Assembly (NCBI RefSeq): GCF_000154845.1
Contig: NZ_DS981457.1
Span: forward strand, 124,001 to 188,000
Reading direction: 5' to 3'
DNA: 64,000 nucleotides
From: Phocaeicola coprocola DSM 17136
GTDB taxonomy: Bacteria; Bacteroidota; Bacteroidia; Bacteroidales; Bacteroidaceae
The notes below the pieces were generated by a model that saw nothing but the letters and a program-made list of their open reading frames with translations, was not told the origin of the DNA and did no database searches. This document shows positions 1-64,000 of this stretch, piece by piece. A program made the translations under genes and the position numbers. How positions within the stretch are numbered: position 1 is the stretch's first letter; each line of letters opens with the position of its first letter.

Positions 1-1021
1 TCGGACACTCATCTCCGCCAATATGAATATATTCAGACGGGAATATATCAGCAACTTCAGACAACACGTCTTTTACAAACTGCAATGTAAAATCATTTCC
101 TACACATAAAACATCCTGAGATACCCCCCATATCGTTCTTACTTCATAAGGTCCTCCGGTACAGCCCAATTCTGGATAAGCTGTCAGTGCAGCCTGCATA
201 TGTCCCGGCAAATCAACTTCAGGAATGATAGTAATATGACGCTTGGCTGCATAATCAATTACATCACGCAATTCATCCTGAGTATAATATCCACCATAAG
301 GTTTCCCATCGTATATACCACTATACCAACGACCGACTACCGTTTCTTTACGCTCTGAAGCAACAGACATCAGTTTGGGATATTTCTTTATTTCAATACG
401 CCAACCCTGATCGTCAGTCAAATGCCAGTGGAAACGGTTAATATTATGCAATGCGAGCATATCAATAAAAGTCTTGACTTCATCTACCGTATAGAAATGA
501 CGAGCCACATCCAGCATCGCACCACGATAAGCAAACCGAGGCTTATCATAAATCTCTACTGCAGATAAATTCACGTTTATATCCTGAGCCACAGGTAAAG
601 ATTTTCTTAAAGTCTGGATGCCATAAAAGACACCAGCTTCGGAAGCTCCGGAAATGCAAACTCTTTTATCATTAACAATCAATTTATATGCTTCTGCGTT
701 ATCGTCACTCAGATCAAGAGTCAGGCAAATCGCTCCATCTACCGGCATACCAGCATGGGAAGTCAGCTTTACTCCTGTCTGTCTTTCTACATAATCAACC
801 AAGAACTCTGCATTATCCTGCATCTTCCGATTGTTTTCAGGATATATAACAGCAACTCCGTCTTTCAACAAAAAAGAAGCATCTCCTTTACAATTTACAT
901 CTAGTGGCTTGGGAATGATTTCATAATCAGAATTCAACGTTCTTTTTTCGGAGCATGCATAAAAACAAGTAGAAAACAATATACACAGCACGCCCATCAA
1001 ATTAAATGAAATCCTTTTCAT
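1..1021 (-). CDS. Beta-N-acetylhexosaminidase, GH20, lipoprotein (partial; C-terminus beyond window)
   Basis: N-terminal 340 residues of a family 20 glycoside hydrolase that removes terminal beta-linked GlcNAc/GalNAc from glycans. The start is an ATG at 1019-1021, followed by a lipoprotein signal (hydrophobic run, lipobox YAC near residue 23), so the enzyme is probably anchored to a membrane and faces the periplasm or surface. The GH20b N-terminal domain covers about residues 30-150. The catalytic barrel follows, with RHFYTVDEVK and HWHLTDDQGWR motifs and the catalytic Asp-Glu pair in HIGGDE close to the window edge. In Bacteroidales such enzymes act on mucin and N-glycans. Only the 3' half of the barrel is missing, so the family is secure. 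Which PUL, if any, it belongs to cannot be seen. Confidence 0.93.
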   Translation of the reverse strand, partial: MKRISFNLMGVLCILFSTCFYACSEKRTLNSDYEIIPKPLDVNCKGDASFLLKDGVAVIYPENNRKMQDNAEFLVDYVERQTGVKLTSHAGMPVDGAICLTLDLSDDNAEAYKLIVNDKRVCISGASEAGVFYGIQTLRKSLPVAQDINVNLSAVEIYDKPRFAYRGAMLDVARHFYTVDEVKTFIDMLALHNINRFHWHLTDDQGWRIEIKKYPKLMSVASERKETVVGRWYSGIYDGKPYGGYYTQDELRDVIDYAAKRHITIIPEVDLPGHMQAALTAYPELGCTGGPYEVRTIWGVSQDVLCVGNDFTLQFVKDVLSEVADIFPSEYIHIGGDECP

Positions 1022-1085
1022 ACAGCAAGTAAAGATTTAAGTATAACAAAATGGCAATTCCATCTATTTTTGCAATTACCTTATG

Positions 1086-1093
1086 CAAAGGTA
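1086..1093 (-). promoter_or_regulatory. -7 promoter element (TACCTTTG) for the GH20 gene
   Basis: TACCTTTG on the minus strand, about 65 bases before the GH20 start codon. A weak -33 match (CTTG) sits 19 bases further upstream at 1113-1116. Confidence 0.6.
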
Positions 1094-1436
1094 TAAATTT
1101 AAATAACAATAGCAAGAATATTAATTAAATATTTTAATAATAAACAAATCCTTATTTCTGTATTTAAATAATTATAACATATATAATTGACATCATCAAT
1201 ATATCAATAAACAATACTTCGGTAAATTTTTACCGATAAATTAAAATTAAACATAGAATCGGCATAATCCGGTTCAAAAATATATTCAAGAGATCATTGA
1301 AATACTGTCAAGAATGAATCGTCAAGGAGTAAGAAAAGGGATGAAAAAGATATGCTAAACAGCTGAAAACCAACAGAAAAGTATTGCATAATTTGTTGAT
1401 TATTAGTAAATTAGAAGTATTCCACCACTTTTAATT
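1094..1436. other. AT-rich intergenic region upstream of the IS4 remnant
   Basis: No credible gene. A small palindrome (CGGTAA / TTACCG, loop ATTT) lies around 1211-1226. The left end of the IS4-type element must lie in or near this stretch, but I found no inverted repeat matching the region after 2655. Confidence 0.5.
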
Positions 1437-2655
1437 ATGACTAAAGAATCACTCCTTATGCAATACCAATCCGAGTGCAGAAACGCTCTCGAATCAGTTG
1501 TAAATATAAGCAAATCTTTTCAGAAAGTATTCATGGATGCAATGAAATTGTTCATGGCTATACCTAACCGCGTCAATTTCCTTCAAATGGGACGATATGG
1601 ATGTTTCTCGGAACAGACATACCGGAACAATTTTGAGAATGATGACTTTGACTGGTTTTCCTTCAATGAAGCCATCATCAGGGAACACCTTAAAGGTGGT
1701 CGCAAGGCGATAGCCGTTGATCCGTCTTTCATTCCAAAATCAGGCAGCAAAACGCCGTGGATTGGCTATTTCTGGTCCGGTTGTGCCGGTGAATACAAAC
1801 GTGGACTGGAAATAACCGGTATTGGAGTTATAGACGTTGACAACCATGAATGTATGACTTTGGGCTCTGTACAGACACCTGATAACGCAACGTTGGAAAG
1901 CTACGGGAAGAATCTTGTAGACTGGTACAGTTCTTACCTTATCAGCATACAGGAACATCTGAAACGTATTTCTGGCACTGTCGTATGTGATGCGTTCTTT
2001 TCAAAGGCAACTTTCATCAAACCATTGTGTGAGAACGGATTCCACGTTATAAGCCGCTTCAGAAATGATGCAGTGTTGTTTTATCCCACCTTAGAAAATA
2101 GGACAGGAAAACGCGGACGTCCAAAATTGTATGACGGAAAGATTGATTTTGAAAATCTGGACATCACAAGATGTACCGAGTATAAAGTGAACAAGGGTAA
2201 ACTTTATGGACTGAAAGCATACTCCAAAGCACTCAAACGTTTTTGTGAGCTTAGCTGTATGGTATCCTATGGATGGAAGAACGGACAAATGGCAGCTGTA
2301 TTTCTCCACGGACGAGATGCAGGATGCCAAGGAGGTTTTAGACTTCTACAGGACACGTTTCCAGCTCGAATTCTGCTTTCGCGATGCCAAGCAACATGCC
2401 GGAATGACGAACTGTCAGGCAACCGACTTCAGAAAACTGGCATTTCACTTCAATGCGTCACTTGCAGCGATAAACCTTGCCAAAGCTGCCTGTAAGAAGA
2501 TGGGAATAAAATATTCCATATCATCATGCAAGTCAGTCATACACAATGCTTACATGCTTGAACGATTTATTTGCGTGTCTGGGATTGAGCCAAACACGCA
2601 ATTAATTGACAAACTTTTCAAAGAACTCATTTTATTTACCGCCAAAGCCGCTTAG
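1437..2655 (+). pseudogene. IS4-family transposase, broken by a frameshift
   Basis: A DDE transposase read in two frames. Frame one carries the N-terminus with the first two acidic motifs (AVDPSF and VVCDAFF). Frame two, entered at a T5 run at 2240-2244, carries YRTRFQLEFCFRDAK, an exact Y-(2)-R-(3)-E-(6)-K signature of the IS4 family. Removing one T joins the frames as ...KRF-VSLAVWYPMDGR..., giving about 405 residues, the usual size. IS4 transposases are normally a single frame, so this looks like a loss-of-function indel rather than programmed frameshifting. I could not find terminal inverted repeats or a target duplication, so the element's ends are undefined. Confidence 0.85.
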
Positions 2656-2891
2656 GCTTGGCGAATTTTTAACGAACTATTGTCAATAAAAGAAGCTCAA
2701 TAGAAATTGCTGATAGAAATAAAAAACATATACAAAAAAGTTTATTCCTATTCTGATTTTTAAGGACTATTGCTGTTTAATCAGCCAATAAGATAAAATC
2801 AGTCAATACAGATTCAAAAGCCAAAACCAGAAACAGAACTCAACAAAATAACCATCGGCTTATGCAGCATATATAATAAGGAGTATAAAAA

Positions 2892-3839
2892 TTACCCATT
2901 CCTTCTTTTCTTCCACAACTGCCAGCTATTGATTATGTTCTGCCATACCACATAACTCCCAGGAGCTATCGCCGATGCCGGATTCAAATAAGTGTATGCC
3001 ATCCATATTGCAAGTACCGTATTTTTTTGTCCTAATGCCTGGCCACCACTGATACGGTTGTCGTGTCGGCCACCAATATACTTTCCAAGCCAGAACTGCA
3101 ACACACACACAACAAGAGCCCAGAAAGCAATCAGAAGTTCTTCACCCACAGAAATGTTTCCTTCAACAACCGAGCGGGTAGTCTGTCCCATTACAATAAT
3201 CAGAGCTAAGGCCCACAAATAAAAAGCCATATCTTTCAATCCTACAAGAAAACGGTGAACAGAAGGAAAGAAACGGCGCAAAAGGACAGCTGTAAAAAAT
3301 GGGAACAACAGCAATGGAAAGACCTTTCCTAATATACGCAAAAAAGATTCTCCAAAAGCAATATCAGTTGGTTCTACCAAAGGAAAGACCAATGGAACCA
3401 TGATAGCCGCAAGCAAATTTGACAACAATGTATAAGTAGTAAGCGCAGCAGCACTTCCTCCCAGCTTTCCAGTAATAACAGCTGCTGCTGTAGCAGTAGG
3501 ACAAATCAAACATACCATAGCTCCTTGCAATGCAGCACGCCAATATTCATCCAGCGGCAAAAAAAGCAACAGACATGCTACTAGCAAACAAGACAGGAAC
3601 TGGACAAGCAACAACCATCCCTGCCAGCATTGCGGAACAAGTTCTTTTACCTCAACCTTACAGAAAGTCAGCAACAACTGGGCAAAAATAAGAAATGGTG
3701 TAAGCCATGCTATCAGAATTTTCACAACCGGCCGAGTCGGAGTCAGAAAATCGAATGTCGCAAAACAAAAATAACCTATAACTCCTGCAAGCATTGCAAG
3801 AGGAAGTGTCCAATTCTTTATAAACTGTAACATAATCAC
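2892..3839 (-). CDS. BASS-family (bile acid:sodium symporter-like) membrane transporter
   Basis: A 315-residue, very hydrophobic protein with roughly nine to ten membrane helices. It resembles the bile acid/sodium symporter and related carboxylate/arsenite exporter superfamily. The conserved C-terminal segment GGQALGQKNTVLAIWMAYTY and the CPTATAAAV stretch around residue 115 are typical of the Bacteroidales branch. The substrate cannot be inferred. The gene stands alone, with a TACTTTTG promoter box 18 bases upstream at 3857-3864. The alternative ATG two codons in makes no functional difference. Confidence 0.75.
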   Translation of the reverse strand: MIMLQFIKNWTLPLAMLAGVIGYFCFATFDFLTPTRPVVKILIAWLTPFLIFAQLLLTFCKVEVKELVPQCWQGWLLLVQFLSCLLVACLLLFLPLDEYWRAALQGAMVCLICPTATAAAVITGKLGGSAAALTTYTLLSNLLAAIMVPLVFPLVEPTDIAFGESFLRILGKVFPLLLFPFFTAVLLRRFFPSVHRFLVGLKDMAFYLWALALIIVMGQTTRSVVEGNISVGEELLIAFWALVVCVLQFWLGKYIGGRHDNRISGGQALGQKNTVLAIWMAYTYLNPASAIAPGSYVVWQNIINSWQLWKKRRNG

Positions 3840-3856
3840 TCTGTTTATTCAACCGA

Positions 3857-3864
3857 CAAAAGTA
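3857..3864 (-). promoter_or_regulatory. -7 promoter element (TACTTTTG) for the BASS transporter
   Basis: TACTTTTG on the minus strand, 18 bases before the ATG at 3839. No clear -33 element. Confidence 0.55.
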
Positions 3865-3970
3865 CGCAAAACCATCAAAACATATTGTAATTTTAATTGT
3901 TTTTATAGGCGTTATCTACTGAAAACTAATTCTTGTCAATGTAAATAGAAACAGAGTGCAAAAAAAATAT

Positions 3971-3978
3971 TAACTTTG
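3971..3978 (+). promoter_or_regulatory. -7 promoter element (TAACTTTG) for the amidase-mlaD pair
   Basis: TAACTTTG only 15 bases before the ATG at 3994. It overlaps the in-frame TTG at 3976, so that codon cannot be the start: transcription would begin after it. Confidence 0.65.
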
Positions 3979-3993
3979 CAACGAATGAACTAT

Positions 3994-5217
3994 ATGAAAA
4001 AGAATATATTCCACATACTATATATTATTTGTTTTCTGCTGATTTTCGGACAATCAGAAAATGGACAGGCTGCTGCACAGAAGCAATTTACTGTAGTTAT
4101 CGATGCAGGACATGGAGGAAACGATCCCGGTGCCATAGGAAAACGCGGACGTGAAAAGAATATCAACCTGAATGTCGCATTAAAATTAGGACAGTTCATC
4201 GAAAACAACTGTAATGATACACGCGTCGTATATACCCGTAAAAAGGATACATTCGTTCCACTGCACAGACGAGCAGAAATAGCCAATAACGCAAAGGCTG
4301 ATTTATTTATTTCAATACACACCAATTCTCTTGCATCACGAAATAGCAAAGTCAGTGGTACAGAGACCTATACACTAGGTCTTCACCGTACACAAGAAAA
4401 TCTGGAAGTTGCCAAGAAAGAAAACTCTGTAATCTTAATAGAGGACGACTACAAGCAACGTTATGCAGGATTTAACCCAAATTCGGCTGAAAGCTACATC
4501 ATATTCGAGTTTCTTCAGGATAAATACTTGTCGCAGAGTGTAAACTTTGCTTCAATGATACAAAAACAGTTCCGCCAAAGTGCGCGCCGTATAGATAAGG
4601 GAGTGCATCAGGCTGGCTTTCTGGTACTACGTGAAACATCAATGCCTAGCGTGCTGATAGAACTGGGATATATCACCAATCCTAACGAAGAAGCGTATCT
4701 GTTATCAGAACAAGGTTCCTCTGCTTTGGCCAAAAGCATTTATCAGGCTTTTTTAAATTATAAACAGCATAGCCGAAAAAGTGCAACTGCAGTTTCTCCA
4801 GTCAGTGAACCAGAAGAAGATATAGAAACTCCAGAATCAGAACCACAGCAAACAAACATAGAAAGTATGCAAAGTCCTTCTCCTGTTGCATCCAAGCCTT
4901 CTGAAAAGAACACTACAGCTACTTCAAAGAAAACAGAAACAGATAACAAGCCGGTATTCAAAATTCAGATACTTACTTCAGACAGAATACTTCCTGCACA
5001 AAGCAGATTATTCAAAGGACTGTCACCTGTAAGCCGTTATAAGGAAAACGGAATCTACAAGTATACTTATGGGGAAAGTACGGATTACAACCGCATACTC
5101 CGCTTAAAACGAAGTAAAGTAGACGGTAAGTTTAAGGATGCTTTCATTATAGCCTTCAAGAACGGAGAAAAAATGAATATCAATCAAGCTATCAGAGAAT
5201 TCAAGAAAAACAGATAA
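3994..5217 (+). CDS. N-acetylmuramoyl-L-alanine amidase (Amidase_3) with SPOR-like C-terminus
   Basis: Zinc amidase that cleaves the bond between MurNAc and L-Ala of peptidoglycan, acting in the periplasm in cell separation or turnover. I chose the ATG at 3994 (MKKNIFHILYI) because the promoter box at 3971-3978 excludes the upstream TTG at 3976; an ATG at 3985 is also possible. After a signal peptide ending near GQAAA, the catalytic domain runs from VVIDAGHGGNDPGA, with its zinc His, to PSVLIELGYITNP, with the catalytic Glu. A Ser/Thr/Pro/Glu-rich linker follows, then about 80 residues (FKIQILTS...) that look like a SPOR peptidoglycan-binding domain. mlaD follows 19 bases later, a common Bacteroidales pairing. 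Confidence 0.92.
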   Translation: MKKNIFHILYIICFLLIFGQSENGQAAAQKQFTVVIDAGHGGNDPGAIGKRGREKNINLNVALKLGQFIENNCNDTRVVYTRKKDTFVPLHRRAEIANNAKADLFISIHTNSLASRNSKVSGTETYTLGLHRTQENLEVAKKENSVILIEDDYKQRYAGFNPNSAESYIIFEFLQDKYLSQSVNFASMIQKQFRQSARRIDKGVHQAGFLVLRETSMPSVLIELGYITNPNEEAYLLSEQGSSALAKSIYQAFLNYKQHSRKSATAVSPVSEPEEDIETPESEPQQTNIESMQSPSPVASKPSEKNTTATSKKTETDNKPVFKIQILTSDRILPAQSRLFKGLSPVSRYKENGIYKYTYGESTDYNRILRLKRSKVDGKFKDAFIIAFKNGEKMNINQAIREFKKNR

Positions 5218-5236
5218 CAATAGAATCCAGACAAAT

Positions 5237-6124
5237 ATGAAAAAAGAAGTAAAAATAGGTTTAGCAGGAATTGCCGCGTTACTTATACTTTTCTGTGGCA
5301 TCAATTACCTGAAAGGTATTAATATGTTTAAGCCGGAAAGCTATTATCATGTAGAGTTTACCGATATTAACGGACTTGCTCAATCCAGCCCCGTATTCGC
5401 TAATGGATTTAAAGTTGGTATCGTACGTGATATAGAATATAATTACCAAAAGCCAGGACATGTTGTTGTGGGTATCGAAATGGATCAGGAAATGAAGATT
5501 CCTACAGGAAGTAAAGCTGAGCTTATAACAGAAATGCTGGGAACTGTAAAAATGAATCTCATCCTGAATCACGAAAGTACCACATATTATAATGAGGGAG
5601 ACACATTACCAGGTACAGCTAATACAGGACTGTTAGGAGCAGCAGAAAAAGATCTGCTTCCCAAAATGGAACAAATGCTTCCTAAACTGGATTCCATTCT
5701 GGGTTCATTAAATAAATTATTGGCAGATCCTGCATTGAGCAAAACATTGCATAATGCAGAACAGCTGACAGCTTCTTTAAATTCAACAAGTGCCCAGTTG
5801 AATAAGTTAATGTCAACCGATGTTCCTCAGCTGACAGGTAATGTAACTGCTATTACAGAAAACTTAAAGACTATTACCGACAATTTAAAAGGTGTAGACT
5901 ATGCATCTACTCTTGCCAAAGCTGATTCTACACTGCAAAATGTATATTTGCTTACAGATAAATTAAACAGAAAAGACAATACGCTAGGATTACTTATGAA
6001 TGATTCCAGCTTGTATAATAACCTGAATGCAACAACAGCCAACGCTGCCAGCCTGCTAGAGGATTTAAAGTCTCACCCAAAACGTTATGTACATTTCTCA
6101 CTTTTTGGGAAAAAAGATAAATAA
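5237..6124 (+). CDS. MlaD/MCE-family lipid-transport protein
   Basis: Single-pass, inner-membrane-anchored protein of 295 residues. One N-terminal membrane helix (GLAGIAALLILFCGINYLKG) precedes an MCE domain at about residues 36-115 (YYHVEFTDINGLAQSSPVFA...GSKAELITEMLG). A long helical segment with LNxLL-type heptads continues to the C-terminus. MCE proteins form hexameric rings that bind phospholipids and partner with an MlaE permease and MlaF ATPase in retrograde lipid transport. Those partners are not in this window, so the ABC components must be encoded elsewhere. The gene is cotranscribed with the upstream amidase, and a perfect inverted repeat after it marks the operon end. Confidence 0.87.
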   Translation: MKKEVKIGLAGIAALLILFCGINYLKGINMFKPESYYHVEFTDINGLAQSSPVFANGFKVGIVRDIEYNYQKPGHVVVGIEMDQEMKIPTGSKAELITEMLGTVKMNLILNHESTTYYNEGDTLPGTANTGLLGAAEKDLLPKMEQMLPKLDSILGSLNKLLADPALSKTLHNAEQLTASLNSTSAQLNKLMSTDVPQLTGNVTAITENLKTITDNLKGVDYASTLAKADSTLQNVYLLTDKLNRKDNTLGLLMNDSSLYNNLNATTANAASLLEDLKSHPKRYVHFSLFGKKDK

Positions 6125-6181
6125 ACACACTATATAGAAATATTCCAAATAATAAATTAGACTAACATCTAAACAAATAGA

Positions 6182-6228
6182 ATAATAACTTCTTGATTAT
6201 CAAGCAAAAGCAATCAAGAAGTTATTAT
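6182..6228 (+). terminator. Perfect 17-bp inverted repeat after mlaD, probable terminator
   Basis: Arms 6182-6198 and 6212-6228 are exactly complementary around a 13-base loop. It is AT-rich and lacks a clean T-run, so termination is likely but not certain. The rest of 6125-6450 is AT-rich with no gene and no DnaA-box cluster that I can see. Confidence 0.55.
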
Positions 6229-6450
6229 ATTCAAAGACAGAAACAAATATATAAACATTTGAGAAACAACTTCTTGCAAACGAGCAAATCTGGGAATATT
6301 TCTAAAGAAGCCATTCAACAAACAAACCACTGATTCCCAACCTATTGTAAGAATAATTAAAAAAGCAAACAAAAAGACATTTGTTTTTCTGAAAATTGAT
6401 TACGAAATTTGCAAACGTAGAAGTTTCGCTTTATTAATAACAGATTAAAT

Positions 6451-7860
6451 ATGATTGAAAACAATCAGGCTATTGCATTGTGGAAACGTTGCTTAAACTT
6501 TATAAAAGATAACGTTAATGCGACAGCCTATAAAACATGGTTCGAACCCGTCGTTCCATTAAAATACGAGGATAAAGCCTTGACTATAGGGGTTCCCAGT
6601 CCTTTCTTCTATGAATATTTGGAAGAAAAGTATGTGGGGCTCTTGCGTGCCGCCATTTATAAAGAAATTGGTGAAGGCACAGAGTTGATGTATTCTATAC
6701 TCACAGACAAGACAAACCATATAGCCATCGATATGAAAGGGACAGAGCGTTCATCAGCTTTGCCTCCTCAGGCTCCTATACATAATGGTAATAAGGCTCC
6801 CAGCCTATTACAAGCTCCGGCTGTGCAAGACTTAGATCCACACTTGAACCCTAATTATAACTTTGAAAATTTTATAAAGGGAACAAGTAATGAGTTTTCA
6901 AGAACTGTGGCCGAAACCGTAGCTCAAAATCCGGCACGTACATTCAACCCTTTATTTCTGTATGGTCCGTCAGGTGTTGGAAAGACACACCTTATCAATG
7001 CCATAGGTACACGTATAAAGGAACTTTATCCGGAAAAGCGTGTTTTGTATGTATCTGCACACTTATTTCAGGTACAATACACAGACTCTGTGCGTACAAA
7101 TCACTTCAATGATTTCATCAGTTTCTATCAAACTATTGATGTGCTGATTATCGACGATATCCAAGAGTTTGCCGGTGTAACCAAGACACAGAATACATTC
7201 TTCCACATATTCAATCACCTGCACCAGAACGGAAAGCAGTTGATTTTAACTTCCGACCGTGCCCCTGTCATGCTGCAAGGTATGGAAGACCGACTGCTGA
7301 CACGTTTCAAATGGGGACTTGTTGCTGAATTGGAGAAACCAGACATTGAATTACGCAAAAACATCTTGCGCAATAAAATCCGTCGCGACGGTTTGGTTAT
7401 TCCAGAATCAGTAATTTGCTACATAGCGGAAAACGTAAACGAAAGTGTTCGCGAACTAGAAGGTATTGTAAACTCACTGTTAGTATATTCTATCCAGCTG
7501 AAACGCGAAATAAATCTGGATTTAGCTCAACGTATTGTCCGCAAAGCTGTACGCTGCGCTGAAGTCAAACCACTTACAGTTGATAATATCATCGAAAAAG
7601 TATGCAGTCATTATAAAGTGGATGCTTCTACCATCCATACCAAGACCCGCAAACGTGAAGTGGTTCAAGTACGTCAAGTAGCAATGTACCTAGCCAAGAA
7701 ACATACAGATACATCATCTTCAAAAATCGGTCAGCTGATTGGTAATAAAGACCACGCTACAGTACTTCACGCTTGTAAAATAGTGAAGGATCAGGTAGAG
7801 GTAGACAAAGCATTCAAAGCTGAAATTGAAGAAATAGAAGCTAGTTTACATCAAAAATAA
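6451..7860 (+). CDS. dnaA: Chromosomal replication initiator protein DnaA
   Basis: AAA+ ATPase that binds DnaA boxes and opens the origin. All four domains are present. Domain I (residues 1-80) starts with [15 protein letters not shown] short low-conservation linker (about 100-130) follows. The AAA+ core has Walker [10 protein letters not shown] at 172-180 and Walker B in [12 protein letters not shown]. The C-terminal helix-turn-helix has the DnaA signature around [14 protein letters not shown]. Length 469 is normal for Bacteroidales. The gene is monocistronic and ends at a long palindromic terminator. Neighbours are not dnaN or recF, so the classical dnaA-dnaN arrangement is absent, and no DnaA-box array was seen on either side. 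Confidence 0.98.
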
Positions 7861-7868
7861 GACCAAGA

Positions 7869-7924
7869 GATACATAAAATAAAAGCCGTGGTATTCGAAT
7901 ACCACGGCTTTTATTTTATGTATC
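7869..7924. terminator. 56-bp perfect palindrome, bidirectional terminator between dnaA and the nitroreductase
   Basis: The 28-bp arms are exactly complementary with no unpaired centre (TTCGAA at 7894-7899). A GC core (GCCGTGGT) is flanked by A-runs on one side and T-runs on the other, so it reads as an intrinsic terminator on both strands for two convergent genes. Confidence 0.9.
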
Positions 7925-7941
7925 AGACAAGAACATCCCAA

Positions 7942-8682
7942 TTATTTATCAAACAACTGCTGCTTCAATGTTTTTTTCAACAAATCCGACATCGCTTCAT
8001 TATCAGCCTTTCTATATCTGATATCTGTAAAAATCTGGGCAAGGGTTTCTGTATGATTTATTTCTACAAAATGACGGTTTTCAGGAAGAGATTCCTTATA
8101 AGCCAAAATGTCCTCAATCTCTTCTGGTGTATAATCATGATACTTTTCCTGATGGATAATACCCTTTATCGGCAAACGGTCTGGCTGAGCAGGAGATTCA
8201 TCGGGGTAGCCTACGGTTATTGTTGCAACCGGTATCACCAATTCTGGCAAATTTAATATTTCTATAATCTGATGAGGATTGTAAATGGTAGTTCCTAAAA
8301 AACATGTACCCAATCCTTTATCCTCAGCAATCGTACAAAAATTCTGTGTCACCAGCAATGCATCTGTCATTGCATTCATAAAAGAAAGCAAATTATCATA
8401 TCCCGGTTCAGCTTTTCTTTGGCGACACCATTTACTAAAACGATTAAAATCGGCACAGAAAGTCAGTACAACTGGAGCAGAAGTTACCATCGGCTGGTTA
8501 AAATGAGCCGGAGCCAACTGTGCCTTCATTTCCGGATCACGAGTAACAACAACACTATATAATTGCATATTACCCATTGTAGCTGCACGGAAAGAAGTTT
8601 CCAGCATATCATTCAACAAATCGACAGGAATATCCTGTGCCTTATATTTACGTATCGTACGTCTGTTCTTTATTGAATCCAT
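7942..8682 (-). CDS. Nitroreductase-family NAD(P)H-dependent FMN oxidoreductase
   Basis: A 246-residue flavoprotein of the nitroreductase superfamily. The N-terminus MDSIKNRRTIRKYKAQDIP holds the Arg-rich FMN phosphate contact. The ATMGNMQLYSVVV segment and the C-terminal VATITVGYPDESPAQPDRLP motif are typical of the NfsA/FRP-like branch. Such enzymes reduce quinones, flavins or nitro-compounds using NAD(P)H in the cytoplasm, but the natural substrate cannot be told from sequence. It is a single gene with a TACCTTTG box 22 bases upstream, and it converges on dnaA. Confidence 0.85.
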   Translation of the reverse strand: MDSIKNRRTIRKYKAQDIPVDLLNDMLETSFRAATMGNMQLYSVVVTRDPEMKAQLAPAHFNQPMVTSAPVVLTFCADFNRFSKWCRQRKAEPGYDNLLSFMNAMTDALLVTQNFCTIAEDKGLGTCFLGTTIYNPHQIIEILNLPELVIPVATITVGYPDESPAQPDRLPIKGIIHQEKYHDYTPEEIEDILAYKESLPENRHFVEINHTETLAQIFTDIRYRKADNEAMSDLLKKTLKQQLFDK

Positions 8683-8704
8683 AATTAAAAAGTTGATTTA
8701 TTTA

Positions 8705-8712
8705 CAAAGGTA
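8705..8712 (-). promoter_or_regulatory. -7 promoter element (TACCTTTG) for the nitroreductase
   Basis: TACCTTTG on the minus strand, 22 bases upstream of the start codon. The rest of the 309-base gap 8683-8991 holds only this and the divergent nrdJ promoter. Confidence 0.6.
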
Positions 8713-8887
8713 CAAATAAAAAATAAGTATATAACAATGAATAGCAAATAAACACACCAAAAAGACAAAGTTATTCAAAACAGTAAACTTCAAGAAAACC
8801 ACAAAATCATAAACAGTTAATAATCAAACAAATATAAAAACAAGACGGAAAACTTTGCAGATTGTTAATAACTTCTTTCTCTTTTAT

Positions 8888-8918
8888 TTTGCAAATAAGA
8901 AAAACATCTTTAGCTTTG
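8888..8918 (+). promoter_or_regulatory. Full promoter (TTTG - 19 bp - TAGCTTTG) for nrdJ
   Basis: The -33 element TTTG at 8888-8891 and the -7 element TAGCTTTG at 8911-8918 are 19 bases apart, the optimal Bacteroides spacing. The leader to the GTG start is about 70 nt. Confidence 0.8.
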
Positions 8919-8991
8919 CAGCGGTTTGTTATTCAATAAAGCAATTCTACAAATTAAAAAGAAAATAACGAACTAATATCATTATATAAAA

Positions 8992-11535
8992 GTGGAAAAA
9001 CAAACGTACAGCTATGACGAGGCTTACAAGGCATCGTTAGAGTATTTTAAAGGAGATGAACTTGCTGCCCGCGTTTGGGTAAACAAGTACGCTGTAAAAG
9101 ATTCCTTCGGAAATATTTACGAAAAATCTCCCGTGGATATGCATTGGCGTATTGCCAATGAAGTAGCCCGTATCGAGGCAAAATATCCTAATGCACTCAG
9201 TTCGGAAGAACTCTTTGGATTATTCGATCACTTCAAGTACATCGTTCCTCAGGGAAGCCCGATGACAGGTATCGGAAATGATTATCAAATTGCTTCATTA
9301 TCCAACTGCTTCGTTATCGGTCTGGACGGGAAAGCCGACTCTTACGGTGCTATCATTCGTATCGACGAAGAACAAGTACAGCTGATGAAACGCCGTGGTG
9401 GTGTAGGACATGACCTTTCACATATCCGCCCGAAAGGCTCACCTGTAAAAAACTCAGCACTGACTTCTACCGGACTGGTTCCCTTTATGGAACGTTATTC
9501 AAACTCAACCCGTGAAGTAGCTCAAGACGGACGTCGTGGAGCACTAATGTTGAGTGTATCTATCAAGCATCCCGACTCTGAAGCATTTATCGATGCCAAG
9601 ATGACCGAAGGGAAAGTAACTGGAGCCAATGTTTCAGTTAAGCTGGACGATGAATTCATGCAGGCAGCTGTAGAAAACCGTACCTATACACAGCAGTTCC
9701 CTATCGATTCAAACGATCCACAGGTAAAAAAAGAAATCAACGCTTCTGCTCTGTGGAAAAAGATTGTTCACAATGCATGGAAATCGGCAGAACCAGGAGT
9801 TCTTTTCTGGGACACCATCCTGAGAGAATCAGTACCCGATTGTTATGCAGACCTAGGTTTCCGCACTGTTTCAACCAATCCGTGTGGTGAAATTCCTTTG
9901 TGTCCGTATGACTCTTGCCGTCTGCTTGCCATCAACCTTTACTCATATGTAGTAAATCCATTTACTCCTGAGGCATATTTCGACTTTGAATTATTCAAGA
10001 AACATGTCGGATTGGCACAACGTATCATGGACGACATTATTGATCTGGAACTTGAGAAAATCGAAAAAATCATGGAAAAGATTGATTCAGACCCTGAAAG
10101 TGAAGAAGTAAAGGGAACTGAACGTCATCTGTGGGAAAAGATTTATCGCAAATCAGGTCTAGGACGCCGTACCGGAGTAGGTATTACAGCCGAAGGAGAT
10201 ATGCTTGCCGCTATGGGATTGCGCTACGGAACAGAAGAGGCTACCGAATTTTCTGAAAAAGTACACAAAACAATCGCAATAGAAGCTTACCGTTCTTCAG
10301 TCAATATGGCAAAAGAACGTGGAGCATTCGAAATATACGATGCTGCACGCGAAGTAAATAACCCGTTCATCAACCGTATAAAAGACGCCGATCCGGAACT
10401 CTACGAAGACATGAAAAAGTACGGACGTCGTAACATTGCCTGTCTGACAATCGCTCCAACCGGAACAACAAGCTTGATGACTCAAACAACATCGGGAATT
10501 GAACCGGTATTCATGCCTGTGTACAAACGTCGCCGCAAAGTAAATCCAAACGATGCAAATGTACACGTAGATTTCGTAGACGAAACTGGAGATGCTTTTG
10601 AAGAATACGTTGTATTCCACCATAAGTTCCTGACATGGATGCAAATAAACGGATACGATCCAGACAAACATTATACACAGGAAGAAATAGACGACCTGGT
10701 TGCCAAATCTCCTTATTATAAAGCTACATCAAACGATGTAGACTGGCTGATGAAGGTCAAAATGCAGGGACGTATCCAAAAATGGGTAGACCACTCAATC
10801 AGTGTCACTATCAACCTGCCAAATTCTGTTGACGAGGAACTGGTAAACCGCCTTTACGTAGAAGCATGGCGTTCAGGCTGTAAAGGATGTACCGTATACC
10901 GTGACGGTTCACGCGCCGGAGTTCTCGTTTCTACACAGAAGAAAAAGGATAAGAAAGAAGAAGAGTGCCAATGCAAACCACCTCAGGTAACAGAAGTACG
11001 TCCTCGTGTTCTGGAAGCTGATGTCGTTCGATTCCAAAATAATAAAGAAAAATGGGTGGCTTTCGTAGGACTACTCGACGGACATCCATACGAAATCTTC
11101 ACAGGTCTGCAAGACGAAGAGGAAGGTATCCTGCTGCCGAAATCAGTAACTTCCGGACGTATCATCAAGAGTTACGATGAAGACGGAACGAAACATTACG
11201 ACTTCCAGTTTGAAAACAAACGTGGTTACAAGATGACCATCGAAGGACTTTCTGAGAAGTTCAACAAGGAATACTGGAACTATGCAAAACTGATATCCGG
11301 TGTGTTACGTTGGAGAATGCCTATCGAACAGGTTATCAAACTGGTAGGTTCATTGCAGCTCGACAGTGAAAACATCAACACCTGGAAAAACGGTGTACAG
11401 CGTGCATTGAAGAAATACGTACAAGACGGAACCGAAGCCAAAGGTATGAAATGTCCTAACTGCGGACATGAAACCTTAGTTTATCAGGAAGGCTGTCTGA
11501 TTTGCAAGACTTGTGGAACATCACGCTGCGGATAA
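8992..11535 (+). CDS. nrdJ: Adenosylcobalamin-dependent (class II) ribonucleotide reductase
   Basis: Reduces ribonucleotides to deoxyribonucleotides through a B12-generated thiyl radical, independent of oxygen. The start is GTG at 8992 (MEKQTYSYDEAYKASLEYF). The catalytic alpha domain includes SNCFVIGLDG (active-site Cys), STNPCGEIPLCPYDSCRLLAINL and the loop APTGTTSLMTQTTSGIEP. The C-terminal 30 residues form a CPNCG...CLICKTCG zinc-ribbon with a redox Cys pair (SRCG). Length 847 fits the Bacteroidales enzymes. folB starts one base after the stop codon, so the two are translated from one message. Dependence on cobalamin fits the MetH reactivation protein at 28.4-29.3 kb. No B12 riboswitch fits in the short leader. 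Confidence 0.96.
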   Translation: MEKQTYSYDEAYKASLEYFKGDELAARVWVNKYAVKDSFGNIYEKSPVDMHWRIANEVARIEAKYPNALSSEELFGLFDHFKYIVPQGSPMTGIGNDYQIASLSNCFVIGLDGKADSYGAIIRIDEEQVQLMKRRGGVGHDLSHIRPKGSPVKNSALTSTGLVPFMERYSNSTREVAQDGRRGALMLSVSIKHPDSEAFIDAKMTEGKVTGANVSVKLDDEFMQAAVENRTYTQQFPIDSNDPQVKKEINASALWKKIVHNAWKSAEPGVLFWDTILRESVPDCYADLGFRTVSTNPCGEIPLCPYDSCRLLAINLYSYVVNPFTPEAYFDFELFKKHVGLAQRIMDDIIDLELEKIEKIMEKIDSDPESEEVKGTERHLWEKIYRKSGLGRRTGVGITAEGDMLAAMGLRYGTEEATEFSEKVHKTIAIEAYRSSVNMAKERGAFEIYDAAREVNNPFINRIKDADPELYEDMKKYGRRNIACLTIAPTGTTSLMTQTTSGIEPVFMPVYKRRRKVNPNDANVHVDFVDETGDAFEEYVVFHHKFLTWMQINGYDPDKHYTQEEIDDLVAKSPYYKATSNDVDWLMKVKMQGRIQKWVDHSISVTINLPNSVDEELVNRLYVEAWRSGCKGCTVYRDGSRAGVLVSTQKKKDKKEEECQCKPPQVTEVRPRVLEADVVRFQNNKEKWVAFVGLLDGHPYEIFTGLQDEEEGILLPKSVTSGRIIKSYDEDGTKHYDFQFENKRGYKMTIEGLSEKFNKEYWNYAKLISGVLRWRMPIEQVIKLVGSLQLDSENINTWKNGVQRALKKYVQDGTEAKGMKCPNCGHETLVYQEGCLICKTCGTSRCG

Positions 11536-11536
11536 A

Positions 11537-11911
11537 ATGATGAAGCAGGCTACAGACATGTATATTCATCTGAAAGGTATCAGACTGTACGCTTATCACG
11601 GTGTACTGCCTCAAGAGAATCGTGTAGGAGCGCAATATACAATCGACTTACGTCTGAAGACAGATTTTACACTCGCTGCTGAAACCGACCGGCTGGAAGG
11701 AACCATAAACTACGCAGATGTATTCAATGCCGTAAAAGAAGAAATGCGCATTCCTTCCCAACTGCTTGAACATGTAGCATGGAGAATTGCCCAAAGGCTA
11801 TTGGATGATTTCCAGACAATAAGTGAAATCAATATTGCACTTTACAAGCAAAATCCTCCGATGGGGGCCGACTGTTCACAAGTAGGTGTAGAAGCAACTT
11901 ACATCAGATAA
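11537..11911 (+). CDS. folB: Dihydroneopterin aldolase
   Basis: Converts 7,8-dihydroneopterin to 6-hydroxymethyl-dihydropterin and glycolaldehyde in folate synthesis. Residues IRLYAYHGVLPQENRVGAQY and the conserved Glu/Lys region (NPPMGADCSQVGVEAT) match the 120-residue tunnel-fold family. The ATG at 11537 comes one base after the nrdJ stop. An in-frame ATG at 11513 lies inside the nrdJ coding region and would add eight residues with no family match, so 11537 or the ATG at 11555 is preferred. Coupling to nrdJ joins folate and deoxynucleotide supply. Confidence 0.9.
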   Translation: MMKQATDMYIHLKGIRLYAYHGVLPQENRVGAQYTIDLRLKTDFTLAAETDRLEGTINYADVFNAVKEEMRIPSQLLEHVAWRIAQRLLDDFQTISEINIALYKQNPPMGADCSQVGVEATYIR

Positions 11912-11922
11912 ATAAAGAAAAG

Positions 11923-11984
11923 GAGTCCGGATGATGAAAGTGACCTGAACCAATCATCACTTCATCTATCCGGACTCTTTTTTT
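11923..11984 (+). terminator. Intrinsic terminator of nrdJ-folB
   Basis: GAGTCCGGAT at 11923-11932 pairs with ATCCGGACTC at 11968-11977. The stem extends inward with small bulges, and T7 follows at 11978-11984. Confidence 0.88.
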
Positions 11985-12320
11985 ATACCCTTTACTATGC
12001 AAAATATCAGTGCCCGAAAGATATCTCTTTTCTTAAGGAAAATCTGAAAACAAAGCTAAAAAGACTTCTAAAAAACATGCCCTTTACCGATTCAGTCTCA
12101 ACTCCAAAACAGTAATAGAAAGAGCTGAAAACAGGTAAAAGACATGTTTTTTATATCTCAAGGAAGTTTTGCAAAAACATCGTGATATTTTCTAAAAAAC
12201 TGTACGAAAGTTTGTGTCACTTCGTACAAAAAAACAGCCAAAATTCATGTTCTTTATACGAATAATTCATCTTCTTTTTCATAACTTACCAGCAAGTTCT
12301 TGCAATCGGCCTCAAACACC
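11985..12320. other. Intergenic region, nothing recognised
   Basis: AT-rich DNA between the folB terminator and the convergent fucosidase. No gene, RNA or terminator hairpin with a T-run was recognised on either strand. Confidence 0.5.
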
Positions 12321-14786
12321 TTATAATCCTCTTGTCACAACGTAATCTTTTCCGGCTTCTGTTGCCAGATCATACTCATAGACTCTCGGAATAACCGGAT
12401 ATTGCGGATTGATTTCCTTCGATACCAAAGGCTCTTTAATGGCAGCCTGGCGGAACAGTGGATTAGGATTTGTTCCCGATGCCGGCTTCAGCCCCTCTCC
12501 TTTCAATGGAACATACGAACGCAGACGCAGGTTTCCTCCTATGCGGGAGTGAATCTTAGCAGTGTCCAACTGTACGCCATTCCAGTCCATATCGACAACA
12601 AATCCTCCGTGGGCAACCAATCCTTTGACTTTACCTTCCTCCCATTTGTCGGGTAAAGCCGGAAGCAAATGCACTGCTCCGTCGTGACTCTGAAGCAACA
12701 TTTCTGCAACTCCAGCCGTAAATCCGAAATTTCCGTCTATCTGGAAAGGAGGATGCGCGTCAAACAAGTTAGGATACGTACGTCCTTCAGGATATTCTTC
12801 TTTTACCTCGTCATTGGGCAGCAGAACCAGCAAATTGGAAATCATCTTATAAGCATGATTGCCGTCGAGCAGGCGTGCCCACAGATTAATCTTCCATCCG
12901 ATAGACCATCCGGTAGCCTTATCACCACGTTGCAGCAAGGTGTTTTTTACAGCCTGAAAAAGCTGTGGATGAGTAAACGGAGAAATCTGATTGCTGGGGA
13001 ACAATCCGTATGCATGCGATACGTGGCGGTGTCCGTCTTTCGGATCGTCCAGATCTTCCAGCCATTCCTGCAACTGATTGTAACGCCCTATCTGCATAGG
13101 AGCCATTTCGGAAAGCAAGGTTCTCAACGAATCTCTGTAAGCAGCCGAAAGTTCCAGAATTTCAGAAGCAGCCAGTGTATTGCTCAATACATCGAAAATA
13201 ATCTGATTATCCATCGTACAGCCCGATACGATAGTAGAAGCTTTCTTGGTGTCTTCACCCTTCGGACCATGCTCGGGCGACATGGAAGGAGCTGTAACTT
13301 TCCATCCATATTTCGGATGAGGAATCATATACCCCAAGAAGAAATCGGCGGCTCCTTTCATTGCCGGATAAGATTTTCTCAGGAAATCTTTATCGCCGGT
13401 ATACAGATAATGCTGCCATAAGTGAGTAGTCAGCCAGGCTCCTCCTACCGGCCATGTTCCGTAGAAAGCTTTGTCTACCGGACCAGTGACACGCCAGATA
13501 TCAGTATTGTGATGTGCCACCCATCCGTTGCAACCATACATCGTACGTGCGGTTTCACGTCCGGTTACAGATAAATCCTGAACCAGACCGAACAAAGGTT
13601 CATGGGTTTCCGACAGATTGGTAACCTCTGCCGGCCAGTAATTCATTTCGGTATTGATATTGATGGTATACTTTCCATCCCACGGAGCATTCAACTGATG
13701 ATTCCAGATGCCTTGCAAATTGGCAGGCTGTCCTCCCGGCTGTGAAGAAGAAATCAGCAGGTAACGGCCATACTGGAACATCAAAGCTGCAAGTGCCGGA
13801 TCATTTCCCTGACTGAAACCGGCAATACGCTTTACCGTTTCCTGTCTGGCTGTTTTAGTGTTTTCTCCTCCTAGCGAAAGCGAAACACGATTGAACTGCG
13901 ACTGATAATAGTCGGTATGTGCTTTCAGCGCTTCGGAATACTCTTTTTTCATTGCACCAGCCAGCAAAGCAGAAGCTTTCTTGCTTTCATTTCCCTTTAC
14001 ATTATGATAATTGACGAAATTGGTTGCAGCAGCGATATACAAGGTAGCCGCAGTCGCATGCTCAACAGAAATATATTTATCCGTCAGACTGACCTTACCG
14101 CCTTCTGCTATCACCTGACTCTGAGTTTCAACTTCGATTACTCCTTTCACACCTTCATGGTCTCCACCCTTGCCGCGAAGAACCAGCTTTTTCCCCTGCT
14201 TTCTTACCGTACTTTGCAGCGGAGAATCATAGCTTACCTTAAAATTCAATTCACCTGGTTTATCGGTCGTGAAACGGACAATGATTACCCGATCGGGAAA
14301 AGAGGCAAAAACCTCACGCTGAAAGTTCACTCCGTCTACCTGATAACGGGTTGTCGCCACGGCTCTTTCCAGATTAAGGTCACGATAATAATTCTTAGCT
14401 TTTTCATGGCCCGGCGCTTCAATAATCAAGCTTCCGATTGTCTGATAAGGCATACCGTTGCGCCCCGTATAAAACGTCTGGTCAATCAGATTCTGGGCGT
14501 CCATTGTCTTTCCGGAGAAAATCAGGTTACGTACTTCAGCCAGACTTTCGAGCGCTTTCGGATTGTCATTCCGATACGGTCCTCCTCCCCAAAGCGTTTC
14601 TTCGTTCAACTGCAATTCTTCGCGCGATGTTCCTCCATAAACCATCGCCCCCATCGATGAGTTTCCTACGGGCAGTGCCTCTACCCATGTTTTTGCCGGT
14701 TGCTGATACCACAGCTTCAAATTTTGTGCGTGTGCCGAGAGCATCATCCAAACACATGCTCCCACTAATAACAAATGTTTTTTCAT
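12321..14786 (-). CDS. Alpha-L-fucosidase, GH95
   Basis: Inverting 1,2-alpha-L-fucosidase-type hydrolase of about 821 residues, exported by an N-terminal signal peptide ([21 protein letters not shown]). The N-terminal beta-sandwich starts at [20 protein letters not shown]. The (alpha/alpha)6 barrel contains [12 protein letters not shown] (the asparagine pair that activates water), the Glu general acid in LQEWLEDL, and the Asp of [14 protein letters not shown] chose the ATG at 14784-14786. A longer reading starting at 14921 would run through the gltA terminator and this gene's own promoter. It releases fucose from host glycans or plant xyloglucan. No SusC/SusD pair is adjacent, so it is an isolated enzyme gene here. 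Confidence 0.93.
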
Positions 14787-14815
14787 ATAAGGTTTACTTA
14801 TTGTATTTACGACGA

Positions 14816-14823
14816 CAAAGATA
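14816..14823 (-). promoter_or_regulatory. -7 promoter element (TATCTTTG) for the GH95 gene
   Basis: TATCTTTG on the minus strand, 29 bases before the ATG at 14786. GTTG lies 20 bases further upstream as a weak -33. It supports the short reading of the gene. Confidence 0.7.
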
Positions 14824-14889
14824 ACTAAAAGAGAAATAGCATCCAACGGTTCAAAATATTTTATTCCGAAAACAGAAAATACAATAAAA

Positions 14890-14934
14890 AAGCTGTCCGG
14901 ATTTCCGTTTTCAATACGCAAATCCAGACAGCTT
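14890..14934 (-). terminator. Intrinsic terminator of the acn-icd-gltA operon
   Basis: Arms 14890-14904 and 14920-14934 pair over 15 bp with one G-U, and the minus strand continues as a T-run. It lies 23 bases after the gltA stop. Confidence 0.9.
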
Positions 14935-14957
14935 CTCTAATCTCTTTAAAAGAAATT

Positions 14958-16298
14958 CTATCTCTCTACAATCGGAGTATATGCTACTTCATCGAGTACA
15001 TTCTTATATGCCGGACGAATAATTCGTCTTCCTTCGAAGTTCAGTTCCTCAATGCGGTGTGCCGTCCATCCCACAATACGTGCCATGGCAAAGAGCGGCG
15101 TATAAATTTCCATCGGAAGTCCCATCATTTCATAAATGAATCCCGAATAGAAGTCAACATTCGAGCAAACCTGCTTTTTCGTTCCCTTCACCTTCTTGAA
15201 ACATTCTATGGCACGCTGTTCCAGCAGTTCGAGGAAAGCAAATTCCTTTTCGCATCCCTTTTCGGCTACCAGTTCACTTGCCAGCTCCTTCAGAAGCACT
15301 GCACGAGGATCGGAAATGGTATATACAGCATGTCCGATACCATAAATCAGTCCGCTTCCGTCGTATGCCTCTTTCCGTAACATACGCATCAGATATGTAT
15401 CTATTTCGTCCACATTGGTCCAGTCGGAAATAACCTCCTTCAAGTGGTGGAACATCTTTACTACCTGTATATTAGCACCTCCATGCAGCGGACCCTTCAA
15501 CGATCCGATACCTGCCGCTATGCTGGAATAAGTATCTGTACGGGTAGAACTGGTAACACGTACCGTAAATGTTGAGTTGTTACCACCACCGTGTTCTGCC
15601 TGAAGTACCAACAGCAGGTCGAGCATACGAGCCTCCAGCGGTGTATAGTCTTTCTTTATCATATAGAGAAAGTTCTCGGCAATCGAGAGATTCTCATGCG
15701 GATGGCGGATATGCAGCGAACGTCCGTGAATACTATGACGGTAAATGCTGTACGCATAGGCTATGATGGTAGGGAACTTCGATATCAGCTCGATGGACTG
15801 GCGCATCAGGTTATCGCGTGAAATATCGTCCGGATTCGGGTCGAACGTATACATCTCGAGCACACTGCGCGCCAGAATGTTCATGATATTCTGACCCTCC
15901 AGGTCGATGATATTCATGGTCGTCTTCTTGTCGAGTGGCATATTGTCGTTTATCAGCTCTTTGAAAGCAGCCAGTTGTTCACTGTCGGGGAGTTCTCCCG
16001 AAAGCAGCAGATAGGCAACTTCCTCGAATCCGAAACGTTTTTCCTTCAACAATGCATGAGCGATGTCATCCAAATCGTATCCTCTATAGAACAACTTTCC
16101 GGGAATAGGTTTCAAACCCTCTTCAGTACGCTCATAACCTACAACGTTACCAATCTTAGTCAGTCCTACAAGAACACCTGTGCCGTCTTCATTACGCAGA
16201 CCACGCTTCACATTATATTTCGTGAAAAGCTCATTATCAATCCGGCATGCCTGTTTGGCACATTCCGAAAGTTTATATACGATATATTCTTTTTTCAT
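14958..16298 (-). CDS. gltA: Citrate synthase
   Basis: Condenses oxaloacetate and acetyl-CoA to citrate. The 446-residue protein carries the catalytic His motifs LQAEHGGGNNSTF and GIGHAVYTISDPRA and the Asp-containing NVDFYSGFIYEMMGLP loop. It is the last gene of a three-gene operon after icd (18-base gap), ending at a strong terminator. In Bacteroides these three enzymes form the oxidative branch to 2-oxoglutarate for glutamate synthesis. The reductive branch to succinate is separate and not encoded here. Confidence 0.96.
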   Translation of the reverse strand: MKKEYIVYKLSECAKQACRIDNELFTKYNVKRGLRNEDGTGVLVGLTKIGNVVGYERTEEGLKPIPGKLFYRGYDLDDIAHALLKEKRFGFEEVAYLLLSGELPDSEQLAAFKELINDNMPLDKKTTMNIIDLEGQNIMNILARSVLEMYTFDPNPDDISRDNLMRQSIELISKFPTIIAYAYSIYRHSIHGRSLHIRHPHENLSIAENFLYMIKKDYTPLEARMLDLLLVLQAEHGGGNNSTFTVRVTSSTRTDTYSSIAAGIGSLKGPLHGGANIQVVKMFHHLKEVISDWTNVDEIDTYLMRMLRKEAYDGSGLIYGIGHAVYTISDPRAVLLKELASELVAEKGCEKEFAFLELLEQRAIECFKKVKGTKKQVCSNVDFYSGFIYEMMGLPMEIYTPLFAMARIVGWTAHRIEELNFEGRRIIRPAYKNVLDEVAYTPIVER

Positions 16299-16316
16299 TC
16301 TGATACGTTCTTTTGA

Positions 16317-17576
16317 TTATAATGACTCTATTACACGCTGTCCGAACTCTTTCGTAGCCAAAGCTTTTCCGTCGGGCATGAAACGAGCCAGATCGACCGT
16401 TGCCTCTCCTGCTCCGAACAATTGTTCCAATGCATTTGTGATGAGTAAAGCAGCCTCTTTCCATCCCAGATACTCCAGCATCATGACAGACGACAGCAAT
16501 AACGAACAAGGATTAACTACATTCTTTCCGGCAATATCAGGAGCCGTACCGTGCGTTGCCTCAAAAATAGCATGTCCTGTCAGGTAATTGATATTGGCCC
16601 CCGGAGCGATTCCGATACCTCCTACCATAGCGGCCAGCTGGTCGGAAACATAATCTCCGTTCAGATTCAGCGTTGCAATAACCGAATATTCTTCCGGGAT
16701 AAGCAAGGTATTCTGCAAGAAGGCATCAGCAATACAGTCCTTAATAATAACTTTTCCTGTATTCATAGCCTCAGCCAGTGCAGCCTTTGCCGATTCTTCA
16801 CCCAGATCCTTCTTCAACTGGTTATACTGGTTCATCGTAAATATACGGCCGGCAAACTCTGTTTCTGCCACTTCATACCCCCAACGCTTGAATCCTCCTT
16901 CGGTAAATTTCATAATATTTCCCTTGTGTACCAGTGTAACCGAAGGCAATTTGTGCTGCAATGCGTACAAGATAGCTGCACGCACCAGACGTTTCGTGCC
17001 TTCTACTGATACAGGCTTTACTCCGAACGAAGAAGTTTCGGGGAAACGTACTTTCTTTACACCCATCTCATCACGCAGAAAAGCATAAAACTTCTGTGCT
17101 TCGGAAGTACCCTGCTCCCATTCGATACCGGCATAAATATCTTCTGTATTTTCTCGGAAGATGTGCATATCCACTTTTTGAGGTTCTTTAACCGGAGAAA
17201 CTACTCCACGGAACCAGCGTACCGGACGCAGGCAAACATACAAATCGAGTGTCTGACGCAAAGCAACATTCAGCGAACGAATACCTCCTCCTACCGGTGT
17301 AGTAAGAGGGCCCTTAATACCTATCAAATACTCACGGAAGGCATCCATAGTAACTTCAGGCAACCATTCTCCGGTCTGCTCGAAGGCTTTCCCTCCTGCC
17401 AGTACTTCTTTCCATTCGATGGAACGTTTTCCACTATAAGCCAATTTTACAGCTTCGTTTACTATTTGCTGACATACGGGAGTTATCTCTGCTCCCACTC
17501 CGTCACCTTCTATAAAAGGGACAGTTACACAGTCGGGTACAACCAGCCGACCATCTTGCATATATACCTTACTCAT
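16317..17576 (-). CDS. icd: Isocitrate dehydrogenase (NADP-type)
   Basis: Oxidative decarboxylation of isocitrate to 2-oxoglutarate. The 419-residue length and the motifs [20 protein letters not shown] (phospho-regulated Ser loop in the E. coli enzyme), [23 protein letters not shown] and [16 protein letters not shown] match the dimeric E. coli-type enzyme. NADP preference is inferred from overall similarity. Seven bases after the acn stop and 18 before gltA, it is clearly cotranscribed. Confidence 0.95.
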
Positions 17577-17583
17577 AATCTTT

Positions 17584-19842
17584 TTATTGTTTTCTGAATG
17601 TATTCAGGGCACACCCTGCCTTAAACCAACCTATCTGCATTTCATTGTATGTATGTGATGCCAGGAACATATCTTCTGTTCCGTTTTCATGTTTTACGAT
17701 TACCTGTAAGGGTTTCCCCGGAACAAAGCTATCCAGCCCTACAATTGAGATGCAATCGTGTTCCTGTATCTTGTCGTAATCATCTTTATTCATAAAGGTA
17801 AGCGCCAGCATACCTTGTTTTTTCAAATTCGTTTCGTGAATACGGGCAAAGCTCTTAGCAAGAATCACACGTACATTCAGGAATCGAGGTTCCATGGCCG
17901 CATGTTCACGGCTCGAACCTTCTCCGTAGTTTTCCTCTGCCACTACAATAGAAGGAATACCTTTTGCCTTATATTGCTTTGCCACAGCCGATACAGCCTC
18001 ATAATCACCAGTCAGTCTGTTCCATACACTATTGGTCTTGCCATTGAATGCGTTTACAGCCCCCATCAGCATATTATCGGAAATATTTTCCAAGTGTCCA
18101 CGGAAACGGAGCCACGGTCCTGCCATCGAAATATGATCAGTAGTACATTTACCCTGTGTCTTGATCAACAACGGCATATCTATCAGATCCTTTCCATCCC
18201 ATGCTGCAAAAGGAGCCAGTTTCTGTAAACGTTTAGAATCGGGAGCGATAGAAACTTCCAGATTCTTTCCGTCAGCAGCCGGAGCTACATATCCGTTGTC
18301 GTCTACCGTAAATCCTTTATCCGGCAAGGTTTCTCCTACCGGAGCATCGAGCTTGACCTGCTCACCTCTTTCATTTGTCAATGTATCAGTCAGCGGATTG
18401 AAACATAAATCTCCTGCAATAGCCAGCGCCATAGCTAACTCAGGCGAAGCGACAAAAGCATGCGTATTGGGATTGCCGTCGGCACGCTTGGCAAAATTAC
18501 GGTTAAACGAAGTCACGATAGAATTGGCACGCTGCGGATCGTCAGCTACACGCTTCCACTGTCCGATGCACGGACCACAAGCGTTTGTCATAATCACTCC
18601 TCCTACCGCTTCAAAATCGGCTATCATTCCATCACGCTTTGTCGTACAGTAAACCTGCTCCGAACCTGGATTTATAATTAACTGGGCAGTCATTTTCAAC
18701 CCTTTTGCCTTCACCTGACGGGCCAATGAAGCCGCACGAGTCAAGTCTTGATACGAAGAGTTTGTACACGAACCAATCAACCCCACTTCCATCCGTTGCG
18801 GATAACCGTTTGTCCGCACCTTTTCTGCAAATTCCGATATCGGACATGCTGCATCGGGTGTAAACGGACCATTGATATATGGCTCCAATGTAGACAAATC
18901 TATATCAATAACTTTATCATAATATACTTCCGGATTAGCCTCTACCTCTGCGTCAGCTTTCAGATACAAAGCATTGCCCGAAGCCATTGCAGCCACCTCC
19001 TTACGTCCCGTAGCACACAGATATTTCTCCATTTCCGCATCATAAGGGAATATGGAAGTTGTAGCTCCTACTTCAGCGCCCATATTACAAATGGTCGCTT
19101 TACCGGTAGCAGACAGTGAAGCCGTTCCTTCTCCAAAATATTCGATAATGGCATTGGTAGCTCCTTTTACAGTAAGCATACCCGCCAGCTTTAATATTAC
19201 ATCTTTGGGCGAGGCCCAGCCATTAAGCTTACCTTTCAGACGCACACCGATAATTTTAGGCATTTTCAGTTCCCATTCCATTCCGGTCATTACATCTACC
19301 GCATCAGCTCCTCCTACTCCGATGGCAACCATTCCTAAACCGCCGGCATTGGGAGTATGAGAATCTGTTCCTACAATCATTCCGCCCGGGAACGCATAGT
19401 TCTCTAATACAACCTGATGAATGATACCAGCTCCCGGTTTCCAAAAACCGATGTTATATTTAGAGGCAACACTCTTCAGAAAGTCATATACCTCCTTATT
19501 TGTCTCTTCAGCTACAGGTAAGTCTTCTTTAAATCCCCGATATGCCTGTATCAAATGGTCACAGTGTACCGTAGCCGGAACAGCAGCACTTTCTTTCCCT
19601 GAATTCATAAATTGCAGCAACGCCATCTGAGCCGTAGCATCTTGCATAGCTACTCTGTCAGGACGGAAATTTACATAATCCTCACCACGGCGAAAAGAAG
19701 CAACTGTATCTGCATTATATAAGTGTGCATATAATATTTTTTCTGCCAATGTCATGGCTTTACCTAATTTCATTCGCGCTGCATCCACATGTACTGCATA
19801 CGATGCATAAAAGCGTTTCAGCATCTCAATATCGTAAACCAT
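17584..19842 (-). CDS. acnA: Aconitate hydratase (mitochondrial-type)
   Basis: Isomerises citrate to isocitrate with a [4Fe-4S] cluster. The 752-residue length, the cluster cysteines in [14 protein letters not shown] and [12 protein letters not shown], and the C-terminal swivel domain ([19 protein letters not shown]) fit the mitochondrial-like aconitase described in Bacteroides fragilis, shorter than E. coli AcnA or AcnB. It is first in the acn-icd-gltA operon. A TATGTTTG box 38 bases before the start probably drives it. The symbol is by convention; some annotations use acn. Confidence 0.94.
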
Positions 19843-19880
19843 TCTGTTTTCCTTTCTTTTTTACCTTTTAAATAATGTCA

Positions 19881-19888
19881 CAAACATA
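19881..19888 (-). promoter_or_regulatory. Candidate -7 promoter element (TATGTTTG) for acn-icd-gltA
   Basis: TATGTTTG on the minus strand, 38 bases upstream of the acn start. ATTG at 19909-19912 is a weak -33 at 20-base spacing. The rest of the 323-base gap 19843-20165 holds only the divergent divIC promoter. Confidence 0.5.
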
Positions 19889-20133
19889 TAGAAAATATTT
19901 TCAACAATCAATAAAAATTAAATAAATTAATTCATTTTGAAAGAAAATATCGCAATATTGCATAATTATAACACAAAGAAAGATTCTATTCTTTACAAAG
20001 TTCTTTATTTCTTCATTCAATTTACAGAAAAGAAAACAGGAGGTTTCATAAGATTATAAAAACGGAAACAACCTTACATCGACAGTTCTGAAAAAATAAA
20101 ATCAACGAACATATATACTTCATAGATTATCAC

Positions 20134-20141
20134 TATCTTTG
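20134..20141 (+). promoter_or_regulatory. -7 promoter element (TATCTTTG) for divIC
   Basis: TATCTTTG, 24 bases before the ATG at 20166. Confidence 0.65.
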
Positions 20142-20165
20142 CCTGTAAATCATTAAGAACATCAT

Positions 20166-20489
20166 ATGAGCAAACTGAAAAAAGCATGGGAATATATCCG
20201 TCAGCATAAATACCTTATTACAATACTTGTCTTTTTGCTGATAATCGGTGTATTAGATGAAGAAAACAGTCTGATACAGCGCTTCTCACACTGGCGTGAA
20301 ATCCAGACATTAAATACGGAAATAGAGCATTACCGTAAACAATATGAAAGGGACAGTCGCGAACTAAAAGAACTGACTTCAAATCCGGAGGAACTGGAAA
20401 AAGTTGCACGCGAAAAGTACTTGATGAAGAAAGAGAATGAAGATATTTATATTTTTGAAGAAGATTTGAAAAAGATCAAGGATGAGTAA
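20166..20489 (+). CDS. DivIC/FtsB-family septum formation initiator
   Basis: A 107-residue bitopic protein: short cytoplasmic N-terminus, one membrane helix (YLITILVFLLIIGVLDEENS), then a coiled coil of about 45 residues (REIQTLNTEIEHYRKQYERD) and the short conserved tail (NPEELEKVAREKYLMKKENEDIYIF). That layout is diagnostic of FtsB/DivIC, which joins FtsL and FtsQ in the divisome. Its stop codon overlaps the next gene's ATG by eight bases, so the two are translationally coupled. Confidence 0.88.
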   Translation: MSKLKKAWEYIRQHKYLITILVFLLIIGVLDEENSLIQRFSHWREIQTLNTEIEHYRKQYERDSRELKELTSNPEELEKVAREKYLMKKENEDIYIFEEDLKKIKDE

Positions 20490-20826
20490 ATACTATTCTG
20501 CTATAGCTACTGTAGGGGCAGTAGCACTACTGTTGGGAGCTGCACTGCAAATCACCCAACTGGCATGGGCTCCATACTTATATCTGATAGGAGCCATTAT
20601 GTTTGCCTATGTACAAGTAATGAGCGGTTACGAAGGGAAAAACATCATTATCCGCCGCCTGCGCCGCCAGCAAATAATCGGAGCAACTTTACTGGTTGTT
20701 GCCGGAGTAATGATGATTCTCTGGAAACGAAATGAATGGGTAGTATGTCTGACTATTGCTGCCGTACTGGAAATGTACACCGTATTCCGTATTCCTCAGG
20801 AAGAGGAAAAAGAAAAGAACAAATAA
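20482..20826 (+). CDS. Small four-helix membrane protein of unknown function
   Basis: A 114-residue protein with four predicted membrane helices (about residues 8-25, 30-48, 65-85, 88-105), a basic loop (IIIRRLRRQQ) between the second and third helices, and an acidic/Lys-rich tail. I do not recognise a characterised family. Tight coupling behind divIC suggests expression with the division protein, but a role in division is only an inference from position. A terminator follows. Confidence 0.8.
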   Translation: MSKYYSAIATVGAVALLLGAALQITQLAWAPYLYLIGAIMFAYVQVMSGYEGKNIIIRRLRRQQIIGATLLVVAGVMMILWKRNEWVVCLTIAAVLEMYTVFRIPQEEEKEKNK

Positions 20827-20899
20827 TCCGGTTCAAGAGCATATACACAAAACAGAGTAAGTTTTTGATAGCACAGTAACCGGTTACTATTAAAATATA

Positions 20900-20940
20900 A
20901 AAGCCATATCAAACTCAGTATCGAGTAATGATATGGCTTT
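20900..20940. terminator. Hairpin terminator between the divIC operon and the S46 peptidase operon
   Basis: AAAGCCATATCA at 20900-20911 pairs with TGATATGGCTTT at 20929-20940. A/T-rich flanks on both sides make it usable from both strands; the genes converge here. Confidence 0.85.
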
Positions 20941-20970
20941 ATTTTATCACCGTGATTTTATAAACATGAA

Positions 20971-23133
20971 TCAACGGACAATGGTCAGTTCATCAATCAA
21001 ATGCTTGGCTCCCGCATATTTATCGATGACAAACAACACATATCGAATGTCAACACAAGCAGCACGCTGCAACTGCGGATTGTAAGCAATATCTCCTGTC
21101 AGTCCTTCATAGTTACGGTCGAAACCTACTCCAATCAATTCACCTTTTGAGTTGAACACCGGAGAGCCAGAGTTACCACCCGTATTGTCAGTCGCTGTAA
21201 CAAAACATACCGGCATACGTCCATCAGCCATAGCATATGGTCCGAAATCTTTCTTCTCGTACAACTCTTTCAGCTTAGGAGATACCACAAATTCAGGATT
21301 TTCCGGATCTTCTTTTTCCATTACTCCCTTCAATGTAGTATAGTACAGATATTCTTTGCCATCGGCTGGTTCATACGAACCAATCTTACCATAAGTCAAT
21401 CGCAAAGTAGAGTTGGCATCCGGATAAATAGCCTTTCCTTCCTTTTGCTTCAAGGCAAGCATACCTGCCACCCATGTCTTATGTGCACGGTTGTAAGCAT
21501 TGGTTTCTGCCTTCATAGCCTCATCCGTAGCCTTATACCCTTCTTTTACAGATTTAGCATATTGCACCATCAGATCTTTCTTCAGTTTGTCAGCGCTCGG
21601 ATTCTGCAAGAACGCAGCCAAAGCTTTAGAACTTCTAAAGATAGAACGATCGAAGCAAGCATCAACAAAAGCATCTGTACTGCCAGCAAACTGTCCGTCT
21701 ATTACTTTAAAAATACTGATACGTTGTCCGGCAGGAATCAGTTGCGCATATAAAGCAAGCAATTGTTTAGACACCTTACGGTCGACTACCGTACTGTAAT
21801 CCTTGTTAAAGAATTTCCTTCCCTGTTCCTGCAAAGCAGTAATGGCAGCCTTGATACCCTTCTTGTCATTCTTTTCCAAAGCTTCCAACAGCTTATCAGT
21901 ATCAGGTATTTTAGAAAACTCTGTACCCAGCATCAAAGCTTCATAAATGGCCTGCTGATGATATACAGCGTCATGGCGTTTTGCAACAATCTGCTTGATA
22001 CTTTCATAAGCCTGACGATAAGATTCATTTCCTGTTTCGTCGCCAAAAGCCAGAAGACGTTTCTGCTCATCTTTCTTACGATCGAGTACCTTGAGCGATA
22101 CAAGTCCTTCGTTCATACCGATGGCATTCTTCCAGTAATTGGCAGAAGAAGCATACTTGGCTGCATACTGGATGCGTGTCTTGGCATCTTTTGCCATTTC
22201 CTCACCCAGCACACGCAGACGAACTCCGCGCACGGTATCACGCATAAAGTTGGTAGTCTGCATACGTTCCTCCACTTCATCACTGATCATGTAACGCCAG
22301 TTACGTCCGGGGAATCCCATTACAAAAGTAAAATCACCTTCCTTAATGCCATTCATATTGATAGCAAGGTGCTTCTTGACTTTCAAAGGAACATTGTCTG
22401 CCGCATAATTGGCTGGTTTACCATCTTTCGATGCATAAATACGGAAGATAGAAAAGTCACCACAATGACGCGGCCACATCCAGTTATCCGTATCAGCTCC
22501 AAACTTTCCGATAGAAGAAGGAGGAGCACCTACCATACGAATATCCTTATATACTGTCTTTACAAACAGATAATATTTATTAGCTCCGTAGAACGGTTTC
22601 AGTTCGAGAACAGCAAAATCGTCTGTCTTTATATTCTCTTTCTTGGCAAAACGTTTAGCCACAGTCGACAAGTATGAAGGAGAAAGATAATTCAATCCTT
22701 CAGGATCCTCATCCTTTTTTAACTGCTCCTGTACATAGTCAGTCACATCGAGGATGCGGTCGATAAACGTAATGGTCAGTCCTTCACAGGGAAGTTCCTG
22801 TTCACGGCTCATCGCCCAAAAACCATCCGTCAGATAATCGTGTTCCACAGCACTGTGCTGCTGAATATACTGATATCCGCAGTGATGATTGGTAAGCACC
22901 AGTCCCTCTGCAGAGATTACTTCGCCGGTACATCCTCCCCCAAAGTGTACAACAGCATCCTTCAGACTGATGCTGTCGGGACAATATACCTTATCTATAC
23001 TGATATCCAAACCCAAATCCTGCATCACGGCAGCGTTCTGCTTCTTCAGGTCTGTCAGCATCCACATGCCCTCGTCGGCATATCCGGCGAGAGAGCATGC
23101 GGCAAGCATAGAAAATAATATGGTTTTCTTCAT
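20971..23133 (-). CDS. dpp11: S46 dipeptidyl-peptidase, DPP11-type (Asp/Glu-specific)
   Basis: Exported serine exopeptidase that removes dipeptides from peptide N-termini. A signal peptide ([19 protein letters not shown]) precedes the mature enzyme. Catalytic His lies in TNHHCGY (residues 81-87) and Ser655 in GGNSGSPV. Position 673 is Arg (GFDRNYE), the residue that gives Porphyromonas gingivalis DPP11 its preference for acidic P1 residues, and total length (720) and numbering agree exactly with that enzyme. The ATG shares one base with the stop of the upstream paralog (TAATG), so the pair is translationally coupled. The specificity assignment rests on this single-position rule from known DPP7/DPP11 work. 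Confidence 0.92.
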   Translation of the reverse strand: MKKTILFSMLAACSLAGYADEGMWMLTDLKKQNAAVMQDLGLDISIDKVYCPDSISLKDAVVHFGGGCTGEVISAEGLVLTNHHCGYQYIQQHSAVEHDYLTDGFWAMSREQELPCEGLTITFIDRILDVTDYVQEQLKKDEDPEGLNYLSPSYLSTVAKRFAKKENIKTDDFAVLELKPFYGANKYYLFVKTVYKDIRMVGAPPSSIGKFGADTDNWMWPRHCGDFSIFRIYASKDGKPANYAADNVPLKVKKHLAINMNGIKEGDFTFVMGFPGRNWRYMISDEVEERMQTTNFMRDTVRGVRLRVLGEEMAKDAKTRIQYAAKYASSANYWKNAIGMNEGLVSLKVLDRKKDEQKRLLAFGDETGNESYRQAYESIKQIVAKRHDAVYHQQAIYEALMLGTEFSKIPDTDKLLEALEKNDKKGIKAAITALQEQGRKFFNKDYSTVVDRKVSKQLLALYAQLIPAGQRISIFKVIDGQFAGSTDAFVDACFDRSIFRSSKALAAFLQNPSADKLKKDLMVQYAKSVKEGYKATDEAMKAETNAYNRAHKTWVAGMLALKQKEGKAIYPDANSTLRLTYGKIGSYEPADGKEYLYYTTLKGVMEKEDPENPEFVVSPKLKELYEKKDFGPYAMADGRMPVCFVTATDNTGGNSGSPVFNSKGELIGVGFDRNYEGLTGDIAYNPQLQRAACVDIRYVLFVIDKYAGAKHLIDELTIVR

Positions 23134-25298
23134 TATTCTACGATAGTCATTTCGTCAATCAGGTTCTTGCAACCACCCAATTTTTCAACGATGAATAATA
23201 CATAGCGAATATCTACAGCAATACAACGCTGGAGATTGTTGTCGAAATTAATATCACCCGAAAGTGATTCCCAGTTACCGTCGAATGCAGCACCAATCAG
23301 TTCACCATTACCATTCAACACCGGAGAACCAGAGTTACCACCGGTAATATCGTTGGTAGTAAGGAAACAAGTCGGCATTTCACCGTTAGGCAATGCATAG
23401 CGACCGAAGTTCTTTGTAGCATACAACTCTTTCAGCTTAGCAGGAACGACAAATTCCGGATTGCTCGGATCTTCTTTTTCCATTACACCCTTCAGCGTAG
23501 TGTAATATTTATAATGGATACCATCCTTCGGATCGTAAGATTTTACGTTACCGTAAGTCAGACGGATAGTAAAGTTTGCATCCGGAGCTTTCGGAGTTGG
23601 AGCATACATTTCACACAAGCCACGTACATATGTCTTATGCAACAAATCGATATTGCCGCTTACTGCATCATACTTTTCATTCAGTTTCTTCGACAATTCA
23701 TTTTTGCTAGAAGAATATTGTACTGCAAGGTCGTTTTCGATAGCTTTAACGGTAGGGTTGCTGATGAAAGCATTGAAGTTTTTATCGTTAGAGAAAATGC
23801 TATTGTCATACAAAGCATCAATGTAAGCATCATAATTGCCTTTATACTTTGTCTGGATAGTCTGATAGAATGCAGGCAAAGCATCAGCTGGTACACTCTC
23901 TGCATACAGCGGAATCAAGACTTTAGCTACCTTACGGTCTACTTCATGATCATAATCCTTGTTGTGTACATCGGCATATGCTTCTTTCAGGCTGCTGATA
24001 GCTTTTTCAATATCTTTCTTTTTGTTCTTCTGCAAAGCAGTTTTCAAATCGTTGAACAAAACGTATGTAGCGCCAAACTCGATACCGCTTCTGAAAGTTT
24101 CACTGAAGTAAATCATCTGCTTGGTAATCGGAGTAGCCTTCTGAACATACTCGTCAATCTGGCTTACAACCTTAGCATAGTCGGCATTGTTCTGTTCTTT
24201 TGCAAACTGCGCAAACTTAGCTTCCTGTTCAGCCTTTGCTTCCAATACTTTATTGTCGACGATAGCCTTGTTCATACCGATAGAGTTTTTCCAGTAGTTG
24301 CTGGAAGAAGCGAACTTACTTGCATACTGGATACGTACCTTATCGCTGGCAGCCATTTCCTTACGCAATACGTTCTGACGTGCTTCACGAACTTCAATAC
24401 GAGGAGTGTTTATTCCTTCCATACGCATTTTCACTTCACTTTCAGTCAGGTAACGGCTGGTGCTTCCCGGGAATCCCATAATCATAGCATAGTCGCCTTC
24501 CTGCAAACCTTTCAGCGAAATAGCAAGATGCTTCTTCACTTTCAAAGGTACATTGTCGGCACTATATTCAGCCGGGTTACCATCTTTATCGGCATAGATA
24601 CGAAACATAGAGAAGTCACCTGTATGACGCGGCCACATCCAGTTGTCTGTTTCTCCACCGAATTTACCGATTGATGAAGGAGGAGCAGCTACCATACGCA
24701 CATCGCTGTATGTCTTGATGAAGAACAGATAAAATCTGTTTCCTTCATAGAACGGAAGAGCTTCGGTAGAAATACCCGGTTTGTCCTTCAAATCACTATT
24801 CTTCAGTTCATCAGCAGCAAGCTTATCCAGATATTCTGCACCAAAAGAATTGATTTCAGTCACTTTTCCGTCTTTGATATCCTGGTTCACCTTGTCGGTT
24901 ACATCTACAATTCGTTCTACAAACTTAAATGTCAACCCCGGAGTTGGAAGTTCTTCTGAACGGCTTTTTGCCCAAAATCCGTCAGTCAGGTAATCGTGTT
25001 CAACAGAACTATGCTGCTGGATAGCATCGTAACCACAGTGGTGATTAGTAAGAATCAGTCCGTCTGGAGAAATAATTTCACCGGTACATCCTCGTCCGAA
25101 TATACCAACAGCATCTTTTAGTGTTACGCTGTTCGGATTGTAAATATCGGCAATATCCATTTTCAAACCTTGTGCTTTCATACGGTCGGCAAGGTTCTGC
25201 TCCTTCATCAGCTGAAGAAGCCACATTCCTTCGTCGGCTTTCACCGGTGAAAAGGCAGCACAAATCAGTGCCAATGCTAATACTTTAAGTTTTTTCAT
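23133..25298 (-). CDS. dpp7: S46 dipeptidyl-peptidase, DPP7-type (hydrophobic P1)
   Basis: Paralog of the next gene downstream and first in the two-gene operon. I chose the ATG at 25296-25298 because it opens a clean signal peptide ([21 protein letters not shown]); a longer reading adds 16 residues with no signal character. Catalytic His is in [15 protein letters not shown], and Ser656 is in GGNSGSPV. Eighteen residues after the Ser the residue is Gly (AFDGNWE), as in DPP7 enzymes that prefer aliphatic and aromatic P1 residues. Length is 721. The enzyme probably works in the periplasm, feeding dipeptides into amino-acid fermentation together with the DPP11 partner. Confidence 0.92.
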
Positions 25299-25354
25299 TG
25301 TTATGATATTTAAAAATAATAATTGATATTTTTTCGTTGTCAGCAAATAGCCAG

Positions 25355-25362
25355 CAAAGATA
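25355..25362 (-). promoter_or_regulatory. -7 promoter element (TATCTTTG) for the S46 peptidase operon
   Basis: TATCTTTG on the minus strand, 56 bases before the ATG at 25298. No clear -33. Confidence 0.6.
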
Positions 25363-25455
25363 GCGAAAAATACGTTTTGAGTAGCTTAATTCAGTAATAA
25401 TCCTCTATTTAGTTTAATTTTTGATAATTTATTTTCACGTCATTTCTAAACGTTA

Positions 25456-25463
25456 TACCTTTG
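25456..25463 (+). promoter_or_regulatory. -7 promoter element (TACCTTTG) for the DUF4369 lipoprotein
   Basis: TACCTTTG overlaps the in-frame TTG at 25461, ruling that codon out as the start and favouring the ATG at 25491. Confidence 0.65.
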
Positions 25464-25490
25464 CCGCAGAAATTTCTAAAGGCTTATTGC

Positions 25491-26189
25491 ATGTACAGAT
25501 TTTACTTTTTTCTCTTTTGTGCCATTATTTGCGCTTCGTGCGGAAAGAAATATAAAATAGAAGGTATTTCTTCTGTATCGAAACTGGATGGAAAAATGCT
25601 TTTCATAAAAGTGCCGTCCGGAGATAAGTTGGTAAATATAGACTCGGCTGAAGTGGTACACGGGATATTCAAGATGAAAGGAAAAGTCGACTCTACCGTA
25701 ATTGCTTCTTTGTATATGGACGACGACTGCATCATGCCGGTTGTCATAGAGGAAGGAAATATCAGTATCAATATCGACAAAGCAGGTTTTTCTGTAAAAG
25801 GAACTCCGTTGAACGACAGTTTCAATGAGTTTATCATAAAGAAAACTTCGCTGGAAGATCGTGCGTATGAAGTGGAAAGAATGGAAAGCCGTATGATTAT
25901 GGACGGCAAAGATCCTAAATTTATCCAAGAAGAGATGGAAAAACAGCGCACCGCATTAGGAAACGACATGGACGACCTTGCCAAGACATTTATCCAAGAA
26001 AATTACAACAATGTATTGGGAACAGGAGTCTTTCTGATGCTATGCAACGGATTTCCTTATCCGGTATTGACTCCGATTATGGAGGAAATAATAAACGATG
26101 CTCCCGATTCTTTTAAAAACAATCCGATGATAAAGGAATATGTATCGGTTGCACGCAGCAACATGGACAAGCTGCAAGCCGTACAATAA
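25491..26189 (+). CDS. DUF4369 domain lipoprotein
   Basis: A 232-residue lipoprotein: signal MYRFYFFLFCAIICASC with a lipobox at ASC, then a beta-rich DUF4369-type N-terminal domain (about residues 20-110: YKIEGISSVSKLDGKMLFIK...VVIEEGNISINIDKAGFSVKG). A helical segment follows (SLEDRAYEVERMESRMIMDG...). The family is common in Bacteroidetes, often fused to thioredoxin-like domains. Here no redox CxxC is present and the thioredoxin part is missing. Function unknown; likely membrane-anchored and facing the periplasm. The start at 25491 is fixed by the promoter box just upstream. Confidence 0.82.
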   Translation: MYRFYFFLFCAIICASCGKKYKIEGISSVSKLDGKMLFIKVPSGDKLVNIDSAEVVHGIFKMKGKVDSTVIASLYMDDDCIMPVVIEEGNISINIDKAGFSVKGTPLNDSFNEFIIKKTSLEDRAYEVERMESRMIMDGKDPKFIQEEMEKQRTALGNDMDDLAKTFIQENYNNVLGTGVFLMLCNGFPYPVLTPIMEEIINDAPDSFKNNPMIKEYVSVARSNMDKLQAVQ

Positions 26190-26253
26190 AACTCTTTTTC
26201 CTTTAGAAGTTCGCCATCTCAGAGAATCAAATAAAAAAAGAAGGTATAATTTT

Positions 26254-26285
26254 ACGGAAAACATCAGCATGTTTTCCGTTTTTTT
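26254..26285 (+). terminator. Intrinsic terminator after the DUF4369 gene
   Basis: ACGGAAAACAT (26254-26264), loop CAGC, ATGTTTTCCGT (26269-26279), then T6. Confidence 0.9.
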
Positions 26286-26355
26286 GTACAAATTTCACCC
26301 AACATTTCACGTTGTTTTTTCGCAGATATTAAATCACTCTGTTTCAAGCAATAAC

Positions 26356-26438
26356 AAAGTTTACCCCTTTCATCTGACGCTATCATTCAACAACAAGAAT
26401 GATCTTTTGTTTAAGCGAAAATGAAAGGGGTAAACTTT
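26356..26438 (-). terminator. Long inverted repeat after plsC
   Basis: The 18-base arms (26356-26373 and 26421-26438) match exactly. The 47-base spacer contains a second small hairpin (ATCATTC/GAATGAT). It begins four bases after the plsC stop, so it probably ends the glycosyltransferase-to-plsC operon. Confidence 0.7.
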
Positions 26439-26441
26439 TTA

Positions 26442-27197
26442 TTACTGATCGGGATTCTCCATCTTGCCTTTATATTTCTGAGGTAAATCTTTTTCGATAG
26501 CCTTATACGATTCAGCCATCAACATTTGCAGATTCTCTTCTCCCTTTTTTCCTAACGGATAAATAGGTTCGTGTATCGTCAGAGTCATCGGATGCCAATG
26601 CAAAAGCTTACCTGTGCGGGGAAGAATATCAAACGATCCGTCTATGGTAAGTGGAATAACAGGAAGTTGCAACTGGTCGGCAAGCAGAAAAGCTCCCTTC
26701 TTAAAGTTTGCCATATGTCCTGTAAACGTACGTGCTCCCTCGGGGAATACAACCAATGAAGTTCCTCCCTGCAATACTTTTTCCGCACTCTTTATTGTTT
26801 CGTATACCTTACGAGGACTAGATTTGTCGACAAAAATAAAGCCGGCAGATTCGCACGCCTTACCAACGAACGGAAGTTTACGAAGGCTTTTCTTCATCAT
26901 CCATTTGAAGTTACGCCCCAAAAATCCATAAACCAAAAAGATATCGAATGAACCTTGATGATTGGCAACGAATACATAGGATGTTTTCTTATCCAGGTGT
27001 TCATGCCCCTTGACTTTTACCGGAAGCAAAAACAAAAAACATGTAAGCTGTGACCACAATTTGCCCGGATAATATCCCCAGAAATGTCCGTTACCCAACC
27101 AACATCCCAACATGGTAGTCAAAGCAGTAAGTATAGTTGCCACCAGAAAAATCGGCACCCCGATACAGATTTGATAAATAATGTATAAGAATCTCAT
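26442..27197 (-). CDS. plsC: 1-acyl-sn-glycerol-3-phosphate acyltransferase
   Basis: Transfers an acyl chain to lysophosphatidate, giving phosphatidate for phospholipid synthesis at the inner membrane. Of 251 residues, an N-terminal membrane helix (ICIGVPIFLVATILTALTTML) is followed by the NHX4D motif (NHQGSFD), the FPEGART substrate-binding motif and the TIDGS block. It is last in a five-gene operon, 23 bases after the metallophosphoesterase. Confidence 0.93.
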   Translation of the reverse strand: MRFLYIIYQICIGVPIFLVATILTALTTMLGCWLGNGHFWGYYPGKLWSQLTCFLFLLPVKVKGHEHLDKKTSYVFVANHQGSFDIFLVYGFLGRNFKWMMKKSLRKLPFVGKACESAGFIFVDKSSPRKVYETIKSAEKVLQGGTSLVVFPEGARTFTGHMANFKKGAFLLADQLQLPVIPLTIDGSFDILPRTGKLLHWHPMTLTIHEPIYPLGKKGEENLQMLMAESYKAIEKDLPQKYKGKMENPDQ

Positions 27198-27220
27198 TGC
27201 TTGTTATAGTTTAGGAATTA

Positions 27221-28372
27221 TTATTTTCTTCGTAAAGTAATGACTGTAATCTCTGGCCATGCTCCCAGCCTCATCGGAAAGAGTACATAACCTAGCCCGA
27301 TATTGACATAAAGTCCCCGCTGACCTTCCAGATACAGACCTTTATGCTCGGGATAAATAAACTGTGAAAATGAAAAGCCGAATAAGTTGATCTGCATATC
27401 GTGAGTATGTCCGGCAAGCATCAGTTGAATATCGGTATCCGGAAGAACGCTTCTTCTCCAGTGAGTTGGATCATGACTCAGCAAAACCCTGAACATACTT
27501 TCCGTGCCTTTCTGTGCCCGAGGTAAATCCCCACAATCGGGAAAAGGAGGTTTACCACTGTTCTCTACTCCTATTAAAGCGATAGAATCATTTCCACGAT
27601 GCAGTATCTGATGGTCATTCATAAGCATCTTCCAGCCCATCTGTTCCTGTCTTGCCAGAAGCGTATCAATATTAGCAAGACGGTCTGCTTCACTGTCCCA
27701 CTGCACATACGTAGCATAATCGTGGTTTCCCAATACAGAAAATACCCCATCCTTTGCACGAAGTTTTGACAGAACAGGCATAAACTCCTTAATCTCATCG
27801 GCCCGACTATTTACCAGATCACCCGTAAACACGGCCAGATCAGGGTGCTGTGCGTTACAGATTTCAACAGCCCGACGGAGTGCTTCAGCATTACCTTTCC
27901 AGCTTCCGGCATGTATGTCGGACAATTGAAGAATACGATATCCGTCAAAAGACTCAGGTAAATCGGGTGAAGAAAAGACAACTTGCTTAACCTGGAAATA
28001 TTCCTTTCCTTTAATTGCTCCGAAAAGCAGATAAGCAAGCGTGACAATTGCTACAACAGACGATACGGTTTTCCCAAACAACGGTATACGAAGAAACTTA
28101 CGCAACACCTTCATCAGGATATCACATAATACAAAAACCAGTTTGGGAACAGCAGCGCACAATGTAACAATAAGATAAATGCCAAAAGCATCGTGTAACG
28201 AATCATGTGCTACGATGAAAACAAGCAATACCATCAGCAACAAAACTGTGGGCAGCCAATATAATCTTTTTTGCCATTTATGCTGGATATACTTTATATA
28301 TACCTTATATATATACCAGTCGGGCAACAGTAACAACACGATAAAAAACAACGAAACTCTCAGCAATATCAT
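27221..28372 (-). CDS. Membrane-anchored metallophosphoesterase
   Basis: Calcineurin-like phosphoesterase of 383 residues. Four predicted helices fill the first 130 residues; the soluble domain then has the full metal-binding set: LSDIHAGSW, GDLVNSR, GNHDY, LLSHDP and AGHTHDMQ. It belongs to the YaeI/YkuE-like branch, some members of which hydrolyse UDP-diacylglucosamine (LpxG/YkuE) or phospholipids; the substrate here is unknown. Cotranscription with plsC is compatible with a lipid-related job, but that is inference. It starts seven bases after the MetH-activation gene. Confidence 0.85.
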   Translation of the reverse strand: MILLRVSLFFIVLLLLPDWYIYKVYIKYIQHKWQKRLYWLPTVLLLMVLLVFIVAHDSLHDAFGIYLIVTLCAAVPKLVFVLCDILMKVLRKFLRIPLFGKTVSSVVAIVTLAYLLFGAIKGKEYFQVKQVVFSSPDLPESFDGYRILQLSDIHAGSWKGNAEALRRAVEICNAQHPDLAVFTGDLVNSRADEIKEFMPVLSKLRAKDGVFSVLGNHDYATYVQWDSEADRLANIDTLLARQEQMGWKMLMNDHQILHRGNDSIALIGVENSGKPPFPDCGDLPRAQKGTESMFRVLLSHDPTHWRRSVLPDTDIQLMLAGHTHDMQINLFGFSFSQFIYPEHKGLYLEGQRGLYVNIGLGYVLFPMRLGAWPEITVITLRRK

Positions 28373-28379
28373 AATCCTA

Positions 28380-29285
28380 TTATTGTTGCAGGTTAGCTAC
28401 TAAGTATTTTCTGATTTCACTTACCTCACATCCTCGTCGGGCAGCATAATCGGCAAGCTGTTCTTCGTCTATCTTCCCCACAGAAAAATAACGAGATGCA
28501 GGATGGGCAAACATCAACCCACATACTGAAGCATGAGGCTGCATCATACCGTTTTCAGTGAGTTTGATACCGATACGCTTCATATCGAGCAGCTCATCCA
28601 ATAAAAAACTGACCGATATATCAGGAAGAGACGGATATCCTACAGCAGGACGTATACCTTGATAATCCTCATTGAGCAATTGTTTCATGGTGAGATGTTC
28701 ATCCTTGGCATACCCCCATACGCTTTTCCGGATAGTTTCATGCACCTTTTCGGCCGCAGCTTCTGCCAGACGCTCGCCCAAGGTTTTGACAAGCATCAAT
28801 TTATAATCATCGCCCTCGAACGGTTGTTCCATATTCTCGTCGATGGTTGTAGCAAAAGCTCCTACTGTATCTGGTATCCCCGATGACAACGGACGCACGA
28901 AATCGCTCAAGCATAAAAACGGATCGTCCGGACGAACTCGCGTCTGCTGCCTCAATAGCGGAAAGCGAGTTCCTTCCAACAGCAGGTTATCACCATCCGA
29001 ATTGGCATTCATGAGCCGGTAAATGGCATATACCTTATATTTTCCGTCCACACTGTTCAGCATACGGTTTGCCTCCTTATGAAGCTGCATAGCCCCGGCA
29101 GCTTTAGCCCTATCTTCCACGGGAAAAGAGGCAAGCCAGCTCGCTCTGCAAGCATCGCACCCATGAATATCTGCAATAGCCGCAAAACGAGGCTGAAATC
29201 CCCATGCATGAAAAAAATAAATCCAGTTAATATACTCTGTCAAATCGTGTATATCGTAAACTACTGTCGTAATGTCTGTCTGCAT
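28380..29285 (-). CDS. Stand-alone methionine synthase (MetH) reactivation-domain protein
   Basis: The 301-residue protein resembles only the C-terminal S-adenosylmethionine-binding reactivation domain of cobalamin-dependent methionine synthase. It has DLTEYINWIYFFHAWGF at its start, then EDYQGIRPAVGYPSLPD (the RPAxGYP AdoMet site) and QPHASVCGLMFAHPASRYF near the end. In E. coli this is the last quarter of MetH. Here it is a separate gene with no catalytic or B12-binding domain next to it. It probably works in trans on a truncated MetH, re-methylating oxidised cob(II)alamin. It sits three bases after pyrC. Confidence 0.88.
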   Translation of the reverse strand: MQTDITTVVYDIHDLTEYINWIYFFHAWGFQPRFAAIADIHGCDACRASWLASFPVEDRAKAAGAMQLHKEANRMLNSVDGKYKVYAIYRLMNANSDGDNLLLEGTRFPLLRQQTRVRPDDPFLCLSDFVRPLSSGIPDTVGAFATTIDENMEQPFEGDDYKLMLVKTLGERLAEAAAEKVHETIRKSVWGYAKDEHLTMKQLLNEDYQGIRPAVGYPSLPDISVSFLLDELLDMKRIGIKLTENGMMQPHASVCGLMFAHPASRYFSVGKIDEEQLADYAARRGCEVSEIRKYLVANLQQ

Positions 29286-29288
29286 TTC

Positions 29289-30632
29289 TTATCGGTTAAA
29301 AGCAAGCGGCTCTCCCCGGTGAAGAGTATCCACCTTGCCGTCGCTGTAAACTAATGTTCCGTTTACAAATGTCTTTTCTACTTTCGCATGGAAGCGTCTT
29401 CCTTCCATCGGACTCCATCCACACTTGCTCAAAACACAATCTGACGTTACTTCCCATTCGCTATCCGGGTTAACCAGAACCAGGTCAGCTTTATATCCCG
29501 GACGGATATATCCACGCTTTTCTATTTGGAATAACTCAGCAGGAGCATGACACATCTTCTGTACCAGCTGCTCTACGGTCAAAACGCCTTCATGTACAAG
29601 TTCCATAATGCTGACCAGAGAGAATTGCAGGCTCGGCATACCAGATACAGCCTTCAAAGCTCCTCCCTCTTTTTCTTTCAACAAATGAGGAGCATGGTCT
29701 GTACCAATGACATCAATGCGATTTGTTGTCAGAGCCCGGCGCAACATATCACGGTCGTTCTTTGTTTTAATACTTGGATTGCATTTAATGCGTGCTCCTA
29801 ACGTTTTGTAGTCTTCATCGCAGAACATCAGATGTGAAACACATGCTTCCGAAGTTATCTTCTTTTCAGATATCGGTTTATCTTCGAAAAGTTCCAGCTC
29901 GCGTGCTGTACTGACATGGAGAATATGCAAGCGTGCTCCTGTTTCTTTAGCCAGCTGTACAGCCAACGAAGACGAACGCCAGCAAGCCTCTTCGCTTCGT
30001 ATGCGAGGATGGAAGAGAATATCCACATCTTCTTCACCATACTTTGATTTTACAAGTTCCGTGTTCCATCGAATTATAGTCTGGTCTTCACAGTGAGCAG
30101 CAATCAGTATACCTGCTTCCGAAAAGATTTTCCGCAAGGATTCAATACGGTCAACAAGCATATTCCCTGTACTGGCTCCCATAAACAGTTTTACACCGCA
30201 CACATGTTTCTTGTCCAGCTGCTGCAACAACTCCGTATTGTTATTGGTTGCTCCGAAATAAAACGAATAGTTTACGATACACTTGTTTGCAGCATCGGCA
30301 AACTTGTTTTCCAGAGCTTCCAGAGTTGTTGTCTGCGGATTACAGTTAGGCATATCCATAAACGAAGTTACTCCTCCTGCTGCCGCAGCCGCAGTTTCAC
30401 TTGCCATGTCAGCCTTATGCGTCAATCCCGGATCACGAAAATGTACATGATCATCTATAACTCCAGGGATGAGGTAACAACCGCGGGCGTCGATTTCGGC
30501 ATCGCAAGGTACAGAAGGGCGAACTTCTCCTTGTAGCACTTCACAGATAGTATCATCTTCAACGACAACAGAACCGGCAAATTTTAATCCTTCGTTTACA
30601 ATCGTTGCGTTATAAATCCATGTACGTTTCAT
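29289..30632 (-). CDS. pyrC: Dihydroorotase (class I)
   Basis: Cyclises carbamoyl-aspartate to dihydroorotate in pyrimidine synthesis. Zinc ligands lie in DDHVHFRDPGLTHKAD (HxH), the carbamylated Lys region is GVKLFMGASTGNM, and further His/Asp ligands are in AAHCEDQ, LHILHVSTA and GTDHAPHLL. Length 447 fits the class I (PyrC/AllB-like) enzyme rather than the 350-residue E. coli PyrC. The active-site motifs are intact, so it is not a pseudo-dihydroorotase. It lies two bases after the glycosyltransferase gene. Confidence 0.93.
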   Translation of the reverse strand: MKRTWIYNATIVNEGLKFAGSVVVEDDTICEVLQGEVRPSVPCDAEIDARGCYLIPGVIDDHVHFRDPGLTHKADMASETAAAAAGGVTSFMDMPNCNPQTTTLEALENKFADAANKCIVNYSFYFGATNNNTELLQQLDKKHVCGVKLFMGASTGNMLVDRIESLRKIFSEAGILIAAHCEDQTIIRWNTELVKSKYGEEDVDILFHPRIRSEEACWRSSSLAVQLAKETGARLHILHVSTARELELFEDKPISEKKITSEACVSHLMFCDEDYKTLGARIKCNPSIKTKNDRDMLRRALTTNRIDVIGTDHAPHLLKEKEGGALKAVSGMPSLQFSLVSIMELVHEGVLTVEQLVQKMCHAPAELFQIEKRGYIRPGYKADLVLVNPDSEWEVTSDCVLSKCGWSPMEGRRFHAKVEKTFVNGTLVYSDGKVDTLHRGEPLAFNR

Positions 30633-30634
30633 AT

Positions 30635-31378
30635 TTACTTATTTTTTAGATAACTTTTAAACCAACTGTCCCATTTCAACCGTATCACTCCGAACACGGC
30701 CTCACCAAAAATACTGCTATTCATCTTAGAAGTTCCCAGTTCACGGTTGACGAAAATAACCGGAACTTCCACTACTTTAAAGCCACACTTATAAGCAGTA
30801 AACTTCATTTCTATCTGAAAAGCATATCCCTTAAACCGAATATTGTCTAAAGGTATCGTTTCTAAAACCCTACGTTTATAACACTTGAATCCTGCTGTTG
30901 TATCATGCACAGGAATACCTGTTATAAACCGTACATATTTCGATGCGAAATATGACATCAATACACGTCCCATAGGCCAGTTCACCACATTTACACCACT
31001 TATATATCGTGAACCGATAGCAACATCAGCTCCTTCATCGTGGCAAGCCTTATACAAACGAGGCAAATCATTCGGATTATGGCTGAAGTCAGCGTCCATC
31101 TCGAATATATAATCGTATTGATGTTGAATAGCCCATTTGAAACCTGCAATATACGCTGTGCCCAAGCCTAATTTTCCTTTTCTTTCTATCATGAAAAGGC
31201 GTTCTGGGAATTCAGCCTGCAATTTCCGTACAATATCAGCAGTACCATCGGGAGAATTATCTTCAACAATCAGAATATGAAAACATTTCTCTAAACCGAA
31301 AACTGCACGGATGATATTTTCGATATTTTCTTTTTCGTTATAAGTAGGGATAATAACGATACTGTCACTTGTCTGCAT
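30635..31378 (-). CDS. GT2 glycosyltransferase, polyprenol-phosphate mannose synthase (DPM1)-like
   Basis: A 247-residue GT2 enzyme without membrane helices: IPTYNEKENIENII nucleotide-binding start, EDNSPDGTA, the DADFSHNP metal motif, and the FKGYAFQIEMKFTAYK block typical of dolichol/undecaprenol-phosphate mannose synthases. It probably transfers mannose (or a related sugar) from GDP-sugar to a lipid carrier on the cytoplasmic side, supplying protein O-glycosylation or envelope glycans. It is first in the operon, with a TATCTTTG box 20 bases upstream. Confidence 0.87.
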   Translation of the reverse strand: MQTSDSIVIIPTYNEKENIENIIRAVFGLEKCFHILIVEDNSPDGTADIVRKLQAEFPERLFMIERKGKLGLGTAYIAGFKWAIQHQYDYIFEMDADFSHNPNDLPRLYKACHDEGADVAIGSRYISGVNVVNWPMGRVLMSYFASKYVRFITGIPVHDTTAGFKCYKRRVLETIPLDNIRFKGYAFQIEMKFTAYKCGFKVVEVPVIFVNRELGTSKMNSSIFGEAVFGVIRLKWDSWFKSYLKNK

Positions 31379-31397
31379 AACTTACTTTATTTTGTGA

Positions 31398-31405
31398 CAA
31401 AGATA
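31398..31405 (-). promoter_or_regulatory. -7 promoter element (TATCTTTG) for the GT2-pyrC-plsC operon
   Basis: TATCTTTG on the minus strand, 19 bases before the ATG at 31378. It is divergent from the dnaX promoter 43 bases away. Confidence 0.65.
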
Positions 31406-31448
31406 AATATATTTCAGGTCAAGCCCATGAGAAAACCGAGATTTTATG

Positions 31449-31456
31449 TACTTTTG
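31449..31456 (+). promoter_or_regulatory. -7 promoter element (TACTTTTG) for dnaX
   Basis: TACTTTTG, 41 bases before the dnaX ATG. No good -33. Confidence 0.5.
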
Positions 31457-31497
31457 TATTTCCGAACATAAAAACTATTAATCACTTATATCGGCAT

Positions 31498-33369
31498 ATG
31501 GAAAATTATATCGTATCGGCACGTAAATATCGTCCCGCAACATTCGATACTGTTGTAGGACAGCGCGCCCTGACGACCACCCTGAAAAATGCGATTGCCA
31601 ATCAAAAGCTGGCACATGCTTATCTGTTTTGCGGTCCACGAGGAGTCGGAAAAACAACATGTGCGCGAATATTTGCAAAGACAATCAACTGCCTGCATCC
31701 TACTGCCGATGGAGAAGCATGTAATGAATGTGAGTCATGCCGTGCTTTCAACGAACAGCGTTCGTATAACATTCATGAGCTGGATGCCGCATCCAATAAC
31801 TCGGTAGAAGACATACGCTCGCTGATCGAACAGGTACGCATCCCGCCACAAATTGGAAAATATAAAGTATATATCATCGACGAGGTACACATGCTTTCTC
31901 AGGCAGCTTTCAATGCCTTTCTGAAGACATTGGAAGAACCGCCTCATCATGCTATATTTATTCTTGCCACAACCGAAAAGCATAAAATTCTTCCTACTAT
32001 TCTGAGTCGATGCCAGATATACGATTTCAATCGTATCAGTGTGAACGACACGGTAGAACACTTGGAAAATGTAGCCAGAAAAGAACATATTGAAGCAGAA
32101 CCGGAGGCTCTGAACGTTATTGCACAGAAAGCTGACGGTGGTATGCGTGATGCCTTGTCTATTTTCGACCAGGTTGTAAGTTTTACCAACGGGCATATCA
32201 CTTATCAAAGTGTAATAGAGAACTTGAATGTGCTGGATTATGAATATTACTTCAAACTGACGGATGCCTTTTTAGAGAACAGGGTTTCCGACTGCCTGCT
32301 TACATTCAACGAAGTTCTGAAAAAAGGCTTTGACGGCAACCATTTTATAACAGGATTAACTTCACATTTCCGCGACTTGCTGGTAAGTCGTGATGATGAA
32401 ACATTACAGTTATTGGAAGTAGGTGCATCCATACGCGACCGCTATCAGGCTCAGGCTCAGAAATGCAGCCCGCAGTTCTTATATAAAGCCATGAAATTGT
32501 GTAACGACTGTGACCTGAATTACCGAGTAAGCAAAAACAAACGTCTGCTGGTAGAGTTGACCTTAATTCAACTTGCCCAGCTAACAGGCGACAATGATGT
32601 TCCTGGTGGGGGGCAAGGCCCTACCAAACAGACCTTAAAACCAGCCTTTAATCAGGGACAGCCATCTTCTTCATCCTCTCAGGCCTCAAACAGCCAGCCT
32701 TATCCGCAGGCTACCCATGAGGTATCAGGCAACTACGGAAGTACAGCTCCCAAGCAGCCAGCAAAACCATCTGCTCCTAATGGATCAGCTGCGGTACAGC
32801 AGCCAGCGGCTCCAACTACCAACGTTTCTGCTGCGGCACATCCCAGTCCGATACCTAAAGCAAATACAGAAAAGAAAATTCCTGTAATGAAAGCAGGAAG
32901 CATAGGTATATCAATCCGGCGACAAGCTGTCCAGCCACAAGCTGCAAACAACGGACCGGTAAATACAGCTGCAACTGTACCGGCAGACCAGACCTACGAG
33001 GATTATATCTTCAATGAAAAGAATCTGAACTATTACTGGCGGGAATTTGCGACTCGTCTGCCCAAAGAGGAAGCAGCCAATGCTGCACGTATGATGAACA
33101 TGCAGCCTCACTTGCTCAAAGACCAGACAACATTTGAAGTGGCTGTAGACAACGATATGGTACAGAAATACATGTCGCAACTGGCCCCACAAATAGAAAC
33201 ACATTTACGCCAGCAGTTGCACAACCGAAAAATAAAGATGACAGTCCGTGTAAGTGCAGCCAATGAAAATCTCCGCGCCTACAGTCATGTAGAGCGTTTC
33301 CAGATGATGAGTAAAAAGAATCCTAGTCTACTGAAATTAAAAGAGGCTTTCGGACTGGAATTATCTTAA
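31498..33369 (+). CDS. dnaX: DNA polymerase III subunit gamma/tau
   Basis: Clamp-loader ATPase of the replicative polymerase. Walker A is at 46-54 (GPRGVGKTT), a zinc module at C65/C75/C78/C81, DEVHMLSQAAFNAFLKTLEE and the SRC arginine-finger motif follow. Domain III ends near residue 365. Next comes a Ser/Ala/Pro/Gln-rich linker (about 365-480), then a C-terminal domain (EDYIFNEKNLNYYWREFATR...) found in Bacteroidetes tau in place of the E. coli polymerase-binding domain. I see no in-phase slippery heptamer that would yield a separate gamma form. The last codons are duplicated just after the stop. Confidence 0.95.
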   Translation: MENYIVSARKYRPATFDTVVGQRALTTTLKNAIANQKLAHAYLFCGPRGVGKTTCARIFAKTINCLHPTADGEACNECESCRAFNEQRSYNIHELDAASNNSVEDIRSLIEQVRIPPQIGKYKVYIIDEVHMLSQAAFNAFLKTLEEPPHHAIFILATTEKHKILPTILSRCQIYDFNRISVNDTVEHLENVARKEHIEAEPEALNVIAQKADGGMRDALSIFDQVVSFTNGHITYQSVIENLNVLDYEYYFKLTDAFLENRVSDCLLTFNEVLKKGFDGNHFITGLTSHFRDLLVSRDDETLQLLEVGASIRDRYQAQAQKCSPQFLYKAMKLCNDCDLNYRVSKNKRLLVELTLIQLAQLTGDNDVPGGGQGPTKQTLKPAFNQGQPSSSSSQASNSQPYPQATHEVSGNYGSTAPKQPAKPSAPNGSAAVQQPAAPTTNVSAAAHPSPIPKANTEKKIPVMKAGSIGISIRRQAVQPQAANNGPVNTAATVPADQTYEDYIFNEKNLNYYWREFATRLPKEEAANAARMMNMQPHLLKDQTTFEVAVDNDMVQKYMSQLAPQIETHLRQQLHNRKIKMTVRVSAANENLRAYSHVERFQMMSKKNPSLLKLKEAFGLELS

Positions 33370-33388
33370 ATATTGGAATTATCTTAAA
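33356..33388 (+). repeat. Tandem 15-bp repeat (18-bp period) at the dnaX stop codon
   Basis: TGGAATTATCTTAAA occurs at 33356-33370 (the last dnaX codons plus stop) and again at 33374-33388, downstream of the stop. It looks like replication slippage. Confidence 0.9.
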
Positions 33389-33390
33389 AA

Positions 33391-33442
33391 AACAGAGGAA
33401 TGAAAGACGGTTGAAACTAAGTCCGTTTTTCATTCCTCTGTT
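33391..33442. terminator. Bidirectional terminator between dnaX and queF
   Basis: Arms 33391-33410 and 33423-33442 are 20 bp with one G-U. The minus strand then reads a T7 run, ending the queuosine operon; dnaX converges from the left. Confidence 0.9.
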
Positions 33443-33460
33443 CTAATATATCTTTACGAT

Positions 33461-33916
33461 TTACAAATCGTGATTCTGCATACGATATTCTGCCAGTTTC
33501 TCATATTTCGTACCAGGACGACCGTAGTTACAATACGGATAAATGGATATTCCACCACGAGGAGTAAAGATACCTGTTACCTCAATGTATTTAGGATCCA
33601 TCAGCTTAATCAGGTCCTTCATGATAATATTCACACAGTCTTCATGAAAATCACCATGATTTCGGAAACTAAACAGATATAATTTCAAACTTTTGCTTTC
33701 TACCATTTTCACATCTGGCAAATAACTGATTCGAATTTCTGCAAAATCAGGTTGTCCTGTAATAGGACAAAGACTGGTAAACTCAGGGCAATTGAAACGT
33801 ACCCAATAATCATTTTCAGGATGTTTGTTTACAAATGCTTCCAGAACTTCAGGAGCATAATCCTGTTTATAAACTGTATTCTTTCCTAATATTGTCAGTT
33901 CGTCTTTTCTTTCCAT
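33461..33916 (-). CDS. queF: PreQ0 reductase (NADPH-dependent 7-cyano-7-deazaguanine reductase)
   Basis: Reduces the nitrile of preQ0 to the amine of preQ1 on the way to the tRNA base queuosine. The 151-residue unimodular form has the catalytic Cys in [16 protein letters not shown] and the QueF signature [20 protein letters not shown]. It is last in the operon, 34 bases after queC. Confidence 0.96.
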
Positions 33917-33950
33917 AGCCGTTTATTTATACCGAATAGAGTATCATCTG

Positions 33951-34610
33951 TTACTTATTCTTTATTGCCAAATATTTTTCAAGTCCCTCACGGCGCAATT
34001 TGCATGCCGGACAATGTCCGCATCCATCTCCGGGAATGCCATTATAGCATGTCAACGTTTCATTCCGCACCAGATCAAGAACACCCAGTTCATCTGCCAG
34101 TGCCCATGTCTGAGCCTTATCTATCCACATCAACGGAGTATGAATGACAAACTGTTCCTCCATGGCGAGATTCAACGTAACATTCAACGATTTGATAAAA
34201 GCATCACGACAATCCGGATATCCACTAAAATCGGTCTGTGATACTCCTGTCACAATATGATTGATACCCCGTTCACGAGCATATACAGCAGCAATACTCA
34301 AAAAGAATAAATTACGGCCGGGAACGAACGTATTCGGAAAAGTACCTTCTGGCTTTTCTTCATCCATATGAATGGAAGTATCGGTTAATGAGTTTTTACC
34401 CAAATGGCCGATAAAAGAAACATCCATCACATGAAAATCAACTTCTGCCTTGCGAGCTATCTCACGTGCCAGTTCTACTTCTTTCACATGTTTCTGTCCA
34501 TACAGGAAACTCAAAGCATATACCTTTTTAAAATGTTTCTTCGCCCAGAAAAGACAGGTCGTAGAGTCCTGCCCTCCGCTAAAGACAACAAGTGCAGCAT
34601 CTTTATTCAT
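33951..34610 (-). CDS. queC: 7-cyano-7-deazaguanine synthase
   Basis: ATP-dependent conversion of 7-carboxy-7-deazaguanine to preQ0. The PP-loop [15 protein letters not shown] is at the N-terminus, and a four-Cys zinc site (ETLTCYNG...[11 protein letters not shown]) near the C-terminus; 219 residues. It begins one base after the transporter's stop codon. queD and queE, needed for the upstream steps, are not in the window. Confidence 0.96.
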
Positions 34611-34611
34611 A

Positions 34612-35298
34612 TCAAATCTCCTTTATTTTCAACACATTGTAAGAAATATGTTCATCGTACACGTCACAATCGTCTACATGCTTGATGTATTTCACTACTC
34701 GAATAGTTATAGGCAGAATAATTATTTCGTACATTGTCTTAAGAACAACCTGAACCAACATCATTTTTCCTAATTCAGAGATAGGCATCAGTCCTCCAAA
34801 AGCCAAAGGGAAAAAAATCAGCGAATCAGCACTTTCACCAAATACAGTAGAAAGGATGGCACGCGCTGAAAAATTCTTCCCATGCGAAGCAATCTTCATA
34901 CGGCTCATCACATATGCATTGATAAACGAACCAACTAAAAATGCAAGCAAGCTGGCTACAGCAATGCGTGGCGCCATACCAAAAACAAAGTTAAAGCTTT
35001 CTTCTCCCTCCCAAAAAGGAGCTGCTGGCAAAGCTACTGCTATCTGCCCCAAGGCAACTACCATAAAGTTCATCAAGAATCCCATCCAAATGATAAGACG
35101 CGCTTTACGGAAGCCCCAGACTTCAGCAATACAGTCATTGATAATGTAAGAAATAGGAAAAACAAGCAGTCCGGCAGTAATAGAAATCGGACCTAGTTGA
35201 ACTACTTTGGTTTCTAAAAGATTGGCTGCCACTAAGCAGACACAAAACACAATGCCCAAAACCATAAAAGGCACTGATACGAGGTTGTCTTTTTTCAT
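34612..35298 (-). CDS. yhhQ: Queuosine precursor transporter (YhhQ/VUT family)
   Basis: A 228-residue membrane protein with six to seven helices in the vitamin-uptake-like family that imports preQ0/preQ1. It has [25 protein letters not shown] and the conserved [20 protein letters not shown] blocks. First gene of yhhQ-queC-queF, so this cell can both import and make the precursor. The SD (AGGAG) is two bases before the ATG and forms the tail of a possible preQ1-type aptamer. The symbol follows the E. coli homolog. Confidence 0.88.
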
Positions 35299-35300
35299 CG

Positions 35301-35336
35301 CTCCTGTTTTTTACGTGGTGTTCTAGAATACACGGC
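35301..35336 (-). promoter_or_regulatory. Candidate preQ1-type riboswitch overlapping the SD of yhhQ
   Basis: In the leader, directly before the start codon, the RNA reads CGUG, UUCUAGAACAC, CACG, then UAAAAAACAGGAG. A four-base stem is followed by a loop with the UUCUAG seen in the B. subtilis preQ1-I aptamer, a C before the closing strand, an A-rich tail, and bases (CAGGA) able to pair back into the loop. Tail and SD coincide, as in translational preQ1 switches. The stem is short, and the same bases also form a plain inverted repeat, so this remains a candidate; its position on a queuosine-precursor operon is the strongest argument. Confidence 0.42.
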
Positions 35337-35384
35337 CGCTATTCACGGCATCGCATGTTAATGTTCTCTTTTTTAATTTGGCTG

Positions 35385-35415
35385 CAAAGGTAGGAACTTT
35401 TTGCCAATTTACAAA
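35385..35415 (-). promoter_or_regulatory. Full promoter (TTTG - 19 bp - TACCTTTG) for yhhQ-queC-queF
   Basis: Minus-strand -7 at 35385-35392 and -33 TTTG at 35412-35415. It leaves a leader of about 80 nt before the start codon, enough for the candidate aptamer. Confidence 0.8.
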
Positions 35416-35431
35416 TAAACCGTTATATTTG
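35400..35431 (+). promoter_or_regulatory. Full promoter (TTTG - 20 bp - TATATTTG) for corA
   Basis: -33 TTTG at 35400-35403 and -7 TATATTTG at 35424-35431. The -33 boxes of this and the que promoter cross, so polymerase cannot fill both at once. Confidence 0.78.
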
Positions 35432-35453
35432 TACATATCAAATTCATTCAGAC

Positions 35454-36503
35454 ATGACGAAAAATAACCTGCTCAGCGAAAAACTGAATTACATAGGAGA
35501 AAGCGAAACTCCTACCCATTTGCATGTTTCCAGCTACAACGCTGAACAAATCCAGACTTTTCGAGGACACGATATAAAAGATATACAGCCCTTAATAAAA
35601 GAAAACTGTATCAACTGGATACAAGTGCACGGATTACAGAATACAGAAACCATACATGAAATATGCAACTATTTCAACATTGATTTCCTGACCATACAAG
35701 ATATCCTAAACTCAGAGCATCCAACTAAAATAGAAGAACACGATACTTATAATCTGGTTATTCTAAAACAGTTATCGAATACTGACTGTAATGAATTCGT
35801 ACCACAACAACTCTGTATCGTGCAAGGGAAAAATTTTGTACTTACCTTTACCGAAAAAGAAACTGATTTCTTCAACGAAATCAATACAGCACTTGAAAAA
35901 AATGTCTTGAAGATACGTAACCGCCAATCCGACTTTTTACTAAGTGTAATCCTGAACAGCGTAATGGCAAGTTTCATGTCTATCATTTCTAAAATGGAAG
36001 ATGACCTGGAGGATCAGGAAGAACAATTCTTATCGCCTCTTTCTCCCATACCTGAAAAACAACCGGGAATAGAAGAAATACAGAGATACCGCAGAAATTA
36101 CCGGCTGATTAAAAAAAGCATATTTCCTCTGAAAGAGCAAATCAATAAATTACTTCACAGTGAAAACCAATTATTGAATAAAGCGAACCGACCTTTCTTC
36201 AGTGATGTAAACGACCACCTGCAATTTGTATTGCAGACACTGGAAGGCTGCCGTGATCTGCTTTCTGCAATGGTTGATTTTTATTTGGCAAACAACGACC
36301 AGCGAATGAACAGCATCATGAAACAGCTCACCATTGTTTCTACCATCTTTATCCCACTGACGTTTTTAGCCGGGATATGGGGAATGAACTTCCAATGGAT
36401 GCCTGAACTGGGATGGAAATACGGTTATTTCTTTGCCTGGGGACTGATGCTTGCCGTAGGGGTAATCGTATATTTCTACTTTAAGCATAAAAGATGGTAT
36501 TAA
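35454..36503 (+). CDS. corA: CorA-family magnesium/cobalt channel
   Basis: A 349-residue pentameric cation channel. A large cytoplasmic alpha/beta and coiled-coil domain covers residues 1-285; two C-terminal helices follow, with the selectivity motif GMN (IWGMNFQWMPELG) at the end of the first and a basic C-terminus (KHKRWY). It imports Mg2+, possibly Co2+ or Ni2+. It is divergent from the queuosine operon. Confidence 0.93.
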   Translation: MTKNNLLSEKLNYIGESETPTHLHVSSYNAEQIQTFRGHDIKDIQPLIKENCINWIQVHGLQNTETIHEICNYFNIDFLTIQDILNSEHPTKIEEHDTYNLVILKQLSNTDCNEFVPQQLCIVQGKNFVLTFTEKETDFFNEINTALEKNVLKIRNRQSDFLLSVILNSVMASFMSIISKMEDDLEDQEEQFLSPLSPIPEKQPGIEEIQRYRRNYRLIKKSIFPLKEQINKLLHSENQLLNKANRPFFSDVNDHLQFVLQTLEGCRDLLSAMVDFYLANNDQRMNSIMKQLTIVSTIFIPLTFLAGIWGMNFQWMPELGWKYGYFFAWGLMLAVGVIVYFYFKHKRWY

Positions 36504-36545
36504 ATAAGAAATACTAAATAAGACTTATTTTCAATCTGTAAACAC

Positions 36546-37193
36546 ATGAAAAAGCAAGAATTATATAAACAAGTAATAACTTATTTTCAACAGGCAATTC
36601 CGGTAGCAGAAACAGAATTGCATTATGAAAATCCTTTTCAGCTGCTTATAGCTGTGATATTAAGTGCGCAATGTACAGACAAGCGTGTCAATATGATAAC
36701 TCCTCCTCTTTTTTCGGCATTTCCAACTCCCGAAGCTCTGGCAAACACCACCCCTGAGGTAGTTTACGAATACATACGTAGTGTAAGCTATCCAAACAAC
36801 AAAGCCAAGCATCTGGTAGGAATGGCTCAAATGCTGGTAAAAGACTTTCAGAGTGAAGTTCCAGGAACTTTGGAAGAACTGGTAAAACTCCCCGGAGTAG
36901 GAAGAAAAACCGCAAATGTAATTCAAAGTGTGGTATTCAACAAAGCTGCAATGGCAGTCGACACACACGTCTTCCGTGTCAGTCATCGCATCGGACTTGT
37001 ACCCAAAACATGTACAACCCCTTTAGCAACAGAAAAACATCTGGTAAAATATATTCCTGAGAATTTAATACCGACGGCTCATCACTGGCTGATTCTTCAT
37101 GGAAGATACGTCTGTACAGCACGCAACCCCAAATGTGAAGAATGCGGACTCAACGGAATATGTAAAGAGTCTTTGAAAGCAAAAATCAAATAG
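36546..37193 (+). CDS. nth: Endonuclease III
   Basis: DNA glycosylase/AP lyase that removes oxidised pyrimidines. It shows the helix-hairpin-helix LPGVGRKTANV with catalytic Lys, the Asp in MAVDTHVFRVSHR, and the C-terminal [4Fe-4S] cluster cysteines C-x6-C-x2-C-x5-C (CTARNPKCEECGLNGIC); 215 residues as usual. It lies 42 bases after corA on the same strand. Confidence 0.95.
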   Translation: MKKQELYKQVITYFQQAIPVAETELHYENPFQLLIAVILSAQCTDKRVNMITPPLFSAFPTPEALANTTPEVVYEYIRSVSYPNNKAKHLVGMAQMLVKDFQSEVPGTLEELVKLPGVGRKTANVIQSVVFNKAAMAVDTHVFRVSHRIGLVPKTCTTPLATEKHLVKYIPENLIPTAHHWLILHGRYVCTARNPKCEECGLNGICKESLKAKIK

Positions 37194-37199
37194 CTTCAA

Positions 37200-37976
37200 T
37201 TATTGTTCTACAACCAGTCCGTCGTATGCCATATGCACATGCGGAGGAAGTTGCTTTTCGACCTCTGCATGCAATCCCATATGATGACTCATGTGTATGA
37301 AATAAGTTTCGCCAGCTCCGATACGTGAAGCTTGCTCCAAAGCCTCAGCCAGCGACTGATGTGTCCAATGCGGCTCTATCCGTAATGCATTTATAAACAG
37401 ATAATCCAATCCTTGTAAAAATTCATACGATTCATCAGGCATTGTAAGCATATCTGTTATCCAAGCTACCTTACCCACCCGATAACCCAATATCGGCAGT
37501 TTACCATGCATTACTCTAAAAGGAACAACCTCCAGCGAATGTCGGGACAAGTTTGTTACCTGAAACGGTTTATACGGCTCGATGACAGAAAGTGGAATAC
37601 TGGGAACTCCCGGATACGGATGTTCTACAAAACAATAAGGCATACGTCTTTGTAAACGCTCGGCAGTATATCCTTCCGCATAGACAGGTACATCCCGGAA
37701 ACTGCAAAAAGGACGAAGATCATCCAACCCACCCACATGGTCATAGTGCTCGTGAGTTATCAATACCCCGTCAATAGGACGAAAATCGTTCATTCTAATA
37801 CATTGTTCTCTGAAATCAGGACCGCAATCTATCAAAATGCGCACTCCTTCCATTTCAATCAATCCAGAACAACGCAAACGGTTATCGCGCGGATCGGTAC
37901 TTGTACATACCGGGCATCCGCATCCCACTTGAGGCACTCCCGTAGATGTTCCACTTCCTAATACAGTAACTTTCAT
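37200..37976 (-). CDS. Metallo-beta-lactamase-fold hydrolase, PhnP-like
   Basis: A 258-residue MBL protein: an N-terminal GSGTSTGVPQVGCGCPVC segment with the PhnP-type Cys cluster, the metal motif HEHYDHVGG, and later His/Asp ligands in VMHGKLP, ITDML and FIHMSHHMG. PhnP hydrolyses cyclic ribose phosphates in phosphonate use, but no phn genes are nearby. Bacteroidetes members are routinely annotated only as MBL-fold hydrolases, so the substrate is open. It is cotranscribed with murB (17-base gap) and converges with nth, seven bases between stops. Confidence 0.85.
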   Translation of the reverse strand: MKVTVLGSGTSTGVPQVGCGCPVCTSTDPRDNRLRCSGLIEMEGVRILIDCGPDFREQCIRMNDFRPIDGVLITHEHYDHVGGLDDLRPFCSFRDVPVYAEGYTAERLQRRMPYCFVEHPYPGVPSIPLSVIEPYKPFQVTNLSRHSLEVVPFRVMHGKLPILGYRVGKVAWITDMLTMPDESYEFLQGLDYLFINALRIEPHWTHQSLAEALEQASRIGAGETYFIHMSHHMGLHAEVEKQLPPHVHMAYDGLVVEQ

Positions 37977-37993
37977 TATATAATCAAGTAGTC

Positions 37994-39004
37994 TTAAATG
38001 TAATTTACTTCCGGATGGATATCAATACCAAACTTTTCCTTTACCGAAGCAACAACTGCTTCTGCAAGAGCCATGATTTCCTTTCCGGTAGCTCCCCCCA
38101 GATTGACAAGGACCAACGCCTGACGGGCATGTACTCCGGCACGTCCCAACGATTTTCCTTTCCATCCGCAACGGTCTATCATCCATCCGGCAGGAACTTT
38201 CACGCAATCTTCGCTTGCCGGATAAGAAGGCATATCGGTATATATGGACTGTAAATCAGCAAACTGCTTTTTAGGAATGACCGGATTCATAAAAAAACTT
38301 CCGGCATTTCCCATTTGAGCCGGATCAGGAAGTTTTTCTTCTCTGATACGAATAATGATACGACGCAGATTGTCTAATGTCAACGGACAAGATGCTTTAT
38401 CCAGCTCTGTACGGATATTACCATAATCTAAATGCCATACCGGAACTTTACTCAAACGGTAAGTGACATGCGTGACAATATATTTGCCTTTCAGTTCTTG
38501 CTTAAATATACTTTTACGATATGCATAACAGCATTCCTCATTCGAGAACTGCCGTAATTCTCCGGTAGAAACACAAACTGTATCTACACTTACTATCAAA
38601 TCTTTAGCCTCAACTCCATAGGCTCCGATATTCTGTACGGCAGAAGCTCCAACCTCTCCAGGTATCAAAGACAGGTTTACAGCCCCATACAGATTTTTCT
38701 GCACAGTGTACGCCACAAAGTCATCCCATACTTCGCCGGCTCCTACACGCACATCTACAGTATCTGACGTTTCACTTACTACCTCATAACCTTTTATCAA
38801 GGAATGAAGTACTGTTCCTTGATAATCGCCCGAAAAGAGCAAATTACTTCCCCTTCCAATATGTAATAATGGAAGTTCATAATTTTTCTGCTTCAAAAAA
38901 ACACAAAGTTCTTCTACTGATTCATATTCAACAAAATGTGCAGTACGCACATCCATGCCAAATGTGTTATGACGTAAAAGAGAATAATCTGTCAGTTCTT
39001 TCAT
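37994..39004 (-). CDS. murB: UDP-N-acetylenolpyruvoylglucosamine reductase (type I)
   Basis: FAD enzyme that reduces enolpyruvyl-UDP-GlcNAc to UDP-MurNAc in peptidoglycan synthesis. FAD-binding motifs [14 protein letters not shown] and [16 protein letters not shown], the catalytic Ser in [11 protein letters not shown], and the C-terminal Glu in HPEVNYI are all present. The 336-residue length and YRKSIFK block fit the E. coli type I class. It lies 33 bases after the DUF4348 gene. Confidence 0.96.
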
Positions 39005-39037
39005 TTTATATTACTATTCTATACTGAACGGAGCAAC

Positions 39038-39895
39038 TTAGTCGCTCAAATCTTCAAATTTCATCAATATCCATTTACCTCCGTGATATTCAAAATAAAG
39101 CGTATTGCTAAAGCCATTACCAAATCCTTTAAATTCAATAATTTTCTGATTGGCATCAGGCATTTCCTTCTGTCCGTAATGGACATTAGTCAAACGCTCT
39201 TTAAGCATAGGAGGACGAAATGAAAACCACTGTCCTTCATCCAATGTAGTTTCGAGAATCTGAAATTCATCTTCAGGATCTACAGTCACAAAACTCAATG
39301 GACGATGTAAACGTTCAAGCTGGAATATGGAATCGTTGACAAAATGGTTATAAAAATCGAAAAAATCTTCACGGCCATTCGCATCCGAGGCAAGCTTCTC
39401 TTTATTTATAGCTTCCAGATACCAGCAATCTGAAACTCGCTCAAAATAATACCGTTTTACTTTTCTCTCTTTCAGATAAATCCAGTCCACCTGTACACTA
39501 TGCACAGCTGTATCTTTTTCCATCTCCATATCTTCTTCCTTATCGAAAAGGACAGTATAAACCGGTTCACGACTGAACATAGGATCGTATATCCATTCGT
39601 TCTTTGCCATTCGTACTACCTGTTCACCTTTGTAATAAGAAATAGGAAACTTCACCCGAGAACGTTGGAAGTGTTCATCGGAAGCAAAATTATAAAAGAA
39701 ATCGGCAAAGCTTTCATCGGCCGTAGCTGGAACTATTTCTTCTACAACCGGAGCTTCTCCCTGCAATGTGTCATGCCCAACTGTCAGCGAGTCAATTTGT
39801 TTAGTTAACGTTTCAAAAGGGTCTACATTCTTTTTTCCTCCCCCACAAGAACTGACCAGCATACATACACAACACCCAAATAAAATTTTTTTCAT
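39038..39895 (-). CDS. DUF4348-type lipoprotein
   Basis: A 285-residue lipoprotein: signal MKKILFGCCVCMLVSSC with a lipobox at SSC and a Gly/Lys-rich start. Two related halves follow, each with an FxDFFYxF/FFDFYNHF pattern (ESFADFFYNFASDEHFQRSR and DFFDFYNHFVNDSIFQLERL), suggesting an internal duplication of an NTF2-like fold. I recall it as DUF4348, a Bacteroidales family of unknown role. First of three genes with murB and the MBL hydrolase, so it may belong to the envelope, but that rests on position only. Confidence 0.78.
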   Translation of the reverse strand: MKKILFGCCVCMLVSSCGGGKKNVDPFETLTKQIDSLTVGHDTLQGEAPVVEEIVPATADESFADFFYNFASDEHFQRSRVKFPISYYKGEQVVRMAKNEWIYDPMFSREPVYTVLFDKEEDMEMEKDTAVHSVQVDWIYLKERKVKRYYFERVSDCWYLEAINKEKLASDANGREDFFDFYNHFVNDSIFQLERLHRPLSFVTVDPEDEFQILETTLDEGQWFSFRPPMLKERLTNVHYGQKEMPDANQKIIEFKGFGNGFSNTLYFEYHGGKWILMKFEDLSD

Positions 39896-39920
39896 CTTAG
39901 TGCTTCTGAAAAATCATGTG

Positions 39921-39928
39921 CAAAAATA
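39921..39928 (-). promoter_or_regulatory. -7 promoter element (TATTTTTG) for DUF4348-murB
   Basis: TATTTTTG on the minus strand, 25 bases before the ATG at 39895. Confidence 0.5.
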
Positions 39929-40011
39929 CGTCTTTTTTTCTTTTGGCGAATAAAACATTTACAGTTTTCTTTTTTATGAGCATAAAAAGACAAAATTTCA
40001 GTTTAAATCCT

Positions 40012-40019
40012 TACCTTTG
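40012..40019 (+). promoter_or_regulatory. -7 promoter element (TACCTTTG) for pheS
   Basis: TACCTTTG, 32 bases before the pheS ATG. Confidence 0.6.
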
Positions 40020-40051
40020 TGCACTAGAAAAAAATAATAATATAGGAAAAT

Positions 40052-41071
40052 ATGTTAGCAAAAATAAAACAGTTACTTCAGGAAGTGGAGAACTTAACTG
40101 CTTCGAATGCAGAAGAGCTGGAGGCTCTGCGCATAAAATACCTAAGTAAAAAAGGTATAATCAATGCGCTTATGGCGGATTTCCGCAATGTACCCGCTGA
40201 ACAGAAAAAAGAAGTCGGCATGAAACTGAATGAATTGAAGAATCATGCTCAGGAGCGTATTAATACACTGAAAGAAGCTTTCGAATGTCAGGATAACAGC
40301 GCAACTGAACTGGACCTGACTCGTACAGCTTACCCGATAGAGCTGGGTACACGCCACCCGTTAAGCATCGTACGTAACGAAATAATCAATATTTTCAACA
40401 GATTGGGATTCACTATTGCTGACGGTCCGGAAGTGGAAGACGACTGGCATGTATTCTCATCTATGAACTTCCCCGAAGATCATCCGGCACGTGACATGCA
40501 GGATACTTTCTTCATAGAAAGTCACCCTGATATTATCTTACGTACACATACTTCATCTGTACAGAGCCGCGTAATGGAAGTTTCTAAACCTCCTATCCGC
40601 GTAATCTGTCCGGGACGTGTGTATCGTAACGAAGCTATCAGCTATCGTGCACACTGCTTCTTCCATCAGGTAGAAGGATTGTATATCGATAAGAATGTTT
40701 CATTCACAGACTTGAAACAAGTTTTGCTTCAGTTTGCACAAGAAATGTTCGGTCCTGAAACAAAAATCCGTCTGCGCCCTTCATACTTCCCGTTCACTGA
40801 ACCTAGTGCGGAAATGGATATCAGCTGCGATATCTGTGGTGGCGAAGGATGTCCTTTCTGTAAATATACAGGATGGGTAGAAATTTTGGGTTGCGGTATG
40901 GTTGACCCTGCAGTACTCGAAGCTAACGGTATCGACAGTAAAGTTTACACTGGTTATGCATTCGGTATGGGAGTAGAACGTATTGCCAACTTAAAATATA
41001 AAGTAAAAGATTTGCGTATGTTCTCGGAAAACGATACTCGTTTCCTCGAAGAATTCGAAGCAGCAAACTAA
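40052..41071 (+). CDS. pheS: Phenylalanine-tRNA ligase alpha subunit
   Basis: Catalytic subunit that charges tRNA-Phe. An N-terminal coiled coil (residues 1-90) precedes class II motif 2 (RVICPGRVYRNEAISYRAHCFFHQVEGL) and motif 3 (GYAFGMGVERIANLKY). Phe-pocket residues are in RPSYFPFTEPSAEMDISC. A CDICGGEGCPFCKYTG zinc-like cluster is inserted, as in many non-proteobacterial PheS. Length 339. pheT does not follow, so the two subunit genes are unlinked here. Confidence 0.97.
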   Translation: MLAKIKQLLQEVENLTASNAEELEALRIKYLSKKGIINALMADFRNVPAEQKKEVGMKLNELKNHAQERINTLKEAFECQDNSATELDLTRTAYPIELGTRHPLSIVRNEIINIFNRLGFTIADGPEVEDDWHVFSSMNFPEDHPARDMQDTFFIESHPDIILRTHTSSVQSRVMEVSKPPIRVICPGRVYRNEAISYRAHCFFHQVEGLYIDKNVSFTDLKQVLLQFAQEMFGPETKIRLRPSYFPFTEPSAEMDISCDICGGEGCPFCKYTGWVEILGCGMVDPAVLEANGIDSKVYTGYAFGMGVERIANLKYKVKDLRMFSENDTRFLEEFEAAN

Positions 41072-41090
41072 TTTTTTATTATATATAAAG

Positions 41091-41167
41091 AAAACGCGGA
41101 TTAACGCAGGCTCTTTATAGATTCAACCTTAAAGAATTCTGTAAAAGTCTATGTTAATCCGCGTTTT
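41091..41167 (+). terminator. Inverted repeat after pheS
   Basis: The exact 15-bp arms AAAACGCGGATTAAC (41091-41105) and its complement (41153-41167) enclose a 47-base loop. The right arm contains the in-frame codon at 41151, so the MFS gene must start later. Confidence 0.65.
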
Positions 41168-41180
41168 GCAAATTTCAAAT

Positions 41181-42380
41181 ATGGAAAAGGAACGTCTTAT
41201 TACACCAAGCTATTGTTGTATACTGGCAGCCAATTTCCTTTTATATTTCGGCTTTTGGCTATTGACTCCAGTCCTTCCGTTTTATCTTTCAGAGATATTC
41301 GAGGCTTCAAATACAACAATAGGTATAGTGCTTTCCTGCTATACCATTTCCTCTCTTTGTATCCGTCCGTTTTCCGGATATTTTCTCGATACTTTTGCCC
41401 GTAAACCTCTCTACCTGATTGCCTACTTTATCTTTACACTGATATTTGCCGGATATATGGTAGCTGGCTTGCTGGCATTATTCATTATATTTCGTGTGAT
41501 ACACGGTATATCATTCGGTATGGTTACAGTTGGCGGAAATACGGTAGTAATAGACATTATGCCTTCCAGCCGTCGCGGAGAAGGTTTGGGATATTATGGA
41601 CTGGCAAACAATCTGGCTATGTCCATCGGACCGATGTTTGGATTGTTCCTTCATAGCGGAGGAGCTTCATATATCACCATTTTTTCTTATTCACTGGTCT
41701 CTTGCATATTAGGCTTTCTGGCAGCTACCATGGTGAAAACACCCTATAAACCTCCCGTAAAAAGAGAGCCGATTTCATTGGACCGGTTTATTTTGTTAAA
41801 AGGACTTCCTGCCGGATTCAGCTTATTACTGTTATCTATTCCCTACGGCATGACAACAAACTACGTAGCAATGTATGCCAAGCAAATAGGTATCACTGCA
41901 GAAACAGGATTCTTCTTTACTCTTATGGCTGTAGGAATGGCTATCAGCCGACTCTTCAGTGGACGCCTGGTAGACAAAGGAATGATTACACAGGTCATCT
42001 CTGCTGGGTTATACCTTGTCTGTATCTGCTATTTCGGTCTGACAGCCTGCGGATGGCTTATCAATTGGAACAGTTCATTTACTATTATTTTATTCTTCCT
42101 TATCTCCCTATTGCTTGGAATCGGGTTTGGAACAATGTTTCCCGCTTATAACACCTTATTCGTCAACCTTGCCCCCAACAGCCAACGAGGAACGGCTACA
42201 AGTACTTATCTGACCTCATGGGATGTCGGATTAGGAATAGGAATGCTGAGTGGAGGGTACATTGCAGAAATAGCTTCTTTCCGAGCAGCCTATCTGTTTG
42301 GAGCCTTTCTGACTGTAGTTTCTGTTATTTACTTCCATTTTAAAGCCGGTCCGCATTTCCTGAAGAATAAACTCAGATAA
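41181..42380 (+). CDS. Major facilitator superfamily transporter
   Basis: About 399 residues in twelve predicted helices. The DHA1-type motif A between helices 2 and 3 is RPFSGYFLDTFARKPLY, and its repeat between helices 8 and 9 is RLFSGRLVDKGM. The PSSRRGEGLGYYGL loop is typical of drug or metabolite efflux members (YfcJ/EmrD-like). The ATG at 41181 (MEKERLITPSYCC) is preferred, since an earlier codon at 41151 falls inside the pheS terminator. The substrate is unknown. Confidence 0.85.
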   Translation: MEKERLITPSYCCILAANFLLYFGFWLLTPVLPFYLSEIFEASNTTIGIVLSCYTISSLCIRPFSGYFLDTFARKPLYLIAYFIFTLIFAGYMVAGLLALFIIFRVIHGISFGMVTVGGNTVVIDIMPSSRRGEGLGYYGLANNLAMSIGPMFGLFLHSGGASYITIFSYSLVSCILGFLAATMVKTPYKPPVKREPISLDRFILLKGLPAGFSLLLLSIPYGMTTNYVAMYAKQIGITAETGFFFTLMAVGMAISRLFSGRLVDKGMITQVISAGLYLVCICYFGLTACGWLINWNSSFTIILFFLISLLLGIGFGTMFPAYNTLFVNLAPNSQRGTATSTYLTSWDVGLGIGMLSGGYIAEIASFRAAYLFGAFLTVVSVIYFHFKAGPHFLKNKLR

Positions 42381-42392
42381 ACCAAGAATCTC

Positions 42393-42786
42393 CTATTCTT
42401 TATAGGTAAAAACAAATATATGCGAAAGCTTATTGTTTACATTCGTAATTTGGACTGATAAGATAAACGAACGGAATAATTCTACATGGTCATAAATAAA
42501 CGCAGGTAGATAATTTTTATATGCACCCAGGTTCTGTGCCAGCTTATCTACATCTGCCACCATAATAAAGGATGCATCGCGCGATAGATTCGAAACACAC
42601 TCATCAAACAACGTGTGTTGCGGAATAGACAATACTTGCGAAATGCAGGAATCCACCTTTTCCTGACCGGAAAGGATGAGCACACTGTCCTCACGAAGAG
42701 GCTGAATGGACTTTAACCGTTCTTCTACCCTATATAGGCATGAATCGGAAGCATACATAGAGCCACTCAGATAAAACACTTCACTA
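42393..42786 (-). pseudogene. C-terminal fragment of a gene interrupted by an IS4 element
   Basis: The 127 residues from FYLSGSMYASDSC to the stop at 42393 continue, in frame, the N-terminal fragment at 44112-44857 once the IS and one copy of the 9-bp target duplication are removed (junction ...NSEV-FYLSG...). The intact protein would have been about 376 residues. The apparent start at 42779 is just a GTG codon at that junction. No promoter of its own was seen. Confidence 0.85.
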
Positions 42787-42881
42787 CATTACTGTCCCGT
42801 AAAAGTGGATAAATAGTTCTTTGAAATAACTGAAATATAGCTTATTATACTCTATTTGTAAAGCGCGACGATTTGAAATTG

Positions 42882-42889
42882 TACCTTTG
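42882..42889 (+). promoter_or_regulatory. -7 promoter element (TACCTTTG) for the IS4 transposase
   Basis: TACCTTTG, 22 bases before the transposase ATG and inside the element. Confidence 0.55.
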
Positions 42890-42911
42890 AAACCAAATCA
42901 AATGGCTTCAA

Positions 42912-44075
42912 ATGAATCAAGACAAATATGTTTTCGCTCAATTGGTAGAGTTTTTGAACAACAATAAATTCAGAAGAATCGTGGACAAATACGATGGAAA
43001 TCGTTACGTCAAACATTTCACTTGCTGGAACCAGCTTCTTGCTATGATGTTCGGACAGCTAAGCAATCGTGAGAGCCTACGCGACCTGATTGTTGCATTG
43101 GAAGCACATCAAGCCAAGTGTTATCATTTGGGATTGGGTCGTGAACCCTTGGCCAAAACCACACTTGCATCAGCTAACCAAAATAGGGATTACAGAATCT
43201 TTGAAGATTTTGCATTCTTCATGATGAAAGAAGCCAGTGATAAACGAGCTACTCATATTCTGGATATCGAAGGAAAGAAGTACGCTTTTGATTCAACCAC
43301 CATTCCGTTATGTTTGGCAACATTTCCTTGGGCTAAATTTCGAAGTAAAAAAGGTGGAGTCAAGGCACATGTCCTTTATGACATTGAGGCTCAGGTTCCG
43401 GCTTTTTTTACAGTAACCACAGCTTCAAAACATGACTCAACAGCAATGTCTGCAATTCATTATGAACCAAATGCATACTATATTTTTGATAGAGCGTATG
43501 ATTCGTTTAAGGAACTATATCGGATTCATCTTACTGGCTCTTTCTTTGTCGTAAGAGCCAAGTCGAATCTTAAATTTAAGTTCTGCAAATGGAAACGCAG
43601 ACTACCAAAGAATATACTATCTGATGCTGAAGTGAAATTATCAGGATATACCTCTGAAAAGAAGTATCCGGAATCATTCAGGATTATCAGGTTCTATGAT
43701 GAAGAAGATGATCGTGAATTTACCTTCCTGACAAATGCCAAACATATATCTGCACTTGATGTAGCTAATCTCTATAAAAAGAGATGGCTTGTAGAACTGT
43801 TCTTCAAATGGTTGAAGCAGCACCTTAAAATCAAAAGGTTCTGGGGCACCACAGAAAACGCAGTCCGTATTCAGATAAGTGTGGCTATTATCACTTATTG
43901 TTTGGTAGCTATTATCCAACATGATTTGCACTTAAGCCGTTCGACCTATGAGGTCCTACAGATTTTGAGCATTTCATTAACGGATAAAACACCTTTACAA
44001 GAGTTGTTCAATAAGACTAATTTCAATGATGTCAAAGAGCAATTAAATCCCCTTTTCCCGGGGTTGTTTGATTAA
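42912..44075 (+). CDS. IS4-family transposase (DUF4372 N-terminus, DDE domain)
   Basis: Intact 387-residue transposase. A DUF4372-type N-terminal DNA-binding region covers about residues 1-75 (YVFAQLVEFLNNNKFRRIVD...LSNRESLRDLI). The DDE catalytic core has Asp in YAFDSTTIPL, Asp in YIFDRAYDSF, and Glu in YKKRWLVELFFKWLK, an exact Y-(2)-R-(3)-E-(6)-K signature. It resembles the ISPepr1-type subgroup common in Bacteroidetes. Nothing suggests inactivation. Confidence 0.95.
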   Translation: MNQDKYVFAQLVEFLNNNKFRRIVDKYDGNRYVKHFTCWNQLLAMMFGQLSNRESLRDLIVALEAHQAKCYHLGLGREPLAKTTLASANQNRDYRIFEDFAFFMMKEASDKRATHILDIEGKKYAFDSTTIPLCLATFPWAKFRSKKGGVKAHVLYDIEAQVPAFFTVTTASKHDSTAMSAIHYEPNAYYIFDRAYDSFKELYRIHLTGSFFVVRAKSNLKFKFCKWKRRLPKNILSDAEVKLSGYTSEKKYPESFRIIRFYDEEDDREFTFLTNAKHISALDVANLYKKRWLVELFFKWLKQHLKIKRFWGTTENAVRIQISVAIITYCLVAIIQHDLHLSRSTYEVLQILSISLTDKTPLQELFNKTNFNDVKEQLNPLFPGLFD

Positions 44076-44111
44076 TATTTAATTCGTCCCGATTTTAACG
44101 GGACACTAATG

Positions 44112-44857
44112 ACTTCACTATTCAAATGAATATCAAATTCACTCCAACAATCAGTATTTTCTTCTGCCAGTAAAGGTATCGACGCTGTATGTCCGTATAA
44201 AGTCAAAAAATTTGCCGTCTTAGCATGAGCGATAGAAGTAAATCCGACATCCTGGCGCAATGACTTTTCGTCTTTCTCGGCATCTATTACTTTTTCTATC
44301 AGATTCTTCTGATAACTGACAGCCAAAAATCCCTTGCCATTGTAACAAGATATGAAATCATTATTACTTACGGGGTAAATCTCTATCGTTTTTCCTCTAT
44401 AAGTTTCTTTTTTAGCTGAAAAAGAAAGTCCCTTTCTGGTTATCATTTCGCGAATGAAGTTCCTTCCAGATTCATTGGTACGAAAATACATAACCAAATT
44501 ACGAGAAGAAATCGGAGCATGAAAACTCACCATCATATAATTCATCTGATTATGTAAATCGTGAGCATTCTCTACGATGTAAGGAATCATGTCTTCTCCC
44601 ACAACAGAAAAAAGTCCACTGCTTTGAAGTGTATCAAGCTGTCCTGCATAAGCAGCCTGTGGAAACTCATTGACCATAAACTCAATATTATCAGTTTCCA
44701 AAAGTCCGATACAATCAGAAGGAACAACAGCAAGCAAATCAGCATCCTTTCCACTTTCTGCAAGACTCAAACGAGCAAAGCTATAAAGCCCTACTCCTAT
44801 GCAAAAAAGTATAACAGAAAGTATTACACCTAATTTACCAACTGTACGCAATTTCAT
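44112..44857 (-). pseudogene. N-terminal fragment of an IS-disrupted membrane-anchored protein
   Basis: About 249 native residues: an N-terminal membrane helix (GKLGVILSVILFCIGVGLYS), then a periplasmic region beginning DLLAVVPSDCIGLLETDNIEF. It recalls DUF3352-like proteins, though I am not certain. The reading frame runs into the IS4 element and stops at 44072 after 12 foreign residues. A second element (ISL3-type) sits 16 bases before its ATG, cutting it from its promoter at 46307-46337. The gene is therefore broken in both coding and control sequence. Function unknown. Confidence 0.85.
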
Positions 44858-44936
44858 AGTTATTTATATTTTTGGGTCAGTAGAAATTTCGTGGGGATTA
44901 TTTTTTATACTCGTAAAGTATTGCTTACTTCGCATT

Positions 44937-45323
44937 ATGAAAAACGATTATTTGAACATGCTAGCCAGCCTCGTGTTGCCGGCTCAGATATTAGATTACT
45001 TTCTTATCTCTGGAGTTGAACAAACCTCTCAAGAGATTCATATTAGTCTGGATGAAAAGATGAATTCCAAGTTAAGCAATGACGAACATTTTGAATCCAA
45101 AGGTTTTATGGAAGCTGTTAATGTGACAGACTTTCCCATACGGGACCATAAGGTAATCCTCAAGATCAGACGTCGTCGTTGGACGGACTTGCGCACAGGT
45201 AAAAGTTTCAGTATTCCCATCGACCTCGATGTTGTAGCCAAGGGAACCAGATACTCCAAAGAATTTGGGGCTTTTTTAAAAGAAACGTATGGAGACATCC
45301 CCAGTGACCTGCCGTACGCTTGA
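44937..45323 (+). CDS. ISL3/ISAon1-type transposase, N-terminal reading frame
   Basis: A 128-residue protein from the ATG at 44937 (MKNDYLNMLASLVLPAQILD) with basic stretches (KIRRRRWTDLRTGKSF) expected of the DNA-binding end. Genomes of this group usually annotate it as the transposase N-terminal region, separate from the catalytic part. It overlaps the next frame by 35 bases, which is +1 relative to it. Confidence 0.85.
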   Translation: MKNDYLNMLASLVLPAQILDYFLISGVEQTSQEIHISLDEKMNSKLSNDEHFESKGFMEAVNVTDFPIRDHKVILKIRRRRWTDLRTGKSFSIPIDLDVVAKGTRYSKEFGAFLKETYGDIPSDLPYA

Positions 45324-46281
45324 GGAATTCTATCATATAGATGGTCATACATTTGAAAAACAGTACAAGGAGGTTCTCAGCGGATATCGTAATTGGGAAC
45401 AGTTATCCCATGCCGGTGAATGGATGCTGTTTCCGGAAAATATGGGACCGTATCTGGCGATTGACGAGACCTCACTCTCCAACGGTGAACTTTACACCTT
45501 TGTAACCAACCGTGATGCCTGTACGAGAGAGTGCTCCCTGGTAGCTGTCGTGGCAGGAACTAAATCAGAGGATGTAATAGCTGTGCTGCAACGAATTGAC
45601 GAGGAAAGCCGTTATGCCGTTAAAGAAGTGACACTTGACCTTTCAGACTCCATGCGCAAGATTGTACGGACTGCATTTCCTGAAGCCAGCCGTGTGATAG
45701 ACCGTTTTCACATTCAGAGATTAGCTTGTGATGCTGTGCAGGAATTACGCATCAAACACCGTTGGGATGCCATACAGCAGGCCAATGAGGAAATGGAAGA
45801 AGCTAAGCGGAAGAACGAAGATTATGTCCCATACCGATATTCCAATGGCGATACCCGTAGGGAATTACTTATACGCTCCCGGTATCTGCTTTTCAAGTCA
45901 GCTGATAAATGGACAGAAAAACAGAAGCAAAGGGCAGCAATCCTATTTGAGGAATACCCTGACATCAAAAAGGCATACGGTTTGTGCCATTCCCTGCGGA
46001 TGATTTTCTCTAAGAACACCATAAAGGACGCTGCACGTCTGGCTATGGCACGATGGTATAATAAAGTAGAAGAAGCAGGGATGCATTCTTTTAATGTCAT
46101 TGCTGCTACTTTCTATGAGCACTATGATGAAATACTGAATTTCTACAACCATCGTTCTTCAAATGCGATGGCAGAATCGTTCAATGCAAAAATTAAACTG
46201 TTCAGAGCAAATCTAAGAGGAGTAGCTGATAAGAAGTTCTTTTTATTCCGCATTGCGAAGCTATATGCGTATCCCCACTAA
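45289..46281 (+). CDS. ISL3/ISAon1-type transposase, catalytic reading frame
   Basis: A 330-residue DDE transposase core: Asp in PYLAIDETSLSNGELYTF, Asp in DLSDSMRKIV...VIDRFHIQRLA, Glu in SSNAMAESFNAKIKLFRA near the end, matching the ISL3 pattern. The protein may be made by re-initiation at the ATG at 45289 or by frameshifting from the upstream frame; the sequence does not decide. Confidence 0.9.
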   Translation: METSPVTCRTLEEFYHIDGHTFEKQYKEVLSGYRNWEQLSHAGEWMLFPENMGPYLAIDETSLSNGELYTFVTNRDACTRECSLVAVVAGTKSEDVIAVLQRIDEESRYAVKEVTLDLSDSMRKIVRTAFPEASRVIDRFHIQRLACDAVQELRIKHRWDAIQQANEEMEEAKRKNEDYVPYRYSNGDTRRELLIRSRYLLFKSADKWTEKQKQRAAILFEEYPDIKKAYGLCHSLRMIFSKNTIKDAARLAMARWYNKVEEAGMHSFNVIAATFYEHYDEILNFYNHRSSNAMAESFNAKIKLFRANLRGVADKKFFLFRIAKLYAYPH

Positions 46282-46306
46282 ATTTCTACTGACCCATATT
46301 TTTATG

Positions 46307-46337
46307 CAAATATAAACAAATAATAAAGAAAAGCAAA
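46307..46337 (-). promoter_or_regulatory. Orphaned full promoter (TTTG - 19 bp - TATATTTG) of the disrupted gene
   Basis: Minus-strand -7 at 46307-46314 and -33 TTTG at 46334-46337, perfectly spaced. Removing the ISL3 element and one 8-bp duplication puts it about 20 bases before the ATG at 44857. It now fires into the right end of the IS. Confidence 0.8.
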
Positions 46338-46351
46338 CTGGAAACACAAAA

Positions 46352-46379
46352 AAAGCGACCTTCATTTGAAGATCGCTTT
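46352..46379 (-). terminator. Intrinsic terminator of the tRNA-His pair
   Basis: Twelve-bp stem (46352-46363 with 46368-46379, one G-U) and loop ATTT, followed on the minus strand by T7. Confidence 0.9.
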
Positions 46380-46391
46380 CATTTTCAGAAG

Positions 46392-46466
46392 GGTGACTAG
46401 TGGGACTCGAACCCACGACATTCAGAACCACAATCTGACGCTCTAACCAACTGAACTATAGTCACC
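46392..46466 (-). tRNA. tRNA-His (GTG), copy 2
   Basis: 75 nt with anticodon GTG in a TT-GTG-GT loop flanked by TCAGA/TCTGA. The T-loop GGTTCGAGTCC is normal. Fitting T8, A9 and A14 to their places shows that G-1 is encoded and pairs with C73, the His identity pair. CCA is not encoded. Confidence 0.97.
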
Positions 46467-46494
46467 ATATTAAAAATGGTTGCTTCTATGAAAG

Positions 46495-46569
46495 GGTGAC
46501 TAGTGGGACTCGAACCCACGACATTCAGAACCACAATCTGACGCTCTAACCAACTGAACTATAGTCACC
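46495..46569 (-). tRNA. tRNA-His (GTG), copy 1
   Basis: Identical 75-nt copy of the neighbouring tRNA, starting 103 bases upstream. Both appear to be transcribed together and end at the terminator at 46352-46379. Confidence 0.97.
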
Positions 46570-46691
46570 ATGTTGATTACCCTTTCAAAAGCGAGTGCAA
46601 AGATATATGTTTATTTTGAATTTGCAAACACTTTTGAGAAAAATCTTTCATAAAAGTTCATTTTATGCTGTAAAACCTTCTAGAAGGAGCA

Positions 46692-47573
46692 TTATTTATA
46701 TATAGCCTTCTTACCAGCCAGCAATGTATTCTTCATCAACGATACAATTGTCATCGGTCCTACACCACCGGGAACTGGAGTTATATATGAGCATTTTGGA
46801 GCCACTTCATCAAATTTCACATCTCCGGTAAGTTTAAATCCTGATTTTTTTGTTGCATCGGGTACACGAGTTGTACCGACATCAATTACAACAGCCCCTT
46901 CCTTAACCATATCTGCCTTTACAAAATTAGGCTGTCCCAAAGCTGCTATAATTATATCCGCTTCACGACATTCTTTCACCAAATCCTTACTACGGCTATG
47001 GCAGACTGTTACGGTAGCATCACCCGGATATGCTTTCTGCATCATCAGCATTGCCATTGGTTTTCCGACAATATTACTTCTTCCAAGTACAACACATTTT
47101 TTACCCTGGGTTTCTATATTATAGCGTCGAAGCAGTTCCAAGATACCATTGGGAGTTGCAGAAACATAACAAGGAAGCCCGATGGACATACGGCCTACGT
47201 TTATCGGATGGAAGCCATCAACATCTTTACGATAGTCGATTGTTTCTATGACTTTCTGTTCTGAAATATGTTTAGGCAAAGGCAATTGTACGATAAATCC
47301 ATCCACATCGGGATCATTATTCAGCTCTTGCACTTTCGCTAGAAGTTCTTCTTCGGTCACATCACTTTCGTAACGAATAAGAGTAGATTTGAAACCGCAA
47401 ACTTCACAAGCCTTTACTTTTGCTGCAACATAGGTTTCACTACCCCCATCGTGCCCTACCAAAACCGCAGCCAGATGTGGACGCTTACCGCCACGGGCAA
47501 CTATATCGGCAACTTCAGCAGCAATTTCCTGCTTTACTTGTTCCGAAACCTCTTTTCCATTAATTAATATCAT
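46692..47573 (-). CDS. folD: Bifunctional methylene-THF dehydrogenase/methenyl-THF cyclohydrolase
   Basis: Interconverts methylene-, methenyl- and formyl-tetrahydrofolate with NADP(H). Of 293 residues, the motifs [14 protein letters not shown] (catalytic Lys), [31 protein letters not shown] and the final [12 protein letters not shown] are all intact. Monocistronic, with a promoter box 38 bases upstream. Confidence 0.97.
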
Positions 47574-47611
47574 AATATAAACTGCAATTATTAGGTTATC
47601 TGTAGTATTAA

Positions 47612-47619
47612 CAAATGTA
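47612..47619 (-). promoter_or_regulatory. -7 promoter element (TACATTTG) for folD
   Basis: TACATTTG on the minus strand, 38 bases before the folD ATG. Confidence 0.6.
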
Positions 47620-47691
47620 CAATTTTTCAGGGATGCTTAACCGAGAAAAAGAACGGTTTATGTTTTATTAACACTGATTCAGTTTGTATTC

Positions 47692-47744
47692 TACCCATCT
47701 ATCAGTGGGTACGACGAGGTTTCCAAGAGCGAGAAACAAGCCTC
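47692..47744 (-). other. Two adjacent small hairpins downstream of the GT2 glycosyltransferase
   Basis: ACCCA(47693-47697)/TGGGT(47706-47710) and GAGGTTTC(47716-47723)/GAAAC..GCCTC(47733-47744) form two stems in the 187-base gap between the glycosyltransferase stop and folD. Neither has a T-run in the right place, so they may be a terminator of unusual form or a small structured RNA. Confidence 0.3.
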
Positions 47745-47760
47745 AAAACAAAAAAACTTT

Positions 47761-48786
47761 TTATTTCACAGGTAAATCTGCATATTTTTTTCTACCCAGC
47801 AGTTTCGACTGCCACAGGATGCTGAATTTAAAATGTTCTGGAATATCTGCGAGAGCAGTCTTATCCAAATTCTCCTGACGAGCTGAAGCAAATTCCGGAC
47901 GTAAACGAAGAAATTCTTTTCTAGCCTGAAGTACCGCACGAAAATTAGAAACATCTCCTTTAAGCAGAAAGAACAAGGCTGCGAGATAGTCCAAGCATGT
48001 ACGTATCCGCATTACTGAAACAAGCTCTTCAGCCGGAAGATTTTTATAAAGCATAAGCAGGTTATTGCGAAAGTTCAAGAACGTCTTCCGAGGATTTTCT
48101 TTCTTCAATGTGGCCCCACCTACATGATAGACTACGCTTTGAGGCAGGCAAACCAGCTCATAGCCACGGCTGCGCAAACGCCAGCACAAGTCTATTTCTT
48201 CCATATGTGCAAAGAAACGTCCGTCGAGTCCCCCTGCTTCCCGATATTTGTCAAGCCTGATAAATAAAGCTGCACCCGTAGCCCAGAAAATGGAAACCGG
48301 AGCATCATATTGTGCAATATCCTTTTCTACCGTATCAAACACACGGCCGCGACAGAACGGATACCCATATCGGTCGATAAATCCACCAGCCGCCCCTGCA
48401 TATTCAAAATATTCTTTATTTTTCCAGTCGAGAATTTTAGGCTGGCAGGCTGCAACCTCCGGATGCAAATCCATATATGATACCATTACTGACAACCAGC
48501 CTGATGAAACTTTCACATCGCTGTTAAGCAACACAACATATTCAGCATCAACCTGTTCCAATGCTTTATTATATCCTTCTGCAAAACCATAATTCTCAGG
48601 CAGACGAATCAGACGGACAGAAGGGAACTCTCCTTCTACTATCCGGCAGGAATCATCAGATGAGCCATTATCGGCTACACAAACCTCTATTCCCTCTCCT
48701 TGCGAACACGAAATGACAGAAGGCAAAAAACGGCGCAGCATATCTGCGCCATTCCAGTTTAATATAACGACCGAAACTTTTATCAT
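47761..48786 (-). CDS. GT2 glycosyltransferase (rhamnosyltransferase-like)
   Basis: A 341-residue family 2 glycosyltransferase: VVILNWNGADMLRRFLPSVI, CVADNGSSDDSCRIV, the metal motif in VVLLNSDVKVSSGWLSVM, and the acceptor region HMEEIDLCWRLRSRGYELVC. It resembles WbbL-like enzymes that add rhamnose or similar sugars to cell-surface glycans. The C-terminus has one hydrophobic stretch (YLAALFFLL). Its ATG overlaps the mtaB stop by four bases (ATGA type), so it is translated with a tRNA-modifying enzyme, an odd functional pairing. Confidence 0.87.
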   Translation of the reverse strand: MIKVSVVILNWNGADMLRRFLPSVISCSQGEGIEVCVADNGSSDDSCRIVEGEFPSVRLIRLPENYGFAEGYNKALEQVDAEYVVLLNSDVKVSSGWLSVMVSYMDLHPEVAACQPKILDWKNKEYFEYAGAAGGFIDRYGYPFCRGRVFDTVEKDIAQYDAPVSIFWATGAALFIRLDKYREAGGLDGRFFAHMEEIDLCWRLRSRGYELVCLPQSVVYHVGGATLKKENPRKTFLNFRNNLLMLYKNLPAEELVSVMRIRTCLDYLAALFFLLKGDVSNFRAVLQARKEFLRLRPEFASARQENLDKTALADIPEHFKFSILWQSKLLGRKKYADLPVK

Positions 48787-50099
48787 AATATAATACCTTT
48801 CAACGCGGTTCCGTCATCATTAAAATCACCTAAACGTACGCGTATTAACTGATTGTCTAAAGCATCGTTCTGCTCCAGTTCTACACGGATATAATTATCG
48901 GTGAACCCATGCATAGGACAACCTGGCTTGGAGTGTTCCATCAATACAGTTGCTTCCTGACCAATATGACGAGCATAAAAACTTCTTGTCTTTTCGTCCG
49001 ATAATACCAGTAAACGCTGACTTCTTTGATATTTATCATCGGGAGAAACTACATAATCTATTTTCAAAGCCTGAGTACCAGGGCGTTCCGAATAACTGAA
49101 CACATGAAGCTGGGTTACATCCAACCCTTGTATAAACTCATAAGCCTGTTCAAAGTATTCGGGCGTTTCTCCTCTTGTACCGACAATCACATCTACACCG
49201 ATAAAGGCATCGGGCATCAGAAACTTGATTTTATGTATCTTGGAAGCAAAAAGCGCAGTATCATACCGGCGACGCATCAATTTAAGCACCTCATCACATC
49301 CTGACTGCAACGGAATATGGAAATGAGGCATAAAACGACGTGACCGTGCTACGTACTCTATAATCTCATCGGTAAGCAGGTTAGGCTCAATGGAAGAAAT
49401 TCGATACCGCTCAATGCCTTCCACCGCATCAAGTGCCTTTACCAAATCGAAGAAACTTTCTCCTGTAGTTTTTCCGAAATCACCTATATTTACTCCAGTA
49501 AGTACAATTTCTTTTCCACCTTCTGCTGCCACCTGACGAGCTTGCTCTACCAGATCAGCAATTTTACCATTACGGCTTCTCCCTCGCGCAAAAGGTATAG
49601 TACAATACGAACAAAAATAATCACATCCGTCTTGTACCTTCAGGAAATAACGGGTACGGTCACCTCTAGAACATGAAGGAACAAAGGTACGTATATCCTT
49701 TGTGGCAGTAGTGATAGCTTCACCATGCTCATGCTTCTCCAAATTTCCCAAATATTTCATCAGATCGCCTTTCTGTTCAGCACCCAAAACCAGATCGACT
49801 CCCTCAATATCTGCTACCTGTCCAGGCTTCAGCTGCGCATAACATCCAGTCACTACGATAAAAGCTCCCGGATGCTCTTTCGCCAAACGATGAATAGCCT
49901 GACGGCATTTTTTATCTGCCATTTCAGTGACCGAACAGGTATTAATTACACAAATATCAGCCTGCTCACCTTTACGTACGGTACGGACTCCTACTTCCTT
50001 AAGCATTTTTCCAATGGTAGAAGTTTCCGCAAAGTTCAGTTTACAGCCTAATGTATAATAAACAGCCTTTTTATTTTGAAAAATAGTTGTATCTGTCAT
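48783..50099 (-). CDS. mtaB: tRNA (N6-threonylcarbamoyladenosine) methylthiotransferase MtaB
   Basis: Adds a methylthio group to t6A37 of tRNAs reading ANN codons. The N-terminal UPF0004 domain has cluster cysteines in YTLGCKLNFAET, INTCSVT and VVTGCYAQLKP. The radical SAM core has CDYFCSYCTIPFARGRSRN, and a C-terminal TRAM domain follows. The GCYAQLKPGQVADIEGVDLVLGAEQK segment separates MtaB from MiaB and RimO. 438 residues. A TAACTTTG box lies 24 bases upstream. Confidence 0.94.
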   Translation of the reverse strand: MTDTTIFQNKKAVYYTLGCKLNFAETSTIGKMLKEVGVRTVRKGEQADICVINTCSVTEMADKKCRQAIHRLAKEHPGAFIVVTGCYAQLKPGQVADIEGVDLVLGAEQKGDLMKYLGNLEKHEHGEAITTATKDIRTFVPSCSRGDRTRYFLKVQDGCDYFCSYCTIPFARGRSRNGKIADLVEQARQVAAEGGKEIVLTGVNIGDFGKTTGESFFDLVKALDAVEGIERYRISSIEPNLLTDEIIEYVARSRRFMPHFHIPLQSGCDEVLKLMRRRYDTALFASKIHKIKFLMPDAFIGVDVIVGTRGETPEYFEQAYEFIQGLDVTQLHVFSYSERPGTQALKIDYVVSPDDKYQRSQRLLVLSDEKTRSFYARHIGQEATVLMEHSKPGCPMHGFTDNYIRVELEQNDALDNQLIRVRLGDFNDDGTALKGIIL

Positions 50100-50123
50100 A
50101 CTTTAAATATAATAATTTGAATG

Positions 50124-50131
50124 CAAAGTTA
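50124..50131 (-). promoter_or_regulatory. -7 promoter element (TAACTTTG) for mtaB
   Basis: TAACTTTG on the minus strand, 24 bases before the ATG. A second box TATCTTTG at 50150-50157 may act as its -33 region or as an alternative start. Confidence 0.6.
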
Positions 50132-50341
50132 CGTATTATTATCGGAACACAAAGATAAGGAAGAGAGCTTTCACCACCGAAAAAACATCTCCCCTAAAAA
50201 CATGCAGAAAAATCGTTTAAATATACGAATATTCCCCCATATTCCCATATCCGAAAACATCTTTTATGAAGAAAAGTATTTTAAAACATATTTTTTTTGA
50301 AAAAAAATGCCCTAAAGAGAACAACGTATTAAAAAAGTCTA

Positions 50342-50349
50342 TATCTTTG
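50342..50349 (+). promoter_or_regulatory. -7 promoter element (TATCTTTG) for the small lipoprotein gene
   Basis: TATCTTTG, 52 bases before the ATG at 50402. AT-rich DNA lies upstream. Confidence 0.6.
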
Positions 50350-50401
50350 CATCGTTTTAAGAAAACAACATAAGTATTACAGATTTTAAAAAGCAAAGAA
50401 A

Positions 50402-50602
50402 ATGAAAAAATTAGTATTTTTGTTCGTAGCATTCGCTGCTGTATCTTTCGCATCTTGCGGTAACAAAGCAGCTAACAATGAATCAACAGTTAACTCAACT
50501 GCAGCAGTTGAAACAGTAGAAGAAGCAGCTCCAGTTGTTGATTCTACAGCAGTAGTAGCTGACTCAGCAGCAGTTGATTCTGCAGCAGTAGTAGCTGAAT
50601 AA
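50402..50602 (+). CDS. Small Ala/Val/Ser-rich lipoprotein
   Basis: A 66-residue protein: signal MKKLVFLFVAFAAVSFASC with a lipobox at ASC, leaving a mature peptide of 48 residues that is low-complexity and acidic, built of degenerate repeats (VDSTAVVADSAAVDSAAVVAE). There are no aromatic residues after the signal. It has its own promoter box and strong terminator, and a standard SD-poor Bacteroides start. The architecture is that of an abundant small outer-membrane lipoprotein; no function is known to me. Confidence 0.85.
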   Translation: MKKLVFLFVAFAAVSFASCGNKAANNESTVNSTAAVETVEEAAPVVDSTAVVADSAAVDSAAVVAE

Positions 50603-50627
50603 TTTCGAACAACATTCGAGAGAATTG

Positions 50628-50663
50628 AAAGTCTGGCATGCGAAAGCATTCAGACTTTTTTTA
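50628..50663 (+). terminator. Intrinsic terminator of the small lipoprotein gene
   Basis: AAAGTCTG..ATGC, loop GAAA, GCAT.CAGACTTT, then a T-run through 50662. Confidence 0.9.
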
Positions 50664-51104
50664 TGCCCTTTTATATCCTCTAATGAGCGATAAGAAATAT
50701 TTCCTTTACCACCTTTCCCTATATTTACGTAGTAAATTCTCTACCAATCATATTCTTTCACCAAAAACATGCTCTTGTTTACTTCTCTTTTTGTACAAAA
50801 GAGAAAGACATTCGTACAAAAATTTCAAAAATATCCTGATATTTTTCCAGACTCTTGAGGAAGAATAAATCAGTATATCCACAAATTTCTGTAACACCCC
50901 ATCTATTCCACTAGAGAAATAAAAAAAATCCAGCCCCTCATTTAGTAAAAAGAAAAACACTATAAATACTACCTTTTACAAAACCCCTTCTATTCTTTAC
51001 CACCTCCTTAAAAATAATCACTGGTCATTACTTCAACCAGCAAGATCCACCAGCATAAACATAACCAACAATCAAGCAATTTTGAATATACTTATTAAGA
51101 TAAT
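50664..51104. other. AT-rich intergenic region, nothing recognised
   Basis: No gene with a credible start or family match was seen. Short open frames here overlap the lipoprotein terminator or the intron and are treated as chance. Confidence 0.5.
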
Positions 51105-51785
51105 AAAACGAGTAGGAGGAAAACGAAGTAGTTTTCTTCCTACTTTCGTTTTCCGACCTCTCACACCACCGTACGTGCCGTTCGGCATACGGCGGTTCTT
51201 TACTATGGATGCCTTTCGTATTCTTCGAAAGACACTTCCACGACATCTTCTTCAACCATCCATTTGTAGGTCTGCGCTCCTTTATACCCTTCGGATTCCG
51301 TCCTATCTCTTTAAAGGTAGCCCAATACTTCTGTTTTGGTTTTATGCATTCGTTCCAACAAACGGTAGTTTTCAGTTATGCCGTTTAAATAAAGTTTGGT
51401 CCTTCCCTATAGGCATACATGCCTTGGGTACTACGACCTCTGCTGACTTCTCACGGCAAGCTTTACTCCATCATGGTACTTCGAATCATTCATCCTCACC
51501 ATATGTCCGTGAGACCTCCTCGGATAAGGGTATTAACTTTCAATCTTATGTCTGCTCCATTTACACTAACCGTCCCGAATAGCTATAGGGCTTTAGTTTG
51601 TTTCGCAACCTTACCCACGGTCATATGCCTTATATGAAGTTTCTGTTCGTCAGACCAGATGTTTGCCGCCAGCTTCTTTCAGATTCCAACTCGCGATGGA
51701 CACCCTTGCTTTTGGCTGTATGATTCCCGCTATTAGGGCTCATTGGGGACTTGCACCCGTTAGCTAATACTCATGCCGAGCATAC
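51105..51785 (-). mobile_element. ORF-less group IIC intron, inserted behind the rplI terminator
   Basis: Read on the minus strand, the RNA starts GUAUG-CUCGGCAUGAG at 51785, aligning with the GUGUG-CCCGGCAUGGG start of the Oceanobacillus iheyensis group IIC intron. Domain I blocks GGGTGTCCATCGCGAG, TGGAATCTGAAAGAAGC and GAACAGAAACTTCATATAAG follow, then GAAGTCAGCAGAGGTCGTAG before domain IV. Domain V is at 51165-51196: a 9-bp lower stem, 2-nt CG bulge, 4-bp upper stem and GAAC loop, with a CGC triad typical of class IIC. Domain VI follows with a bulged A near its base. There is no reverse transcriptase in domain IV. The 3' end is approximate (±6 bases). Confidence 0.85.
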
Positions 51786-51793
51786 AAAAAGAA

Positions 51794-51823
51794 ATCCCGA
51801 GCAGATTTTCATCTACTCGGAAT
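51794..51823 (-). terminator. Intrinsic terminator of rpsF-rpsR-rplI
   Basis: Thirteen-bp stem (51794-51806 with 51811-51823, two G-U), loop TTTC on the plus strand, then TTTCTTTTT on the minus strand. The group IIC intron begins immediately after this T-run. Confidence 0.92.
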
Positions 51824-51850
51824 CCTATCAAGTATTTACAGACTGCAAAA

Positions 51851-52300
51851 TTAAGCTTCTTCTGCAACAACTTCGAAAGGAATTTCAACAGAAACTTCCT
51901 TGTGAAGTTTAACGACTGCTTTGTAATGACCAACTTCTTTTACAGAATCCTTAACAACGATAATCTTACGATCGATGTTGTGACCCAATTTAGCCAATTC
52001 TTCAGCAATCTGAATATTACCAACTGAACCATAGATAACGCCAGTTGCGCTAACTTTTGTAGCGATCTTCAAAGATACATCTTTCAAAGATTCTGCTACT
52101 GCTTCAGCATCTTTCTTAATCTTTTCCAATTTATGAGCACGCTGTTTCAATTCTTCAGCCAACATTTTCTTTGCAGCTGGAGAAGCGATAACTGCTTTGC
52201 CTGTCGGAATAAGATAGTTACGACCATAACCTGACTTAACGGTTACAATATCATTCTTGTAGCCCAAGTTAACTACGTCTTCTTTCAAAATAATTTCCAT
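51851..52300 (-). CDS. rplI: 50S ribosomal protein L9
   Basis: A 149-residue protein binding 23S rRNA. The N-terminal domain is MEIILKEDVVNLGYKNDIVTVKSGYGRNYLIPTG-like, with the GYGRNYLIP signature. A long helix (KKMLAEELKQRAHKLEKIKKD) connects to the C-terminal domain. Last in rpsF-rpsR-rplI, 19 bases after rpsR. Confidence 0.98.
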   Translation of the reverse strand: MEIILKEDVVNLGYKNDIVTVKSGYGRNYLIPTGKAVIASPAAKKMLAEELKQRAHKLEKIKKDAEAVAESLKDVSLKIATKVSATGVIYGSVGNIQIAEELAKLGHNIDRKIIVVKDSVKEVGHYKAVVKLHKEVSVEIPFEVVAEEA

Positions 52301-52319
52301 ACTCTTACTCCTCCTTTAA

Positions 52320-52589
52320 TTATTTCATCATATCAGTTACGAAAGGCAGCAAAGCCAAGTGACGAGCTCTCTTAACAGCCTGCGCAATACGACGCTGGAA
52401 CTTCAATGAAGTACCTGTAATACGGCGCGGAAGGATTTTACCCTGTTCGTTCAAGAATTTTTTCAAGAATTCAGGATCTTTGTAGTCGATATACTTAATA
52501 CCACTCTTTTTGAAACGGCAGTATTTTTTCTTCTTAACGTCTACTGAAGGCGGAGTTAAATATCTGATTTCTGATTGTTGCTGTGCCAT
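52320..52589 (-). CDS. rpsR: 30S ribosomal protein S18
   Basis: Eighty-nine residues. It contains [23 protein letters not shown] and the [27 protein letters not shown] signature. S18 pairs with S6 on the 30S platform. It lies two bases after rpsF. Confidence 0.98.
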
Positions 52590-52591
52590 GA

Positions 52592-52939
52592 TTAGTTTTC
52601 CTCCTTTTTAGTTGATTTTACATTTCTTCTCTTAGCAGCGTATTCTGCAGCGTATTTGTCCATCTTGAAAGTCAAGAAACGGATAACACGTTCGTCACGA
52701 CGGTAGTTTACTTCAAGTTTTTCAATAACCGACGGTTCTGCTTTAAATTCAATCAGTTGATAGAAACCTGTAGATTTCTTCTGAATTGGGTAAGCCAATT
52801 TCTTCAATCCCCAGTTTTCTTCATTAATGATCTCCGCACCCTCCTGTGTAAGGATAGCTTTGAACTTCTCTACCGCTTCCTTCATCTGAACATCAGACAA
52901 AACGGGAGTTAAAATGAAAACGGTTTCGTATTGATTCAT
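52592..52939 (-). CDS. rpsF: 30S ribosomal protein S6
   Basis: A 115-residue protein: [16 protein letters not shown] start, then [20 protein letters not shown] and [20 protein letters not shown] Lys-rich tail is usual for the family. First gene of the operon, driven by a full promoter with a leader of about 40 nt. Confidence 0.98.
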
Positions 52940-52986
52940 ACTATACGTTAATTAAATTATTAATAATAAATTTTTTAAATGCGGCG

Positions 52987-53017
52987 CAAAGTTACGACTT
53001 TTTCTCTAATATACAAA
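52987..53017 (-). promoter_or_regulatory. Full promoter (TTTG - 19 bp - TAACTTTG) for rpsF-rpsR-rplI
   Basis: Minus-strand -7 at 52987-52994 and -33 TTTG at 53014-53017. The spacing is ideal, as expected for a highly expressed ribosomal operon. Confidence 0.82.
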
Positions 53018-53091
53018 CCATTGCATTCTTTTTATATGATAAAGAATGTTATTTTGAGGCATTTTCATATACCATTTACATCAAAGTATCG

Positions 53092-53099
53092 TATATTTG
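53092..53099 (+). promoter_or_regulatory. -7 promoter element (TATATTTG) for the MarR gene
   Basis: TATATTTG overlaps an in-frame TTG at 53097, which therefore cannot be the start; the ATG at 53124 is 24 bases downstream. Confidence 0.6.
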
Positions 53100-53123
53100 C
53101 GTAGTTGTTTAAACAATAATTAC

Positions 53124-53570
53124 ATGATAGAACAGTTTAACTTTGACATACAGCTCATTTTTGCGATCCTAAACGGAAAGGTTTCTGCTGCAATCAACCG
53201 TAAGCTAAGCCGTAATTTCCGACAGAATGGAATGGAGATAACCCCTGAACAATGGACCGTATTATTGTTCTTATGGGAAAAGGACGGAGTTACCCAGCAG
53301 GAGTTATGTAATGCGACTTTTAAGGACAAACCTAGCATGACTCGTCTGATAGACAACATGGAGCGCCAGCATCTGGTAGTACGTATATCGGATAAAAAAG
53401 ACCGACGTACCAATTTGATACATCTTACAAAAACAGGAAAGGAACTGGAAGAAATGGCACGCTTTATAGCCAACAAAACATTAAAGGAGGCTCTTCACGG
53501 TCTGACATTGGAGGAATTAAGAGTGAGCCAGGAAGTTCTGCGCAAAATCTTTACCAATACAAAAGACTAA
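53124..53570 (+). CDS. MarR-family transcriptional regulator
   Basis: A 148-residue winged-helix repressor. A helical dimerisation N-terminus is followed by EQWTVLLFLWEKDGVTQQELCNATFKDKPSMTRLIDNMERQHLVVRISDKKDRRTN, of which VTQQEL-to-MERQHL is the recognition helix and KDRRTNLIHLT the wing. It senses a small ligand, identity unknown. There is no adjacent efflux or oxidoreductase gene to suggest its target; the 58-residue membrane protein downstream is a possible member of its regulon. Confidence 0.87.
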   Translation: MIEQFNFDIQLIFAILNGKVSAAINRKLSRNFRQNGMEITPEQWTVLLFLWEKDGVTQQELCNATFKDKPSMTRLIDNMERQHLVVRISDKKDRRTNLIHLTKTGKELEEMARFIANKTLKEALHGLTLEELRVSQEVLRKIFTNTKD

Positions 53571-53673
53571 GAGTAAGCTTTTTTATTTTTTTTCATCAAA
53601 TAATTTCTTCAATACAAGAATTATCCTTTAATTTGTAACCAAGAAAAAATAAACCATAAAATAGAAGACACAC

Positions 53674-53850
53674 ATGAAAAGCTTATTAAAGAACTTAGGA
53701 TTGTTACTGGTTATTATCGGAGCAGTAATCCTGATTATTTGCTACTATGGAGGCAACGTAAACGACAATGCGATTTTGGCAACTTCTTTGGTTCTCATCA
53801 TCGTTGGATTAATTTCTCATATCGTTCTGAATAAACGTATTGCCGATTAA
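53674..53850 (+). CDS. 58-residue two-helix membrane protein
   Basis: Reads MKSLLKNLGLLLVIIGAVIL and onward from 53674 to the TAA at 53848-53850. Two membrane helices (about residues 6-24 and 34-53) are joined by a short polar loop (YYGGNVNDNA), with a basic end (NKRIAD). The length, clean frame, ATG and the strong terminator right after the stop make it a real small gene. Small Bacteroidales proteins of this shape are known but uncharacterised. It may share a message with the MarR gene 103 bases upstream. Confidence 0.78.
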   Translation: MKSLLKNLGLLLVIIGAVILIICYYGGNVNDNAILATSLVLIIVGLISHIVLNKRIAD

Positions 53851-53875
53851 TATTGAGCTAACAAAAAAGAGAAAT

Positions 53876-53910
53876 AAAAAAGCCTGGGTTTTATAAACTC
53901 AGGCTTTTTT
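53876..53910. terminator. Bidirectional terminator between the small membrane protein and rprY
   Basis: A-run, AGCCTG.GTTT, a short loop, AAAC.CAGGCT and a T-run. It is usable from both strands for converging transcripts. Confidence 0.9.
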
Positions 53911-53931
53911 ATTTCAGTTATCAGTTATTTC

Positions 53932-54630
53932 TTATTCTTGTTCTGGGGTAATCAATTTATATCCTTTACCATGGATATTGATAATCTCGATAGAATCATC
54001 ATCTTTCAGATGCTTACGCAATTTAGTAATATACACATCCATGCTTCGTGCGTTAAAGTAATTATCATCTATCCAGATAGTCTTCAATGCAAAGTCACGC
54101 TGAAGAATTTCATTAGCATGAGCGCAAAGCAATCCTAACAATTCAGACTCTTTAGTTGTCAGTTTAGTCTGCTTATCGCCAATAGACAAAATCTGTTTCT
54201 GAGTATCGAATGTGAAACGTCCGATTTTATACATGTTGCTTTCCTTATTGCGCTTTCCACGTACACGACGTAAAATAGCTTCGATACGGAAAGTCAGCTC
54301 TTCCATACTGAAAGGTTTAGTAATATAGTCATCAGCACCAATCTTGAATCCTTCTAGGATATCTTCCTTCAGTGTTTTGGCTGTAAGGAAAATAATAGGA
54401 ATTTCAGCATTTGCCTGACGTATTTCCTGTGCCAAAGTAAAACCATCTTTCTTAGGCATCATTACATCAAGTACACACAAATCGTATTTATTCTTCAAAA
54501 AGGCCTTGAAACCAGCTTCACCGTCAGGAAACAACTCTGCCGAATATCCTTTTGCCTGCAAATATTCTCTTAAAAGCATGCCAAGATTCTCATCATCCTC
54601 GCACAACAAAATACGCAATTTTTCGTCCAT
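53932..54630 (-). CDS. rprY: RprY-type response regulator (OmpR family)
   Basis: A 232-residue regulator. The receiver domain has ILLCEDDENLGMLLREYLQ, phospho-accepting Asp in LCVLDVMMPKKDG, and Lys in DDYITKPFSMEEL. The winged-helix output (about 130-232) ends HGKGYKLI. The ATG at 54628-54630 follows the kinase stop codon by one base; a longer reading adds ten residues from inside the kinase gene. It matches the RprXY system of B. fragilis, originally linked to altered tetracycline response. The regulon is unknown here. Confidence 0.92.
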   Translation of the reverse strand: MDEKLRILLCEDDENLGMLLREYLQAKGYSAELFPDGEAGFKAFLKNKYDLCVLDVMMPKKDGFTLAQEIRQANAEIPIIFLTAKTLKEDILEGFKIGADDYITKPFSMEELTFRIEAILRRVRGKRNKESNMYKIGRFTFDTQKQILSIGDKQTKLTTKESELLGLLCAHANEILQRDFALKTIWIDDNYFNARSMDVYITKLRKHLKDDDSIEIINIHGKGYKLITPEQE

Positions 54631-54631
54631 A

Positions 54632-56170
54632 TCAATCTTCTTTAAATAAAGGTAATACAATAATAAATTTAGTTCCTACATTCAGTTCACTTTCGGCACG
54701 TATAGTTCCCTTGTGATCTGTAATTATCTTCTTTACATAGGCCAAGCCCAAACCAAAGCCTTTCACATCGTGTAAGTTGCCTGTATGAACCCGGTAGAAC
54801 TTTTCAAATATTTTTTTCAGGTTTTCTTTCTTTATACCGATACCATTATCTTCTATCGATATATGAAGCTTGCCTGATTCATTCCAAGTACGGACTTTCA
54901 GATGAATATTAACATCCGGTTTCTTATATTTCAATGCATTATCCAAAAGATTGAATATTACATTCGTAAAATGCATTTCATCTACATAGATGAACGGATC
55001 GTCGGCATCCAGAGCAACATCCAAAGTTCCGTTACAGTTTTCCACTTTCAGGCGGAATGTGTTGGTTACACCGTAAACCAGTTCATTGGCATCAACCTCT
55101 TTTTTCTTCAGTGTTGCCTTTTGTCGTTCGAACATAGACATCTGCAAAACCTTTTCTACCTGGAAACGCAATCGTTTGGTTTCATCATTTATAACCCCAG
55201 AAATATGCTTAAACATGGCAGGCGATTTACCTACGGTCGGATCATTCAACATCTGGGCAGCCAAAGAAATAGTAGAGATAGGTGTCTTGAATTCATGAGT
55301 CATATTGTTAATGAAATCATTCTTTATCTCTGTCAGTTTCTTCTGACGGAAAATGATGTATATGGTAAAAATAAAAGTCACCAACAATACCAGCGTAAAA
55401 ATAATAGATGGTATCATGAACCGTACAGAACTGAAAATGTAATTGTCCATTGTCGGGAAAAAGACATTTACAAATCCCATCTTTGCGGGAGGATCTTTTT
55501 CGAACAGCAACCGAGAGTAAACCTTTTCGTTATCGTATTCATAGTCAGAGCAACGATAAATTTCTTTATTGTCACGGTCTGTTACCGTAAAATGATAAGG
55601 TATGTCTACCCCGTTATTCTTTAATTCCGAATTCAGAAAATAATCCAGCTGTTTGAAATTTACCCGTTCTTTCAACGGCTTATCACTCGCCGTATAAAGA
55701 ATATTGTAAACTACCTCATTCAACAAAGCACGCTGATAGATATAACGTTCTTTTACGATCTCCTGCAACGTACGTGAAGTCTGAGGAATATTCTTTCCGG
55801 TTGAAATAATCTCTTTAGGAATACTAGAAGGACGATTTATCACAGTTTTCCACTCGAAAGTAGAAATCGTACTTCCATCGGAAGAACCGATCAATACACT
55901 TCCACCAGACTGAGACTGATGTTGACCTTGAAATTGTTGAGAAAGCTGTGCAGCACGTTCAGTGGCCGCAACATCTTTTTCAAGATATTTTTTCGTTTCC
56001 ACCAACTCTAAGTTATGAACAGCCTGAGCAAGACTCCGTCCTACATTCTCTTCGAACTGCTCCTTGCGCATCTTGACCATCTCTTCTATATAACTTACCT
56101 GCAAATAGAGCAAGCTAAGAAAAGAGAGTCCCATTACAATACCTAATATCCAAATAGTTGACTTTTTCAT
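54632..56170 (-). CDS. rprX: RprX-type sensor histidine kinase
   Basis: A 512-residue membrane kinase. TM1 is at residues 4-24, a periplasmic sensor runs to about residue 250, and TM2 is SIIFTLVLLVTFIFTIYIIF. HisKA has the phospho-His in NNMTHEFKTPISTI. The HATPase domain contains NVIFNLLDNALKYKKP, DNGIGIKKENL and GFGLGLAYVKKI. It is cotranscribed with and directly before rprY. A TAATTTTG-like box lies only six bases before the ATG, so the message may be nearly leaderless, though that box is weak. Confidence 0.92.
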   Translation of the reverse strand: MKKSTIWILGIVMGLSFLSLLYLQVSYIEEMVKMRKEQFEENVGRSLAQAVHNLELVETKKYLEKDVAATERAAQLSQQFQGQHQSQSGGSVLIGSSDGSTISTFEWKTVINRPSSIPKEIISTGKNIPQTSRTLQEIVKERYIYQRALLNEVVYNILYTASDKPLKERVNFKQLDYFLNSELKNNGVDIPYHFTVTDRDNKEIYRCSDYEYDNEKVYSRLLFEKDPPAKMGFVNVFFPTMDNYIFSSVRFMIPSIIFTLVLLVTFIFTIYIIFRQKKLTEIKNDFINNMTHEFKTPISTISLAAQMLNDPTVGKSPAMFKHISGVINDETKRLRFQVEKVLQMSMFERQKATLKKKEVDANELVYGVTNTFRLKVENCNGTLDVALDADDPFIYVDEMHFTNVIFNLLDNALKYKKPDVNIHLKVRTWNESGKLHISIEDNGIGIKKENLKKIFEKFYRVHTGNLHDVKGFGLGLAYVKKIITDHKGTIRAESELNVGTKFIIVLPLFKED

Positions 56171-56377
56171 GAAGGCAAAATTAAACAGCTATCACTTACA
56201 AGATACTCTGCTTAACATGTTTTAATCCGTGATTCTCTTATATTAACGAAAAGCGGATATTTACATGTTATTTTAAAAACTTTACGCCACACATTACCCT
56301 GCTTTAATGCAAAAATAATAAAATTTTAAATTAATAACAAACAAAGTATGCTAATTGTTTAAGCTTCGTTAAATAAA

Positions 56378-56408
56378 AAAGGTCGCATTTTTAAGAAATG
56401 CGACCTTT
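56378..56408 (-). terminator. Intrinsic terminator of the EF-G2 gene
   Basis: AAAGGTCGCATTT (56378-56390) pairs with AAATGCGACCTTT (56396-56408), loop five bases; the minus strand continues T6. Confidence 0.93.
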
Positions 56409-56437
56409 GCAACCTATAAAAACAACAACTAGAAAGT

Positions 56438-58597
56438 TTATACCTCTTCTTTTTCTTGTTCTTCGAATTCTTTCATCAACTTATTCTGAACATCAGTCGG
56501 CACAAGTTCATAACTTGCAAACTTCATAATGAACGAAGCGCGTCCTCCTGTAAGTGAGCTCAATGCTGTAGAATAATTAGACATTTCTTTCAAAGGTACC
56601 TTTGCAGCAAGCTTTTCATAGCCTTTTTCACTGCTCATACCCATAATCATACCTCTACGGCCTTGCATATCACTCATAACATCACCCAGTTTATCACTTG
56701 GTACGAATACTTCTACGTCATAAATAGGTTCCAGAATCTTCGGACCAGCATTTTTAAAGGCTTCACTGAAGGCCTGGCGTCCGGCCAGCATGAAAGAAAT
56801 TTCATTTGAATCTACCGGATGCATCTTACCGTCATAAACAATTACACGTACGTCACGGGCATACGAACCGGTCAAAGGTCCCTGTTCCATACGGCTCATG
56901 ATACCTTTCAAAATAGCCGGCATGAAACGAGTATCAATAGCACCACCTACTACACTGTTAACAAATACCAATTTACCGCCCCATTCCAGATCAATTGTTT
57001 CTGTACTCTTTACATTCATCTTAAATTCCTGGCCGTTGAATTTATACAGTTCAGGAGCAGGCATTCCTTCATAATAAGGTTCTACAATCAGATGAACTTC
57101 ACCAAACTGACCAGCTCCTCCCGACTGTTTCTTGTGACGATAATCGGCACGAGCAGCTTTTGTAATAGTTTCACGATATGGAATCTTAGGTTCATAGAAC
57201 TGTACCTGAAGCTTTTCATTGTTTTCCAGACGCCATTTCAAGGTACGCAAGTGGAATTCACCCTGACCATGAACCAAAATCTGTTTCAACTCTTTAGACT
57301 GTTCTACTACCCAAGTCGGATCTTCCTCACGCATGCGGTTCAATACAGCCATCATCTTTTCTGTATCAGCTTCATTGACCGGCTTAATAGCACGAGTATA
57401 TTTCGGATTCGGATACTTAATAAAGTTAAAACGATTTTCGCAGTCTTTACCATTCAAGGTATTTCCTGTCTTCACATCTTTCAGTTTCACTGTACATCCG
57501 ATATCTCCCGCACGAAGTTCGTCTACCTTTTCACGGTTAGCTCCGGCACACACATAAAGCTGTGCCATGCGTTCTTTAGAACCACGATCGGCATTATTCA
57601 AATCATCACCTTCGTGTACAACTCCACTCATAACCTTGAAGTACTGTACATCTCCGATATGTGGTTCAACTGCTGTTTTAAAGAAATACAAAGAAGTAGG
57701 TCCGTTTGCATCAGGAGCAACAGGAACACCACGTGTATTATGTACAGTAGGCATTTCATCAACAAATGGAACGACATTACCCAAGAATTCCATCAGTCGG
57801 CGAACTCCCATATCTTTACCTGCACATACACAGAAAACAGGGAACATACCACGTGCAGCCAATCCTTTACGAATACCTTCACGCATTTCGTCTTCTGTAA
57901 GCGATTCAGATTCGAAGAATTTCTCCATCAAAGCTTCATCATGTTCGGCAGCAGCCTCTACCAGAGTCTTATGCCAAGCCTGAGCTTTTTCCATTTCCTC
58001 AGCAGGAATTTCTTCGATAGTCGGTGCTCCACCGTCAGGACCCCATGAATATTTTTTCATCAAAAGTACATCGATCAACGAATTGAAGTCTGGTCCTGTA
58101 GCCAACGGATACTGAACCGGAACAACTTTAGAACCGTAATTTTCCTTCAACTGTTCCAATACATGATCGAAATCACATTTTTCACTATCAAGCTGGTTTA
58201 CCAGGAAAATCACAGGTTTTCCCAACTTTTCAGTATAACGGAAATGATTTTGTGTACCTACTTCGGGACCATACTGACCATTCAACAATAAAATAGCCGT
58301 ATCCGTTACGTTCAATGCTGTAATAGCAGCTCCCACAAAGTCATCACTTCCCGGACAGTCGATGATATTCAGTTTTTTGCCATTCCACTCTACATGATAA
58401 ACGGTAGAGAAGACCGAGTAACCATACTCCTGCTCTACCGGAAAATAGTCGCTGACTGTATTTTTGGCAGTGATTCTGCCGCGACGTTTTATAATACCAC
58501 TCTCATAGAGCAGCGCTTCTGTGAGGGTGGTTTTACCTGATCCGTCATTGCCAAGCAGGGCAATGTTTTTAATTTCGTTGGTCTGATATACTTTCAT
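56438..58597 (-). CDS. fusA2: Elongation factor G paralog EF-G2
   Basis: All five EF-G domains in 719 residues, but the GTPase centre is altered. G1 is GNDGSGKTT (residues 16-24) rather than AHIDAGKTT. G3 is DCPGSDDF (80-87), with Ser84 where EF-G has its catalytic His. Switch I has YGYSV in place of RGITI. G4 NQLD (134-137) is intact, so nucleotide binding should remain. This matches the EF-G2 of Bacteroides thetaiotaomicron, reported to support translocation without GTP hydrolysis and to matter in carbon starvation and gut colonisation. Translocation domains look complete (SGGAGQFGEVHLIVEPYYEG). It has its own terminator. Confidence 0.92.
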   Translation of the reverse strand: MKVYQTNEIKNIALLGNDGSGKTTLTEALLYESGIIKRRGRITAKNTVSDYFPVEQEYGYSVFSTVYHVEWNGKKLNIIDCPGSDDFVGAAITALNVTDTAILLLNGQYGPEVGTQNHFRYTEKLGKPVIFLVNQLDSEKCDFDHVLEQLKENYGSKVVPVQYPLATGPDFNSLIDVLLMKKYSWGPDGGAPTIEEIPAEEMEKAQAWHKTLVEAAAEHDEALMEKFFESESLTEDEMREGIRKGLAARGMFPVFCVCAGKDMGVRRLMEFLGNVVPFVDEMPTVHNTRGVPVAPDANGPTSLYFFKTAVEPHIGDVQYFKVMSGVVHEGDDLNNADRGSKERMAQLYVCAGANREKVDELRAGDIGCTVKLKDVKTGNTLNGKDCENRFNFIKYPNPKYTRAIKPVNEADTEKMMAVLNRMREEDPTWVVEQSKELKQILVHGQGEFHLRTLKWRLENNEKLQVQFYEPKIPYRETITKAARADYRHKKQSGGAGQFGEVHLIVEPYYEGMPAPELYKFNGQEFKMNVKSTETIDLEWGGKLVFVNSVVGGAIDTRFMPAILKGIMSRMEQGPLTGSYARDVRVIVYDGKMHPVDSNEISFMLAGRQAFSEAFKNAGPKILEPIYDVEVFVPSDKLGDVMSDMQGRRGMIMGMSSEKGYEKLAAKVPLKEMSNYSTALSSLTGGRASFIMKFASYELVPTDVQNKLMKEFEEQEKEEV

Positions 58598-58784
58598 GGT
58601 ATTTCAAGATTTAATTATTGAACAAAAGGATATGCTTTTCATATCTCTAACATAGTGATGCGCAAATTAGAAATTAATGAGCAGAAATGCAACAAATTTA
58701 TTCGTGTTACTAAACTATGTTTTTAGACAGAAAACGTCAAGATTCATCTTTTTCCCCTCTACGGCATCAGACTAAATACAATAA

Positions 58785-58831
58785 AAAAGGCCATGCCACG
58801 GCAAACCCAAATTGCCTTGACATGACCTTTT
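58785..58831 (-). terminator. Intrinsic terminator after the M13 peptidase
   Basis: Twenty-base arms (58785-58804 with 58812-58831) have a few mismatches; the minus strand runs into T6. Confidence 0.88.
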
Positions 58832-58853
58832 CTAAGATATATAAAGAACTGTA

Positions 58854-60890
58854 TTACCAGATATTTACACGGTTTTCAGGAGCAATATACATCGGACTTT
58901 CCGGAGTGATATTGAAGGCATCATACCAAGCCTGAATATGAGGCAGAGCACCATTTACACGCCATTCGCCCAATGAATGAGGATCTGATTTTGTACGAGA
59001 ACGCATATCTTCTTCACGAGTATTGGCAGCCCATACAGTTGCATAAGCCAAGAAGAAACGCTGTTCCGGAGTAAATCCGTCTACATCACCCAGAGGATTT
59101 TCTTTCATTGCATTCTGGAATGCAAGATATGAAACATTCAGACCTCCATGGTCAGCCAGATTTTCACCCAAAGTCAGTTGTCCGTTAGCTTTCAGTCCCG
59201 GCAATACTTCGATATTGTTGAAGAAATCAACCATCACTTTTGCACGAGCATCGAAACGTTCTGCATCACCTTCTGCCCACCAGTCGGTCAGGTTACCATT
59301 CTTGTCATACTGACGACCCTGATCATCGAATCCGTGAGTCATTTCATGACCGATTACTACACCGATAGCACCATAGTTGAATGCGTCATCAGCGTTCATA
59401 TCGAAGAACGGATATTGCAGGATACCTGCCGGGAAGCAGATTTCGTTAGTAGAAGGATTATAATAAGCATTTACAGTCTGTGGAGTCATCAGCCATTCAT
59501 CCTTATCAACAGGTTTTCCCAGACGGCTGTACATGTCATCCAATCCCCATTTGTTTGCACGGCAAGCATTAGCCCAATAAGAGTCCTTCTTGATGTCCAG
59601 ATTTGAATAATCTTTCCACTTGTCAGGATATCCCACCTTAACATGGAAAGTAGACAGTTTTTCCAAAGCAACCATCTTCGTACTGTCACTCATCCATTCC
59701 TGAGCCTTAATACGTTCTCCAAGAGCATCCTGTAAATTCTTAACCAGCTTAACCATACGTTCTTTGGCTGCTGCAGGGAAATATTTTTCTACATACATTT
59801 GTCCTACAGCTTCACCCAGCATGCTTTCTACAGCGCTAACGGCACGCTTCCAGCGAGGAGAGTTCTGCTGACGTCCAGACAATACCTTTCCATAGAAATC
59901 GAAACGAGCTGTTACAAAGTCATCGCTCAGATAAGGAGCAGCAGCGTCCAGCAAATTATACTGTAAATAAGAGATATGTTTTGATACAGGAAGTGTGTTG
60001 ATCAGTTTTTCAACTTCTTTCAGAGGTTCTATCTGCATCACGTTCAATTCAGTAACTTCCTTGATGCCCAAGCCTTTCAAATAAGTATCCCAGTCAATAC
60101 CAGAGAAAGTCTTTTTCAGATCGGCATACGACATCTTATGGTAGTTAGCCTCTGGATTACGTTGCTGTACAGCGTTGAAAGCTTCCTTAGCGATAGAAGT
60201 TTCTATTTCCATTACATCAGCCATTTTCTGCTGAGCCTCAGCTTCAGAGAATCCTGCCAGAGTAAAGAGTTTAGCAATATATTTCTTGTAATTTTCACGC
60301 ACATTTACAGTTGCGCTGTCATTGTCGAGGTAATATTCTTTCTCACCCAAGTTAAATCCACCCTGAGCAATCTGGAACATATTGACATCACTGTTTTTCG
60401 GATCTGCATAAACAAAGCTTGAGAAATAAGTTCCGATACCACAGTTCAGCAGTTCTACTACCATAGGGATAATTTCTTTTTTATCCTTCAAAGCAGCAAT
60501 TTTATCCATTTCTGCCTTTACCGGAGCCATGCCCTCTTTGTTAAGAGTCACGCTATCCATTGCCATGTTATACACATCCCCGATCTTCTGAGCCAGCGAA
60601 CCCGGTTCATTCTGCTTAGAAGCCAGTCCTTCGATAAGTTCCTGCAATTGTTTGCGGTTGTTTTCAATCAGCACTTCAAATGTTCCATAACGAGAATACT
60701 CGTCTGTGAGAGGATGATTCTTCATCCAGCCGCCACATGCATAACGATAGAAATCCTGACTAGGAGCAACTGTAGTGTCAAGATTTTCCAAGTTGATACC
60801 GGAAGTAGTTTTAGCTTCCTTTTGTCCGGCACAACCTGTCATGGCAGCAGCAACCAGCACTGCCATAGCAGCAAAAAGTTTTGTTTTCAT
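58854..60890 (-). CDS. pepO: M13-family (PepO/neprilysin-like) zinc endopeptidase, lipoprotein
   Basis: A 678-residue metallopeptidase. The ATG at 60888-60890 gives a clean lipoprotein signal (MKTKLFAAMAVLVAAAMTGC); another ATG two codons earlier is possible. The N-terminal domain begins INLENLDTTVAPSQDFYRYACGGWM. The catalytic domain has HEMTH (zinc His pair and Glu) in VIGHEMTHGFDDQGRQYD and the third ligand in GENLADHGGL. NAYYNPSTNEICFPAGILQ is the family's substrate-binding strand. It cleaves short peptides in the periplasm or at the surface. It is 21 bases after the ABC-F gene. Confidence 0.93.
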   Translation of the reverse strand: MKTKLFAAMAVLVAAAMTGCAGQKEAKTTSGINLENLDTTVAPSQDFYRYACGGWMKNHPLTDEYSRYGTFEVLIENNRKQLQELIEGLASKQNEPGSLAQKIGDVYNMAMDSVTLNKEGMAPVKAEMDKIAALKDKKEIIPMVVELLNCGIGTYFSSFVYADPKNSDVNMFQIAQGGFNLGEKEYYLDNDSATVNVRENYKKYIAKLFTLAGFSEAEAQQKMADVMEIETSIAKEAFNAVQQRNPEANYHKMSYADLKKTFSGIDWDTYLKGLGIKEVTELNVMQIEPLKEVEKLINTLPVSKHISYLQYNLLDAAAPYLSDDFVTARFDFYGKVLSGRQQNSPRWKRAVSAVESMLGEAVGQMYVEKYFPAAAKERMVKLVKNLQDALGERIKAQEWMSDSTKMVALEKLSTFHVKVGYPDKWKDYSNLDIKKDSYWANACRANKWGLDDMYSRLGKPVDKDEWLMTPQTVNAYYNPSTNEICFPAGILQYPFFDMNADDAFNYGAIGVVIGHEMTHGFDDQGRQYDKNGNLTDWWAEGDAERFDARAKVMVDFFNNIEVLPGLKANGQLTLGENLADHGGLNVSYLAFQNAMKENPLGDVDGFTPEQRFFLAYATVWAANTREEDMRSRTKSDPHSLGEWRVNGALPHIQAWYDAFNITPESPMYIAPENRVNIW

Positions 60891-60911
60891 AATCAATTAT
60901 AATTAGCAGTT

Positions 60912-62852
60912 TTAACTTTTAAGTTCTTCCAGTTCAAGAGAAACATTCTCCCATTCTTCTTCAGCATCCGAAATCTGTTTTTTGAGTTGCTGATGCTGTT
61001 CGTATAATTTCATATCCGATGCCCCTTCTGGAGTAGCCATCCGTTCTTCCAGTTCGGCAACTTCTTTTTCCAGACGTTCAATAAGCGTTTCACAATCTGC
61101 AACCTGTTTTTCCAGTTTACGGATTTTTTTGTTCTGCTCTTTCTGTGCTTCGTACGAAAGTTTATTGTCACTGGCCTGTACCGGTTCTTCTTTCTTCGCA
61201 GCAGAAACAGTAGGCGACTGAGAAAGCTGAAGTTCATTGAGGTTTTCCATTTTCTTTTTCTGCAAGAAATCGTAAATCCCTCCAATATGTTCTTTCACTA
61301 CACCTCCTCCAAACTCATAAACCTTTGTAACCAGTCCGTCCAAAAATTCACGGTCGTGAGAAACTACTATCACCGTACCGTCAAATTCACGGATAGCCTC
61401 TTTCAGCACATCCTTGGAACGCATATCCAAGTGGTTGGTAGGTTCGTCCAGTATCAGGAAGTTTACCGGTTCCAGCAACAGCTTTATCATCGCCAGTCGG
61501 CTCCGCTCCCCTCCCGAAAGCACCTTTACTTTCTTGTCGGAAGCTTCCCCGCCAAACATAAATGCTCCCAATATATCGCGTATTTTCAAGCGTATATCTC
61601 CTTTGGCCACAGAATCTATCGTATCAAAAACAGTCAGATTTCCATCAAGCAGCTGCGCCTGATTCTGCGCAAAATAGCCGATCTGTACATTGTGTCCTAT
61701 TACCAGCTTTCCTTCGTATGGAATTTCATCCATGATACATTTCACGAGAGTTGACTTACCTTCACCGTTCTTTCCAACGAAAGCAACTTTCTCTCCACGA
61801 TTGATAGTCAAGGTTACATCATGAAACACAACATGGTCGCCATATGCTTTCTTTACCCCTTCGCAAATTACCGGATAATTGCCGGAACGCATGGCAGGAG
61901 GAAATTTCAAACGAAGTGCTGAGTTATCTTCTTCATCTATTTCAATAGGAACTATTTTCTCCAGTTGCTTGATACGGCTTTGTACCTGAACGGCTTTTGT
62001 CGCTTTATAGCGGAAACGCTCTATAAAGTCTTCAGTATCTTTTATCTCCTTCTGCTGATTTTCGTACGCACGCAACTGCTGTTCGCGACGTTCTTTACGG
62101 AGGACGACAAATTCATCGTAAGCAACCTTATAGTCATAAATACGTCCACAAGATATCTCGATAGTCCGGTTTGTTACGTTATTGATGAAAGCACGGTCGT
62201 GACTGACCAGCACAACAGCACCGGGACTCATTTTCAGGAAGTTTTCCAGCCATTGAATACTTTCAATATCCAAATGGTTGGTCGGCTCGTCCAGCAACAA
62301 TACATCAGGGCGGCGTAACAACAGCTTTGCCAGCTCAATACGCATACGCCATCCTCCACTGAACTCACTGGTAGGACGATCAAAATCAGACCGGCTGAAT
62401 CCGAGTCCGACCAAGGTACGTTCTATTTCCGCTCTGTAATTTGTACCGCCCATCATCAGGAAGCGTTCGTTATCGTGAGTAAACCGATCTATCAGCTCAT
62501 GATAACTTTCCGAATCGTAATCCGTACGGTCGGCAAGTTCCTGATTCATTTTTGCCAACTTATCCTGTAACTCGAATATATGTTCGAATGCCATTTCGAC
62601 CTCAGCCATTACCGTACGCGTATCACTCAGAATCATCACCTGAGGCAAATATCCGATTGTCACTCCTCGCTGTACAGCAACATTACCTTCAGTAGGTTGT
62701 TGCAGGCCTGCCAGAATCTTCAGCATGGTCGATTTTCCCGCACCATTTTTACCTACTAATGCTATACGGTCTTTCTTATTTATAACAAATGAAACATCCT
62801 CGAACAAAGGAGTAACTCCAAACTCAACTTTCAGTCCTTCAATAGAAATCAT
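60912..62852 (-). CDS. ABC-F family ATPase (ribosome-associated)
   Basis: A 646-residue protein with two ABC domains and no membrane segments. Walker A motifs are GKNGAGKST and GKNGEGKST, signatures SGGWRMR and SGGERSRL, and Walker B lines DVLLLDEPTNHLD and NFLILDEPTNHLD. The linker between domains (RKERREQQLRAYENQQKEIKDT) is the P-site-tRNA-interaction region. A C-terminal coiled coil (EKQVADCETLIERLEKEVAEL) is of Uup/YdiF type. These proteins act on stalled ribosomes rather than transporting. It resembles housekeeping members rather than a resistance gene. Confidence 0.92.
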   Translation of the reverse strand: MISIEGLKVEFGVTPLFEDVSFVINKKDRIALVGKNGAGKSTMLKILAGLQQPTEGNVAVQRGVTIGYLPQVMILSDTRTVMAEVEMAFEHIFELQDKLAKMNQELADRTDYDSESYHELIDRFTHDNERFLMMGGTNYRAEIERTLVGLGFSRSDFDRPTSEFSGGWRMRIELAKLLLRRPDVLLLDEPTNHLDIESIQWLENFLKMSPGAVVLVSHDRAFINNVTNRTIEISCGRIYDYKVAYDEFVVLRKERREQQLRAYENQQKEIKDTEDFIERFRYKATKAVQVQSRIKQLEKIVPIEIDEEDNSALRLKFPPAMRSGNYPVICEGVKKAYGDHVVFHDVTLTINRGEKVAFVGKNGEGKSTLVKCIMDEIPYEGKLVIGHNVQIGYFAQNQAQLLDGNLTVFDTIDSVAKGDIRLKIRDILGAFMFGGEASDKKVKVLSGGERSRLAMIKLLLEPVNFLILDEPTNHLDMRSKDVLKEAIREFDGTVIVVSHDREFLDGLVTKVYEFGGGVVKEHIGGIYDFLQKKKMENLNELQLSQSPTVSAAKKEEPVQASDNKLSYEAQKEQNKKIRKLEKQVADCETLIERLEKEVAELEERMATPEGASDMKLYEQHQQLKKQISDAEEEWENVSLELEELKS

Positions 62853-62881
62853 ATATTCGTTCCAACTTTACAAAGTGCAGG

Positions 62882-62889
62882 CAAAGGTA
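62882..62889 (-). promoter_or_regulatory. -7 promoter element (TACCTTTG) for the ABC-F gene
   Basis: TACCTTTG on the minus strand, 29 bases before the ATG at 62852. Confidence 0.6.
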
Positions 62890-62911
62890 GCATTTATTTC
62901 CTTTTATTTTA

Positions 62912-62919
62912 TACATTTG
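62912..62919 (+). promoter_or_regulatory. -7 promoter element (TACATTTG) for the beta-helix gene
   Basis: TACATTTG, 32 bases before the ATG at 62952; divergent from the ABC-F promoter. Confidence 0.55.
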
Positions 62920-62951
62920 CTTATACAAATCAATCATTATATTACTTATTT

Positions 62952-64000
62952 ATGAAAAACGCGACAAAAAAATTTCTTCTATTATCCGCCGGCATATGTA
63001 TTTGCTGTCACTCAAGCGGACATTTTAAAACACATCCGGGCATGCCTATCCACATAACGGAAGAAGGAAAAATCGTATATTATGCTTACCCTAACGGCGA
63101 CCGGGTTCCTGATTTTTCATATTGCGGATATCAGCGATCGGAACATCCCATTCCTTATATAGAAGCCAAAGTCTATGTTCATCCGCCTCAAGGTGATGCA
63201 ACAGCCGTCATCCAGCGGGCAATTGATTATGTCAGTTCTCTCCCCTTGCAGGATAATCAGTTCCGGGGAGCTATACAGCTGCTTCCGGGCATATACCACA
63301 TCGAAGGACAGTTATTGATACGCAAAAGTGGTATTGTACTACGTGGTAGCGGATGCAATGCTTCAGGAGGAACAGTTTTGCAAGCAAAAGGATTTACAAA
63401 AAACGAATTAATCCGTATACTGGGATATGACAATGCCAAAACATCCGACAGCCTGAAAGTTTCCGACAAATATGTTCCTGTAAATGCAACTTTCATTCCT
63501 TTAGCTTCGGCCGACAAGCATTTAAAGGTTGGAGATAAAATACGAGTAATACGCCCGTGTACTCCCGAGTGGCTTGCAGAGCTAGGAACAGACCGTCTGG
63601 GTAACCAGCAGGAGTACAACTTTTCGAAATGGCAGCCCGGACAGTATACAATGGCATGGGAACGTAATGTCACTCAAGTCAGTAAGGAAGGTATCGAAAT
63701 AGACGTGCCAATTACCATGAGCCTTGATCCTGAATATGGAGGAGGATATGTCACTCCCCTGAAATGGACCGGACGTATATATAATATAGGTATAGAAAAC
63801 TTATGCTGCATTTCCGATTTTGATGCGGCCAATCCCAAAGATGAAAATCACCGCTGGCAGGCTATTACTTTCAATCACATACAAGACGGATGGGTAAGAA
63901 GAGTAACAGCCAAGCATTTTGCCGGTTCGGCAGTGATGTTGCTGGAAGGAAGCAGCCAGATAACCGTAGAAGACTGTAAGTTTCTGGAGCCGGTTTCAGA
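62952..64000 (+). CDS. Right-handed beta-helix (pectate-lyase-like) exported protein (partial; C-terminus beyond window)
   Basis: The first 349 residues from the ATG at 62952. A hydrophobic signal (MKNATKKFLLLSAGICICC) may be a lipoprotein signal. An YYAYPNGDRVPDFSYCGYQ segment precedes the helix start DATAVIQRAIDYVSSLP, typical of pectate-lyase-superfamily and GH28-like folds. Beta-helix repeats such as GIVLRGSG, GRIYNIGIENLCCISDF and GSSQITVEDCKFLEPVS follow. Members of this type are found in polysaccharide-use loci of Bacteroidales, but the catalytic residues are not visible and no lyase or hydrolase activity is asserted. Confidence 0.75.
   Translation, partial: MKNATKKFLLLSAGICICCHSSGHFKTHPGMPIHITEEGKIVYYAYPNGDRVPDFSYCGYQRSEHPIPYIEAKVYVHPPQGDATAVIQRAIDYVSSLPLQDNQFRGAIQLLPGIYHIEGQLLIRKSGIVLRGSGCNASGGTVLQAKGFTKNELIRILGYDNAKTSDSLKVSDKYVPVNATFIPLASADKHLKVGDKIRVIRPCTPEWLAELGTDRLGNQQEYNFSKWQPGQYTMAWERNVTQVSKEGIEIDVPITMSLDPEYGGGYVTPLKWTGRIYNIGIENLCCISDFDAANPKDENHRWQAITFNHIQDGWVRRVTAKHFAGSAVMLLEGSSQITVEDCKFLEPVS

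Follow-up and report, generated by a model that had tools for sequence, protein, structure and literature searches.

The E. rectale intron and O.i.I1 are group IIC introns. For class C, the targeting of terminators is established (PMC4424553, PMC8919778), and ORF-less introns are termed rare in bacteria (PMC4424553) and described as increased in certain genomes (PMC8919778). In Thermosynechococcus elongatus, 17 ORF-less TeI3 introns, which are of the CL/IIB type, are driven in trans by the TeI4 IEPs (PMC2882425). The Listeria jumbophage LPJP1 carries several ORF-less introns beside one with an RT, and trans action is proposed for them by the authors of that report (PMC12350094).

We analysed a stretch of 64,000 nucleotides from Phocaeicola coprocola DSM 17136, referred to here as the window, in which minus-strand positions 51107-51785 are a 679-nt ORF-less group II intron RNA with G1 at 51785 and T679 at 51107 (Table 1). 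As in B.h.I1, GsI-IIC and other class C introns, the insertion is terminator-proximal and the ends follow the class C boundary consensus. The CGC triad of D5 is likewise that of class C introns, a triad that is not exclusive to IIC, and the IEP of a sister intron in the same genome resembles theirs in having no endonuclease domain and in being closest, among solved structures, to IIC RTs. Unlike those introns, the window intron has no IEP of its own, carries a deletion scar in D4, is an ORF-less element in multiple copies and has an EBS1 that complements the T-tract itself. With TeI3 it shares a single ORF deletion with coding remnants, proliferation beside ORF-bearing sisters and a diverged EBS; two features of TeI3-type elements, the ORF deletion with coding remnants and intact related IEPs (here on contigs C56, C33 and C5), were found. 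TeI3, however, is CL/IIB and its trans drivers are established, whereas the window intron is IIC, is found behind a terminator hairpin with an IBS1 of about 4 bp, and would be driven in trans. The LPJP1 introns differ in being only 40-50% identical to one another and do not form a near-identical swarm behind terminators.

Table 1. Features of the intron and its insertion site (positions in the window)
Feature	Position	Strand	Basis
rplI (ribosomal protein L9), upstream host gene	51854..52300	-	ORF
rplI intrinsic terminator hairpin, target structure	51792..51825	-	fold of the 45 nt upstream, z -6.4 against base shuffles
Terminator T-tract CTTTTT, end of the 5' exon; IBS1 is -1 to -4, TTTT	51786..51791	-	sequence; EBS1-IBS1 covariation
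ORF-less group IIC-type intron, 679 nt	51107..51785	-	Rfam matches; ends from filled and empty transposase copies elsewhere in the genome
Domain I block, group-II-D1D4-3 match	51529..51700	-	143.4 bits, Rfam covariance model
EBS1 loop GAAA, intron positions 182-185	51601..51604	-	loop in RF02001 alignment; IBS1 covariation over 45 elements
Downstream block, group-II-D1D4-1 match	51399..51469	-	43.9 bits, Rfam covariance model
D4 scar: N-terminal IEP codons joined in frame to the final C-terminal ones (EEYERHP stop), internal TAA	51203..51349	-	alignment and translation against ORF-bearing relatives
D5/D6, Intron_gpII (RF00029) match	51107..51197	-	41.4 bits, Rfam covariance model
Domain V: 9-bp lower stem, 2-nt bulge, 4-bp upper stem, tetraloop, CGC triad	51165..51196	-	fold; RF00029 alignment
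Domain VI, bulged A at 51113 (7th base from the 3' end)	51110..51162	-	fold; pair counts

The original prediction, made from the letters alone, had called the element an ORF-less group IIC intron. This assignment is borne out by the Rfam matches, all three of which (group-II-D1D4-3, group-II-D1D4-1 and Intron_gpII) exceed their gathering scores, by the class C boundaries and by the RVT_1 search: no RT gene lies inside the intron, and the search of the genome gave no RVT_1 match on the window contig, C60. The covariance matches reach well past domain V, two of them (143.4 and 43.9 bits) lying upstream of it, and the smaller of these blocks probably sits around D3. A lack of matches beyond domain V had been named beforehand as grounds for refutation, and the result is the opposite. 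The three matches, together with the D5/D6 fold and its pair changes, place the element among the group II introns, six-domain ribozymes with a conserved D5 and a bulged A in D6. The proposed fold of domain V and the bulged A of domain VI also hold in the fold and in the RF00029 alignment, with CGC as the D5 triad where the Rfam consensus has AGC. The D5-D6 fold has a z-score of -6.5 against shuffles, none of 200 being as good. Among 13 relatives, the D5/D6 partners pair in 95.8% of cells, a share that drops to 38-52% if one side is shifted by 1-3 columns, and 7 of the 33 pairs show two-sided changes; neither measure was reached in any of 500 shuffles. In the same 13 relatives, further pair types were not above the shuffles (12 against 12.8), and the terminal D6 helix pairs in just 73.8% of cells. 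Domain V shows two-sided changes at 4 pairs in the relatives' alignment. A chance match is rejected on the Rfam scores, the z-score of the D5-D6 fold and the D5/D6 pair changes.

The boundary consensus of class C introns is GUNYGCCNRGCAUGG ... CCUACYCGAU (PMC4028801), and the window copy fits it at 13 of 15 positions at the 5' end and 9 of 10 at the 3' end. The departures at positions 7 and 15 could give a U-A pair that replaces C-G. The 5' GUAUG had been singled out as unusual; it agrees with the GUNYG of this consensus, and an aberrant 5' end is rejected on that ground.

D4 retains the trace of a coding region. Its remnant codons align with residues 3-47 of the sister-intron IEP at 49% identity, and the fused C-terminal end, EEYERHP followed by a stop, resembles the EEYLKWYPK of an ORF-bearing intron from Bacteroides sp. 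Marseille-P3684 (L085). Since IEP remnants are fused within D4, the element derives from an ORF-bearing intron by deletion. A 96% identical copy in a second genome, G012, aligns over its length and has the same scar. In a tree of D1-D3 (38 rows, five near-identical own copies left out, bootstrap not settled), ORF-less and ORF-bearing introns are mixed, with 8 label changes of which at least 2 are forced by well-supported branches. This tree does not establish loss of the ORF as a single event. Our trees and end tables omit duplicate loci and rows without a match at the positions needed.

The intron is one of 18 loci with at least 99% identity to it in its own genome, the window copy included (4.30 Mb, 90 contigs, 99.97% complete; in a 90-contig draft assembly the exact copy number could shift). 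Fifteen of the 18 are full-length, with 679 nt and at most three differences from the window copy, a divergence so small that it indicates recent activity. Of the incomplete loci, one enters a run of N (L018), one has an altered 5' end (L016) and one is cut by an IS (L017); an additional 60-nt 5' piece, L028, adjoins an IS. The 3' end reads AT in 9 and TT in 8 of the 17 copies that have one, the penultimate base being A or T, and the UU-ended copies (8/17; class C has AU) may splice less well. When sites 270, 492 and 678 are compared pairwise across the 15 full copies, all four combinations occur, a pattern that suggests exchange between copies or recurrent change.

Of the 19 loci, counting the 60-nt piece, 18 are immediately preceded by a strong hairpin (z of -4.4 or lower against base shuffles), the sole locus without one being L017, whose 5' end is replaced by the IS. 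One of these hairpins (L010, z -4.4) lies within a transposase ORF and is not a terminator. IIC introns recognise their targets by a short EBS1-IBS1 pairing and by EBS3-IBS3, EBS2 being, to our knowledge, lacking; here the EBS1-IBS1 helix is of about 4 bp. Sixteen own copies keep their 5' junction intact, and in these the base at -2 is always T, and that at -1 is T in 9 and C in 7, never A or G; this restriction to T or C is what a G in EBS1 allows. With wobble counted, all four positions pair at 10 of these junctions and three of four at the other 6, while the altered 5' end of L016 pairs at two positions and mismatches at two. The GAAA of EBS1 complements TTTC, and also TTTT through G-U wobble, so that the RNA is able to read the T-tract common to terminators.

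The same pairing is seen across a wider set. Over 45 elements, 146 of 180 EBS1-IBS1 positions form Watson-Crick pairs, against a mean of 85.5 and a maximum of 110 in 10,000 shuffles, and sliding the register lowers the count to 96 or fewer. The set comprises 44 deduplicated rows, none of them copies of the window intron, plus the window copy itself (L001); the rows are mutually related, 8 of the 44 come from the sister intron in this genome, and the set retains rows whose 5' end or loop is weak, such as L063, L065 and L072. The sister intron has UACC or UAUC as EBS1, which calls for GGTA or GATA, and its sites end in GGTA, GATA or TATA. In the G012 copy, the first base of EBS1 is C instead of G, and the target base at -1 is G. 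Sixteen of 17 own copies have T as IBS3. Looking for an EBS3 base complementary to +1 did not single out one position, as there is little variation at +1 (34 T, 2 C and 1 G, n=37). The copy number, the scar of the IEP deletion and the EBS1 loop that reads the T-tract were all unforeseen in the original prediction.

The sister intron occurs at seven places, which match the window intron at 82% identity as far as intron position 561 or 550; two more places have 73% identity to it. An uninterrupted 468-aa IEP with YADD is encoded at three sister loci (contigs C56, C33 and C5), giving at least three intact IEPs. The one tested, from L034, reaches 410 bits with the TIGR04416 group II RT/maturase model (cut-off 300) and has RVT_1 and GIIM as its only domains, with no endonuclease domain. 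Its nearest solved relatives are 7uim, which we take to be from E. rectale (406 bits), and the GsI-IIC RT (400 bits), compared with 159 bits for LtrA and 124 bits for 6me0, presumably from T. elongatus; by this measure the sister-intron IEPs look class C-like. A search for an RT-encoding intron of more than 85% identity elsewhere in the genome had been proposed; the sister with intact IEPs has 82% over positions 1-561.

Compared with sister L022 in 50-nt blocks, the window RNA is 88-100% identical over the first 250 nt, 62-76% over positions 251-600, 90% over 601-650 and 76% over the last 29. These values make recognition in trans plausible as a prediction; given the drop over positions 251-600, recognition by the sister IEP is not assured. 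The group II IEP of L035 is a less likely driver, since little of its RNA matches the window intron.

We consider it probable that this ORF-less IIC-type intron, present at 18 near-identical loci, spreads in trans behind terminators by means of the resident sister IEP; for the action of an IEP on the ORF-less RNA we rely on anatomy and precedent. The original prediction had offered a maturase in trans or a dead or purely ribozymal element, and 15 near-identical full copies at unrelated sites, with intact sister IEPs in the same genome, favour the first of these. An internal deletion took nearly the whole IEP gene out of D4, leaving the fused coding remnants. The resident sister IEP would then bind the ORF-less RNA, helped by the 88-100% identity blocks of the 5' 250 nt, and splice it, and the RNA would reverse-splice behind transcription terminators through the sister RT/maturase. 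The IEP would prime cDNA on single-stranded DNA at replication forks, like endonuclease-less IIC introns. Retargeting of EBS1 to GAAA, together with the shorter RNA, would account for 18 loci as against about 7 of the sister. The driver could also be another IEP, such as that of L035, or one since lost.

The chief alternative, which we regard as unlikely but deserving weight, is that a parental intron with its own IEP, now lost or present in another strain, spread the copies, and that they are stranded in a genome whose resident IEP cannot use their RNA. The closest relative shown to be ORF-bearing does lie in another genus: it is L085, with 85% identity over positions 1-561, compared with 82% for the resident sister. 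Bacteroides caecigallinarum ET21 has one full ORF-less copy at 96%, besides short fragments alone, and the ORF-less form is therefore likely older than the burst seen here; the G012 copy is identical over 2,067 nt to an ET21 contig. Partial matches of 95-100% within the same genus stop at contig ends (L170, 267 nt, 95%; L071, 126 nt, 97%; pieces in G017 and G005); these might be ORF-bearing, and a better-matched parent may exist. Against a lost parent, none of the other 14 full-length copies departs from the window copy at more than three positions, which means recent activity, and the resident sister IEPs are intact now. Moreover, no ORF-bearing copy above 85% over positions 1-561 was found among the best candidates in 61 genus, 301 family and 393 order genomes, with the best 9 candidates per genome scored in the genus search and the best 2 in the family, order and D4-probe searches. 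Copy numbers in the relatives are lower bounds, G012 and seven others having been searched more fully.

ORF-less relatives also occur outside this lineage. At thirteen further loci, no more than about 660 nt separate D5 from the 5' end, and D4 has no IEP match. A D4 probe from one ORF-less relative, L093, matched 14 of the 301 family genomes, the own genome not among them, and its nine strongest matches, which cover 115-166 query bases at 80-100% identity, fall in 8 genera. These 8 genera thus contain a second type of ORF-less intron, distinguished by a conserved D4 of its own (L093, L086, L092, L101, L156, L158, L161 and others), and in L068 the second-type D4 goes with a D1-D3 part that shares only about 75% identity with that of the window intron. 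A 96% relative of the window intron, L087 (1501-1848), is shortened to about 348 nt, positions 1-286 being joined to 633-680. The window and G012 copies differ at 30 positions, of which 9 cluster in 20 nt of D5 (51171-51190), and 8 of these form four paired changes. The alternative D5 of the G012 copy is found in L085, from another genus, as well (window D5 compared with L056 and L085), and looks like a module swap. The D4-flanking pattern gave 0 matches in a scan of viral contigs, and a plasmid search gave no record with a single place covering 80% of the query.

The exact ends of the element come from one copy on contig C8 (L010), which interrupts an ISL3-family transposase (PF01610) after a TTC codon. 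All 15 other copies of this transposase stretch in the genome read TTC-TAT uninterrupted. Comparison of the filled copy with the 15 empty ones defines the intron as G1 to T679, with no target duplication, and moves the 3' end from the 51105 first proposed to 51107, a difference of two bases. Splicing from the C8 transposase would restore its reading frame. This IS is also present in the window at about 44874-46295, with 16 copies by transposase probe, and two identical tandem tRNA genes lie on the minus strand at window positions 46392-46568.

That the RNA is dead and its copies were carried as DNA, through recombination or as passengers of an IS, we judge very improbable. Ends of the ISL3-family IS do adjoin two intron pieces, L017 and L028, as nested mobile elements. 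The IS ends, however, fall inside these two pieces, and of the remaining intron copies retrieved only L010, itself inside the IS, shows the IS-end pattern. At the single site for which the genome also has empty copies, insertion is exact and free of duplication, flanks are unrelated, and a hairpin and an EBS1-complementary target are found at nearly every site. Spread at the DNA level is rejected, contradicted as it is by the filled and empty transposase pair.

At rplI itself, the intron directly follows the terminator as predicted, with the T-run at 51786-51791 and then G1 at 51785. A match to rplI was obtained in 56 of the 61 genus genomes searched, own genome included, with 30 loci returned. 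In none of the 29 relatives read, out of 55 other rplI-matching genomes, is there an intron match within 600 nt 3' of rplI, 2 of the 29 offering only about 250 nt after the gene. By eye, all 29 have a terminator-like hairpin after rplI, and a 75-nt fold past the rplI stop has z below -2.5 in 28 of 29, the value in L112 being -1.2. The arrival of the intron at rplI is recent, to judge from these empty sites. That the element is instead a regulatory RNA of rplI or merely its structured 3' UTR, as its place directly 3' of the gene in sense orientation might suggest, can be dismissed, given that it is missing in 29/29 relatives read and occupies 17 other loci in its own genome; conservation at this site, named beforehand as grounds for refutation, was not found.

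Within the literature searched, which covers only a minority of subscription journals, no report was found of a multi-copy ORF-less IIC family or of ORF-less Bacteroides introns. Nor did that literature yield the combination present here, a recent multi-copy ORF-less IIC family whose EBS1 pairs with the T-tract.

Eukaryotic SINEs and bacterial MITEs are short non-autonomous elements that outnumber the autonomous ones supplying their enzymes. They are other molecules with another mechanism, and the window intron resembles them by analogy, with no relationship implied. More tentatively, and with the balance somewhat against it, one may picture Bacteroidaceae as holding a standing guild of non-autonomous IIC introns, a counterpart of SINEs, with at least two separately scarred ORF-less lineages, that of the window and the D4 type of 8 genera. 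Such introns would use resident IEPs, swap D4 and D5 modules and adapt via a four-base loop, and in the window lineage a single change of EBS1 to G would have opened nearly any T-tract (TTTC, TTTT) and started the burst.

If the window intron is spread by the protein of a related element, it would be the equivalent in bacteria of the mobile DNA that freeloads in animal genomes. The genome offers a natural IIC system in which many sister insertions, both filled and empty sites and a candidate driver IEP occur together, with a change in one loop linked to target choice. It makes testable how IIC introns choose terminators, by hairpin or by EBS1, how much divergence of the RNA an IEP tolerates, and how a parasite of a retroelement may come to outnumber its host element.
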